Assembly (NCBI GenBank): GCA_945874695.1
Contig: CAMCHP010000022.1
Span: forward strand, 1-41,276
Source: Chryseobacterium gleum
GTDB taxonomy: Bacteria > Bacteroidota > Bacteroidia > Flavobacteriales_D > Sanyastnellaceae
Direction: 5' to 3'
Length of the DNA: 41,276 nt
How positions within the stretch are numbered: position 1 is the stretch's first letter; each line of letters begins with the position of its first letter. A program made the position numbers and the translations under genes. The notes under the pieces are model-generated. The model ran no database searches. It was given only the letters and a program-made list of their open reading frames with translations, and was not told where the DNA came from. This document shows positions 1 through 41,276 of this stretch, piece after piece.

Positions 1-1403
1 GCCACTTCCAATTCATCGGCCACTCCGTCGCCATCGGTATCGTTAACGGGGGTGCCGTCGCAATTGAAGAATTCAGCGGGGTATTCGCAGTAGCCGAGGT
101 CAAAGCTGGCGTTGGGGTCGTAGTTGCAACCGGCGGGGTCCATGCAGCCGGCACCTTCGCACTGGTTGCCGTATGCAGCGAGGAAGCCCAAGAGGTCGTT
201 GATGGTGATTTGTCCGTCGTTGTCGAAGTCGCCTTTGCAGGTAACCATGCATGAGCCGTCGTCGAGGGTGGCATCGGCGTTGTAGTTGATGGCGTCGACA
301 TTGGTGCAACCGGCGGCTTCTTCGAGGTCGCACAAGCCGTTGTTGTTGAGATCGAGGAGGCAGTTGCCTTCGCAGTCGTAATTGTGTGCGGGGAAGGTGC
401 ATGAGCCATCGCCCACATTGGCTTCAGGGTTGTAGTTGCACGCGGTGGGGTATTCGCATCCGTACACTTCAACTTCATCACAAACACCATTGTTGTTAAA
501 GTCGTTGAGGCAGTTGCCCGCGCAATCGAGGTTGGGTTCAGCGAACACGCACTCGCCTTCTTGCTCGAAGTTGCAGGCGGTGGGGTCAGCGCAGGGGGCT
601 ACGATGGGTTGGCCGGTGTAAAGGGCGGTGATTTCTTCGGGGGTGAGGGCGCGGCTGTAGATGGCGATGTCATCGATTGCTCCATTGAATAGATCAATCA
701 AATTATTCTGATAATAGCGGGCTCCAATAGTTGTGTGGTCAAAAACATTACCTATTTGTTGAGGAATATTACTTGAGCAGTACTGGCAGTTGTAATTATT
801 GCTCTGTAAAATAGAATTTAAGTAAACCTTTTGTCGATTTTCCGAAGCACCTTGACTCCCGTCAAAAACAATAACTATGTGATTGAAATCTTGAAAATTC
901 AACGGAGAACTAGAACCTACTGATAACCCACCGAGGTAGGCCGAGAAAATATTCCACCCCGAATTATTCCCATAAAAGCCAGTATAAAAACTTACTGGCG
1001 TTGCATATTGAACAGGGTTTGATTTCCAATTTGCAAAGACTGTTTGGGGAGTTAATTGACCTGGGTTTGGAACAAGCCAATACTGAATTGAAAAACTTGT
1101 GGAAGTTGCTATTTGTCCTGAATTAAGTGGTAAATCAATGACGTCATCCACCCCATCAAAACTATACGCAGCATTGGGGTTCCCATCGCGATCCTCAGTC
1201 AGCGTCGCCCCATTCACTACCCCGTCATTCCCATTCCCACTTTCATCATGGGCATTGCCGTTGAAGGGCCACCAGCCAACTAGGCCCTCGGTGGGCAGGT
1301 AATCAGGCAGTTGGGCCTGGGTGGTGAGGGGTGTTGCTGCCCATGCGAGCAGGGTGAACAGCGCTGCGGTAAGCGCGCGGGTGGTTAACGTAGTTGACGC
1401 CAT
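1..1403 (-). CDS. Secreted LamG-domain protein with Cys/Asn-rich repeats (3' end outside window)
   Basis: The minus frame is open from ATG at 1403 to the window edge (about 467 codons, no stop), so the C-terminus is missing. A signal peptide (TLTTRALTAALFTLLAW, ending near TQAQ) is followed by a LamG/concanavalin-like domain at about residues 40-250: it starts GLVGWWPFNGNAHDESGNGN, contains YSFDGVDDVI and ends DDIAIYSRALTPEEI. Several Cys-rich repeats of the type DPTACNF...GEC and GCTNVDAINYNADATLDDGSC follow, with one dockerin-like Ca-binding stretch (GDFDNDGQITINDLLGFLAAYG). Such repeats are common in secreted flavobacterial proteins, often ahead of a type IX sorting domain, which would lie outside the window. 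The expected role is extracellular or surface binding; the ligand is unknown. Part of the gene (about 670-1130) is more AT-rich than the repeat part. Confidence 0.85.
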   Translation of the reverse strand, partial: MASTTLTTRALTAALFTLLAWAATPLTTQAQLPDYLPTEGLVGWWPFNGNAHDESGNGNDGVVNGATLTEDRDGNPNAAYSFDGVDDVIDLPLNSGQIATSTSFSIQYWLVPNPGQLTPQTVFANWKSNPVQYATPVSFYTGFYGNNSGWNIFSAYLGGLSVGSSSPLNFQDFNHIVIVFDGSQGASENRQKVYLNSILQSNNYNCQYCSSNIPQQIGNVFDHTTIGARYYQNNLIDLFNGAIDDIAIYSRALTPEEITALYTGQPIVAPCADPTACNFEQEGECVFAEPNLDCAGNCLNDFNNNGVCDEVEVYGCEYPTACNYNPEANVGDGSCTFPAHNYDCEGNCLLDLNNNGLCDLEEAAGCTNVDAINYNADATLDDGSCMVTCKGDFDNDGQITINDLLGFLAAYGNQCEGAGCMDPAGCNYDPNASFDLGYCEYPAEFFNCDGTPVNDTDGDGVADELEV

Positions 1404-1425
1404 AGTCGGTTTGATTAAAGCGGCA

Positions 1426-1433
1426 TAAAGTTA
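1426..1433 (-). promoter_or_regulatory. Possible -7 box of the LamG-protein gene
   Basis: On the minus strand this reads TAACTTTA, one mismatch from the Bacteroidota -7 consensus TAnnTTTG, about 23 nt upstream of the ATG at 1403. No convincing -33 TTG is seen at the right spacing. Confidence 0.35.
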
Positions 1434-1593
1434 GCTCAAAACATAATGCAAACACCAAAATAATCGACAAATGAATATAAAAACACGATGAATAGTCTTA
1501 GATTGGGCCATCAGAACTTCTGAAGCACTCTCAAAAAACACCTGCGTTTAATGCGCATACCAAGTGAAAGTTTGGGGTAATGGGGAGGGGCGG

Positions 1594-1618
1594 CCATCTG
1601 GCCGGTAGGCCGAGAACC
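1594..1618 (+). repeat. Dispersed hairpin repeat, copy R1
   Basis: CCATC is followed by the stem GGCC-GGTA-GGCC and then GAGAACC. The 25 bases are identical to copy R2 at 2997-3021. R1 and R2 flank the AAA+ ATPase gene in the same orientation. The 12 bases TGGGGAGGGGCG just upstream recur at the start codon of the DUF2779 gene (about 5201-5212). Confidence 0.8.
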
Positions 1619-1646
1619 TTAGGACTGCGGTGCACGCCGTGTGCCA

Positions 1647-2816
1647 TCAATACGTCAAACCGAAGGCCCAAAGCGGAATAATGTTGCGATAACCAAACTC
1701 AATGTCGTCTTTCACGATGAACGATGTGCTGTTCTGATCAATCTGGGACTGCTTTTTGTGCTTGCCTCCAACCTCGAAAGTGTAAGCACCAAGGGTGAAA
1801 TCGGCCCGATCGGCAGCTTCTACGACATGCCTCAACCGCATTTGGTTGAAAAAAAAGGTCTCGCGCAGGTTGCCGATATTGGGCTGTGTGGCTTGGAGGT
1901 TGTAAACGAGGTTGGGGTTGTCAAGATATACCTTATCTACCTTGCCCAAACCACGAATGCCCAAGGCGCCGCTGCGCAATTGTGCAATGAGGCCGGCTTG
2001 CTCCATGTAGGCGAAATAATCGTCGAGCGAGTTACGACTGACCCCAAGAATGGCCGCAATCTTCGAGAAATTGGGCTTGAAGGGTACACTTTCGGCAATG
2101 ATGGTCAGCAACTGCTTGAGTTTGCGCGCTGTGCCGACGTTTAGGTTGGCAAATTGAGGAATATCGGTCTCAAGTGTTTGAACCACGATTTGACCCAAGC
2201 GATGGTGCAGTTCGCCCTCGACTCCGAAGGGGTAGTAGCCGCGGCGAAGGTAATCGGCAAACAGCGGAAGCGGACGCAACTCCCGCGGCCACTTGACGTC
2301 GTGATTCACGATGCGGTTAAGGTCATGGACCTCCACATCGCGACCGTGGTACAAACGCATGTATTCGCGAAATGACAATCCCTGCAGCTTGTACATCAAT
2401 GCCCTGCGGCTGAGGTCTGCCGTACCTTTGAGGATGTCGAGCACCGATGAACCGGTAAACACGACCTTTAGGGTTGGAAACGCATCGTAAATATTCTTCA
2501 GCTCGCGCGACCATTCAGGGTACTTGTGAATCTCATCGATGAACAAGACCTCTCCGCCGTGTTTGTAGAACTCATCGGCTACGTCATAAAGCCGATGTTG
2601 ACTAAAGTAGAGGTCATCAGCGGTGGCATACAAAGCGCGTTTGGTGTCTAACTGCGTTTTAATGTACTGGAGCACGAGGGTTGTTTTGCCCACGCCTCTT
2701 GGACCAATGATGCCAACCATACGACTATCCCAGGCGATTTCTTCAAACAAGTAGCGCTTGAATCCGGCATCGGTATGCTCGATCAGAAATTCAAATTTTT
2801 GGTACAATGGGGTCAT
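1647..2816 (-). CDS. AAA+ ATPase, DUF4143-type
   Basis: This 389-residue protein has an N-terminal P-loop ATPase domain: Walker A GPRGVGKTT near residue 37 and Walker B VLFIDEIHKYPEW near 93, followed by FTGSSVLDI, a sensor-like segment. The C-terminal half (from about residue 200, with SVPFKPNFSKIAAILGVSR) looks like a winged-helix plus DUF4143 nuclease-like region, ending with the VGGKHKKQSQID segment. This AAA_14/DUF4143 family is very common in Bacteroidota and its role is not settled; a link to mobile DNA or defence is often suspected. I chose ATG 2816 over the in-frame TTG at 2828 because an ATG is available and the -7 box at 2837-2844 leaves a short 5' leader. The gene stands alone, between hairpin repeats R1 and R2. 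Confidence 0.85.
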   Translation of the reverse strand: MTPLYQKFEFLIEHTDAGFKRYLFEEIAWDSRMVGIIGPRGVGKTTLVLQYIKTQLDTKRALYATADDLYFSQHRLYDVADEFYKHGGEVLFIDEIHKYPEWSRELKNIYDAFPTLKVVFTGSSVLDILKGTADLSRRALMYKLQGLSFREYMRLYHGRDVEVHDLNRIVNHDVKWPRELRPLPLFADYLRRGYYPFGVEGELHHRLGQIVVQTLETDIPQFANLNVGTARKLKQLLTIIAESVPFKPNFSKIAAILGVSRNSLDDYFAYMEQAGLIAQLRSGALGIRGLGKVDKVYLDNPNLVYNLQATQPNIGNLRETFFFNQMRLRHVVEAADRADFTLGAYTFEVGGKHKKQSQIDQNSTSFIVKDDIEFGYRNIIPLWAFGLTY

Positions 2817-2836
2817 AATGTATTCCAATCACACAC

Positions 2837-2844
2837 CAAATATA
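2837..2844 (-). promoter_or_regulatory. -7 promoter box of the AAA+ ATPase gene
   Basis: The minus strand reads TATATTTG, an exact match to the Bacteroidota -7 consensus TAnnTTTG. It lies about 20 nt upstream of ATG 2816. No clear TTG is seen at the -33 position, where the paired palindromes lie instead. Confidence 0.65.
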
Positions 2845-2851
2845 CATTTTT

Positions 2852-2899
2852 GCACTTTATGTTGTGCATATTTATCAATTTATGCACTTTTAGATGTGC
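2852..2899. promoter_or_regulatory. Two direct copies of a GCAC-N8-GTGC palindrome (putative operator)
   Basis: GCACTTTATGTTGTGC at 2852-2867 and GCACTTTTAGATGTGC at 2884-2899 share 13 of 16 bases, are each palindromic at their ends and are spaced 32 bp (about three helical turns). They begin 8 bp upstream of the ATPase -7 box, so a bound protein would cover the -33 region. No candidate regulator is seen nearby; the ATPase itself could be the binder (inference). Confidence 0.5.
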
Positions 2900-2996
2900 G
2901 TTTTGTAAAAGGGGCCGTCTTTCAATTCCGGCCTCATCGCTGCTTCAATCAATGCATGTGACTTAAGGAGGTTCGACGCGCCGATGGGTTGGGCGA

Positions 2997-3021
2997 CCAT
3001 CTGGCCGGTAGGCCGAGAACC
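2997..3021 (+). repeat. Dispersed hairpin repeat, copy R2
   Basis: Identical over 25 bases to R1 (1594-1618): CCATC, then GGCC-GGTA-GGCC, then GAGAACC. The rest of the 297-base gap between the ATPase and DUF2779 genes holds only the palindromes described and no credible gene. Confidence 0.8.
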
Positions 3022-3113
3022 GCAAGAATTGCTTTAGAAACCATGAAACGCGGCAACTTGGAATGCTTTGAAGCTGCGGAACGGGGTCAACACGGTGAAA
3101 AAAAGAAAGACAA

Positions 3114-5201
3114 TCACCCCTCCCGCATCCCTTCCCACAGCATCACCATTGCGAGGGTGTCGAGCTCACAGTACATTTTCAGTCCGCGTGAAATGGCTTC
3201 GCGCTCTTCATCGCGCATGTCGCCAAACTGCATGTACGCCCAGGCCATCATGGCGGCACCGCCATTGCCAATGGATTCGTCGTGAAACATGCGCTCTGCA
3301 GCATCCATGCCAATAGGCAACAACTCCTCCAGCCCTGGCAAGCGCTTGTAGGGATCAACAATGCGTCCATCCGCTTGGCGGCTCAGCCAAACCCAATCCC
3401 TAAAATTCTTACTCACAATGCCGTTTGCGGCACCGTAAACCGGCGCTGAATACTTCTCCTGCAAATAGTCACTGAACTCGAGTATAGCCGGCAACACCAC
3501 CTTGATGCTGTTTGATCCGTTCATGATCGGATGCCAGAAAAACCGCCGCACCAAGTCGGCCATGTCGACCATCTCACGCGGACCGGGCGCCCATTGCACG
3601 GGCGAATTGGCGGTCGGACGCGCAATGCTTTGTAAGAAGCCCAGGTATTCAGTTGTTTGATCGGGCGTGAACGGACTCTCAGCCACCAAACGGCGAATCA
3701 AGATGTTGATGAAAGTATTCTCATGGTGCGAATACATAAATACAGTGCCTTGATCGTGAGCAAGCGCATCGTAAAGCGCTTCAATGAACCGCCATGTTGG
3801 GTCACCGTCGCGGGTCATGCCCAAGAACTCGCTCGCATGGGTGTAGTTACCATCGGCCTCCATGCGATGGTGCGAGAATTGGAAAGCCACACCTTCTGAG
3901 GGACGGTACCCGGCGAACAAGGGCACAGCCGGTGCAGTTGTCTCGAAATCAATGAAGTGAAATGGCGCATTGAACGTTGCCGCCATTTGTGCAAATGCGC
4001 CAGCGCTGAAATAGGGCTCGCCCCCCTCTTCCATGCCCATGAGCTGCACCCAGCGCCGTTCGTCGCGATCCAAACCTATGTGCTCGGGATCAAACGGTTC
4101 GGTGTCGTAAATGTCATCAGCGGCGCCATTGTGCGCATTCTCAAGCGCTTCACGTTCTTCATCAGTAGCACCCACGGGAGGCGAAAAAGGTGCGTTAAAA
4201 CGTAAATCAGCCATTAAAAACTTGCCTTGCACATCAACCAAGTCGCGTGCCCCGCGCCAATCCCAAATGTCCCAGGTTTTGGGTGCTGCAAATTGTGCTT
4301 CCGTCCACCCCAAAGCTGCTGCGAAGCATTGATGAAACCCACTTCGTGTATCGCCTTCGGTGGCTTGATTGAGCTTGAACTCACAGGTTTTGCAGTGGTG
4401 TCCGACCGGGTGCTGGGGCGTGTTTACGCCGGCTTCAAGATCGAGAAGTGTACGTTCAAACCAATCGATGATGGCAGGAAAGCTACGACCATTGTACAGT
4501 TTGTGATTGCTGTAATGCGCGTCATTCGGCAAGCCATCGCAAATGGCGGTTAAATCGGCCTTGAAGAGCATAGACTCTCCAAGGTCGGCTCGGGTCAGCC
4601 CCGCAACAGGCTCACAGCTCCATCGGCCATTGATTTTTTTGATTGGGAAGGATGCGTAAAGGTTGTCAACGTCAGCTTGCTTGGTTTTGTCAACGCCCAT
4701 GAGGAAGCCTTTGACTTCACGTCTATCCCCGCTAAAAGCCAAGCGTACCACCTGGAGCTGGAAGGCCAGGTCTTCGATGTAGGGTCGCCATCCCGATGTT
4801 GGAAAGCCTTTTTGTGTGATGAACTGACCGGGGTCATCGCCTTGTGCTCCTTTCGACTTTACCTCAATCACCTCAATGGTATGGGGCTTAAGCACAAGCA
4901 CGTCAACACGGATGTACTTGTGACCCACGAGAAACGCCGGCTCAAACAGGGTTGTCACCCCATTGGCGATGAGTTCGCGTGTACGTTCAACGGCTTGCAG
5001 GTTGTTACGTTCGGTGACCTCCACCCCACCGGGGAAGTGCAGTTTGGCCATTTCACCGACTTGGTGTCCGCCATTGGCGAGGGCTTCCAAGAACGGATTG
5101 TCTTCTTTCGCGCTGGGGTACACAGTGGGTTGTGCGCTATACTGCAGCTTAGCGGGACAGCTCAAACCGGTTTTGAAACGTGATTTGGTGAGGTAGGGCA
5201 T
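3114..5201 (-). CDS. DUF2779-family protein, PD-(D/E)XK plus DEDD exonuclease-like
   Basis: This 695-residue protein starts MPYLTKSRFKTGLSCPAKLQY, the usual opening of the DUF2779 family. Residues about 75-125 contain a PD-(D/E)XK-like core (RVDVLV, then IEVIEVKSKG), a RecB-type nuclease fold signature. A Cys pair (HHCKTCEF, near 272) may bind metal, perhaps with the early Cys15. Near residue 410 the motif HFIDFETTAPAVPLF looks like the first D/E motif of a DEDD (RNase H-like) exonuclease, and later motifs are compatible (MYSHHENTFI; ELDTLAMVML at the C-terminus). The substrate is unknown, and DNA or RNA processing is inferred from the folds. The gene starts 19 bases after the GIY-YIG gene and is probably co-transcribed with it. 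Confidence 0.8.
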   Translation of the reverse strand: MPYLTKSRFKTGLSCPAKLQYSAQPTVYPSAKEDNPFLEALANGGHQVGEMAKLHFPGGVEVTERNNLQAVERTRELIANGVTTLFEPAFLVGHKYIRVDVLVLKPHTIEVIEVKSKGAQGDDPGQFITQKGFPTSGWRPYIEDLAFQLQVVRLAFSGDRREVKGFLMGVDKTKQADVDNLYASFPIKKINGRWSCEPVAGLTRADLGESMLFKADLTAICDGLPNDAHYSNHKLYNGRSFPAIIDWFERTLLDLEAGVNTPQHPVGHHCKTCEFKLNQATEGDTRSGFHQCFAAALGWTEAQFAAPKTWDIWDWRGARDLVDVQGKFLMADLRFNAPFSPPVGATDEEREALENAHNGAADDIYDTEPFDPEHIGLDRDERRWVQLMGMEEGGEPYFSAGAFAQMAATFNAPFHFIDFETTAPAVPLFAGYRPSEGVAFQFSHHRMEADGNYTHASEFLGMTRDGDPTWRFIEALYDALAHDQGTVFMYSHHENTFINILIRRLVAESPFTPDQTTEYLGFLQSIARPTANSPVQWAPGPREMVDMADLVRRFFWHPIMNGSNSIKVVLPAILEFSDYLQEKYSAPVYGAANGIVSKNFRDWVWLSRQADGRIVDPYKRLPGLEELLPIGMDAAERMFHDESIGNGGAAMMAWAYMQFGDMRDEEREAISRGLKMYCELDTLAMVMLWEGMREG

Positions 5202-5220
5202 GGGGAGGGGCGATCATTCG

Positions 5221-5865
5221 TTACTGTCTGTATAACGGGTGTCTATCAATCAATTCTTTCAATTTATCAAACACGACATTATCACATTTATTGCCTTTAG
5301 ACCGGGTTGAGTTGCAAATTGGATTAAACTCAGCAATCAGACAGGCTTCAACTGTTTTAGTGACCACCGGAGTGTCAATTCTCACGTAATGAAAATCAAA
5401 ATTCTTAATCAGGCGAGTATCATTGTGTGCTTTGAATGAATCAAAATTCTCATTGGCGAAAGCCAACCTCTCAGGACTCGTAACTGTACCGGTATCACAA
5501 TAGCGATAACCATCCCGATCATAAAACACTTTCAACTTGGGCGGTATTCTCTCTTTCTTCGTGAGGGCCCCGAAACCAAGCCTACAGCCCCTATTGGTGA
5601 AGGTCTGAATATGCTTCACCCACCGATCGTGCACAATATTCGGCTTTTCTGACGAGTAAGAACCAATATAGATTAGATTGCCCTCGTAAGTAACCCAATA
5701 TATTCCAGGCCCTTGAAACTCTTCAGACCGGTCTACAATGATTTTGAACTTCAAATTGAAAGGAAACTCCAAGCATCTCCGCTGATTCTGTATTGAAGTG
5801 CATTCGATCTTGAAGACATCGAACAAGGCCTTAGCAGGAAACACCTCCACATATTTACTTGCCAT
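5221..5865 (-). CDS. GIY-YIG nuclease-superfamily protein
   Basis: In this 214-residue protein the segment GPGIYWVTYEGNLIYIGSYS (near residues 57-76) carries the GIY and YIG motifs at correct spacing, followed by RWVKHIQTF with the expected catalytic-type Arg. The later VEACLIAEFNPICN (near 180) matches the conserved Glu and FNP...N region. The family includes restriction, repair and homing endonucleases, so a DNA-cleaving role is plausible but unproven. The N-terminal 50 residues have no recognised domain. It lies 39 bases downstream of the small acidic gene and 19 upstream of the DUF2779 gene, suggesting a single transcript of three genes with a nuclease theme. Confidence 0.75.
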   Translation of the reverse strand: MASKYVEVFPAKALFDVFKIECTSIQNQRRCLEFPFNLKFKIIVDRSEEFQGPGIYWVTYEGNLIYIGSYSSEKPNIVHDRWVKHIQTFTNRGCRLGFGALTKKERIPPKLKVFYDRDGYRYCDTGTVTSPERLAFANENFDSFKAHNDTRLIKNFDFHYVRIDTPVVTKTVEACLIAEFNPICNSTRSKGNKCDNVVFDKLKELIDRHPLYRQ

Positions 5866-5904
5866 TTACGAGCGATTTTGGATTGAACTCGAGACCGTTG
5901 CTTC

Positions 5905-6192
5905 TCATAGCACAAACACAAACTCGTTTTCGTAACGAGAAACTGGGTCACATGCAGAGGCGTACGGCTCGTCATCTAAGCCATCAGAATCTTCTGGTAT
6001 CGCCGCCAAACCCAATTCAGCGTGGTGCTTCTTTGCTCGCTCTAAAGACCAATCCCACTCATCCTCACGTTCCGGCATCTTCGACAAATCAACCCAGTAG
6101 ATGTATTCATTAAACTCGGCGTCTTGCAATGAAACCTCCATGTATTTACCTATGACTTGGACTGCTTCGTAGAAATTTTTGTTATCAATCAT
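5905..6192 (-). CDS. Small acidic protein of unknown function
   Basis: This 95-residue protein (MIDNKNFYEAVQVIGKYMEV...) is strongly acidic (for example IPEDSDGLDDEPYASACD) and has no signal peptide or membrane segment. I do not recognise a family. It is the first gene of the probable three-gene unit with the GIY-YIG and DUF2779 proteins. An acidic partner upstream of nuclease genes could be an inhibitor or adaptor, but that is inference from position and charge only. The IS3-family remnant begins about 80 bases upstream, so the original promoter region may have been altered. Confidence 0.6.
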   Translation of the reverse strand: MIDNKNFYEAVQVIGKYMEVSLQDAEFNEYIYWVDLSKMPEREDEWDWSLERAKKHHAELGLAAIPEDSDGLDDEPYASACDPVSRYENEFVFVL

Positions 6193-6324
6193 ATCATGTA
6201 AATGTTTTCAGCAAGCTAAAGTTATGTTTATTTACTTACGTTATACCTCAATCTACAATTTTTTTAACCAGTATGAAACCTTCCCTAAAATTAGCTACTG
6301 TTAAAAGTACTAATTTAGAGAAGC

Positions 6325-6591
6325 ATGAAGAAGTCAAGATTTACCAAGAGCCAAATCGTTTCGATTTTGACACAACACGAGAGAGGTCAGCGGGTTACTG
6401 ACATTTGCCGTGAACATAGCATAAGCCAACCGACCTTCTACCAATGGCAACGCAAGTATGGTGGTATGGCGGTCAGCGAGCTCAAACGACTCAAGGAGAT
6501 GGAAGCCGAACTAAGCCAATTCAAGCGCATCGTCGCCGACCTCACGCTGCAGAACCGGATTCTGAAAGATGTTATCGAAAAAAAGCTCTGA
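6325..6591 (+). CDS. IS3-family transposase OrfA
   Basis: This 88-residue protein has a helix-turn-helix (FTKSQIVSILTQHERG...ITDICREHSISQPTFYQWQRKYGG pattern, residues about 6-48) followed by a leucine-zipper-like coiled coil (LKRLKEMEAELSQFKRIVAD, about 53-85). It matches the usual size and layout of IS3 OrfA (HTH_Tnp_1), which binds the terminal repeats. Its end carries the heptamer A_AAA_AAG (6579-6585), where ribosomes shift -1 to make the OrfAB transposase. OrfA itself looks intact. Confidence 0.85.
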   Translation: MKKSRFTKSQIVSILTQHERGQRVTDICREHSISQPTFYQWQRKYGGMAVSELKRLKEMEAELSQFKRIVADLTLQNRILKDVIEKKL

Positions 6592-7178
6592 GGCCTGACC
6601 AGAAAAGAGACTTGGTGAATGACGTCCTTGAAGAACACGAAGGAGTTTCACTGCGTCAGGCCTGTAGAATGATGAACATTAGCACTTCGGTACAGCGGTA
6701 CGTTCCAAAGTTGCGTGCTGACGACGATCTGTATTCGGTCAGCTTACGTTCGATGGCCGATCAACGTCCGTCATGGGGATTTTGGAAGATGTACCACCGC
6801 ATCCGCAAGGACGGCCATATGGTCAACCACAAGCGACTGTACCGCCCCTACACCGAGTGTAGGCTCAACATTCGACGAAAGTCGAAGCGTCGCTTGCCCA
6901 AGCGCAGTCAAAACGGCCACATTGAGCGGTTCAACCACACCTTCTGTGAAGACATCCTCGACCGGTTCGAATTGAAAAGTGTGGCACAAGCTCAGCACCT
7001 GGCCAGCACCTGGATTTGGGACTACAACAACAACAGACCGCACGAATCACTTGCAAATCACACTCCCGTAGAGTTCCTATTGAAATATGGTAAACACCAT
7101 TGCCCTCCTGCGTCGGGCCCGTTGGAGTTTAACACTTTCCAACAGGGCGTCATCAACAACAACCGATCGAAAGAATAA
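6579..7178 (+). pseudogene. IS3-family transposase OrfB with in-frame internal deletion
   Basis: Reading in the -1 frame from the slippery site gives KKALRPDQKRDLVNDV..., the N-terminal HTH_21 region (VNHKRLYRPY near the middle), up to KRRLPKR at about 6903. The sequence then jumps directly to SQNGHIERFNHTFCEDILD and the IS3 C-terminus (WIWDYNNNRPHESLANHTPVEF). IS3 OrfB normally has about 100 residues between these blocks, holding the first two catalytic Asp residues of the DDE triad. Only the final Glu (GHIERFN) remains. The frame is still open to 7178, so a shortened OrfAB protein could be made but should be inactive as a recombinase. Confidence 0.8.
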
Positions 7179-7279
7179 AATCTGTACTTTTAAACGCAGC
7201 TAAAAGTTATAAGGTTTCATATTTGCGAGTTAAACCGTAAGAATGTAAACATTAAATAATCACAAAATGTACTAAAAAC

Positions 7280-9097
7280 ATGAGCAACATTAGTCATAAA
7301 GCACCCTCTTTCGTATTTGGCTACTGGCGGCCATGGAAAGATAACTCCAATTTATTTGATAGTTATTTAGATTATGTGCGTGACGTTTCCTTGGTTCAAT
7401 ACACTGCTAACACAGTTAGCAAATATATCGACCAATCATCAAAAGAGCAAGTTCAGGCAATCCATCACTTGGGCCAAAACATTGGCTTGGGCATGGATGT
7501 TCTTAATAATCAAATATCTAATGTGAATGAATCACTCATTTTTTTAAATCGAAATACAGATATTCTAATAGAACAACAAAAACTTGAGAATTTACTTTTA
7601 CAGAATATTTCTGAACTTCTCAGGGTACCCGATAGCGAAAAAGAACGTCAACACAGCATAGAACTTGGTGTTAAATTTTTCGTAAACGCTGCAAAAGATT
7701 CTGATTTATATGCAGATGCGCTTGAGGAATTATTAAAGGCTGAAACTTTTATGAAACAAGATTACTTTGTTCTGCATCGGATAGGCTGCATTTATTTATA
7801 TGTTGAAAAATATATTGACCCAGAAAAAGCCCGCGACTACTTTCTGCGAGCTGCTAAGTATGCTAGTGTTGAAAGTGATAGCACGGCAGTCCGCTTGACA
7901 AATGTTTTAACAAATAATTTTAACAAGGTAAATTCCGAGTTAAATAACTCAGAAATCCAAATTGGATTGCTTGCTGCCGATTCTTATGAGAAGGCTGCGT
8001 TTGCCTCATATATTTTGGGCAAGTTTACCGATGCAGTTAATTATCAATCTAAAGCATATAAATTCAATAACACGCCTCAAAATCAATTTATATTAGCTAA
8101 ATATCAAGTAAGGAATGGTGAAATAACAGAAGGAGTTAAAAATTTAAACCATTGCATAGAACACGAACCAGTTTATGCTGTAGCTGCATTTAAAGAAATT
8201 GATCTAATCAATGAACACGCAGTCTTAAATCTGATTTCAAGTAAGAATCAAATAATCGATAGTAAAATAAACAATCTAATAGAGGACTGGAAAAAAATTA
8301 AGTCTGTTCAATCACCTGGCATTTTGAAACAGTTAACAGAATTATCCCAAAATTCCTATGAAATAAAAGTGTCGCACTTCAAATCACTCAAAAATAAAGC
8401 GAAAGGCATAGCGAAAAACATTGTCACTCTTGAATCAACCATTGATTTATACATTTCTAAAGTAAAAGAAACTACATTTTGCTCGTATGATAGTGTTACT
8501 ATCATTGACGAACTTTTAAAATCAAAGGACTTACCGCTTGAACAAATGCAAAAGATATTTGATGCAATTAAACTGAAAGTTGAATCCGATAAGCTAAAAA
8601 TAGGTTCTATTTATGCCGGAGGCATAGTTTTTTTTATTGATAAAACTGGCCACCACGGATTGGTATGTACAGATGAGGATTTTGGAAGGGCTATTTGGGG
8701 TGGAACTGGGAAAACAAAAGCAAATGGTAATGGGATTGCCGATAAATCTGGTATGCGCAACACAAAATTAATCGTTGAGCAGGCCAGCTGGTTTGAATCT
8801 GGATTTATCTTTACTTCAAAAAAGCCAGCCCCAACAGCTGCGCGATTCTGTCTTGAGTCGAGCCATAACGGATTTACGGATTGGTATCTACCCACACAAA
8901 ACGAATTACAGCTTATGTATGATAACCTTAAAATTAAAGGGATTGGGAAATTTACACAGGACGGCTATTGGAGTAGTACGGAGTGCGAGCGCGATGATAA
9001 CCGAGCGAAATATGTCGGCTTCGCCGGTAGGACTGCCTTTAACAGTACCGACCATAAGGACTCCCCGAAGCAGGTACGTGCAGTTCGGGCTTTTTAG
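7280..9097 (+). CDS. TPR-like protein with C-terminal DUF1566/Lcl-type domain
   Basis: This is a 605-residue, AT-rich gene. The first ~130 residues are helical and amphipathic (VSKYIDQSSKEQVQAIHHLG; LIEQQKLENLLLQNISELL) with no signal peptide. Residues about 135-310 contain TPR-like helical pairs (YADALEELLKAETFMKQDYFVLHRIGCIYLYVEKYIDPEKARDYFLRAAKYA pattern). The last ~150 residues (GSIYAGGIVFFIDKTGHHGLV; FTDWYLPTQNELQLMY; DGYWSSTE; KQVRAVRAF) are a DUF1566/Lcl C-terminal domain, a C-type-lectin-like fold usually found on secreted proteins. Here it is attached to an apparently cytoplasmic helical protein, which is unusual. Base composition and the adjacent IS suggest horizontal acquisition. 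The biological role is unknown. Confidence 0.75.
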   Translation: MSNISHKAPSFVFGYWRPWKDNSNLFDSYLDYVRDVSLVQYTANTVSKYIDQSSKEQVQAIHHLGQNIGLGMDVLNNQISNVNESLIFLNRNTDILIEQQKLENLLLQNISELLRVPDSEKERQHSIELGVKFFVNAAKDSDLYADALEELLKAETFMKQDYFVLHRIGCIYLYVEKYIDPEKARDYFLRAAKYASVESDSTAVRLTNVLTNNFNKVNSELNNSEIQIGLLAADSYEKAAFASYILGKFTDAVNYQSKAYKFNNTPQNQFILAKYQVRNGEITEGVKNLNHCIEHEPVYAVAAFKEIDLINEHAVLNLISSKNQIIDSKINNLIEDWKKIKSVQSPGILKQLTELSQNSYEIKVSHFKSLKNKAKGIAKNIVTLESTIDLYISKVKETTFCSYDSVTIIDELLKSKDLPLEQMQKIFDAIKLKVESDKLKIGSIYAGGIVFFIDKTGHHGLVCTDEDFGRAIWGGTGKTKANGNGIADKSGMRNTKLIVEQASWFESGFIFTSKKPAPTAARFCLESSHNGFTDWYLPTQNELQLMYDNLKIKGIGKFTQDGYWSSTECERDDNRAKYVGFAGRTAFNSTDHKDSPKQVRAVRAF

Positions 9098-9261
9098 CAA
9101 AACAAAGATTTAATACAAAGAATCGCTTGCTTTTTTATCACCCCGTTAGTTATGAATCTAATATACTTAGCGGTTTAACGGGTTCTTTCCCAGAGCGTAA
9201 ATAGGTTGATTTCTGGGCGTTTTGCTTTGTGTCCAACAAAAGCAGAATCCAGAAAGAACAA
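9098..9261. other. Gene-free stretch beside remnants
   Basis: No gene is seen. The stretch contains a 7-bp inverted repeat CCCGTTA (9142-9148) / TAACGGG (9176-9182). It also contains GTTCTTTC near 9182 with its complement GAAAGAAC near 9251. The latter pair may be traces of mobile-element ends flanking the transposase remnant that follows. Confidence 0.4.
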
Positions 9262-9339
9262 GGTGACACTAATAATTTTATGATGCGTTACTCCACTGAA
9301 GAAGCCTGCCTGAGCTACCTGATCACGCACAAGTGGTAG
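9262..9339 (+). pseudogene. N-terminal fragment of an IS1595-type transposase
   Basis: The frame reads MMRYSTEEACLSYLITHKW followed by a stop at 9337-9339. This resembles the start of IS1595-family transposases (an F...S/TEEAC..YL...RW segment before the zinc ribbon), but the rest of the gene is missing. The junction with unrelated coding-like sequence lies at about 9335. It is a relic of a past insertion; family assignment rests on a short match. Confidence 0.45.
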
Positions 9340-9506
9340 AAAATACAGCTGGAATACCAGTTAACGAAAGTGGTACTTTCAAGAAAATAAATGATAATGA
9401 AATAATACTTACTTCAGGGGAAAGCAATGGCTCCAAATTTATTAAGGATGGATCAAGTTTAAAATGGTATCTTGACAACGGGGATTACTTTATGACATTA
9501 AATTAA
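9321..9506 (+). pseudogene. C-terminal fragment of an unidentified gene
   Basis: An open frame without a plausible start runs from the relic junction to a stop at 9504-9506 (for example VENTAGIPVNESGTFKKIND, later SLKWYLDNGDYFMTLN). It has protein-like composition and a beta-rich pattern and looks like the 3' end of a gene cut by the transposon relic. The family is not recognised. Confidence 0.35.
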
Positions 9507-9641
9507 TCCAGCCCACAAAAGCACCAACAAGAAATTAGCGGTTGTGTGGTTAAATGAACATTTTTGCTTCTAATCAAGTTCAATGGTACCAGACAGTTTT
9601 GCGCTTCGAAATCGCCAACTTCTTGGAGCTGAAATCGTTCG

Positions 9642-9728
9642 ATGCTAATTTTTGGCTATGTAACCATAGTTGCTATCTTGGTTGGTATTTTGTCCCTCTT
9701 TCGACTCTACCAATTGTTGCGAACATAG
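9642..9728 (+). CDS. Possible 28-residue single-pass membrane peptide
   Basis: The frame gives MLIFGYVTIVAILVGILSLF followed by RLYQLLRT and a stop. That is one clean hydrophobic helix with a basic C-terminal end, ending 37 bases before the YqiA-like gene. It could be a real small membrane protein or, like its neighbours upstream, a gene relic. There is no further support. Confidence 0.25.
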   Translation: MLIFGYVTIVAILVGILSLFRLYQLLRT

Positions 9729-9765
9729 GGACGCAACACACTTTTATACCTTGTAAGAAAAACCA

Positions 9766-10242
9766 ATGCGCATCGCCTTCTACCACGGCTTAGAATCGAC
9801 CCTGCCTTCGTCAAAGGTTGAATGGCTCAAATCGTTGCATCATGAAGTGCTCGCGCTCGACATGAACTACCGCGACCCGGCATGCTTCGAACAAACCCTC
9901 GAAAAAACGACACTTTTCAAACCCAATTTGGTGATCGGCTCAAGCATGGGAGGCTGGTTCGCATGGCTCATTGGTGCTCAGCTTGATGTTTCACGCATAC
10001 TTCTTAACCCTGCCCTGCACAGCCGGTCATTCGACCCTGTGGTCAATGCAGCTACGCCTCACTTTCCATCAACCTTTGTGCTATTAGGCGAAAACGATGC
10101 GGTTATTGACCCCAAACGCACCAAAGCACTTTTGACCGATACCCCTGCGCGCATTTCAATCGGAAGTCATGCTCACCGAACACCCCTTGAGGTCTTCCAA
10201 CCATTTACCCTCGATTGCCTCGCTGAATTATCGGTTCAGTAG
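9766..10242 (+). CDS. YqiA/UPF0227-like alpha/beta-hydrolase (esterase)
   Basis: This is a 158-residue compact alpha/beta hydrolase. The opening MRIAFYHGLEST is the oxyanion-side strand; the nucleophile elbow GSSMGGW (Ser near residue 66) is followed by LGENDAVIDP (acid Asp) and GSHAHRTP (His near 143). This completes a Ser-Asp-His triad in the order and spacing of the YqiA/YcfP family, which hydrolyses small acyl esters in the cytoplasm. Length is slightly below the usual 180-190. The start ATG follows an A-rich stretch with no Shine-Dalgarno sequence, as is common here. The natural substrate is unknown. Confidence 0.75.
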   Translation: MRIAFYHGLESTLPSSKVEWLKSLHHEVLALDMNYRDPACFEQTLEKTTLFKPNLVIGSSMGGWFAWLIGAQLDVSRILLNPALHSRSFDPVVNAATPHFPSTFVLLGENDAVIDPKRTKALLTDTPARISIGSHAHRTPLEVFQPFTLDCLAELSVQ

Positions 10243-10272
10243 AAAGAACGGTGCTGAAGTTCTTATAAAAGC

Positions 10273-10632
10273 TTACGCCCCTTTACTAAATACTTTTCTG
10301 ACACGTTTAACATCACCTTTGAGCGCGCAGCCTAATTCTACACGTCGTGCCGCTGCCGTAACCTTAAGAACCAATGCCGCGTCGGTTATGCGCTGCAAAA
10401 AGCGAAAAATGTTGTAGGCAGCAAACCATGCCAGCATCAAGACCCACCAAAACACAAAGGGAGACCAAAGCGCGAGCAACGCTAAAAAAGCCAAAAGAAC
10501 ACTAACAACAACAGTGGCGCGTCCCAGGTGATAAATGGCTTCCAATTCATACTGCAACAGTTCGCGTGATGCTTCAGGATTGGTTTTCCGAAGCTGAACA
10601 GCATTCACAAGGGCTTCAATGGTCTGTATCAT
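10273..10632 (-). CDS. Small membrane protein of unknown function (two helices)
   Basis: This 119-residue protein has an N-terminal helical cytoplasmic-type segment (MIQTIEALVNAVQLRKTNPEASREL), then two adjacent hydrophobic helices (ATVVVSVLLAFLALLALW and FVFWWVLMLAWFAAYNIF, about 40-80), then a basic tail (KGDVKRVRKVFSKG). No family is recognised. Its start overlaps the end of the upstream 66-residue gene by 17 bases, so the two are translated as a pair. It is convergent with the YqiA-like gene. Confidence 0.6.
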   Translation of the reverse strand: MIQTIEALVNAVQLRKTNPEASRELLQYELEAIYHLGRATVVVSVLLAFLALLALWSPFVFWWVLMLAWFAAYNIFRFLQRITDAALVLKVTAAARRVELGCALKGDVKRVRKVFSKGA

Positions 10633-10816
10633 AGTCTTCTCTGTTAATTGTCATAAGTTCATAAACCACCGATTGAAGCCAGTAAATCGGGGCTCGGGTG
10701 TACATGCGCACAAGCACGCTTAATGGCAATTTATCGGGGAAGATTTGCTTAAACGCTCTCACATTCATATACCCTATAATCAGCGACAAGAGTATGTAGC
10801 CCAAGACAATGTACAT
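10616..10816 (-). CDS. Small membrane protein of unknown function (one helix)
   Basis: This 66-residue protein begins MYIVLGYILLSLIIGYMNVR, a membrane helix right at the N-terminus, followed by a soluble part ending in acidic residues (NREDYDTDH). No family is recognised. It overlaps the next gene of the pair by 17 bases, suggesting translational coupling. It is divergent from the coiled-coil gene at 10896, so the short region between them should hold both promoters. Confidence 0.55.
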   Translation of the reverse strand: MYIVLGYILLSLIIGYMNVRAFKQIFPDKLPLSVLVRMYTRAPIYWLQSVVYELMTINREDYDTDH

Positions 10817-10895
10817 AGTGCTTCATTTTAACTTCAACGTACCAAAACACCAATTATTGAGTTCATTAAATACTAAGTTCATTTTACACCTTCCT

Positions 10896-11645
10896 ATGAT
10901 GGCAGAACAGCATCCGTTGACTCAATTGATTATGGACCAAATCCCTTTCTCGAAGGCGAGTGCAGCGCTTCTGAATGAATTCCTAATTCGCGAGAGTGAG
11001 AACATTGACGGACTTCGTGCGATACTTTTGTATTGCGATGTGCACCCTAAATTTTCGAGCGTACAAAAAACCCAAGAGCGTCTGAACTCCTTCAAAACTG
11101 AATTGAACAAGGAGATTGAGCGTTTGAAATCGAAGATTGACGAAATTGAACACGTCAACAAGGCATTGGAATACCTTGACGAAATGCACTTGATGGACCC
11201 AGCCCTCAGTAAAAGGCTTGACAATGCGTTCGCCCCGATAAGCCGCATGAAGATGTCTCCTGTTACTCATGACCCTGGTAGATTGGGGTTAAAACGTCTG
11301 CCCTTCCGCCGGGTTCGCTATGCTGTGCTGCTGCTGGATGGTGACATTCGGGTGTTTAACACCTCACTTGACGTGCGGGCACACAGGCATTGCTCTGAAT
11401 TTATTGAGCAACTCCCACAGATAACCAACCAACGACCCACGTGCATCCGCACCCTTGAATTGCCCTATCAACTTCCCAACGAAAAACACATTGCCTGGGT
11501 CTACGAAAGGCACTACGTTAAAACCCGATTGAACCGCTATAGGGCCAATTATCGCACACTTCTGACCATGTTAAAAACCGACAACGGATGGACTCACAGT
11601 GAACAACCAAGCTCACACATCCACATCCCGCGAAGCGGAAACTAA
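10896..11645 (+). CDS. Hypothetical protein with a central coiled coil
   Basis: This is a 249-residue protein, if started at MMAEQHPLTQLI. A longer frame reaches back to 10809 but would run into the divergent gene's start at 10816, so the internal start is preferred. Residues about 60-100 form a coiled coil (FKTELNKEIERLKSKIDEIE). The second half has a mixed alpha/beta pattern with LPFRRVRYAVLLLDGDIRVF and a basic segment YVKTRLNRYRANYRTLL. I recognise no family or catalytic motif. Its 3' end overlaps the convergent gene at 11613 by 33 bases. Confidence 0.6.
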   Translation: MMAEQHPLTQLIMDQIPFSKASAALLNEFLIRESENIDGLRAILLYCDVHPKFSSVQKTQERLNSFKTELNKEIERLKSKIDEIEHVNKALEYLDEMHLMDPALSKRLDNAFAPISRMKMSPVTHDPGRLGLKRLPFRRVRYAVLLLDGDIRVFNTSLDVRAHRHCSEFIEQLPQITNQRPTCIRTLELPYQLPNEKHIAWVYERHYVKTRLNRYRANYRTLLTMLKTDNGWTHSEQPSSHIHIPRSGN

Positions 11646-12110
11646 ATCAACCGCAGCGCGAAGTTCTGTGAGTACCTCGTTGAGTTTCTCAGGTGGCAAA
11701 TCGCTCAGCCAAAAAACACGTAACTCGGAGAAGCTGTAATCATCGCTGCGCGGATTGCCCGTGAAATAAAAGAGGTAGTAATGGGCGGGTAAACGGGCAG
11801 CGTACTGGGCGTCAGATGGGGTGAACCTGTACCACGCCTCCGGCATTCTGCGAATGGTCATTGTGTGAAGCGGACCGGTTGGTGAACCCTTCTCTGACGT
11901 CTCTTCGACATTCAAGCCAGCAAATGAGTCATCCTCTTCAAGATCAAGGGCCGTATCGAAGCCATCCTCTTCAAACAAAAAATCAAGATCGACCTGCGGG
12001 AATCGGATAGCGGTCAACGCAGCATACAGCCGACGGTTTTCACGTTCTGTGTGGTGTCCTTCAATCAGATGTGCATAGGTCTCGCCTGAAAGTACTTTGC
12101 GTAGTTCCAT
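11613..12110 (-). CDS. Hypothetical protein with acidic linker
   Basis: In this 165-residue protein the first part (MELRKVLSGETYAHLIEGHH) is helical, a very acidic middle follows (FEEDGFDTALDLEEDDSF), and the C-terminal half has aromatic beta-type segments (HYYLFYFTGNPRSDDYSFSE; RVFWLSDLPPEKLNEVLTEL). It has no signal peptide. It resembles no family I can name. It is transcribed alone or with the beta-flower gene upstream, and overlaps the convergent gene by 33 bases. Confidence 0.6.
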   Translation of the reverse strand: MELRKVLSGETYAHLIEGHHTERENRRLYAALTAIRFPQVDLDFLFEEDGFDTALDLEEDDSFAGLNVEETSEKGSPTGPLHTMTIRRMPEAWYRFTPSDAQYAARLPAHYYLFYFTGNPRSDDYSFSELRVFWLSDLPPEKLNEVLTELRAAVDLVSASRDVDV

Positions 12111-12139
12111 TGGATGGTGTCAGTGGCTTCGGCTCTACG

Positions 12140-12550
12140 TCAGTCGAAATTGAAAAAGAAGAAGGTCACCGCTGCCCACTCTTTTCGCACGTTCTTCGCG
12201 TAACCAATGGTTTTGTAGCTACTATCTTGCACGGTGCCATCGTCTTTGATGTAGCCGATGGTTTTGTAGCTGCTGTTCTGCACGGTGCCGTCTTGCTTCA
12301 CATACCCCACAGTTGAATAGCTGCTGTTTTGAATTTTACCATCGCTTTGGATGTACCCAATGGTTTTGTAGCTGCTGTTTTGAATGGTTCCGTTGTCTTT
12401 GATGTACCCAACGGTTTTGTAGCTGCTGTTTTGAATGGTACCGTCGCTTTTGATGTAGCCGGTGGTGCCGTAATTGCTTGATTGAATGGTTTGTGCTTGG
12501 CACATTCCGAAGCTCATCATGAGCATTCCGAGTAATATTGTGAATTTCAT
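12140..12550 (-). CDS. 5-fold beta-flower-type secreted repeat protein
   Basis: This 136-residue protein has a signal peptide (MKFTILLGMLMMSFGMCQAQ). Five consecutive 17-residue repeats follow, of the pattern SSYKTIGYIKDDGTVQN (Y, G-Y, D-G, Q-N conserved), plus a final partial repeat ending SSYKTIGYAKNVRKEW. Repeats of this type are annotated in Bacteroidota as 5-fold beta-flower proteins, presumed to form a small propeller-like beta fold outside the cytoplasm. The exact role is unknown. The start at 12550 is preferred over an in-frame ATG at 12568 because it puts the signal peptide at the N-terminus. The C-terminus ends in a phenylalanine run (TFFFFNFD). Confidence 0.8.
   Translation of the reverse strand: MKFTILLGMLMMSFGMCQAQTIQSSNYGTTGYIKSDGTIQNSSYKTVGYIKDNGTIQNSSYKTIGYIQSDGKIQNSSYSTVGYVKQDGTVQNSSYKTIGYIKDDGTVQDSSYKTIGYAKNVRKEWAAVTFFFFNFD
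12190..12495 (-). repeat. Six-unit 51-bp tandem repeat inside the beta-flower gene
   Basis: The core GGTTTTGTAGCTGCTGTT (plus strand) recurs with a 51-bp period at about 12208, 12259, 12310 (diverged), 12361, 12412 and 12463 (diverged). It encodes the 17-residue protein repeat. Central units are nearly identical, so unit number could change by slippage or recombination. Confidence 0.8.
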
Positions 12551-12609
12551 AGCGGTCAATTTAATCATTTAAAATGTGGAAATGTGGCCAAGCCTACTTC
12601 TATTCGCGC

Positions 12610-12984
12610 TCATTCATCCCACGCGGTAAAAAAATCGAAGGGCAGCGGCTTTTCTATAAACTGCCGTACGCACTGACTTCCAAAAGCGCGCTGTTTATCG
12701 TTTGCATCGATTGACGATGAGCACACAAACAAGTGTGACTTAACTTTGGTGAAAGGACGTTTTTCAAACTCCTCAAGAAACATCCAACCGCCACCTTCAG
12801 GTATGTTGATGTCAAGCAATATGACATCCGGCAAGGCGGTAGCTTGCATGAGCGCTTCATTTGCGCCCTGCACGGTAGGAAACTCTTTCACCTGCCAAGC
12901 CACTTGCGCATTTTCGGCAATGGAGCGCACAATCATTCTGAAGATGGCATCATCATCAATCACCCAAACTTCTCTATTTTCCAT
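12610..12984 (-). CDS. Single-domain response regulator (CheY-like)
   Basis: This 124-residue protein is a receiver domain only. The acidic pocket VIDDDAIFR (Asp 9-11), phospho-acceptor region VILLDINIPEGGGW (Asp near 57), the switch Ser in VCSSSID (near 89) and the conserved Lys in IEKPLPFDF (near 112) are all present. There is no output domain, so it should signal by protein contact or phosphotransfer. It overlaps the kinase gene by 11 bases, so it is most likely the partner of that kinase. ATG 12984 lies within the kinase 3' end. Confidence 0.85.
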   Translation of the reverse strand: MENREVWVIDDDAIFRMIVRSIAENAQVAWQVKEFPTVQGANEALMQATALPDVILLDINIPEGGGWMFLEEFEKRPFTKVKSHLFVCSSSIDANDKQRAFGSQCVRQFIEKPLPFDFFTAWDE

Positions 12985-14596
12985 TCCTTGGCAATTTCAC
13001 AGTAAATGTGGTTCCCACCTCTAGGGCACTCTCAACCTCGATGCTACCCCCCATCATATCTACTTGGTTTCGTGTAAGGTAGAGACCTATACCCTGACCT
13101 TTCCCTTCGCTGTTGAAGGTCTTGAACATGCCGAAAATATCATTACCATGACGGGTCAAATCGATGCCTTGGCCATTGTCGCTGAACCTTAGGACATATG
13201 CCCTTTCATTAAGCTCACTTTCAATTCTTACAATCGGAACGCGGTTTTTACTGCGGTATTTGATGGCGTTGGTAATCAGATTGGTCACAATGCTTTCCAA
13301 CAGCGCCTTATCGGCCCATAAAATCGAACATTCTTCGCACCTGCAGTCCAATGTCACGTTGGCCTCGTCAATGTCAACCGATAACGACTCGCGAATCTTT
13401 GACAATAGTTTAGTAAGGTCGATTTCTTCCTTATCGACTCTCGGGTCAATGTTTGAAGAGATGGTGCTATTCAAGTTGCGAATGGTTTCATCGAGATTGT
13501 GTACTGAACGATCGAGTACTTCAAAAAACTTCACTGCGCCATCGGGCAGTGGGTGCATTTGAATCAACTTGACCAGCGACATGATATTACTTGTGTGCGA
13601 GCGAATGTTATGTGACAGCACATTGGAGAAGTTGTGCAAACGATCATTGCGGAATTTCACCTCCGCAACAGCCTGCTCGAGATCGAGCATATGGGCATCA
13701 CGCTCAGCTTCCAGTCTCTTTCGCTCGGTAATGTCGCGTTGAAGCGAGATGTAGTGCGTTACCTGTCCTGAGGCATCTTTGATAGGGTAGATTTGCACCT
13801 CCACATGGTATGGAAGGCCATTCTTTGTGTAGTTTACAACGCGCTCGACACACGATTCACCAGAAACAATTGCGGCCTTCATGCGCGCCTTTGCGGCTTG
13901 GTCAATATCATTCCGTTGAAGCAGATCACCAGGACGCAAGCCTGCGATTTCGTGGAGGTGATAACCGGTCACTTCCTCAAACGCTGCATTCACCCATTCA
14001 ATTTGCTGTTGCGCATTGGTAAGGATGACCATGTTATCCGTGCGGGTTGCTATAAAACTAAGTCTGTCTTTGATCGCATTTAACTCTTCATTGGCTTGTT
14101 CTGTTCGGATGCGGAGGTAAATGGTTGCCGACAAGTGAATGAGGAACCTGAACGACTCGCGCTCCATCGGACTGAACGCATCAACCTTTCCGCTGACTGC
14201 TCCAAACACGCCAACGATCTTTCCTCCAACGCGGATGGGATTGTACAACCGTGAGCGCACTTGGAACGATCGATCGCTATCGGTGGTGGTGTATGAAGGG
14301 TCGTTCAGTACATCGGGAATGTACCAGCCCTCCCCGGTCTCAAACACCTTTCCCGGATGACGTTCCATTGCCGTACTTTCAGCTGCCAAACGTTCTTTTT
14401 CGGAAAAACCTTTAGCCACCAAAAGCTCCAATTTACCCAAGGCTTCGTTGTAGAGGTACAGGCCAGAATACTCCATGCCCAGCAGCTCATCTAACGCGCG
14501 CTCAACCTCCGCTATCCAGTCAGAGATTGTGCGCAGTTTGTTGAATCGCTCGAGAAACTCTGTGCAGCGAATGAGTTCTTCTTGGGCTCTCGACAT
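12974..14596 (-). CDS. Soluble GAF-PAS sensor histidine kinase
   Basis: This 540-residue protein has no membrane helix. A GAF domain covers about residues 20-165 (MEYSGLYLYNEALGKLELL...IRVGGKIVGVFGAVSG). A PAS domain with PAC motif covers about 180-295 (ILTNAQQQIEWVNAAFEEVTGY...HYISLQRDITERKRLE). The H-box LSHNIRSHTSNI (His near 330) follows a coiled coil. The HATPase domain shows N-box ITNAIKYR, G1 SDNGQGID and G2 GKGQGIGLYLTRN. It should autophosphorylate and pass the phosphate to the overlapping CheY-like protein. The GlcG/HbpS-like gene ends 12 bases upstream of this start, so the three genes form one operon and that protein is the best candidate for a ligand-binding partner. Confidence 0.85.
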   Translation of the reverse strand: MSRAQEELIRCTEFLERFNKLRTISDWIAEVERALDELLGMEYSGLYLYNEALGKLELLVAKGFSEKERLAAESTAMERHPGKVFETGEGWYIPDVLNDPSYTTTDSDRSFQVRSRLYNPIRVGGKIVGVFGAVSGKVDAFSPMERESFRFLIHLSATIYLRIRTEQANEELNAIKDRLSFIATRTDNMVILTNAQQQIEWVNAAFEEVTGYHLHEIAGLRPGDLLQRNDIDQAAKARMKAAIVSGESCVERVVNYTKNGLPYHVEVQIYPIKDASGQVTHYISLQRDITERKRLEAERDAHMLDLEQAVAEVKFRNDRLHNFSNVLSHNIRSHTSNIMSLVKLIQMHPLPDGAVKFFEVLDRSVHNLDETIRNLNSTISSNIDPRVDKEEIDLTKLLSKIRESLSVDIDEANVTLDCRCEECSILWADKALLESIVTNLITNAIKYRSKNRVPIVRIESELNERAYVLRFSDNGQGIDLTRHGNDIFGMFKTFNSEGKGQGIGLYLTRNQVDMMGGSIEVESALEVGTTFTVKLPRNGK

Positions 14597-14608
14597 CGTG
14601 CTCCTGTC

Positions 14609-15025
14609 TTATTCCACGCCAAACGCAGCGGCAACGATCGCCTCGTCTTGCTTGTAGTGGCCACCACTTACGCCAATGGCACCGCAGATTTGACCTTCAT
14701 GCATAATGGGACTACCTCCACCGAGCAGGATAAAATCAGGCAGCTGCTGAGCTCCGTGCAATAGGATTGGATCGTCTTTGATGAAATTGTACCACTCATC
14801 ACCCGTTGGAAAACCAAAGCCTGCGGCCAAACGGGCTTTTTTAATGGCTGTTTCAACACTGATGAGTGGGGCACCATCCATGCGGTGGAAGGCTTTCAGG
14901 ATGCCACTTTCATCAACGATGGCGATAACATAAGCACCTTGGCTGTGCTTGGCTTCGGCGATTGCGCGACCAAGCATTTCTTGTGCTGCTTCAGCAGAAA
15001 CAGAGAATTTTGATACCACTCTCAT
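14609..15025 (-). CDS. GlcG/HbpS-family (DUF336) protein
   Basis: This 138-residue protein begins MRVVSKFSVSAEAAQEMLGRAI and shows the family core YVIAIVDESGILKAFHRMDGAP, TAIKKARLAAGF and the Gly-rich end GQICGAIGVSGGHYKQDEAIV. Members bind heme or cofactors (HbpS) or accompany glycolate oxidation (GlcG). I used ATG 15025 instead of the in-frame upstream ATG at 15109 because the family fold starts there; no signal peptide is then present. It is the first gene of the operon with the histidine kinase and response regulator. In Streptomyces the family member HbpS modulates the kinase SenS, so a similar sensing role is plausible here but not shown. Confidence 0.75.
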   Translation of the reverse strand: MRVVSKFSVSAEAAQEMLGRAIAEAKHSQGAYVIAIVDESGILKAFHRMDGAPLISVETAIKKARLAAGFGFPTGDEWYNFIKDDPILLHGAQQLPDFILLGGGSPIMHEGQICGAIGVSGGHYKQDEAIVAAAFGVE

Positions 15026-15350
15026 AGTTCTTTCGGTGTTGAGGGGAAGATACAAACCAATCCTTTGAATAGCCAAATAAAGCGACCGATGACTAAAAAC
15101 ACACGTCAAAATAAATTAAACACGACACGAATAAATAAAAAACACACATAGACCAATCCTGATATTGACTCCATGATTTGAGCTCAGGTGACTAGTTTGG
15201 GACTTATTAGCTCACACGCTCGATTCCCTGCTGTGGATTAGCGCCTAAACGGCAGGGAAGTCGAGCCGCACCGAAAATATTCCGCTTAATTGTCAGGCCG
15301 TCGCGCGAAGTGCAACCGACTTACACCCTGCCTCTGCTTGACAATTCCCC
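15026..15350. other. Gene-free region with nested inverted repeats
   Basis: No ORF is supported. One near-perfect inverted repeat pairs 15218-15231 (GCTCGATTCCCTGC) with 15252-15266 (one bulge), leaving a 20-base loop. A second pairs 15288-15298 (AATTGTCAGGC) with 15336-15346 (one mismatch) around a 37-base loop. The two hairpins lie side by side at the 3' side of the carbonic-anhydrase-like gene. They may be a structured RNA, a terminator region, or the remains of a small mobile element. A TATCTTCC box on the minus strand about 20 bases upstream of ATG 15025 may be the -7 region of the GlcG operon. Confidence 0.45.
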
Positions 15351-15881
15351 TTACCCACCAAACCACCCTTTGTACATGACGTAATTTGCGGCGAGTTTTC
15401 CCAGGTTTTCGAGGGATGTGGCGGTGTCAATCGCCTTTACTTTTTTGGCTGGTACGCCGGCATATATTGAGCCTGCTTCAACGTGCGTGCCTTCGAGTAA
15501 AATAGCGCCGGCGGCGATAATGGAGCCGCTTTCAACCACGCAGCCATCCATCACGATGGCTCCCATGCCCACCAGCACGCGGTCATGCAGGGTGCAGCCG
15601 TGCACGAGGGCGTTGTGACCAATTGACACCTCATTGCCAATGGTGGTGGCCGCTTTCTGGTAGGTGCAGTGAATGACTGCGCCATCTTGCACGTTTACCC
15701 GGTTGCCGATGCGGATGCTGTGCACATCGCCCCGCACCACCGCATTGAACCAAAAACTGCAGTCGTCACCGCACACCACGTCGCCCACGATGGTGGCGTT
15801 GGGCGCGATGAAGCAGGCGTTTCCGAAGATCGGGGTAATGCCGTTTACGGGCAAAATAATGGGCTGTTGTTGGGTGTACAT
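15351..15881 (-). CDS. Gamma-carbonic-anhydrase-family protein (hexapeptide repeat)
   Basis: This 176-residue protein has a left-handed beta-helix of hexapeptide repeats (IFGNACFIAPNATIVGDVVCGDDCSFWFN onward). Conserved gamma-CA features are seen: RGDVHSIRIGNRVNVQDGAVIHC, and SIGHNALVHGCTLHDR with two metal-type His residues, then GMGAIVMDG and IYAGVPAKKVKAI. The layout and length match the PaaY/YrdA/CaiE group. Such proteins bind Zn or Fe as trimers; some hydrate CO2, others act as thioesterases or have unknown roles. The start at 15881 is close to repeat R3 upstream, and the gene is followed by the hairpin-rich gap. Confidence 0.85.
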   Translation of the reverse strand: MYTQQQPIILPVNGITPIFGNACFIAPNATIVGDVVCGDDCSFWFNAVVRGDVHSIRIGNRVNVQDGAVIHCTYQKAATTIGNEVSIGHNALVHGCTLHDRVLVGMGAIVMDGCVVESGSIIAAGAILLEGTHVEAGSIYAGVPAKKVKAIDTATSLENLGKLAANYVMYKGWFGG

Positions 15882-15897
15882 GGTTGATCGATTGCGT

Positions 15898-15921
15898 CCA
15901 TCCTGCCGTTAGGCAGAAAAC
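15898..15921 (+). repeat. Dispersed hairpin repeat, copy R3
   Basis: CCATC is followed by CTGCC-GTTA-GGCAG and AAAAC. The stem sequence differs from all other copies but remains fully complementary. It lies between trpS and the carbonic-anhydrase-like gene. Confidence 0.75.
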
Positions 15922-15936
15922 AAAAAAATTCGTATA

Positions 15937-16911
15937 TTATCCCATACCGAGTCGCTCACGCACACGGCCGAGGACCTCTTGCGCGACTTTGCGGGCCTTT
16001 ACGGCACCCTCAGCGAGCACATCGTTGATGCGATCAGGATGGGCCATGAGCTCGTGGTAGCGCTCGCGGGGCTCGGCAAACCGTTCAACGAGCGCTTGTT
16101 TGAGGTCGTTTTTGGCGTGTCCCCAACCGTAACCGCCGGCTTGCAACTTGGCGGCCATTTCATCGGCTGCTGCGCGATCGACCAACATGCTGTAGATGGC
16201 GTGCACGGCTGAAGCTGAAGGATCTTTCGGATCTTCAAGCGGCGTTGCGTCGGTGATAATGTTCTTGTTAATGAGGTTTTTCAACGCTTTTTCGTCTAAA
16301 AACACGTCGATGGTGTTGTCGCGCGACTTGCTCATTTTCTGTCCGTCAGTGCCAATCACATACATGGTTTCTTCGCGCACATCTTCTTCGGGTAAGACGA
16401 AAGTTTCGCCCATTTTGTGGTTGAAACGGGCGCCGACATCGCGGGTCATTTCGAGGTGTTGCAACTGATCTTTGCCTACGGGCACGCGTTCTGCGTCGTA
16501 GAGCAAAATATCAGCAGCCATAAGCATGGGGTAGGTAAACAGTCCGGCATTGACATCTTCAAGGCGGTCGGCTTTGTCTTTAAACGAGTGCGCGAGTGTA
16601 AGGCGTTGGTAGGGATAGAAGCAGCTCAGGTACCACGCCAACTCGGTCACTTCGGGGATGTCTGACTGGCGGTAGAACACTGATTTATTGGGGTCTAATC
16701 CGCAAGCCAACCATGTTGCTGCTACCTCGAGGGTGTTCGCGCGCAGCACTGCCGCATCTTTGATTTGCGTAAGCGAGTGCATGTCGGCGATGAACAAGAA
16801 CGATTCATTGCCGGGTTCATTGGCCATTTGAATGGCGGGGAAAATGGCTCCCAAGATGTTTCCGAGGTGGGGTTTGCCGGTAGCTTGAATGCCCGTTAAG
16901 ATGCGTGCCAT
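15937..16911 (-). CDS. trpS: Tryptophanyl-tRNA synthetase
   Basis: This 324-residue class I synthetase charges tRNA-Trp. The HIGH-like motif appears as TGKPHLGNILGAI near residue 12, and the KMSKS loop as DGQKMSKSRDNTI near 192. Family segments FLFIADMHSLTQI, VFYRQSDIPEVTELAWYLSC and GKDQLQHLEMTRDVGARFN are intact, and the length is usual for bacterial TrpRS. The -7 box TATATTTG at 16926-16933 leaves a short 5' leader before ATG 16911. Confidence 0.97.
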   Translation of the reverse strand: MARILTGIQATGKPHLGNILGAIFPAIQMANEPGNESFLFIADMHSLTQIKDAAVLRANTLEVAATWLACGLDPNKSVFYRQSDIPEVTELAWYLSCFYPYQRLTLAHSFKDKADRLEDVNAGLFTYPMLMAADILLYDAERVPVGKDQLQHLEMTRDVGARFNHKMGETFVLPEEDVREETMYVIGTDGQKMSKSRDNTIDVFLDEKALKNLINKNIITDATPLEDPKDPSASAVHAIYSMLVDRAAADEMAAKLQAGGYGWGHAKNDLKQALVERFAEPRERYHELMAHPDRINDVLAEGAVKARKVAQEVLGRVRERLGMG

Positions 16912-16925
16912 ACAGAAGATTTGCG

Positions 16926-16954
16926 CAAATATACTGTGTCGGCTAAGAATACAA
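16926..16954 (-). promoter_or_regulatory. trpS promoter
   Basis: On the minus strand TTG (16954-16952) is followed after 18 bases by TATATTTG (16933-16926), matching the Bacteroidota -33/-7 pattern. Transcription should begin near 16920, about 10 bases before the ATG. Confidence 0.6.
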
Positions 16955-17059
16955 CGGGCTTAGCTTATTTCGTACATGGTGATTCATGAGCAAGAGGGCG
17001 GCATTTCTGACATAATGACTTCGCCCTGTGATACTGTATAGCTGATATAACTGTTTTGC

Positions 17060-17067
17060 TACCTTTA
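17060..17067 (+). promoter_or_regulatory. Possible -7 box of the glycosyltransferase genes
   Basis: TACCTTTA has one mismatch to TAnnTTTG and lies only 7 bases before ATG 17075. If used, the transcript would start at or just before the AUG (leaderless or nearly so). No clear -33 TTG is seen. Confidence 0.4.
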
Positions 17068-17074
17068 CGCCCCG

Positions 17075-17809
17075 ATGAAGCCAAGTAAGCTTTCTATTCT
17101 TATTCCCGTGTACAACGAGGGAAAGACCGTGCATCTGATCTTGCAGCAGGTGATTGAAGCGGCATTGCCTGCGGGCATTGCACGTGAATTGGTTATTGTG
17201 AACGATGCCTCAACCGACGAAACCGAGCAAAGTGTGCAGGCATTTTTGGCCAAACACCCTGAGGTGAGCGCTGTATTTCATTCGCATCCTGTAAATCAAG
17301 GCAAAGGGGCCGCCTTGCACACCGCCATTGGTTTGGCGAGCGGCGACTACTGCATTGTTCAAGATGCCGATTTGGAGTACGATCCCGATGAATACGTTGA
17401 TTTATTCAAGCCTGTTTTCAAGGCCGATGCCGATGTGGTGTATGGCTCGCGCTTTGTCGGCAACCAGCCGCATCGCATCTTGTTCTTTTGGCACTCGATT
17501 GGCAATAAAATCTTAACCTTCTTGTCAAACATGTTCACTGATTTGAACCTGACTGACATGGAGACGTGCTACAAGCTCATCCGCACCGATATTTTAAAAA
17601 GCCTGCTTTTGAAAGAAAAGCGTTTCGGGTTTGAGCCTGAGGTCACGGCTAAATTGGCCCGCGTGCCAAACATCCGCATTTATGAAGTGGGCATTTCGTA
17701 TTACGGTCGAACCTTTGCGGAGGGCAAGAAAATCAACTGGCGCGATGGTTTCCGCGCGATCTATTGCATTTTGAAGTACAACATCTTCGATCGCAAATTC
17801 CTGAAGTAG
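17075..17809 (+). CDS. GT2 glycosyltransferase, dolichyl/polyprenyl-phosphate sugar transferase type
   Basis: This 244-residue protein has a GT-A fold: LSILIPVYNEGKTV at the N-terminus, VIVNDASTDET, the nucleotide-sugar motif IVQDADLEYDPDEY (Asp-x-Asp near residue 97), YGSRFVG, and LTDMETCYKLIRTDIL. It is closest to the DPM1/GtrB branch, which moves a sugar from a nucleotide to a polyprenyl phosphate on the cytoplasmic face of the membrane. There are no C-terminal membrane helices, as in the DPM1 type. Eight bases downstream starts a multi-spanning GT39-like protein that would use such a lipid-linked sugar on the periplasmic side. Confidence 0.85.
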   Translation: MKPSKLSILIPVYNEGKTVHLILQQVIEAALPAGIARELVIVNDASTDETEQSVQAFLAKHPEVSAVFHSHPVNQGKGAALHTAIGLASGDYCIVQDADLEYDPDEYVDLFKPVFKADADVVYGSRFVGNQPHRILFFWHSIGNKILTFLSNMFTDLNLTDMETCYKLIRTDILKSLLLKEKRFGFEPEVTAKLARVPNIRIYEVGISYYGRTFAEGKKINWRDGFRAIYCILKYNIFDRKFLK

Positions 17810-17817
17810 CGGCCCCC

Positions 17818-19404
17818 ATGAAGCACCGGTACTCCATGCGCAGCACCTTCATTTTTCTCGGCTTATTGCTTGTGTTGGCGACGTGGTATGGCTTCTTTCG
17901 CATTGTTGATGAGCCGCCACATCCGATTCATGCGTGGCGCAATACCGATTGCTTGTCGATCACGCTCAACTACCACGACAACGGCATGGTTTTCAGCGAA
18001 CCCGCCATTCACAACTACATTTCAGACGATTATACTTCGGGCAAAACGGCCGGCGAATTTCCCGGCTGGTATTATGCCATGGCCGCCCTATGGAAAACGT
18101 TTGGCGTGAGTGAAACCTTGTACCGCAGCATGGTCGCACTGCTCTTTGTGCTTGCCCTATTTGCTGTACAGCGCGCGCTTTTGCGCCTCATGAACGAATT
18201 TTGGTCGGTGGCGCTCACGCTCTGGCTCTTTGTGCAACCCGCCTTGGTTTACTACGCTTTCGGCTTCTTGAGCAACGTCCCCGCTTTAAGTTTTGCCCTG
18301 TTCGGCGGGGCGGCGTATGTGTTTTTCGCCCTGAACGGGCGGATGCGCTGGTTGTGGATCGCCACGGCGTGCTTCGCATTGGGCGCTTTGCTCAAAATCA
18401 CAGCGCTGCTTTTGTTTTGCACCCTGATTGGATTGATCCTCCTCGAATGGATGGGACTGAAGCTGTGGCCGAAGCGTAAATTGTTTCCGCAACCGCTCAA
18501 ACAGCTCGCGATTTTGTCTACTGCACTCTTGCCCATTTTTGCATGGTACATGTGGGCAGCCGACTACAATGCGAGCCACGGCGGCAAATACACATTCAAC
18601 GGCATTTGGCCGCTTTGGGAGGCAGATGCTGCTTTGCAAGCCGCCATTTGGGAGGGCATTCGGCAGTTCACCGCGCGGCAAATTATGGCACCTGTAAATT
18701 GGCTGATCGCTTTGGGCGGACTCGTAGCTGTGGCGGTTCAGGTGCGCCGAATTCCCTTGCTCCTTGTTGCGTTGCCCCTTGTTTTTTTCATGGGTTCATT
18801 GGTCTATGCCATCCTTTGGTTTCAAGCCTGGAAAGACCATGACTACTACTTCATTGACCTGTATGTTTGGCCTTTGCTCGTGCTGGTTGTACTTGTAGCC
18901 GCAGCCCGATACCGCCAGGTAAACACCCTCGTTGAGCGCAGCTTGCGCGCGGTGTTTGCCGTGCTTTTGGCCTGGTCGGCCTTGTACACACAAGAGCATT
19001 TGGCTTTGCGATACACCGCGAATTACGACGACACCTATATTACAGCTACCGATTATGAAGAGGGGCATTTGAAGTATGTGCATTGGGACATGATGCGCAA
19101 TGAATACGGCTTGCTCGGCATTTCGCCTGTGCTCGAGGCCCATGGCATCACCAAAGACACCCCGGTAATCTCCATTCCCGATGCCAGTTTTTGCATCACC
19201 CTGTACTTTATGGATCGCAGGGGCTACACGAACATGGGCGATTTCAACCGCACGCCTGAAAGCGTTCGTGAAAACATTGCCCGAGGCGCTAAGTACCTCA
19301 TCGTGAACGAAAGCGAATATGAGGTTGACTTCCCGTGGGTGCGTGAATTCATGCACACACCCGTGCTCACGCACAACAACATTCGTGTGTTTGACCTCCG
19401 TTAG
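17818..19404 (+). CDS. Multi-spanning GT39/ArnT-like membrane glycosyltransferase
   Basis: This 528-residue protein starts MKHRYSMRST directly after the GT2 gene; an upstream in-frame start at 17764 would overlap it. About ten hydrophobic helices follow (FIFLGLLLVLATWYGFF; VALLFVLALFAVQRALL; LALPLVFFMGS type segments). The first periplasmic loop carries an acidic-aromatic region (HAWRNTDCLSITLNYHDNG; EPAIHNYISDDYTSGKTAGE) as in PMT/ArnT-type enzymes. These enzymes transfer sugars from polyprenyl-phosphate carriers to lipid or protein acceptors outside the cytoplasm. The C-terminal ~100 residues are a soluble domain. The sugar and acceptor are unknown. Confidence 0.75.
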   Translation: MKHRYSMRSTFIFLGLLLVLATWYGFFRIVDEPPHPIHAWRNTDCLSITLNYHDNGMVFSEPAIHNYISDDYTSGKTAGEFPGWYYAMAALWKTFGVSETLYRSMVALLFVLALFAVQRALLRLMNEFWSVALTLWLFVQPALVYYAFGFLSNVPALSFALFGGAAYVFFALNGRMRWLWIATACFALGALLKITALLLFCTLIGLILLEWMGLKLWPKRKLFPQPLKQLAILSTALLPIFAWYMWAADYNASHGGKYTFNGIWPLWEADAALQAAIWEGIRQFTARQIMAPVNWLIALGGLVAVAVQVRRIPLLLVALPLVFFMGSLVYAILWFQAWKDHDYYFIDLYVWPLLVLVVLVAAARYRQVNTLVERSLRAVFAVLLAWSALYTQEHLALRYTANYDDTYITATDYEEGHLKYVHWDMMRNEYGLLGISPVLEAHGITKDTPVISIPDASFCITLYFMDRRGYTNMGDFNRTPESVRENIARGAKYLIVNESEYEVDFPWVREFMHTPVLTHNNIRVFDLR

Positions 19405-19424
19405 CGTGCTTTGCAGGCAGTCGC

Positions 19425-19449
19425 CCATCCGGCCGTTTAGGCCGAAACC
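19425..19449 (+). repeat. Dispersed hairpin repeat, copy R4
   Basis: CCATC is followed by CGGCC-GTTTA-GGCCG and AAACC, preceded by a small GGC-AGTC-GCC hairpin. It sits between the convergent ArnT-like and pgk genes. Confidence 0.8.
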
Positions 19450-19464
19450 AAAAACCCGTTAAAA

Positions 19465-20655
19465 TTAATTGCGAACCGCTGCAATGCCCGGAAGCACCTT
19501 GCCCTCTAGGGCTTCAAGCATGGCTCCTCCTCCGGTTGAGACGTAGCTCACCGATTCAGCCAAGCCACTTTTGTTGATCGCCGCCACCGAATCGCCGCCA
19601 CCTACAAGCGTAAACGCCCCGTTTTTGGTGGCATCAACTAAGGCGTTGGCCATGGCAAAGGTGCCTTGTGCGAAGGGGGCCATTTCGAAAACCCCCATCG
19701 GGCCATTCCAAAGCACGATGCGGCTTTTGGCAATCACCTCTGCAAACTCGGCGCGTGCAGCCGGCCCGATATCGAGGCCCATCCATCCGCTCGGAATTTC
19801 ACCACTGGCACAAACTTGGGTATCGGCATCGGCAGAAAATGCATTCGCGATTACTGAATCTACAGGTAGGTGCAGCTTTACGCCAGCCTCTTCAGCGCGT
19901 TCAATGATCGACTTACAGGTATCGATGCGATCGACCTCGCAGAGCGAATTCCCGATTTCTTGGCCCATGGCCTTGAAAAAGGTATAAGCCATGCCCCCGC
20001 CAATGATGATGTGGTCTGCGGTATTGAGCAAATTCTCTACAATGAGCAGTTTATCAGAAACTTTCGCACCGCCAATGATCGCTGTGACAGGTTTTTCAGG
20101 CGCCGTAAGAATGCGGTCGATGCTATCGATTTCGGCCTCCATCAAGTATCCGAACAGCTTATCGTGTGGGAAAAAGCGTGCAATAATTGCCGTGCTTGCA
20201 TGGGCACGGTGGGCCGTACCAAAGGCATCGTTGACGTACACATCGCCGTGTTCAGCGAGTTGTCCGGCAAAAAACTCATCGCCCGCTTCTTCTTCAGCAT
20301 AAAAGCGCAAATTATCGAGCAACACCACGTCACCTGCTTGCATCGTTGCTGTGATCTCGCGGGCTTGGTCGCCGATGCAATCGCCTGCAAAGATCACTTT
20401 ATGGTTAAGCACCGCTTCAACAGCTCCTTGCACATGGCGCATGGAGAGGGCCTCATCGGCTCCTTTGGGTCGGCCCAGGTGCGACATGAGTACCACGCTG
20501 CCCCCTTGACCGAGGATGTGTTGTATGGTGCGCGCTGCCGCGCGGATGCGTGTATCGTCGGTTACAGCGTGGCTTGCCTTATCGAGCGGCACATTGAAAT
20601 CAACCCGAATGAGGGCGCGCTTTCCAGCAAAATTGTAGTTTGCGAAGGTGGTCAT
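19465..20655 (-). CDS. pgk: Phosphoglycerate kinase
   Basis: This 396-residue protein interconverts 1,3-bisphosphoglycerate and 3-phosphoglycerate with ADP/ATP in glycolysis. Hallmarks are RALIRVDFNVPLD near the N-terminus, VVLMSHLGRPKG, LLDNLRFYAEEEAGD, VNDAFGTAHRAHAS, the hinge and nucleotide segments IIGGAKVSDKLLIVENLL and GGGMAYTF, LWNGPMGVFE, and the C-terminal GGGDSVAAI...VSTGGGAMLEALEGK. Length is typical. ATG 20655 is chosen over 20694 because the family begins MTTFANYNFAGKRALIR and the -7 box at 20681-20688 lies downstream of the longer start. Confidence 0.97.
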   Translation of the reverse strand: MTTFANYNFAGKRALIRVDFNVPLDKASHAVTDDTRIRAAARTIQHILGQGGSVVLMSHLGRPKGADEALSMRHVQGAVEAVLNHKVIFAGDCIGDQAREITATMQAGDVVLLDNLRFYAEEEAGDEFFAGQLAEHGDVYVNDAFGTAHRAHASTAIIARFFPHDKLFGYLMEAEIDSIDRILTAPEKPVTAIIGGAKVSDKLLIVENLLNTADHIIIGGGMAYTFFKAMGQEIGNSLCEVDRIDTCKSIIERAEEAGVKLHLPVDSVIANAFSADADTQVCASGEIPSGWMGLDIGPAARAEFAEVIAKSRIVLWNGPMGVFEMAPFAQGTFAMANALVDATKNGAFTLVGGGDSVAAINKSGLAESVSYVSTGGGAMLEALEGKVLPGIAAVRN

Positions 20656-20680
20656 GGTCTGAAATCTCCAAATAAGGCTG

Positions 20681-20688
20681 CAAAGATA
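20681..20688 (-). promoter_or_regulatory. pgk -7 promoter box
   Basis: The minus strand reads TATCTTTG, an exact TAnnTTTG match about 25 bases upstream of ATG 20655. It lies inside the longer possible reading frame and so argues against the upstream start. No good -33 TTG is visible. Confidence 0.6.
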
Positions 20689-20824
20689 AGCCACTTCGCC
20701 GACAGCGCGTTACGACTACTTTATGAACAAGTACGGTTGTGAACAAAAGGGCTACAGAAAGCCGTTAGGGGGCAATGCAGCCCGAATCAAAATGTTAATT
20801 TCGTATCAGCTAATTATATGAGCT

Positions 20825-21709
20825 ATGAACAACAAAGGGTACCTTGCTATTATCGTTGTATTGCTTCTTGCATGCGCCTACATGGGCTACAACCTCTCCC
20901 AGAAAGGAGAAACTATTGTTACAATTACCGAAGAAAAGGAAGAACTGGAGATCGACCGCCGCGAGCTCGAGTTAGACTTGCAAAAACTGCGCTTCAGCTA
21001 CGACACCCTGCAAACCGAAAACACGGTTTTAATGGCTGAAATGGCCGACCAGCGTATGCAAATCGATGACCTTTTGAAGAAGGTAAAAGACCGCAACTAC
21101 AGCGTTTCGAAGTTGAAAAAAGAAACCGACACCCTGCGCGAGATCATGAAAGGCTATGTGTACACGATCGATTCGTTGAACACGCTGAACCAAGCATTGA
21201 TTGCTGAGAATAGCGAAATGCGCACACAGGTTGAGCAAGTAACCACTGAAAACAAAGAGTTGCTCGAGCGCCAGCAAAACATGGAGGGCATCATCATCAG
21301 CGGACAGGTTTTGCAAACAACGGCTTTAAGTGCGACCGCAATCAAATTGCGCGGCAGTGGCAAGCAAGTTGAAATTACACGTGCTGGACGTGCCGACATG
21401 ATCAAGGCTTGCTTCACCGTTGTCGAAAACCGCATTGCCAAGCCGGGAAACAAAGAGCTCTACATGCGCATTGTGGCGCCTGACGGCAAGGTATTGCCAT
21501 CGAAAGAGGCGAATGCAACGCGCAAGTTCGGCGACGAAGGTGAGCTGGCCTATTCGGTGATGCGTACCATCGACTACACCAACACGGCCATGGATGTGTG
21601 CATTTTCTATTCGGTTGAAGAGGGTTACGATCTCACCAAAGGCGATTATAAAATCTACATCTACGAAGGCCCGAATCGCATCGGCGTGATCGACTTAGGT
21701 TTGAAATAG
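20825..21709 (+). CDS. Membrane-anchored coiled-coil protein of unknown function
   Basis: In this 294-residue protein one N-terminal helix (GYLAIIVVLLLACAYMGYNL) anchors a long coiled coil at about residues 30-150 (EEKEELEIDRRELELDLQKL; KLKKETDTLREIMKG; VTTENKELLERQQNMEG). A compact C-terminal beta domain follows (KLRGSGKQVEITRAGRADMI; ELYMRIVAPDGKVLPS; GDYKIYIYEGPNRIGVID). The shape, membrane anchor plus coil plus globular domain, fits an envelope scaffold or lipid/protein interaction role, but no family function is known to me. TAATTTCG at 20796-20803 is a possible -7 box (one mismatch). A strong terminator follows the stop, so it is a single-gene unit divergent from pgk. Confidence 0.7.
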   Translation: MNNKGYLAIIVVLLLACAYMGYNLSQKGETIVTITEEKEELEIDRRELELDLQKLRFSYDTLQTENTVLMAEMADQRMQIDDLLKKVKDRNYSVSKLKKETDTLREIMKGYVYTIDSLNTLNQALIAENSEMRTQVEQVTTENKELLERQQNMEGIIISGQVLQTTALSATAIKLRGSGKQVEITRAGRADMIKACFTVVENRIAKPGNKELYMRIVAPDGKVLPSKEANATRKFGDEGELAYSVMRTIDYTNTAMDVCIFYSVEEGYDLTKGDYKIYIYEGPNRIGVIDLGLK

Positions 21710-21734
21710 TTTTTTGCCCCTCCGGGTGATGGGT

Positions 21735-21767
21735 ACGGCCGAGGCACGAAGCTTCGGCCGTTTTTTT
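21735..21767 (+). terminator. Intrinsic terminator after the coiled-coil gene
   Basis: The perfect 8-bp stem ACGGCCGA (21735-21742) / TCGGCCGT (21754-21761), with inner GGC/GCT pairing, is followed by seven T (21761-21767). It lies 26 bases after the stop. Confidence 0.9.
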
Positions 21768-21894
21768 GTCTTTTCATTTGAAAAAACCGACATACGCGCT
21801 CGGTTGGATGGGAAGATGCCCGAGTACAGCTCACCCGTGAATAACTCGCACGTGCTTGGTTAAAAAGATGACCGGTGATTGGCCCAAAACAACC

Positions 21895-21902
21895 TAAATT
21901 TG
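21895..21902 (+). promoter_or_regulatory. purH -7 promoter box
   Basis: TAAATTTG is an exact TAnnTTTG match 48 bases upstream of ATG 21951. It lies inside the upstream extension of the reading frame (TTG 21879), which supports the later start. Confidence 0.55.
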
Positions 21903-21950
21903 CACACTCATCGTTCACCCACAATTGCGCGCTTGCGCGTGCCACGTCAC

Positions 21951-23480
21951 ATGGAAGGTCAAAAAAAGATCAAAAAAGCACTGATTTCGGTGTTTTACAA
22001 AGAAGGACTCGCCGAAATTGTTCAAGAACTTCACCGTCACAACGTCGAAATATTTAGTACGGGTGGCACCCAAGATGCGATTGAAGCATTGGGGATTCCG
22101 GTAACGGCTGTTGACGCGTTAACGGCCTACCCTTCCATTTTGGGTGGCCGGGTTAAAACCTTGCATCCGAAGGTATTTGGCGGCATTTTGGGTCGCCGCG
22201 GGAACAGCTCTGATGCTGCAGAAATGGCGCGTTTCGAAATCCCCGAAATTGACTTGGTGATAGTCGATCTCTATCCATTTGAGGAAACCGTTGCCGCGGG
22301 TGGCAGTGAAGACGAGATTATTGAAAAGATCGACATTGGCGGAATTTCGCTCATCCGCGCAGCGGCAAAAAACCACCGTGACGTGCTCATTGTAGCTTCA
22401 CGCGCGCAGTATGCCGACGCTTTAGCTTGCTTACAGCACGGCCAATGCAGCAGCACCCTTGCTGAGCGCAAGCGATTTGCAGCAGCGGCATTTGCGATTT
22501 CATCGCATTACGACACGAAGATTTACCAATATTTCGCAGGTGCTGATGATCAAGTTTTAAAGGCGAGTTACTTGCAAGGCGACGTGTTGCGCTATGGCGA
22601 GAATCCGCATCAGAAAGGCGTTTTCTTTGGCGACTTCAACGCAATGTTTGACCAACTGAGCGGCAAAGCCTTGTCGTATAATAATTTGCTCGATGTTGAC
22701 GCAGCCATTGCTTTGATGGCTGAGTTTCAAAATGACGCGCCTACATTCGCCATTCTCAAGCATAACAACGCCTGTGGATGTGCGAGCAGACCTACCTTAT
22801 CGGCGGCCTATGCGGCAGCGCTCGCAGCCGACCCAACCTCAGCATTTGGCGGCATATTGATCGCAAACCGCACCATCGACAAAGCCACAGCAGATTTGAT
22901 ACATGGCCTGTTTTGCGAGGTTGTGATTGCGCCTGACTTCGCGCCGGATGCGTTGTCGCTTTTGACCGAAAAGAAAAATCGCATTTTGCTCAAGCAAAAG
23001 TCATTTGACTTGCCGCAGCAAATGGTGCGTACAGCGTTGAATGGATTTTTAGTCCAAGACCGTGACGTGCAGCGCGAAGTGCGAAGCGATTTGCGCTTGG
23101 TAACCCAAGTTGGTGCATCAGACACCCAAATCGATGACTTGCTTTTTGCCAACCGGTTGGTGAAGCACACCAAATCGAATACCATCGTTTTTGTGAAAGA
23201 CGGTCAGCTTTTGGCCAGTGGCACAGGGCAAACTTCCCGGGTTGATGCGTTGCGTCAGGCAGCTGACAAAGCGAAGTCGTTCGGGTTTGACTTACGGGGG
23301 GCTGTAATGGCCTCCGACGCGTTTTTCCCTTTTCCTGACTGCGTAGAACTGGCACACAACGACGGAATAGCCGCGGTTATTCAGCCCGGAGGATCAGTAA
23401 AAGATGACCAGAGCACCGCATTTTGCGACGCACACGGCATGGCGATGTACTTCACCGGTTTTCGCCATTTTAAACACTAA
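21951..23480 (+). CDS. purH: Bifunctional AICAR transformylase / IMP cyclohydrolase
   Basis: This 509-residue enzyme carries out the last two steps of purine synthesis. The N-terminal MGS-like cyclohydrolase domain begins KKALISVFYKEGLAEIVQEL and shows STGGTQDAI, GGRVKTLHPKVFGGIL and LVIVDLYPFEET. The transformylase domain follows with LRYGENPHQKG, ILKHNNACGCA, SAFGGIL and the end segment MASDAFFPFPDCVELAHNDGIAAVIQPGGSVKD. The Lys-His and HNNACG catalytic elements are present. The start is set by the internal -7 box and the usual family N-terminus. It heads the cluster that continues with mreB. Confidence 0.97.
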   Translation: MEGQKKIKKALISVFYKEGLAEIVQELHRHNVEIFSTGGTQDAIEALGIPVTAVDALTAYPSILGGRVKTLHPKVFGGILGRRGNSSDAAEMARFEIPEIDLVIVDLYPFEETVAAGGSEDEIIEKIDIGGISLIRAAAKNHRDVLIVASRAQYADALACLQHGQCSSTLAERKRFAAAAFAISSHYDTKIYQYFAGADDQVLKASYLQGDVLRYGENPHQKGVFFGDFNAMFDQLSGKALSYNNLLDVDAAIALMAEFQNDAPTFAILKHNNACGCASRPTLSAAYAAALAADPTSAFGGILIANRTIDKATADLIHGLFCEVVIAPDFAPDALSLLTEKKNRILLKQKSFDLPQQMVRTALNGFLVQDRDVQREVRSDLRLVTQVGASDTQIDDLLFANRLVKHTKSNTIVFVKDGQLLASGTGQTSRVDALRQAADKAKSFGFDLRGAVMASDAFFPFPDCVELAHNDGIAAVIQPGGSVKDDQSTAFCDAHGMAMYFTGFRHFKH

Positions 23481-23536
23481 CAAGAGAAAGTTAAGTACGT
23501 ATTGCCGAAAGTGCTATCAATCGCTGCCACAATACC

Positions 23537-23544
23537 TATATTTG
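23537..23544 (+). promoter_or_regulatory. mreB -7 promoter box
   Basis: TATATTTG is an exact TAnnTTTG match, 40 bases upstream of ATG 23585. It suggests that the mreBCD-mrdA-rodA genes are transcribed from their own promoter rather than only from purH. Confidence 0.55.
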
Positions 23545-23584
23545 TCGAAACCCCGATTTTTGAGACTTAAAGACACGAGCGATC

Positions 23585-24610
23585 ATGGGTCTGTTTAATT
23601 TTTTCATGCAGGAGATCGCCATCGACCTCGGAACTGCAAATACCATCATCTACTACAACGATAAGGTTGTGGTTGACGAGCCCTCCATTGTGGCCAAAGA
23701 CCGCGCGACCAATAAAACCGTAGCAATCGGCCGGCAAGCCCAGCAAATGCACGGCAAAACCCACGAGAACATCAAAACCATTCGTCCGTTAAAAGATGGT
23801 GTAATCGCTGATTTCCAATCGGCCGAAGACATGATCAAAGGCATGATCAAGATGATCAACAAAGGCCGATCATGGTTTACACCATCATTGCGGATGGTGA
23901 TCTGTATACCATCGGGCATTACTGAAGTTGAGAAGCGCGCTGTAAAAGACAGTGCTGAGCACGCAGGCGCGAAAGAGGTTTACCTCATTCACGAACCGAT
24001 GGCCGCTGCCATTGGTATTGGCATTGACGTTGAAGAGCCGATGGGCAACATGATCATTGACATCGGCGGGGGTACTTCAGAAATTGCTGTAATTGCCTTA
24101 GGTGGCATTGTAACCGACAAGAACATTCGGGTGGCGGGCGACGAGTTCACCCAAGACATTGAAGAATACATGCGACGCCAGCACAACATCTTAATAGGTG
24201 AACGCACGGCTGAGCAAATTAAGATTGAAGTCGGTGCAGCATTGCCTGAACTTGACAATCCGCCGCCTGATTATGCAGTACGTGGGCGCGATTTGATGAC
24301 GGGTATTCCGAAAGAGATCCATGTTTCGTATACCGAGATCGCACACGCGCTCGACAAAAGTATTTCAAAAATTGAAGAGGCGATTTTGAGCTGTTTGGAG
24401 AATACACCACCTGAATTATCGGCTGACATCTACCGCACGGGCATTTACCTTGCGGGAGGCGGCGCGCTGTTGCGTGGCTTAGACAAGCGTATTTCTCAGA
24501 AAACCCGACTTCCTGTGCACGTTGCTGATGAGCCTTTGCGCGCTGTTGCAAAGGGAACTGCGATCGCACTGAAGAACATTGATAAGTTCCAATTCCTCAT
24601 GCGCGAATAA
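23585..24610 (+). CDS. mreB: Rod-shape determining actin MreB
   Basis: This 341-residue actin-fold ATPase directs cell-wall elongation by forming membrane-bound filaments on the cytoplasmic face. It shows the phosphate-1 loop IAIDLGTANTIIYYND, connect-1 region, phosphate-2 MIIDIGGGTSEIAVIALGG, and the adenosine motif GIYLAGGGALLRGLD. The N-terminal MGLFNFFMQ is amphipathic, as expected for membrane binding. The length is normal. It is the first gene of an mreB-mreC-mreD-mrdA-rodA order with overlaps between most of the later genes. Confidence 0.97.
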   Translation: MGLFNFFMQEIAIDLGTANTIIYYNDKVVVDEPSIVAKDRATNKTVAIGRQAQQMHGKTHENIKTIRPLKDGVIADFQSAEDMIKGMIKMINKGRSWFTPSLRMVICIPSGITEVEKRAVKDSAEHAGAKEVYLIHEPMAAAIGIGIDVEEPMGNMIIDIGGGTSEIAVIALGGIVTDKNIRVAGDEFTQDIEEYMRRQHNILIGERTAEQIKIEVGAALPELDNPPPDYAVRGRDLMTGIPKEIHVSYTEIAHALDKSISKIEEAILSCLENTPPELSADIYRTGIYLAGGGALLRGLDKRISQKTRLPVHVADEPLRAVAKGTAIALKNIDKFQFLMRE

Positions 24611-24631
24611 CGCTGAGTAGACGACCACTAC

Positions 24632-25468
24632 ATGCGCAGTTTGTGGCAACTGATTTTTCGGTATCATGTGTTCTTGGTGTTCTTGCTTTTGCAAGGATTG
24701 GCCATTAGCATGCTGGTACGAAACAATAATTTTCACCACAACGCATATGTCAGTTCGTCGCGGTTGATCACCGGATACTTTTACGAAAAGCGCTCCATTC
24801 TCGCTGAGTACCTCCGCCTGCAACGTGTTAATGAAGAACTTGCACGTGAAAACGCCATGTTGCGCGCCGAGCAACCACAAGCATTTCTGAAGCTGGGCGA
24901 TCAAATTTACCTCTACGAAGACACCTTATATTTGCGTCAGTATTCTTACTTACCCGCTCGAGTGGTCAACAACTCGGTGAATCGCGTGCGCAATTTCATC
25001 ACCCTCGATAAAGGCAGTCGCAACGGTTTAGAAACGGGCATGGGGGTCGCATGCCGCGGTTCGGTTGTAGGTATCGTGAAAGACGTTAGTGAACACTATG
25101 CAACGGTAATGCCGCTCATTAACAGCGGCTTCACCTTAAGCGTTAAACTTGCGCGCACCCAAGCCTTTGGCCGCATTGAATGGGACGGTAAAGACCCTAC
25201 CCTTGCCCGTGTTTTAGAGATGCCACGTTATGCCAATCCGACCAAAGGAGATACCCTTGTAACCACCGGTTATTCAGCTTATTTCCCAGATGGCTTAATG
25301 GTTGGGTTTGTAGAAGACTTCCGCATTCCTGAAGGCGAAAACTTCTATGAAATCGACATTCGCCTTTCAACACAGTATTACCAACTCAGTTATGTCGAAG
25401 TAATCCAGAATCGATTGGCCGAGGAACAACGCGAACTTGAAACCCTGAATACCGAAGAAGATGATTAG
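24632..25468 (+). CDS. mreC: Rod-shape determining protein MreC
   Basis: This 278-residue protein has an N-terminal membrane helix (YHVFLVFLLLQGLAISMLV), a coiled coil near residues 60-90 (AEYLRLQRVNEELARENAML) and the periplasmic beta domain with NFITLDKGSRNGLETGMGVAC, GIVKDVSEHYATVMPLIN and GDTLVTTGYSAYFPDGLMVG. MreC links MreB filaments to PBP2/RodA. It starts 21 bases after mreB and overlaps mreD by 8 bases. Confidence 0.93.
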   Translation: MRSLWQLIFRYHVFLVFLLLQGLAISMLVRNNNFHHNAYVSSSRLITGYFYEKRSILAEYLRLQRVNEELARENAMLRAEQPQAFLKLGDQIYLYEDTLYLRQYSYLPARVVNNSVNRVRNFITLDKGSRNGLETGMGVACRGSVVGIVKDVSEHYATVMPLINSGFTLSVKLARTQAFGRIEWDGKDPTLARVLEMPRYANPTKGDTLVTTGYSAYFPDGLMVGFVEDFRIPEGENFYEIDIRLSTQYYQLSYVEVIQNRLAEEQRELETLNTEEDD

Positions 25469-25988
25469 CCTTGTTGGAAAGAATATCTTACGACTGGCCT
25501 TTTTCGTTCTGATTCAGGGCATGGTGTTGAACCGCATCGATTTGTGGCAAGGCTATATTTTACCATTTATCTATATCCTCGGTTTGTTAATGCTGCCGTT
25601 GAACACACCCCGTTTGTTGGTTTTGATAGCTGGCTTTGTTACGGGCTTGGCAGTGGATCTGTTCTCTAGTACAGCCGGACTGCATACATCAGCGAGTTTG
25701 GTGCTCGCATTCTTCATCCCGATTGTAAGTAAGGTACTCTCACCGCGCGAGGGATACGAAGCCGGCCTGCGCCCTACATTGCACGATTTAGGCTGGGGTT
25801 GGTATTTGAGTTATGCAGGCACGCTTACCTTGATTCACCACGCTTGGCTCTTTTTCATGGAGCAATTCAGATTCACACCGTTTTTCAGCACCTTAGGAAA
25901 GATCATTTTAAGTGGCGCGGTAACGCTTTTGCTTTTGATCATTAGCCAGTACTTGATTCACTCGTCAAAAGATCGGCGCAAAGCATGA
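25461..25988 (+). CDS. mreD: Rod-shape determining protein MreD
   Basis: This 175-residue protein is almost entirely hydrophobic, with about five helices (NILRLAFFVLIQGMVLNRI; LGLLMLPLNTPRLLVLIAGF; VTLLLLIISQYLI). It contains the segment GFVTGLAVDLFSSTAGLHTSA, a recognisable MreD feature. It is the membrane partner of MreC in the elongasome. It overlaps mreC by 8 and mrdA by 4 bases, suggesting coupled translation. Confidence 0.88.
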   Translation: MISLVGKNILRLAFFVLIQGMVLNRIDLWQGYILPFIYILGLLMLPLNTPRLLVLIAGFVTGLAVDLFSSTAGLHTSASLVLAFFIPIVSKVLSPREGYEAGLRPTLHDLGWGWYLSYAGTLTLIHHAWLFFMEQFRFTPFFSTLGKIILSGAVTLLLLIISQYLIHSSKDRRKA

Positions 25989-27790
25989 ACCTCGGAAACC
26001 GCAGATACATTATCTCTGGGATTTTTCTCCTCTTTGGCCTGATCTTTATTGTGAGGCTGTTTATTCTGCAAGTAACCACAGACCACTGGAAGGCGAAAGC
26101 CGCAGAATTGACCGAAGAAAAATTGCGGATTTACCCGAGTCGCGGATTGATCTACGACCGAAATGGCGAATTGCTGGTTGCAAACCGGGCGATTTACGAT
26201 ATCATGGTTGTTCCTCGAAAGGTTCAGCCTTTCGATACTGTTGCATTTTGCAGCCTCACCAACATGAGTCATGCGGAATTGGTCGATGCTTTACAAAAAG
26301 CAAAAAGATACAGTCGGCACAAAGCTTCTGTGGTTAAAAAGCAGCTTGACCCTGAATTGTATTCGCGTATTACGGAGCGGTTGCATGAATTCCCTGGTTT
26401 TTATGGACAAGCGCGTTCGGTGCGGAGTTATCAGAAAGGCATTGGTTCGCACATCCTCGGGGAGTACGCAGAGGCCAGTCAGCGCGACCTCGAGCGCGAC
26501 AAATATTATCGATCGGGCGACTACATCGGAAAAAGCGGAATTGAATACACTTACGAAACAGCCTTGCGTGGTCGAAACGGCTCCAAGTATGTTTTGGTCG
26601 ATGTACGAAATAACATCCAAGAGAGCCTCAGCGAAGGACGCTATGATACGGCGGCCGTGCAGGGCGCTGACTTGCAAATCACCATTGACGCCGAACTTCA
26701 AGCTTTTGCAGAGTTATTGATGCAAAATAAACGCGGGAGCATCGTGGCGATTGAACCTTCAACCGGTGAAGTTTTAGCGCTGGTTAGTTCGCCAACATTT
26801 GATCCGAACCTTTTGGTCGGAAGCAACCGAGGAGCCAATTATGCCATGCTCCAAGCAGACCCAATGAAGCCCTTGTATAACCGCGCCACACAAGGATTGT
26901 ACCGTCCGGGTTCAATTTGGAAAATGGTACAAAGTCTCGTGGCACTGGAAGTGGGAGAAATCACACCAGACACGCGTATTCAATGCAACCGCGGTATCAT
27001 TGGCTGCCACGGCTCGCACTCGTTTGATGACCTTGAAGGCGCGATCATCCACTCTTGTAACCCCTACTTCAGAGATGTGATGCGTCGGGTTGTTGAGCGC
27101 AAAGCCGAAAGCAACCGATTCAAAGATGCGCGCTTGGGCCTGGCTGACTGGGCTGAACGCATCCGAAAATTTGGTTTTGGAACCGATTTAGGTTCTGATA
27201 TTCATGGCATTCAAGTAGGAAATGTTCCAGACCCTGCCTACTATGACGACATTTATGGCGAACTACGCTGGGCCTACAGCACCATTTACTCGATCAGCAT
27301 CGGCGAAGGAGAGTTGCTGATAAATCCGTTGCAGATGGCCAACCTTGCAGCGATCATTGCCAATCGCGGCGAGTACTTCCCTCCACATATTATCCGCAGC
27401 ATTGGTCAAGACGGAAAGCCCAGCAAATTCAGAACTCCTGTAAGTACGGGTGTTCGACCTGCACACTTCGAAACCGTTGTAAATGCCATGGAAAAAGTAG
27501 TCGCGCAAGATGGCGGTACAGCACGACGCGCTCGAATAGAAGGCATTACAGTGTGCGGTAAAACAGGAACTGTTCAAAACGAGCCTTTACCCGACCATTC
27601 TGTATTCATTGCCTTTGCTCCAAAAGACAACCCCAAGATTGCCATCAGTGTATATGTAGAGTACAGCGGTTTTGGAGGCACTTGGGCTGCGCCGATTGCA
27701 AGTTTAATGATTGAGCAGTACCTCAATGATTCGATTGCTGACTCTACAAGTGTTCAGCGTATTATTGACGCAAATTTCATTGACGAATGA
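25985..27790 (+). CDS. mrdA: Penicillin-binding protein 2 (elongasome transpeptidase)
   Basis: This 601-residue protein has an N-terminal membrane helix (YIISGIFLLFGLIFIVRLFI), then the PBP dimerisation/pedestal region (YPSRGLIYDRNGELLVANRA). The transpeptidase domain carries SxxK as RPGSIWKMV near residue 310, SxN as HSCNPYF near 357, and KTG as CGKTGTVQN near 525. It cross-links peptidoglycan during side-wall growth. It overlaps mreD and rodA by 4 bases each, the usual order for the cluster. Confidence 0.95.
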   Translation: MNLGNRRYIISGIFLLFGLIFIVRLFILQVTTDHWKAKAAELTEEKLRIYPSRGLIYDRNGELLVANRAIYDIMVVPRKVQPFDTVAFCSLTNMSHAELVDALQKAKRYSRHKASVVKKQLDPELYSRITERLHEFPGFYGQARSVRSYQKGIGSHILGEYAEASQRDLERDKYYRSGDYIGKSGIEYTYETALRGRNGSKYVLVDVRNNIQESLSEGRYDTAAVQGADLQITIDAELQAFAELLMQNKRGSIVAIEPSTGEVLALVSSPTFDPNLLVGSNRGANYAMLQADPMKPLYNRATQGLYRPGSIWKMVQSLVALEVGEITPDTRIQCNRGIIGCHGSHSFDDLEGAIIHSCNPYFRDVMRRVVERKAESNRFKDARLGLADWAERIRKFGFGTDLGSDIHGIQVGNVPDPAYYDDIYGELRWAYSTIYSISIGEGELLINPLQMANLAAIIANRGEYFPPHIIRSIGQDGKPSKFRTPVSTGVRPAHFETVVNAMEKVVAQDGGTARRARIEGITVCGKTGTVQNEPLPDHSVFIAFAPKDNPKIAISVYVEYSGFGGTWAAPIASLMIEQYLNDSIADSTSVQRIIDANFIDE

Positions 27791-29115
27791 ACCTTCGAGC
27801 ACAACGCAATATCATTCGTAATCTCGATTGGTTCACCATTGGATTGTACGCATTGCTTGTATTGCTTGGCCTTTTTACCATTTACAGCACGAATTACCAA
27901 GCCGAATCACCCCAGTTTTTCAATTTCGATGCTGACCACGGCAAACAGTTGATGTGGATGGGTATTTGCACCCTAATCTGTGTGGTTCTGCTTAACACCG
28001 AAGGCGAATTCTTCATTCGTTTTTCGGTTTTAACCTATGTGCTGGTTTTGGTCGCATTGATTCTGGTTCTGTTGATTGGTAAAAAGGTTGGCGGTGCGCG
28101 ATCCTGGTTTGGTGTAGGCTCCTTTGGTATTCAGCCCAGTGAGTTCTCTAAAATCGCAATTGCCATGTTCTTATCATGGTTCATTTCAAGGCCGAGTACC
28201 AAACTGAAGTCATTCTTAGCCCGCTTGCAAGCCTTGCTGATTATCGCACTCCCATCGGGGCTCATTCTTATGCAACCCGACGTTGGAACCTTACTGGTGT
28301 TCTCAGCCTACGTTTTTGCTTTATACCGCGAAGGCTTGTCGGGCAACATCCTCATCTTCGGGTTTGGTGGCGTTATTCTTGCTGTAATCTCTATTTTATC
28401 AGGTGCTGGTGATGTCACATACCCCTATTTCGGCGAACAAAGTGGCATCTATGTTTTCGCAATTGTGCTCTTTGTTATTGGAATATTTGCGCTCATCGGC
28501 GTTCGAAATTTCGTCTTGCCCCGCTACCGAAAAATGAACTACCGCATCGTGCTTGCAAGTATGTTCCTCGCGATCGGATTCGCGCTTGCAATCAGCACCG
28601 TTATTGAAGATGTTCTCCGTCCGCACCAACGCGAACGCATTTACGTCTTGTTCGGAATGGAAGTCGAAAATCCAGATGCTGACTACAACATTCGCCATGC
28701 AAAAGCTGCCATTGGCTCTGGAGGTTGGACGGGCAAGGGCTTTTTCAACGGGCCTATGACGCGCTACGACTTCGTACCAGAGCAGCATACCGACTTCATT
28801 TTCTGCACCATTGGTGAAGAATGGGGCTTCTTAGGAAGCACCTTGATTGTAATCTTATTCATGGTGCTCATTTTACGCATCATCACCTTGGCCGAGCGGC
28901 AGCGATCACAATTTTCGCGCGTTTATGGCTATTGTGTCGCCAGCATATTCTTCATGCACGTGCTGATCAACGTGGGCATGGTGTTGGGGATTGCACCGGT
29001 AATTGGTATCCCCCTGCCTTTTTTTAGTTACGGCGGCAGCTCCTTGCTTGCATTCACCGTTCTGCTCATGATCATGGTACGCCTAGACGCTGAGCGCTTT
29101 AGCGTTTTTCGTTGA
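27787..29115 (+). CDS. rodA: SEDS peptidoglycan polymerase RodA
   Basis: This 442-residue protein has about ten membrane helices and SEDS-family motifs: GARSWFGVGSFGIQPSEFSKIAI, LILMQPDVGTLLVF, GYDF-like RYDFVPEQHTDFIFCTIGEEWGF (the catalytic-region Asp/Glu segment), and the final GIPLPFFSYGGSSLLA. It polymerises glycan strands with PBP2. It is longer than the E. coli protein owing to an insertion at about 200-290 (VTYPYFGEQSGIYVF, then YRKMNYRIVLASMFLAI). The 4-base ATGA overlap with mrdA indicates coupled expression. Confidence 0.95.
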   Translation: MNLRAQRNIIRNLDWFTIGLYALLVLLGLFTIYSTNYQAESPQFFNFDADHGKQLMWMGICTLICVVLLNTEGEFFIRFSVLTYVLVLVALILVLLIGKKVGGARSWFGVGSFGIQPSEFSKIAIAMFLSWFISRPSTKLKSFLARLQALLIIALPSGLILMQPDVGTLLVFSAYVFALYREGLSGNILIFGFGGVILAVISILSGAGDVTYPYFGEQSGIYVFAIVLFVIGIFALIGVRNFVLPRYRKMNYRIVLASMFLAIGFALAISTVIEDVLRPHQRERIYVLFGMEVENPDADYNIRHAKAAIGSGGWTGKGFFNGPMTRYDFVPEQHTDFIFCTIGEEWGFLGSTLIVILFMVLILRIITLAERQRSQFSRVYGYCVASIFFMHVLINVGMVLGIAPVIGIPLPFFSYGGSSLLAFTVLLMIMVRLDAERFSVFR

Positions 29116-29239
29116 ACAATTATCCCTACTATCGAGGCCTGCAGATTTCTCGTATCAGCGCATTGGATGTTGTTCGAGGCTAATTTCCCCGGCCATAGCT
29201 GACCATTATTCAACAAATCATCGTACCTTCACAAGTAAC

Positions 29240-29299
29240 AAAAGCCCCTTTCTCTGTGCTTCGCGGTTTCTCCGCACGTCACAGAGAAAGGGGCTTTTT
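29240..29299. terminator. Very strong hairpin terminator between rodA and the LysA-like gene
   Basis: A perfect 19-bp stem pairs 29240-29258 (AAAAGCCCCTTTCTCTGTG) with 29280-29298, followed by T's to 29299. The loop holds a second small stem GCGG/CCGC. It can act on both strands (A/T runs on both sides). It ends only 13 bases before ATG 29313, so besides ending the rodA transcript it could sit in the 5' leader of the next gene if that gene's promoter is the TACCTTCA box at 29224-29231. Confidence 0.85.
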
Positions 29300-29312
29300 C
29301 TATTGACCTCAT

Positions 29313-31022
29313 ATGGAAAAAGACACGGTTCAACATCATTCATTTGAGCCAGCAGAGCTAGTAACTTGGCCGTCGCTGCTTGACCTAATAGACATAAAGC
29401 ATGCGTTTGGCACCCCAACCTGGATCGTTTCTGAAGATCAGTTGCTTAAAAATCTAGATGCTTTTGCAGAATTTACGGGTTTCAAAAGCAATGTCCTCTA
29501 TCCGGTAAAGGCCAATCCAGCTTTCGCCGTTCTACAAATCCTTGCCCATGCTGGCGCGGGTGCCGATTGCGCCAACCAAAGCGAAGTAGATCTGGCACTG
29601 TATGCTGGATTCACCTACGACCGTATCTCCTACAATACACCTGCGCCCGATCTTAAACTTTGTATGAAGTTGCTTACACAGGGGGCAACAATCGTGCTCG
29701 ACGATCGATTGACCATTGAGCAGCTCAATAGCCTCGGGTCAAATCGGGCTAATTTGAAGGGGAAAATATTGATCCGTGTGAACCTCGAGCGCCAGGTCGG
29801 CTACGCGAATGAAGCAGCAAACCAAGATTTGATGGCTCACGGAAGCGCTTCTTCGAAGTTTGGAATTCCCAGTGAAGAACTGATTGAATTGCTTGCCGAA
29901 ACACAACTCCCCATAACTGGCCTGCATGTGCATGTTGGAACGCAAATGGACAACCTTTCGAGTTTTGATAGTGCCGTGTATCAAATGCATGAATTGGCCA
30001 TGACCTTGGAAAAAAATGGGTACACCATCAAAGACATAAATCTTGGTGGCGGATTAGGAATTCCATTTGACATGCAGCAAAGATTCCCGAGCATCAAGTC
30101 GCTGACAGGTTTGCTGAACTCAAAAAAGAAAGAAACGTACAACTATTACCTTGAGCCTGGTCATGCGCTTGTGGGAAATGCGGTAGCACTGCTTACCCGC
30201 GTTTTGACCATAAAGCAGTCCCGAGGAAAAAAATGGGTCATCGTTGATGTTGGCACCGACCAACTTGCTAAAGTTACACTCTTGCATTGGCCCCATCGTA
30301 TCCTCAATCCATGCGGTGAACAACTCAAACCTGGCATTGACGTGATTGCTGGTCCTTTGTGTTTTGCTGGAGACAATTTACTTCACGACATATCAGCCGA
30401 AGGCCTTTCAGTTGATGCGCCGCTTTTAATTACTGAGGCTGGTGCCTACACGTTTGCGCTATCGAATCGATTCAACGGACGGCTCGCTCCTGCCTGGGTT
30501 GTGCTTAAGGGCGACAATCAATTGGTTCAACTCATGGAACGGGAGGGACGTTATGACCACCCTCAAATTACGGGATACCAATGGCATGCTGATCTACAAC
30601 CAACGAATTCCCAAAGTGTTCCGCTCGAACAGGTGTTTGGCCTTTCGAGCATCTACTTGAAAGAACTCGCAAAGGCCGATGCATTCGACTATGAACGGGT
30701 TGAGCAACTTGAGCAAGGCTTCTATCAATTCACCATTCGAACAAAAAGCAACGTGGGGTTCATATCCATGCCTTTTGCGATCCGCATTTTTGGAGATGCT
30801 ACCATTATTTCGCTCATGCATCACTTCGGGCATGCGAAAAAAGATGTTTCAGTATGGGGTCGCCGGCTCACGCTTGATTGCTTCGAAATTATACCAAGCA
30901 ACACAACGCTTGAATTTACGGTCGCCCTCAGTGAGAACAAGAATCTCGAAGGGTCAAACACGGTTGCTCATTTTAAAACGCTTTGCGGAATGGCTTCTGG
31001 TTCTATCGTGGTTAAAGTTTAA
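29313..31022 (+). CDS. LysA-like fold-III PLP decarboxylase with extra C-terminal domain
   Basis: The first ~420 of 569 residues are an alanine-racemase-like (fold III) decarboxylase. The PLP lysine is in LYPVKANPAFA near 70, HVHVGTQ follows near 211, then GGGLG near 250, EPGHALVG near 283, GPLCFAGDNL near 349 and the closing GAYTFALSNRFNG near 379. This is the diaminopimelate/arginine decarboxylase pattern. Residues ~450-569 (IRTKSNVGFISMPFAIRIFG; MHHFGHAKKDVSVWGRRLTL; ASGSIVVKV) form an additional beta-rich domain resembling a hot-dog-like acyl-group binding module; this similarity is weak. The substrate is therefore uncertain, and it need not be the housekeeping LysA. It is a standalone gene after the strong hairpin. 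Confidence 0.75.
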   Translation: MEKDTVQHHSFEPAELVTWPSLLDLIDIKHAFGTPTWIVSEDQLLKNLDAFAEFTGFKSNVLYPVKANPAFAVLQILAHAGAGADCANQSEVDLALYAGFTYDRISYNTPAPDLKLCMKLLTQGATIVLDDRLTIEQLNSLGSNRANLKGKILIRVNLERQVGYANEAANQDLMAHGSASSKFGIPSEELIELLAETQLPITGLHVHVGTQMDNLSSFDSAVYQMHELAMTLEKNGYTIKDINLGGGLGIPFDMQQRFPSIKSLTGLLNSKKKETYNYYLEPGHALVGNAVALLTRVLTIKQSRGKKWVIVDVGTDQLAKVTLLHWPHRILNPCGEQLKPGIDVIAGPLCFAGDNLLHDISAEGLSVDAPLLITEAGAYTFALSNRFNGRLAPAWVVLKGDNQLVQLMEREGRYDHPQITGYQWHADLQPTNSQSVPLEQVFGLSSIYLKELAKADAFDYERVEQLEQGFYQFTIRTKSNVGFISMPFAIRIFGDATIISLMHHFGHAKKDVSVWGRRLTLDCFEIIPSNTTLEFTVALSENKNLEGSNTVAHFKTLCGMASGSIVVKV

Positions 31023-31054
31023 TACCTCTCGCAGCCGTTCAACAAACAAACTCG

Positions 31055-31062
31055 TATCTTCA
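31055..31062 (+). promoter_or_regulatory. Possible -7 box of the SPFH gene
   Basis: TATCTTCA differs from TAnnTTTG at two positions but matches the similar box TACCTTCA before the LysA-like gene (29224-29231). It lies 19 bases before ATG 31082. Confidence 0.3.
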
Positions 31063-31081
31063 ACGCGCAAAAATCTCTCGT

Positions 31082-32206
31082 ATGAGCATCTGGAATAAAC
31101 TGAAAAACGAATTCATTGATATCATTGAGTGGCTCGATCCAACTCAAGATACCATTGTTTACCGCTTCGAGCGCTACCAAAACGAAATCAAGAACAACGC
31201 CAAACTTACCGTGCGTGAGTCACAAATGGCGGTGTTCATCAACGAAGGCCAAATCGCCGATGTGTTTGGCCCCGGAATGTACACGCTGAACACACAAAAC
31301 TTACCCATTCTGGCCACTTTGAAAGGCTGGAAATATGGTTTTGACAGTCCGTTCAAGGCTGAAGTATATTTCGTTAACACCAAGAACTTTACCGACAACA
31401 AGTGGGGGACAAAGTCACCGGTGATTTTGAACGATGATCGTTTTGGGATGCTTGAAATCCGCGCGTTTGGTACTTATGCCATTCGTATCAATGACCCCGC
31501 ACTTTTCATCAAAGAAATTGTAGGCACAGACGGCGAATTTACCCGCGACGAAGTGGATGCCCAGCTGCGGAGCATTGTTGTAACACGATTCACAGATGCT
31601 GTAGGCGAATCAATGATCCCTGTTGAAGGCTTTGCAGGTAATGTGAATGAACTCAGTGAAATCGCGCACACGGCCCTAAAGCCAGAGTTCGCCGCCTATG
31701 GCATTGAACTCACGAAGTTCTTGGTTGAGAACGTCTCAATGCCCGAAGAGGTTAAGAAAGAAATCTTCGAACTCAGCCGCCTAGAAAAAATTGACCTCCA
31801 CAAATTGGCGCAAATGAAGGCTGCCAAGGCCATGGAGAAAGCTGCCGAAAACCAAGGAACCGCAGGCGGGGCCATGGGAATGGGCATGGGCTTTATGATG
31901 TCAAATCAAATGGGCGGTTTGTTCAATGCGCCACAACAAAGCAGCGGCCAAGCGGCGCCAGCGAATCCGCCGGGCGCGGGAGGCCCTCCGCCATTACCTA
32001 CCGCAATACAGTATTTTGTCGCTTTGAATAATCAGCAAGCTGGGCCTTTTGATCAATCGGCCTTGCAGGGTATGATTAGCCGCGGCGAATTGCAGCGCGA
32101 CACCTTGGTGTGGTTTCAAGGCATGGCGCAATGGACACCTGCCGCAAGTGTTCCTGAACTAAGTGCCCTTTTTGGCAGTGTTCCGCCGCCCCTACCGAAC
32201 ATTTAA
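31082..32206 (+). CDS. SPFH (YdjI/virion-core-like) protein with C-terminal GYF_2 domain
   Basis: In this 374-residue protein residues ~1-250 are an SPFH-type domain of the YdjI group (MSIWNKLKNEFIDIIEW; MAVFINEGQIADVFGPGMYTL; WGTKSPVILNDDRFGMLEIRA; DAQLRSIVVTRFTDAVGES). A Gly/Met/Pro-rich linker (GGAMGMGMGFMMSNQMGG) leads to a GYF_2 domain (YFVALNNQQAGPFDQSALQG...TLVWFQGMAQWTPA) ending in polyproline. SPFH proteins assemble at membranes; in Bacillus the YdjI group acts with zinc-ribbon membrane proteins and PspA in envelope-stress responses. The zinc-ribbon partner starts 6 bases downstream. Confidence 0.85.
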   Translation: MSIWNKLKNEFIDIIEWLDPTQDTIVYRFERYQNEIKNNAKLTVRESQMAVFINEGQIADVFGPGMYTLNTQNLPILATLKGWKYGFDSPFKAEVYFVNTKNFTDNKWGTKSPVILNDDRFGMLEIRAFGTYAIRINDPALFIKEIVGTDGEFTRDEVDAQLRSIVVTRFTDAVGESMIPVEGFAGNVNELSEIAHTALKPEFAAYGIELTKFLVENVSMPEEVKKEIFELSRLEKIDLHKLAQMKAAKAMEKAAENQGTAGGAMGMGMGFMMSNQMGGLFNAPQQSSGQAAPANPPGAGGPPPLPTAIQYFVALNNQQAGPFDQSALQGMISRGELQRDTLVWFQGMAQWTPAASVPELSALFGSVPPPLPNI

Positions 32207-32212
32207 TACGCT

Positions 32213-33328
32213 ATGGCTGAGATTACTGAAGGTATCGACGGGGCGCGCAAAATCAATTGCTCAAACTGCGGTGCAGAATTGCGCTTCAAAGCTGGCACAA
32301 CCGAGCTCGGCTGCGACTATTGCGGCACAAAGAATGCCATCGACGTGCAGGCCATGGAAATCGCTGAGCAGGCCTTAGACGATTTCCTGAAAAGCAGTGC
32401 GGCTGAAAGTACAACTGAAGCCGTAAGCGTGGTCGAATGTGAAAGTTGCGGAGCCAGCAATCCCTTTGATGACACAGCAGTTGGCAAAAGCTGTGTGTTT
32501 TGCGGCGGACACCTTTTAGTGAAAGATGCCGCCCGCTTGGAGCAAATCCGGCCGCAGGCCGTTATCCCTTTTCAAATTGCGCACCGCGACGCCATTCAAC
32601 GCTATCAGAAATGGCTCCACGGATTGTGGTTCGCCCCGAACAAGCTCAAGCGCATGCAAAATTTGCCCGACAAACTGAAGGGCATTTACATACCGTTTTG
32701 GACATTCGACGCCGATACCGCGACCAGTTATACGGGGATGCGCGGCATTCGGCGGTCAGAAACCGAAAACTACACGGTGACAGTCAATGGTAAAACCGAA
32801 AACCGCACACGGACCAAAACCCGGGTTGATTGGTACCCTGCAAGTGGCAACGTGAACCATTTTTTCGACGATGAACTTGTGCTGGCCAACGATGCTTTAC
32901 CCGCCGCCATTACCCAACAGCTGCATCCTTGGCAACTCAATGCATTACTGCCTTTTGATCATGACTTTTTGCGCGGTTACCTGGTAGAGAGTTACAACAT
33001 CAACCTTGAACAAGGCTTTGCCATTGGCCGGCAACAAATGGAAGAACAAATTCGGAATTTCGTCAGACGTGACATCGGCGGCGACGAACAGCGCATCACA
33101 AGCATGAATGTGAAGTGGGATAAACTCACATTTAAACACATTCTACTGCCCGTATACGTAAGTGCGTACCGCTACAATGGCAAACCCTACCGTTTCTTAG
33201 TCAACGGTCAAAGCGGCAAAGTACAAGGCGAACGTCCGTACAGCTTCTGGAAAATTGCAGGTGCCGTTGCCTTGGGTTTAATCGTCTTAACTGCACTGTA
33301 CCTGCTCCTCGATGGTGCGTCGGCTTAA
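32213..33328 (+). CDS. Zinc-ribbon membrane protein, partner of the SPFH protein
   Basis: This 371-residue protein has two zinc ribbons near the N-terminus: CSNCGAELRF...LGCDYCGTKNAI, and VECESCGASNPFDDTAVGKSCVFCGGHLLV (four Cys each). A middle region contains YIPFWTFDADTATSYTGMRG and HILLPVYVSAYRYNGKPYRF, a beta-rich domain seen in this family. A C-terminal membrane helix is formed by IAGAVALGLIVLTALYLLL. It is thus cytoplasmic with a tail anchor. The 6-base gap to the SPFH gene indicates co-transcription. The pair resembles the Bacillus YdjG/H-YdjI pairing; the role in this organism is inferred. Confidence 0.8.
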   Translation: MAEITEGIDGARKINCSNCGAELRFKAGTTELGCDYCGTKNAIDVQAMEIAEQALDDFLKSSAAESTTEAVSVVECESCGASNPFDDTAVGKSCVFCGGHLLVKDAARLEQIRPQAVIPFQIAHRDAIQRYQKWLHGLWFAPNKLKRMQNLPDKLKGIYIPFWTFDADTATSYTGMRGIRRSETENYTVTVNGKTENRTRTKTRVDWYPASGNVNHFFDDELVLANDALPAAITQQLHPWQLNALLPFDHDFLRGYLVESYNINLEQGFAIGRQQMEEQIRNFVRRDIGGDEQRITSMNVKWDKLTFKHILLPVYVSAYRYNGKPYRFLVNGQSGKVQGERPYSFWKIAGAVALGLIVLTALYLLLDGASA

Positions 33329-33347
33329 AAAAAATTTTGACCAACAC

Positions 33348-33377
33348 TTGACTTCTTTGAAAAAATTTGTATCTTTG
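33348..33377 (+). promoter_or_regulatory. Promoter of the cysteine-attenuator region
   Basis: TTG (33348-33350), 19 bases, then TATCTTTG (33370-33377): a full match to the Bacteroidota -33/-7 pattern. By the usual spacing, transcription should start at about 33382-33384. That is at or next to the leader start codon (33383), so leader 1 should be leaderless or almost so. Confidence 0.75.
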
Positions 33378-33382
33378 ACATT

Positions 33383-33445
33383 ATGATGAATTTTATCACA
33401 TGTACATGCTGTTGTTGTTCGACCCACCCGGGTTCGGAACGGTAG
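33383..33445 (+). CDS. Leader peptide 1, cysteine-codon-rich (attenuator)
   Basis: This is a 20-residue frame, MMNFITCTCCCCSTHPGSER, with five Cys codons in six positions (TGT ACA TGC TGT TGT TGT, 33401-33418), stop TAG 33443-33445. Translation should stall at the Cys codons when charged Cys-tRNA is scarce. Its codons 16-19 (GGGTTCGGA, 33430-33438) can pair with the left arm of terminator 1 (33476-33484; nine pairs, three of them G-U). A ribosome reaching the stop codon would cover that stretch and free the terminator. The peptide probably has no function of its own. Either of the first two ATGs could be used. Confidence 0.85.
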   Translation: MMNFITCTCCCCSTHPGSER

Positions 33446-33470
33446 TATTGTGGTGTGATCACCATATTGA

Positions 33471-33501
33471 AACCCTCCGAGCTTGCTCAGGAGGGTTTTT
33501 T
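33471..33501 (+). terminator. Terminator 1 (attenuator of leader 1)
   Basis: AACCCTCC (33471-33478) / GGAGGGTT (33490-33497), continued inward by GAGC/GCTC with a TT loop and one bulged A, is followed by six T (33496-33501). It lies 25 bases after the stop of leader 1 and before leader 2, so it decides whether transcription reaches leader 2. A smaller GGTG-TGAT-CACC hairpin lies at 33452-33463. Confidence 0.92.
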
Positions 33502-33565
33502 GTTTTAACGCATTTACTTTTTCAGTTTCATAGTAGTTTTATTGGTTAGTACAATTTGGTTAAGG

Positions 33566-33664
33566 ATGGAAAACAACCTGCACATTATGACCTCGACTGC
33601 TTCAGCAATTTGTTGCTGTTGTTGTTTCGCCTTCCGGCGGATAGAGAAAGGTGTGCACCGTTGA
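33566..33664 (+). CDS. Leader peptide 2, five consecutive cysteine codons (attenuator)
   Basis: This 32-residue frame contains AICCCCCFAF (Cys codons TGT TGC TGT TGT TGT at 33611-33625); stop TGA 33662-33664. An internal ATG at 33587 would give a 25-residue version with the same Cys run. The codons for Glu-Lys-Gly (GAGAAAGG, 33644-33651) are the exact complement of CCTTTCTC (33691-33698) in the left arm of terminator 2. A ribosome stalled on the Cys run leaves them free to pair, while one at the stop codon covers them. TACAATTTG at 33550-33558 is a weak -7-like box, so this leader could also have its own start of transcription, again close to the ATG. Confidence 0.85.
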   Translation: MENNLHIMTSTASAICCCCCFAFRRIEKGVHR

Positions 33665-33680
33665 ATTCCTAAGCAAAAGG

Positions 33681-33723
33681 AAAAAAGGGGCCTTTCTCAG
33701 CGGAGAAGGCCCCTTTTCTTTTT
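33681..33723 (+). terminator. Terminator 2 (attenuator of leader 2)
   Basis: A 15-bp stem with one bulge pairs 33683-33698 (AAAAGGGGCC...TTTCTC) with 33703-33717, with loop AGCG, followed by TTTTCTTTTT (33714-33723). It lies 17 bases after the stop of leader 2 and 55 bases before the peroxiredoxin ATG, so it should gate the whole sulfur operon. Confidence 0.93.
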
Positions 33724-33778
33724 GTCGAACTTTCCTACTAACATTCTTCAAGTTCTTTCGTAAACTAAATCAGAATAT

Positions 33779-34441
33779 ATGTCTACTACAAACCAAAATC
33801 CAAATCTTGCCGGTATACCGCGCATTGGTGATCCTGCACCGCAATTCAACACCGTATCAACCCATGGCGCTATTGATTTCGCTGAATACAACCGCGACCA
33901 TTGGGTAGTTTTCTTTGCGCATCCCGCAGATTTTACACCTGTTTGCACCACCGAATTGGTAGAATTCGCACGTAACAAATCGTACTTCGAAGCCCACAAT
34001 ACCCGCTTGATTGGATTAAGCATTGATAGCATTCACGCGCACATTGCATGGGTACAGAACGTAAAAGAACGTACCGGTACCTTGCTTGACTTTCCGATCA
34101 TTGCTGACCTCGACACATCGGTCGCACAGCTTTACGGGTTATTGCACCCGGGCGAGAGCACCACGGCTGCCGTGCGCGCGGTATTCGTTATTGACCCAAA
34201 AGGTATTATTCGCGCAATCATTTACTACCCTTTGAACGTCGGACGCAACATCGAAGAAATCAAGCGTTTGGTGCTGGCTCTCCAAACGGCCGATAAACAC
34301 AGCGTAGCCTTACCTGTAAATTGGGTTGAAGGAGAAAAAGTCGTTGTTCCTCCTCCCAAAACCTGGGCTGAAGTTGGTCAACACGACGGCAAAGGCTATG
34401 AACAAACTGACTTCTACCTGCTTAAACGCAGCTTGAATTAA
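33779..34441 (+). CDS. 1-Cys peroxiredoxin (Prx6-type)
   Basis: This 220-residue thiol peroxidase of the AhpC/TSA superfamily begins with the family segment IPRIGDPAPQFNTVSTHGAIDF. The peroxidatic motif is FAHPADFTPVCTTELVEFA (Cys near residue 54), and the supporting Arg is in AAVRAVFVIDPKG. The long C-terminal part (ADKHSVALPVNWVEGEKVVV, KTWAEVGQ) is typical of Prx6, which reduces peroxides with one Cys. No second resolving Cys is seen in the usual place. It is the first gene after the cysteine attenuators, so its expression should rise when cysteine is scarce. That links oxidative damage, which destroys thiols, to cysteine supply (inference). The cysM-like gene follows after 23 bases. Confidence 0.9.
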   Translation: MSTTNQNPNLAGIPRIGDPAPQFNTVSTHGAIDFAEYNRDHWVVFFAHPADFTPVCTTELVEFARNKSYFEAHNTRLIGLSIDSIHAHIAWVQNVKERTGTLLDFPIIADLDTSVAQLYGLLHPGESTTAAVRAVFVIDPKGIIRAIIYYPLNVGRNIEEIKRLVLALQTADKHSVALPVNWVEGEKVVVPPPKTWAEVGQHDGKGYEQTDFYLLKRSLN

Positions 34442-34464
34442 ACCCCTGAACAAACCTCGTTACC

Positions 34465-35406
34465 ATGAGCTATACCTTACCGAATAACCCCACCCTTGAG
34501 CGCCTCGAAGAACTCTCGTACTACGTTGGCAATACCCCGCTGTACCCTATTCAAAAGCTTAATCCGAACCCGCGGGTGAAGATTTACGCAAAACTTGAAT
34601 GGCAGCAAATGGGCGGAAGCGTGAAAGCACGTCCGGCATTGAACATTTTGCGCCAGGCAGTAGCTACACGTCAACTCAAACCGGGCCAACACTTGCTCGA
34701 TGCGAGCAGCGGAAATACCGGCATCGCCTACGCGGTGTTTTGCGCAGTGGCTGGCATTCCCATGACCTTGTGCTTGCCTGAAAACGCCAGCGCTGAACGC
34801 AAGCACCTCTTGCACACGCTCGGGGTGAATGTAGTTTACACCAGCCGCTTTGAATCAACCGATGGCGCTCAAGCCGAAGCCCGCGCCTTGGCCGAGGCTC
34901 ACCCCGACCGCTATTTCTATGCCGATCAGTACAACAACGAAAACAATTGGCTGGCGCACTACAACGGCACCGCTGAAGAAATCTTGCAGCAGAGCGGCGG
35001 ACGCATCACGCACTTTATTTGCGGCCTCGGAACAACCGGAACCTTTACGGGTACGGCCCGAAAACTGAGCGAAGTTCGGCCCGACATCCAACGCATTGGA
35101 TTGCAGCCTGAAACCGCGCTGCACGGGTTGGAAGGCTGGAAACACCTCGAAACTGCACGGGTGCCCGGTATTTATGATGCTAACCTTGCACATCACATCG
35201 CCACGGTTGATACCCTGGGCGCTTACGATGTTTTACGCAACGCTGCACGCTACGAGGGTTTGATGCTCAGTCCGTCGTCAGCTGCTAACCTGCTCGGTGC
35301 GATTCAATTGGCAGAAACACTCGATGAAGGCGTAATTGTAACCGTGTTCCCTGACGACGCGTCGAAGTACAGCGAAGTGGTGAACGAAATATTGCGTGCG
35401 CGATGA
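34465..35406 (+). CDS. cysM: Cysteine synthase, CysM-type
   Basis: This 313-residue fold-II PLP enzyme opens with YYVGNTPLYPIQKL. The PLP lysine is in MGGSVKARPALNI (near residue 54), the substrate loop is SSGNTGIAYAVF (near 81), the phosphate-binding loop is CGLGTTGTFTGTARKL (near 190), and the cofactor N1 contact is in LSPSSAANLLG. In mycobacteria CysM uses O-phosphoserine and the thiocarboxylate of CysO instead of free sulfide. The presence here of a JAMM protease, a CysO-like carrier and its activator directly downstream favours that route over plain sulfide. The acyl substrate cannot be told from the sequence. The 3' end overlaps the JAMM gene by 4 bases. Confidence 0.88.
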   Translation: MSYTLPNNPTLERLEELSYYVGNTPLYPIQKLNPNPRVKIYAKLEWQQMGGSVKARPALNILRQAVATRQLKPGQHLLDASSGNTGIAYAVFCAVAGIPMTLCLPENASAERKHLLHTLGVNVVYTSRFESTDGAQAEARALAEAHPDRYFYADQYNNENNWLAHYNGTAEEILQQSGGRITHFICGLGTTGTFTGTARKLSEVRPDIQRIGLQPETALHGLEGWKHLETARVPGIYDANLAHHIATVDTLGAYDVLRNAARYEGLMLSPSSAANLLGAIQLAETLDEGVIVTVFPDDASKYSEVVNEILRAR

Positions 35407-35831
35407 ACCTTGAGTTGAACGCATCAAGCCGCTCCATCATGGAAGCGCACGCGATTGGGAGCTTTCCGAACGAGTGCTGCGGCTTCTTTTTCGGGAAAAA
35501 CAAGGGTGAATCACGCACGGTGACTCATGTATTCGTGGTGAAAAACGCAAAAGAAGGCGACCAGCGGCGGCGCTTTGCCATCGCCCCACTTGATTATTTG
35601 CGCGCTGAGCAAGAGGCCCTGGAACGTGGACTCGATCTGCTGGGCATTTACCATTCGCATCCCCTGCACCCGGCAGTGCCCTCTGAACACGACCTCGCGC
35701 AAGCCTTGCCTACCTTCAGCTACATCATTTTGCAGGTTGAACCGGGTCAAATCATCGACCTGCGCTCCTGGCAACTGAATGAGGCAGGGGCTTTCGTCGA
35801 AGAAACCATCCAAAACACGGTCTCGACCTAA
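35403..35831 (+). CDS. JAMM/Mov34 metalloprotease (Mec/QbsD type)
   Basis: This 142-residue protein has the JAMM zinc site: Glu in FPNECCGFFFG (near residue 24) and the motif HSHPLHPAVPSEHD (near 84-97; H-x-H, then S-x-x-D). The family removes C-terminal residues from ubiquitin-like sulfur carriers: Mec releases cysteine from CysO-Cys, while QbsD and HcyD trim two or one residues from the carrier to expose Gly-Gly. Here the carrier gene downstream ends Gly-Gly-Ser-His, so trimming of Ser-His is one possible task and release of cysteine from the carrier another. The 4-base overlap with cysM supports co-translation. Confidence 0.88.
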   Translation: MNLELNASSRSIMEAHAIGSFPNECCGFFFGKNKGESRTVTHVFVVKNAKEGDQRRRFAIAPLDYLRAEQEALERGLDLLGIYHSHPLHPAVPSEHDLAQALPTFSYIILQVEPGQIIDLRSWQLNEAGAFVEETIQNTVST

Positions 35832-35844
35832 CACTGCGCTTCTT

Positions 35845-35867
35845 TTTTTCCACCTAACGGTGGGATG
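35845..35867 (-). repeat. Dispersed hairpin repeat, copy R5
   Basis: The minus strand reads CATC, then CCACC-GTTA-GGTGG, then AAAA. The stem differs from other copies but is fully complementary. It faces copy R6 in the gap between the JAMM and CysO-like genes. Confidence 0.7.
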
Positions 35868-35877
35868 TAGGAGCCGC

Positions 35878-35903
35878 CCATCCGGCCGTTTAGGCCGAAA
35901 ACC
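35878..35903 (+). repeat. Dispersed hairpin repeat, copy R6
   Basis: CCATC, CGGCC-GTTTA-GGCCG and AAAACC, the same stem as R4. R5 and R6 together form a 59-base hairpin pair inside the sulfur operon, where they might modulate the mRNA level of the carrier and activator genes. Confidence 0.8.
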
Positions 35904-35943
35904 AAAAAACTGAACTAAAAACGCAAACCTTTATACTTTACCC

Positions 35944-36222
35944 ATGGCAAAATTAATTATCCCTACGCCGCTGCGGAAATTCACGAATGACCAAGCGCAG
36001 TTTCAGAGCTCAGGCACCACCGTTCGTGCGGTGATTGACGAACTCATTGCAACGCATGAGCCCTTGCGGCAGCACCTGCTCGACCAAGGCGGACAAATTC
36101 GGTCGTTTGTGCGCATTTATGTGGGCGATGAAGATATGCACGCCTTGCAGCACGATGCTACGCCGGTTGATGAACATACGGTGGTCTCAATCATTCCCGC
36201 CATTGCAGGTGGCAGTCATTAA
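35944..36222 (+). CDS. ThiS/MoaD/CysO-like sulfur carrier ending Gly-Gly-Ser-His
   Basis: This 92-residue beta-grasp protein begins MAKLIIPTPLRKFTNDQAQF and shows the ubiquitin-like VRAVIDELIATHEPLRQHL and FVRIYVGDEDMHAL segments. Its end is VVSIIPAIAGGSH. Sulfur carriers need a free C-terminal Gly-Gly, which is adenylated and thiocarboxylated by a ThiF-like enzyme. Here two residues (Ser-His) follow, as in pro-forms such as QbsE that are trimmed by a JAMM protease, and such a protease is encoded just upstream. The best match by context is CysO. The gap upstream holds hairpins R5 and R6; the activator gene starts 17 bases downstream. Confidence 0.85.
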   Translation: MAKLIIPTPLRKFTNDQAQFQSSGTTVRAVIDELIATHEPLRQHLLDQGGQIRSFVRIYVGDEDMHALQHDATPVDEHTVVSIIPAIAGGSH

Positions 36223-36239
36223 CCTCTGAACTTTGCAAC

Positions 36240-37415
36240 ATGAGCACAGAACAAACCCCTGCATTTAGCCGCGAAGAATTGGAGCGCTACAGCAGGCATT
36301 TAATTATACCCGAATTTAACCTTGAAGGCCAGCGCAAACTGAAGGCGGGCAAGGTTTTGGTGATCGGCTCAGGCGGCTTGGGCGCGCCATTGCTGCTCTA
36401 CCTCGCTGCAGCCGGTGTGGGAACCTTGGGCATCGTTGACTTCGATGTGGTTGACGCCTCAAATTTGCAACGGCAGGTGCTTTTTTCGGTTGATGACGTC
36501 GGACGACCGAAGGTTGAAGCCGCGGCTGAACGCATTCGCAAGTTGAATCCGTTCATCAATGTAGTCACGTACAACACGAAATTTACCTCAGCGAATGCCC
36601 TTGAGATCATTGCCGATTACGATGTGGTTGCTGACGGCACCGACAACTTTCCGACGCGGTATTTGGTCAACGATGCCTGCGTGTTGTTGGGCAAAGTGAA
36701 CGTGTACGCGTCGATTTATCGTTTTGAAGGTCAAGCATCGGTTTTTAACGCCTTGCAGGCGGATGGGAGCCGAGGACCCAACTACCGCGACCTCTTTCCC
36801 TCTCCTCCCCCGCCCGGATTGGTGCCGAGTTGTGCCGAAGGCGGTGTATTGGGTGTTTTACCCGGAATTTTAGGTTCACTGCAGGCCAGTGAGGTTATCA
36901 AAGTGTTGACGGGGGTTGGCGAAACCTTGAGCGGACGGCTGTTCTTGTTTGATGCTGCGAGTTTTGAAACACGCACGCTGCGGGTGAGGGCCAACCCTGA
37001 TAATCCGCTTACGGGCGTTAATCCGACCCAAAAAGGATTGATAGACTACGAGCAATTCTGCGGTTTGGGCATAACCGAGCGGCACGCAAACACCACCGTG
37101 AAAGAGATTGACGTTGAAACCTTAGCAACTTGGCGCGATTCGGGCGAAGCGCATCAGTTGATTGACGTTCGCGAGCCCTATGAGTATGCCATCGCTGAAA
37201 TCGGCGGAGATTTGTTTCCACTTGGGCACATTGAAGACTATGCCAGCCGGATTCGACGCGATGTGAAGGTGGTTGTTCAATGCCGCAGTGGGGTGCGCAG
37301 CGCCAAAGCGATTCAGCAGCTCGAAGCCCGCTTTGGTTTTGACAACTTGTACAACCTGAAAGGCGGTATTTTGGCATGGGCCGATCGCATTGATCAGGGC
37401 GTTGCGAAGTATTGA
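36240..37415 (+). CDS. moeZ: ThiF/MoeB-rhodanese fusion (MoeZ-type sulfur-carrier activator)
   Basis: In the N-terminal part of this 391-residue protein (about 1-260) is a ThiF/MoeB adenylyltransferase: [19 protein letters not shown], the nucleotide loop [30 protein letters not shown], and the [13 protein letters not shown] motif. It has a conserved Cys in [16 protein letters not shown] (near 198). The C-terminal rhodanese (about 280-391) has the catalytic Cys in [12 protein letters not shown] (near 347). The enzyme adenylates the carrier's C-terminus and passes sulfur to it. The two CxxC zinc pairs of typical MoeB are not visible. GAACTTTG at 36226-36233 is one mismatch from a -7 box, so a weak internal promoter is possible. 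It ends four bases into a long frame that is not used for aspS. Confidence 0.9.
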
Positions 37416-37448
37416 TGCATGCAGCGAACGAAGACGCTTCAGGCTTGT

Positions 37449-37456
37449 TATATTTG
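37449..37456 (+). promoter_or_regulatory. aspS -7 promoter box
   Basis: TATATTTG is an exact TAnnTTTG match. It lies within the upstream extension of the frame (37412) and 18 bases before ATG 37475, so it decides the start. Confidence 0.65.
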
Positions 37457-37474
37457 CAGCCTAAATCAAGTTTT

Positions 37475-39232
37475 ATGCACCGTTCGCATACCTGCGGAGA
37501 ACTCCGCCTGACCCATGTTGGTACAACTGTAACTTTATCTGGCTGGGTGCAGCGCTCACGAGACTTGGGTGGAATGACTTTTGTCGATCTCCGCGATCGT
37601 TATGGGCTCACCCAACTCGCCTTTAATATGGATACCGACCAAAATTTGTGCCTTCAAGCGCGCAAACTCGGTCGTGAGTTCGTGATCAAAATTGAAGGCG
37701 TTGTGATTGAACGGGAGAGCAAAAACAAGCAACTGCCAACCGGTGAAGTAGAAATTGAAGTGAAGGCTTTGCAGGTGCTTAATGCATCGAAGACCCCACC
37801 ATTCACCATTGAAGACGACACCGACGGCGGCGACGACTTGCGCATGCAATACCGCTACCTCGACCTGCGCCGCAAGCCCGTGATGAACAACTTGATGTTG
37901 CGCCACCGCTTGTCGATTGAAACGCGCAAGTATTTGGATTCGATTTCATTCATGGAGGTTGAAACGCCGTATTTGATCAAATCAACGCCAGAAGGCGCGC
38001 GCGATTTCGTGGTTCCGAGCCGTATGAATCCTGGGCAGTTTTACGCCTTGCCGCAATCGCCGCAAACGTTTAAGCAGTTGTTGATGGTATCGGGCTATGA
38101 CCGCTACTATCAGATTGTGAAGTGTTTTCGCGATGAAGATTTGCGCGCTGACCGTCAGCCCGAGTTCACGCAAATCGACTGTGAAATGGCCTTTGTAGAG
38201 CAAGAAGACATCTTGAACACCTTTGAAGGTTTGGTTCGCCATTTGTTCAAAGTGGTGAAAGGCATTGATGTCCCTGCATTTCCGCGCATGCTGTACAGCG
38301 AAGCGATGGCGAAGTACGGCATCGACAAGCCCGATTTGCGCTTCGGAATGGAGTTTGTAGACATGGCTTCGGTGACGCAAAACAAAGGATTTAACGTATT
38401 TGACAGCGCTGAAGCGGTTATTGGTATTGTAGCCGAAGGATGTGCGAACTACACCCGTAAGCAGTTGGATGCCTTGACGGAGTGGGTAAAACGTCCGCAA
38501 ATAGGCGCCAAAGGCTTGGTTTATTGCAAGTGTGAAGAAGACGGCAGCTTTAAGTCAAGCGTAGATAAGTTTTATACGCCTGAAGATTTGGCGGCATGGG
38601 CAGCCCACAGTGGAGCCAAGGCGGGTGATTTGATTTTGGTATTGAGTGGTGACCTTGACAAAACGCGCAAGCAAATGGGCGAGTTGCGCTTGCACATGGG
38701 CAAAGAATTGGGGTTACGCGACCCGAACGTGTTCAAGCCCTTGTGGGTGCTTGACTTCCCCTTGTTGGAGTGGGATGAAGACAGTGCGCGTTACCACGCC
38801 ATGCACCATCCGTTTACATCGCCAAAGCCTGAGCAGTTGGCCATTTTGGAGACCGATCCGGGCAAAGTCAACGCCAACGCATATGATATGGTTATCAACG
38901 GTGTAGAAGTCGGCGGCGGATCAATTCGTATTCACGACCGCGGCGTACAGTCGCGGATGTTCGATTTATTGGGCTTCACCAGAGAGCAGGCCCAGGCGCA
39001 ATTTGGCTTTTTGATGAACGCGTTTGAGTTTGGTGCGCCTCCGCACGGTGGCATAGCCTTGGGCTTTGACCGTTTGTGCTCATTGTTTGGTGGCAGCGAT
39101 AGCATCCGCGATTTCATTGCTTTCCCGAAGAACAATTCAGGCCGCGATGTGATGATTGACGCGCCCGCGCCGATCGATCAAGCACAGCTCGACGAGTTGT
39201 TTTTGGACGTGAAGGGAGAGGGCCGCGGATAA
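37475..39232 (+). CDS. aspS: Aspartyl-tRNA synthetase
   Basis: This 585-residue class II enzyme charges tRNA-Asp. The N-terminal OB-fold starts [20 protein letters not shown] and contains [20 protein letters not shown]. Motif 2 is [18 protein letters not shown] and motif 3 is [15 protein letters not shown]. Between them is the bacterial-type GAD insertion (about residues 290-430). The usual bacterial length fits. The start is fixed by the -7 box and by the family N-terminus; the longer frame from 37412 has no such support. Confidence 0.97.
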
Positions 39233-39291
39233 ACTGACGAAGGTCATTGCGCAGTGCTTCGCGAAACCCGATCTTGCAGAAAAGTAAAGTT

Positions 39292-39621
39292 ATGCAAGCA
39301 GACCCGCGAACCTGGACGACCAACGAATACGAAGCCTTTGTGCTGCTGATTGCGGCGGCCAGCGATTTGGACATGGCCATCGAAGAAAAACGGCCAATTA
39401 TGGCGAAGGCAGGCGATCGGTGGAATGATTTGTTGAATCATTTTCGATCAATGAATGATGCCGAGCGCATTGATGTATTGATGGCTGGACGCGCGACACA
39501 TTTACCTACCGCAGCTGATCAAGAACGTTTACTTGGTGAAATACGGGCCATTTTCGAAGCCGACAGCAACTACGCCGACATCGAGCGGGGCGTGATGAGC
39601 ATTCTGCGAAAATTGATTTGA
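39292..39621 (+). CDS. Small protein, TerB-like helical fold (hypothetical)
   Basis: This 109-residue protein starts MQADPRTWTTNEYEAFVLLI (an in-frame start at 39247 is possible but lies close to aspS). It is helical throughout, with an acidic DLDMAIEEKRP and NDAERIDVLM...LLGEIRAIFEADSNYADIERGV, a pattern reminiscent of TerB-like domains, which carry metal-binding acidic residues between helices. That similarity is weak. The gene starts 59 bases after aspS and may share its transcript. Confidence 0.6.
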   Translation: MQADPRTWTTNEYEAFVLLIAAASDLDMAIEEKRPIMAKAGDRWNDLLNHFRSMNDAERIDVLMAGRATHLPTAADQERLLGEIRAIFEADSNYADIERGVMSILRKLI

Positions 39622-39918
39622 CCAAGCTTGGTTTCAAAACCCTGCGTGCGCTAAACATACACCCTCTGTTTTTGGGTTTTGCACCCTAGCGGGTGGATGG
39701 GCGACTGCCCGCGAGCCTGTTTCGCGATGCGACTGCCTTACTTTATTGGTTAAGAGCGTTTTGCTTTACAAATTCGGAGTGTTTTACTTTACGCATTGTC
39801 AATTCTTCCCAAGCGTACGGGTGACATGCAGGAGTCAATCGCTGTAAACGGTTCATCCCTTTAGAAGCAACTCAGGTGCTCATTTCAACTGAACGCACAA
39901 GGATGTGGTGAAGGCATA
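39622..39918. other. Gene-free stretch
   Basis: No ORF or RNA gene is supported in these 297 bases. The only structured element is hairpin copy R7 (39672-39702). Confidence 0.6.
39672..39702 (-). repeat. Dispersed hairpin repeat, copy R7
   Basis: The minus strand reads CCATC, then CACCC-GCTA-GGGTG, then CAAAACCC. It is preceded by a second hairpin GGGC-AGTC-GCCC, also partly present in R4. The stem is again unique but complementary. Confidence 0.75.
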
Positions 39919-40230
39919 CTACTCCTTCGTGGCGATGATGTTGAGCGTGTAACTCACCATGGCACGGTTCGTGAGCAGCTCCATTTCGGCAATGTAAAGC
40001 GGGAGTATCAAATCTTCCTTTGCCGCGTATATCGGCTTGAAATGGTTCGTTGATACTTGGATGTTGAAATTATCACCGCAGCTGATGAAAACACGCTCAA
40101 TGCGCCAAGAACAGCTGTCAGGAACAACAAGTTTTGTACCTGCCAGCCCTAACTTTACCAAGGTTGTGTCTTGCGCTTGCCCCGACAAAACAAGGGCACT
40201 CAAACCAAGCAAGACGATCAACTTATGCAT
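39919..40230 (-). CDS. Small secreted protein of unknown function
   Basis: This 103-residue protein has a signal peptide (MHKLIVLLGLSALVLSGQAQ) and then a beta-rich mature part (TTLVKLGLAGTKLVVPDSCSWRIERVFISCG...). The start at 40230 follows the preceding gene by 7 bases and puts the signal at the N-terminus; a longer in-frame start at 40260 would overlap that gene. The phrase VVPDSCSWRIERVFI parallels VPAGKVWKMENVLL and VPEGKVWKIESYLQ of the two upstream genes, so it is a diverged member of the same family. Confidence 0.7.
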   Translation of the reverse strand: MHKLIVLLGLSALVLSGQAQDTTLVKLGLAGTKLVVPDSCSWRIERVFISCGDNFNIQVSTNHFKPIYAAKEDLILPLYIAEMELLTNRAMVSYTLNIIATKE

Positions 40231-40237
40231 ACTACCG

Positions 40238-40603
40238 CTATGGGACAACATTGAACTCAATCACGCTCAATAGGCCCGAAGAACATGAACCACCAATAGA
40301 AAAGCTCTGTTCTGAACCAAACCAAAACGGGAAGTTATCCCATGCTGATGACGACGTATTGTGCTGGCGCAGATAATAGGTATTTCCATTGTACGTGATG
40401 CATGCGTAATTATTGAGCGAACCAAGCAGCACGTTCTCCATTTTCCAAACTTTGCCGGCAGGCACCGTCCAGGTTGTAGCAACCCCACTGGTGAATTCAA
40501 TGTTCAACACCTGGTTAAATTGAAGGTTGCCTTGTGCAGTTAAAGTCAAGGCAGTAAACAAACCAGCACATGCGAGGAAAAACTTATAACTCAAAGCTTT
40601 CAT
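40238..40603 (-). CDS. Small secreted protein, paralog of the upstream gene
   Basis: This 121-residue protein has a signal peptide (SYKFFLACAGLFTALTLTAQ). The mature part begins GNLQFNQVLNIEFTSG, has the shared block TVPAGKVWKMENVLLGS and ends with the signature LLSVIEFNVVP, nearly identical to LSVIEFNIVP of the 40608 gene. It lies 4 bases downstream of that gene, so it is a tandem duplicate in one operon. No function is known. Confidence 0.75.
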   Translation of the reverse strand: MKALSYKFFLACAGLFTALTLTAQGNLQFNQVLNIEFTSGVATTWTVPAGKVWKMENVLLGSLNNYACITYNGNTYYLRQHNTSSSAWDNFPFWFGSEQSFSIGGSCSSGLLSVIEFNVVP

Positions 40604-40607
40604 ACAA

Positions 40608-41006
40608 CTAAGGAACGATATTAAACTCTATCACGCTCAAAAAATCACTCGGGCAGCTCGTTCGAGCAGTTTGATTCTCGCGAAGCCAAATAGGAAAGTA
40701 GTTTGTTGCCGAGTTGGGCAAACTGCTTCCACCCCAACCTCCAAGATTGAGGCTGAAATACGCCGTATTATCAATAAAAAACGCTCTATTTCGATTCAAA
40801 TCGCCGCAACCACTTACCACGCCAGACGTCGATATCCCCACATTAGACTGCAAATAACTCTCTATTTTCCACACCTTTCCCTCAGGAACGACAAGGTCAG
40901 TGTCGGTTATTTTCAATACTTGGTTGAACTGAAGATTTCCTTGAGCACTTGCTGCGCAGCTCAAACTCACCAAAAATATAAACATCAATCGTTCAATACC
41001 TTTCAT
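40608..41006 (-). CDS. Small secreted protein (GNLQFNQVL...SVIEFN family)
   Basis: This 132-residue protein has a signal peptide (LMFIFLVSLSCAASAQ), then GNLQFNQVLKITDTDLVVPEGKVWKIE and the C-terminal SDFLSVIEFNIVP. The central part differs from its paralog and has two Cys pairs (SGCGD; TSCPSD). I see no known domain. The order of genes and its position directly after a 'GFLLPRM' surface protein suggest the small proteins accompany that protein. Confidence 0.75.
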   Translation of the reverse strand: MKGIERLMFIFLVSLSCAASAQGNLQFNQVLKITDTDLVVPEGKVWKIESYLQSNVGISTSGVVSGCGDLNRNRAFFIDNTAYFSLNLGGWGGSSLPNSATNYFPIWLRENQTARTSCPSDFLSVIEFNIVP

Positions 41007-41036
41007 AACTTTTCAAATTGAGCCCCTAGGCCTATT

Positions 41037-41276
41037 TTAAAAACCATCTGTTGTATAAATCAACGTATTTGAATTGCTCCCTGAGTTAGCGCCGCCATTT
41101 GAGCCCGAAATGGCTACCCAATTGGTTCCATCGTAGAAATAAAACCCTGGAGAGTCATCTGTTTGGAAAACCAGCAAACCAAGTGCAGGGGCACTGATAA
41201 GGTCTCTTTCCGTTTTGGTCATCCGTGGCAGTAGAAATCCTTGTGTGTTTGAGCTCACCTCTAACTGCGCTGACGC
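41037..41276 (-). CDS. C-terminal part of a 'GFLLPRM' surface protein (5' end outside window)
   Basis: The frame is open to the right window edge; the visible part begins ASAQLEVSSNTQGFLLPRMT and continues ERDLISAPALGLLVFQTDDS, FYFYDGTNWVAI. This is the motif found in many Bacteroidota surface or tail-fibre-like proteins, where it precedes a variable region. It ends in a low-complexity GSNGGANSGSNSNTL tail. The function is structural or adhesive by analogy. It is followed by the three small secreted proteins on the same strand. Confidence 0.75.
   Translation of the reverse strand, partial: ASAQLEVSSNTQGFLLPRMTKTERDLISAPALGLLVFQTDDSPGFYFYDGTNWVAISGSNGGANSGSNSNTLIYTTDGF

Follow-up and report, generated by a model that had tools for sequence, protein, structure and literature searches.

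Ribosome-mediated attenuators of the trp type consist of a leader ORF with a run of regulatory codons, mutually exclusive antiterminator and intrinsic terminator structures, and a biosynthetic operon downstream. The locus analyzed here has the same parts. It differs in that the amino acid sensed would be cysteine, that two complete units stand in series, and that the host belongs to Bacteroidota, where the only hints of such leaders that we met come from F. psychrophilum (PMC9723704) and B. thetaiotaomicron (PMC7366714). The original prediction, made from the letters of the window alone (the whole stretch of DNA analyzed, 41,276 nucleotides), named mycobacteria as the precedent. Poly-Cys leaders are indeed known there, from the work of Seliverstov 2005 on mycobacterial Cys-codon leaders (PMC1262725) to that of Canestrari 2020 on leaderless poly-Cys sORF attenuators, as described in citing papers; however, they have been reported as translation attenuators without evident terminators (PMC13236596, PMC1262725, PMC9031893). 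As reported, the actinobacterial sORFs resemble the present leaders in being Cys-codon mini-ORFs in front of sulfur-assimilation genes, with a possible leaderless start, and depart from them in controlling translation with no obvious terminators, whereas strong terminators are found here. The mycobacterial leaders are therefore an analogue and not the same device.

Other described systems share different features with this locus. The uORFC-8-2 motif of Rhodobacterales cysS has been proposed to attenuate transcription through Cys codons and an intrinsic terminator (PMC8632094), but it has just two Cys codons, precedes cysS and is found in Alphaproteobacteria, unlike the present leaders. In Salmonella mgtCBR, a single leader mRNA carries two consecutive short ORFs that act on transcription, an arrangement called a singular example (PMC3641672); those ORFs sense different signals, ATP and proline, whereas both leaders here carry the same codon. 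Tandem homologous riboswitches are pseudo-cooperative and are predicted to give a steeper, more digital response (reviewed in PMC9481103). They too are two independent same-signal gates in series, with an RNA aptamer as the sensor, in contrast to the translating ribosome proposed here. Neither cysteine leader-peptide attenuation in Bacteroidota nor a series of attenuators for the same amino acid was described in the partial literature covered, which included few subscription papers.

The window comes from a genome of 3.09 Mb in 128 contigs (97% complete), whose nearest relatives are Flavobacteriales MAGs. Its leader region extends from the end of the preceding gene at 33328 to the peroxiredoxin start at 33779, and contains, from 5' to 3', a predicted promoter, leader 1, terminator 1, leader 2 and terminator 2, followed by the peroxiredoxin gene (Table 1). 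The two poly-Cys mini-ORFs, each with its terminator, were located where they had been predicted, and the predicted Cys counts and distances proved right within a few bases. Leader 1 has five Cys in six codons (TGT ACA TGC TGT TGT TGT, 33401-33418) and leader 2 has five consecutive Cys codons (TGT TGC TGT TGT TGT, 33611-33625). The terminators, claimed to lie within about 25 bases of the stop codons, begin 24 nt 3' of the stop in leader 1 and 18 nt in leader 2. The T tract of terminator 2 ends about 54 nt before ATG 33779, close to the 55 bases claimed, and its hairpin ends 61 nt upstream of that ATG. Alignment revealed that the GGTTAA..ATG context at 33566, where leader 2 starts, is common to the relatives. 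A generic terminator scan picked up terminator 2 in shortened form and did not detect terminator 1, which has a bulged stem. At the gathering score, no Rfam covariance model matched the leaders of the window or those of 13 related loci, and neither leader peptide matched any NCBIfam or Pfam family, so that identity with a known RNA family or a known leader-peptide profile was rejected.

The genes of the predicted CysO/CysM/JAMM operon are present, but the first structural gene encodes a peroxiredoxin and CysM comes second. The CysO/SAMP-like carrier ends with its di-glycine in a non-terminal position, so that trimming would be needed; the adjoining JAMM protease, with its motif intact, is the likely trimmer, as happens in QbsD/QbsE-type systems.

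Table 1. Predicted features of the leader region and the operon (window positions).
Feature	Coordinates	Strand	Evidence or remark
Promoter, Bacteroidota type	33348..33377	+	TTGAC 33348-33352; -7 box TATCTTTG 33370-33377
Leader peptide 1, MMNFITCTCCCCSTHPGSER then stop, 20 aa (19 from ATG 33386)	33383..33445	+	ORF; aligned in five near relatives
Region 2 of attenuator 1 (CGGGTTCGGA), antiterminator 5' half	33429..33438	+	pairing search; stalled-state fold -25.7 kcal/mol
Intrinsic terminator 1	33469..33507; hairpin about 33470-33498, then T tract	+	-18.3 kcal/mol with ribosome at stop codon
Region 3 of terminator 1 (TCCGAGCTTG)	33476-33485	+	pairs with 33429-33438
Leader peptide 2, MENNLHIMTSTASAICCCCCFAFRRIEKGVHR then stop, 32 aa (alternative ATG 33587)	33566..33664	+	ORF; start context common to relatives
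Region 2 of attenuator 2 (GAGAAAGGT), antiterminator 5' half	33644..33652	+	pairing search; stalled-state fold -19.5 kcal/mol
Intrinsic terminator 2	33683..33726; hairpin 33683-33717, then T tract	+	-26.6 kcal/mol with ribosome at stop codon
Region 3 of terminator 2 (GCCTTTCTC)	33690-33698	+	pairs with 33644-33652
1-Cys peroxiredoxin (AhpC-TSA + 1-cysPrx_C), first structural gene	33779..34441	+	domain matches
CysM-type cysteine synthase (PALP), second gene	34465..35406	+	domain match
JAMM/Prok-JAB metalloprotease (desampylase/Mec-like)	35403..35831	+	HSHP-x7-S-x2-D motif intact
CysO/SAMP1-like (ThiS/SAMP-like) sulfur carrier	35944..36222	+	C-terminus ...AGGSH
MoeZ-like E1 (ThiF) with rhodanese domain	36240..37415	+	domain matches

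A GTDB genome scan with the CysM protein, together with 60 relatives, gave about 98 loci; those kept were the 86 distinct Bacteroidota-type cysM loci whose upstream sequence reached 350 nt or more. A unit was scored as a mini-ORF of at most 45 aa with at least three Cys in four codons, followed by a strong U-tailed hairpin (relaxed rule). The strict Cys rule (four of six) undercounted doubles, and loci first scored as having none or a single leader had CCC leaders. Relatives, in which Cys-run leaders upstream of cysM were to be sought according to the original prediction, had a leader with a terminator there in 78 of the 86 loci; 33 had exactly two units and none had three. The sample is enriched for near relatives, and the 33/86 doubles are thus not a phylum frequency. 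All nearest relatives of the window carry both leaders; their absence from close relatives, named beforehand as grounds for abandoning the idea, did not occur. In an even draw across the phylum, CysM of comparable similarity was present in 22 of 296 genomes, and among 20 new loci from this draw 15 had a clear leader with a terminator and one had a weak one. Predicted leader-terminator units are phylum-wide in Bacteroidota. As for the doubled arrangement, we found none described in this phylum within the literature covered, in agreement with what had been supposed, but it is common there and not peculiar to this genome.

Under the strict rule, 97 units were found in the 109 kb upstream of cysM, compared with 3 in the 1.53 Mb elsewhere in the same DNA, an enrichment of about 450-fold; the relaxed rule gave 111 units against 3 in 1.53 Mb of the same loci. 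Two of the three background units precede a sulfate-assimilation operon and are apparently real. TGY-rich stretches do exist elsewhere in the genome, as would be expected if the leaders were chance TGT/TGC repeats beside ordinary terminators, but the enrichment upstream of cysM and the antiterminator covariation described below leave that explanation with a negligible probability, and we rule it out. Because the same design recurs across the phylum, the locus is very probably a doubled cysteine-starvation switch and not a chance pattern. When the places with four TGY codons in a row extracted from the window's own genome were screened, none elsewhere had the leader-plus-terminator anatomy; the TGY pattern with one spacer codon was counted at 39 places, compared with 28 for the control. 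In the 60 relatives, the Cys-run-plus-terminator pattern returned mostly the known cysM leaders, and the one extra site in each of two genomes (G012 and G031) was without that anatomy.

Both TGT and TGC are used within the Cys run in 89 of 111 leaders, which indicates that the amino acid is kept, not a nucleotide repeat. The run is the one constant feature of the peptide, and the first gene of the operon in the window is a peroxiredoxin; both would suit a poly-Cys peptide active in its own right through metal binding or redox sensing, for example by stalling of the ribosome by an oxidized or metal-bound nascent peptide. We consider such activity improbable, since apart from the Cys run the peptide is poorly conserved in the phylum, most loci have no peroxiredoxin match between the leaders and cysM, and the geometry of the units is tied to the codons through RNA.

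Doubles were concentrated in the relatives of the window, Saprospiria and Chitinophagaceae. Cultured species with a single leader include Flexithrix dorotheae and Gynurincola endophyticus. Mapped on the CysM tree, the double state required 12 changes, at least five of them forced by well-supported branches, and was thus gained or lost repeatedly. Within pairs, Cys codons were fewer in the first leader (23 vs 3, p 6e-5), and the Cys run there was followed by a shorter tail (28 vs 5, p 4e-6), which argues that the two leaders are not interchangeable copies. In four Chitinophagaceae loci (L059, L075, L078 and L084) the cysM leaders have only CCC, often with a second Cys codon or pair later (e.g. 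RCCRR); three of these four are doubled, and the terminators differ in sequence.

For each leader, the best pairing was sought between the stretch 3' of the last Cys codon and the 5' arm of the terminator. The pairing score was 18.99 with a leader's own arm compared with 14.18 with exchanged arms (z 16.3; 0 of 5000 permutations), and the signal was present in single, first and second leaders (z 9.9, 7.8 and 6.5, respectively). Counted from the first base of the last Cys codon, region 2, the leader side of this pairing, started at 11-19 nt in 80% of cases; dinucleotide shuffles gave 18%. This is the distance at which RNA emerges from the ribosome when the codon sits in the A site. In the window, region 2 starts 13 nt after that base in attenuator 1 and 21 nt after it in attenuator 2, where it occupies the positions 18-10 nt before the leader 2 stop codon. 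Its distance to the stop codon differed by leader class, whereas that to the last Cys codon was constant, which identifies the Cys codons as the anchor.

The stalled-state fold, computed for the RNA from the edge of the stalled ribosome to the terminator loop, was stabler than with shuffled spacers (mean z -2.8 over 111 leaders). In the window, the antiterminator is stronger than the terminator in leader 1 and weaker in leader 2 (Table 1); because antiterminator 2 is the weaker structure at equilibrium, the switch there would be kinetic. The 1:2 protector hairpin, which many but not all trp-type attenuators possess, gave no conserved signal across the loci (mean z about 0), and leader 1 of the window does fold as such a hairpin in the ribosome-free state. 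A ribosome at the stop codon fits masking of region 2 well in first leaders. In second and single leaders, most of region 2 precedes the stop codon and such a ribosome covers just part of it, so that the timing of release must matter.

The predicted -7 box of the window, TATCTTTG, ends 5 nt before the first ATG of leader 1. TAnnTTTG is the -7 consensus reported for flavobacterial sigma A promoters (PMC9723704). We found it within 90 nt upstream of 21 of 33 first leaders, 1 of 33 second leaders and 15 of 45 single leaders, with a shuffle rate of 6% per 80 nt; the difference between first and second leaders has a Fisher p of 1.3e-7, a value that ignores the relatedness of the loci. Across pairs, the ATG of leader 2 followed terminator 1 at a median distance of 33 nt. 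Since the box stands before first leaders and almost never before second ones, a single promoter most likely serves both gates in series.

Between terminator 1 and leader 2 (33510-33548), the window itself has some 35 bases that are absent in near relatives, and TACAATTTG, a near-match to the -7 box, adjoins them (near 33550). Given these species-specific bases and the near-match, a second promoter upstream of leader 2 is possible in this species. It could be argued from this insertion, and from a weak sigma-70-like match at 33527-33555, that only leader 2 functions, from its own promoter between the terminators, and that the first leader and its terminator are a relic or form a short RNA of their own. 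We regard this as unlikely: the nearest relatives all keep both leaders without the insertion, the covariation and geometry of first leaders are the same as those of second leaders, and TAnnTTTG precedes just one second leader in 33.

The short spacing of the -7 box also means that leader 1 may be leaderless, as is possible for the mycobacterial sORFs. Together with the occurrence of poly-Cys leaders before sulfur genes in mycobacteria, this could suggest that translation is attenuated here as well, with stalling on the Cys run uncovering the start of the next gene and the hairpins being incidental. Among first leaders, however, the distance from the box to the ATG ranges from 4 to 32 nt. Moreover, nearly every leader is followed by a strong U-tailed terminator at a fixed place with a co-varying antiterminator, and the terminator lies 5' of the gene start without overlapping it. 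Translation attenuation is therefore a quite improbable account of these leaders.

We interpret the locus, with a probability of roughly 0.85, as two trp-type ribosome-mediated transcription attenuators that sense Cys-tRNA, are arranged in series downstream of a single promoter and control a cysteine-synthesis operon. Conservation, a co-varying antiterminator at the edge of the stalled ribosome, and a promoter box before the first leader only all lend support to the original prediction of two cysteine attenuators in series; the genes downstream make cysteine. From these sequence patterns we infer translation of the leaders, stalling on shortage of Cys-tRNA, termination or read-through in the cell, and a benefit of the series. 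When charged Cys-tRNA is plentiful, the ribosome would pass the Cys codons of leader 1, reach the stop codon and mask or melt region 2, upon which terminator 1 would form and transcription would end. When Cys-tRNA is short, the ribosome would stall on the Cys run and leave region 2 free to pair with region 3 before synthesis of the terminator's 3' arm, and RNA polymerase would continue. Leader 2 would repeat the test with its own regions 2 and 3. The operon would be transcribed only after both gates have been passed, so that read-through would be the product of two probabilities, giving a tighter shut-off and a steeper response. The gates may be tuned differently, the first by fewer Cys codons and a stop codon beside region 2, and the second by more Cys codons and a stop codon beyond it.

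With less assurance, we favor the broader view that cysteine attenuators across Bacteroidota have repeatedly been doubled into differently tuned same-signal gates, forming a pseudo-cooperative, translation-sensing switch that would imply close coupling of transcription and translation. If true, this would be a widespread RNA switch in a phylum with few characterized ones. It predicts that the CysM/CysO/JAMM route is controlled like a switch, as is sulfate assimilation in Balneolales. Since the mechanism requires coupling, transcription-translation coupling in Bacteroidota would become directly testable, and related species, some with one unit and some with two, would offer a natural comparison of what doubling does to the response curve.

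The units are also found in other arrangements. In one locus (L089, 3904-4847) the peroxiredoxin gene stands between the two units, with one leader before peroxiredoxin and the other before cysM, so that the units can separate and gate different genes. Two further loci (L081 and L098) were noted alongside it. In Balneolales (Fodinibius), the leader (L087, 4172-4231, minus strand; L088, 4378-4437, minus strand) is Cys-rich (MCMCCC...), is followed by a very strong terminator and fronts a divergent operon read as thiosulfate sulfurtransferase, sulfite reductase, CobA and CysH; the cysM leaders of these genomes themselves are without a clear terminator. Three further loci, from the even draw across the phylum (L139-L141), resemble this case in that their Cys-rich leader and its strong terminator are directed away from cysM. 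The Balneolales leaders suggest a wider cysteine-attenuation regulon. A SAM riboswitch (Rfam RF00162) was found at 386-490 on the minus strand of locus L045, a stretch that also carries a doubled Cys leader; RNA controls for both sulfur amino acids would thus coexist in that genome.
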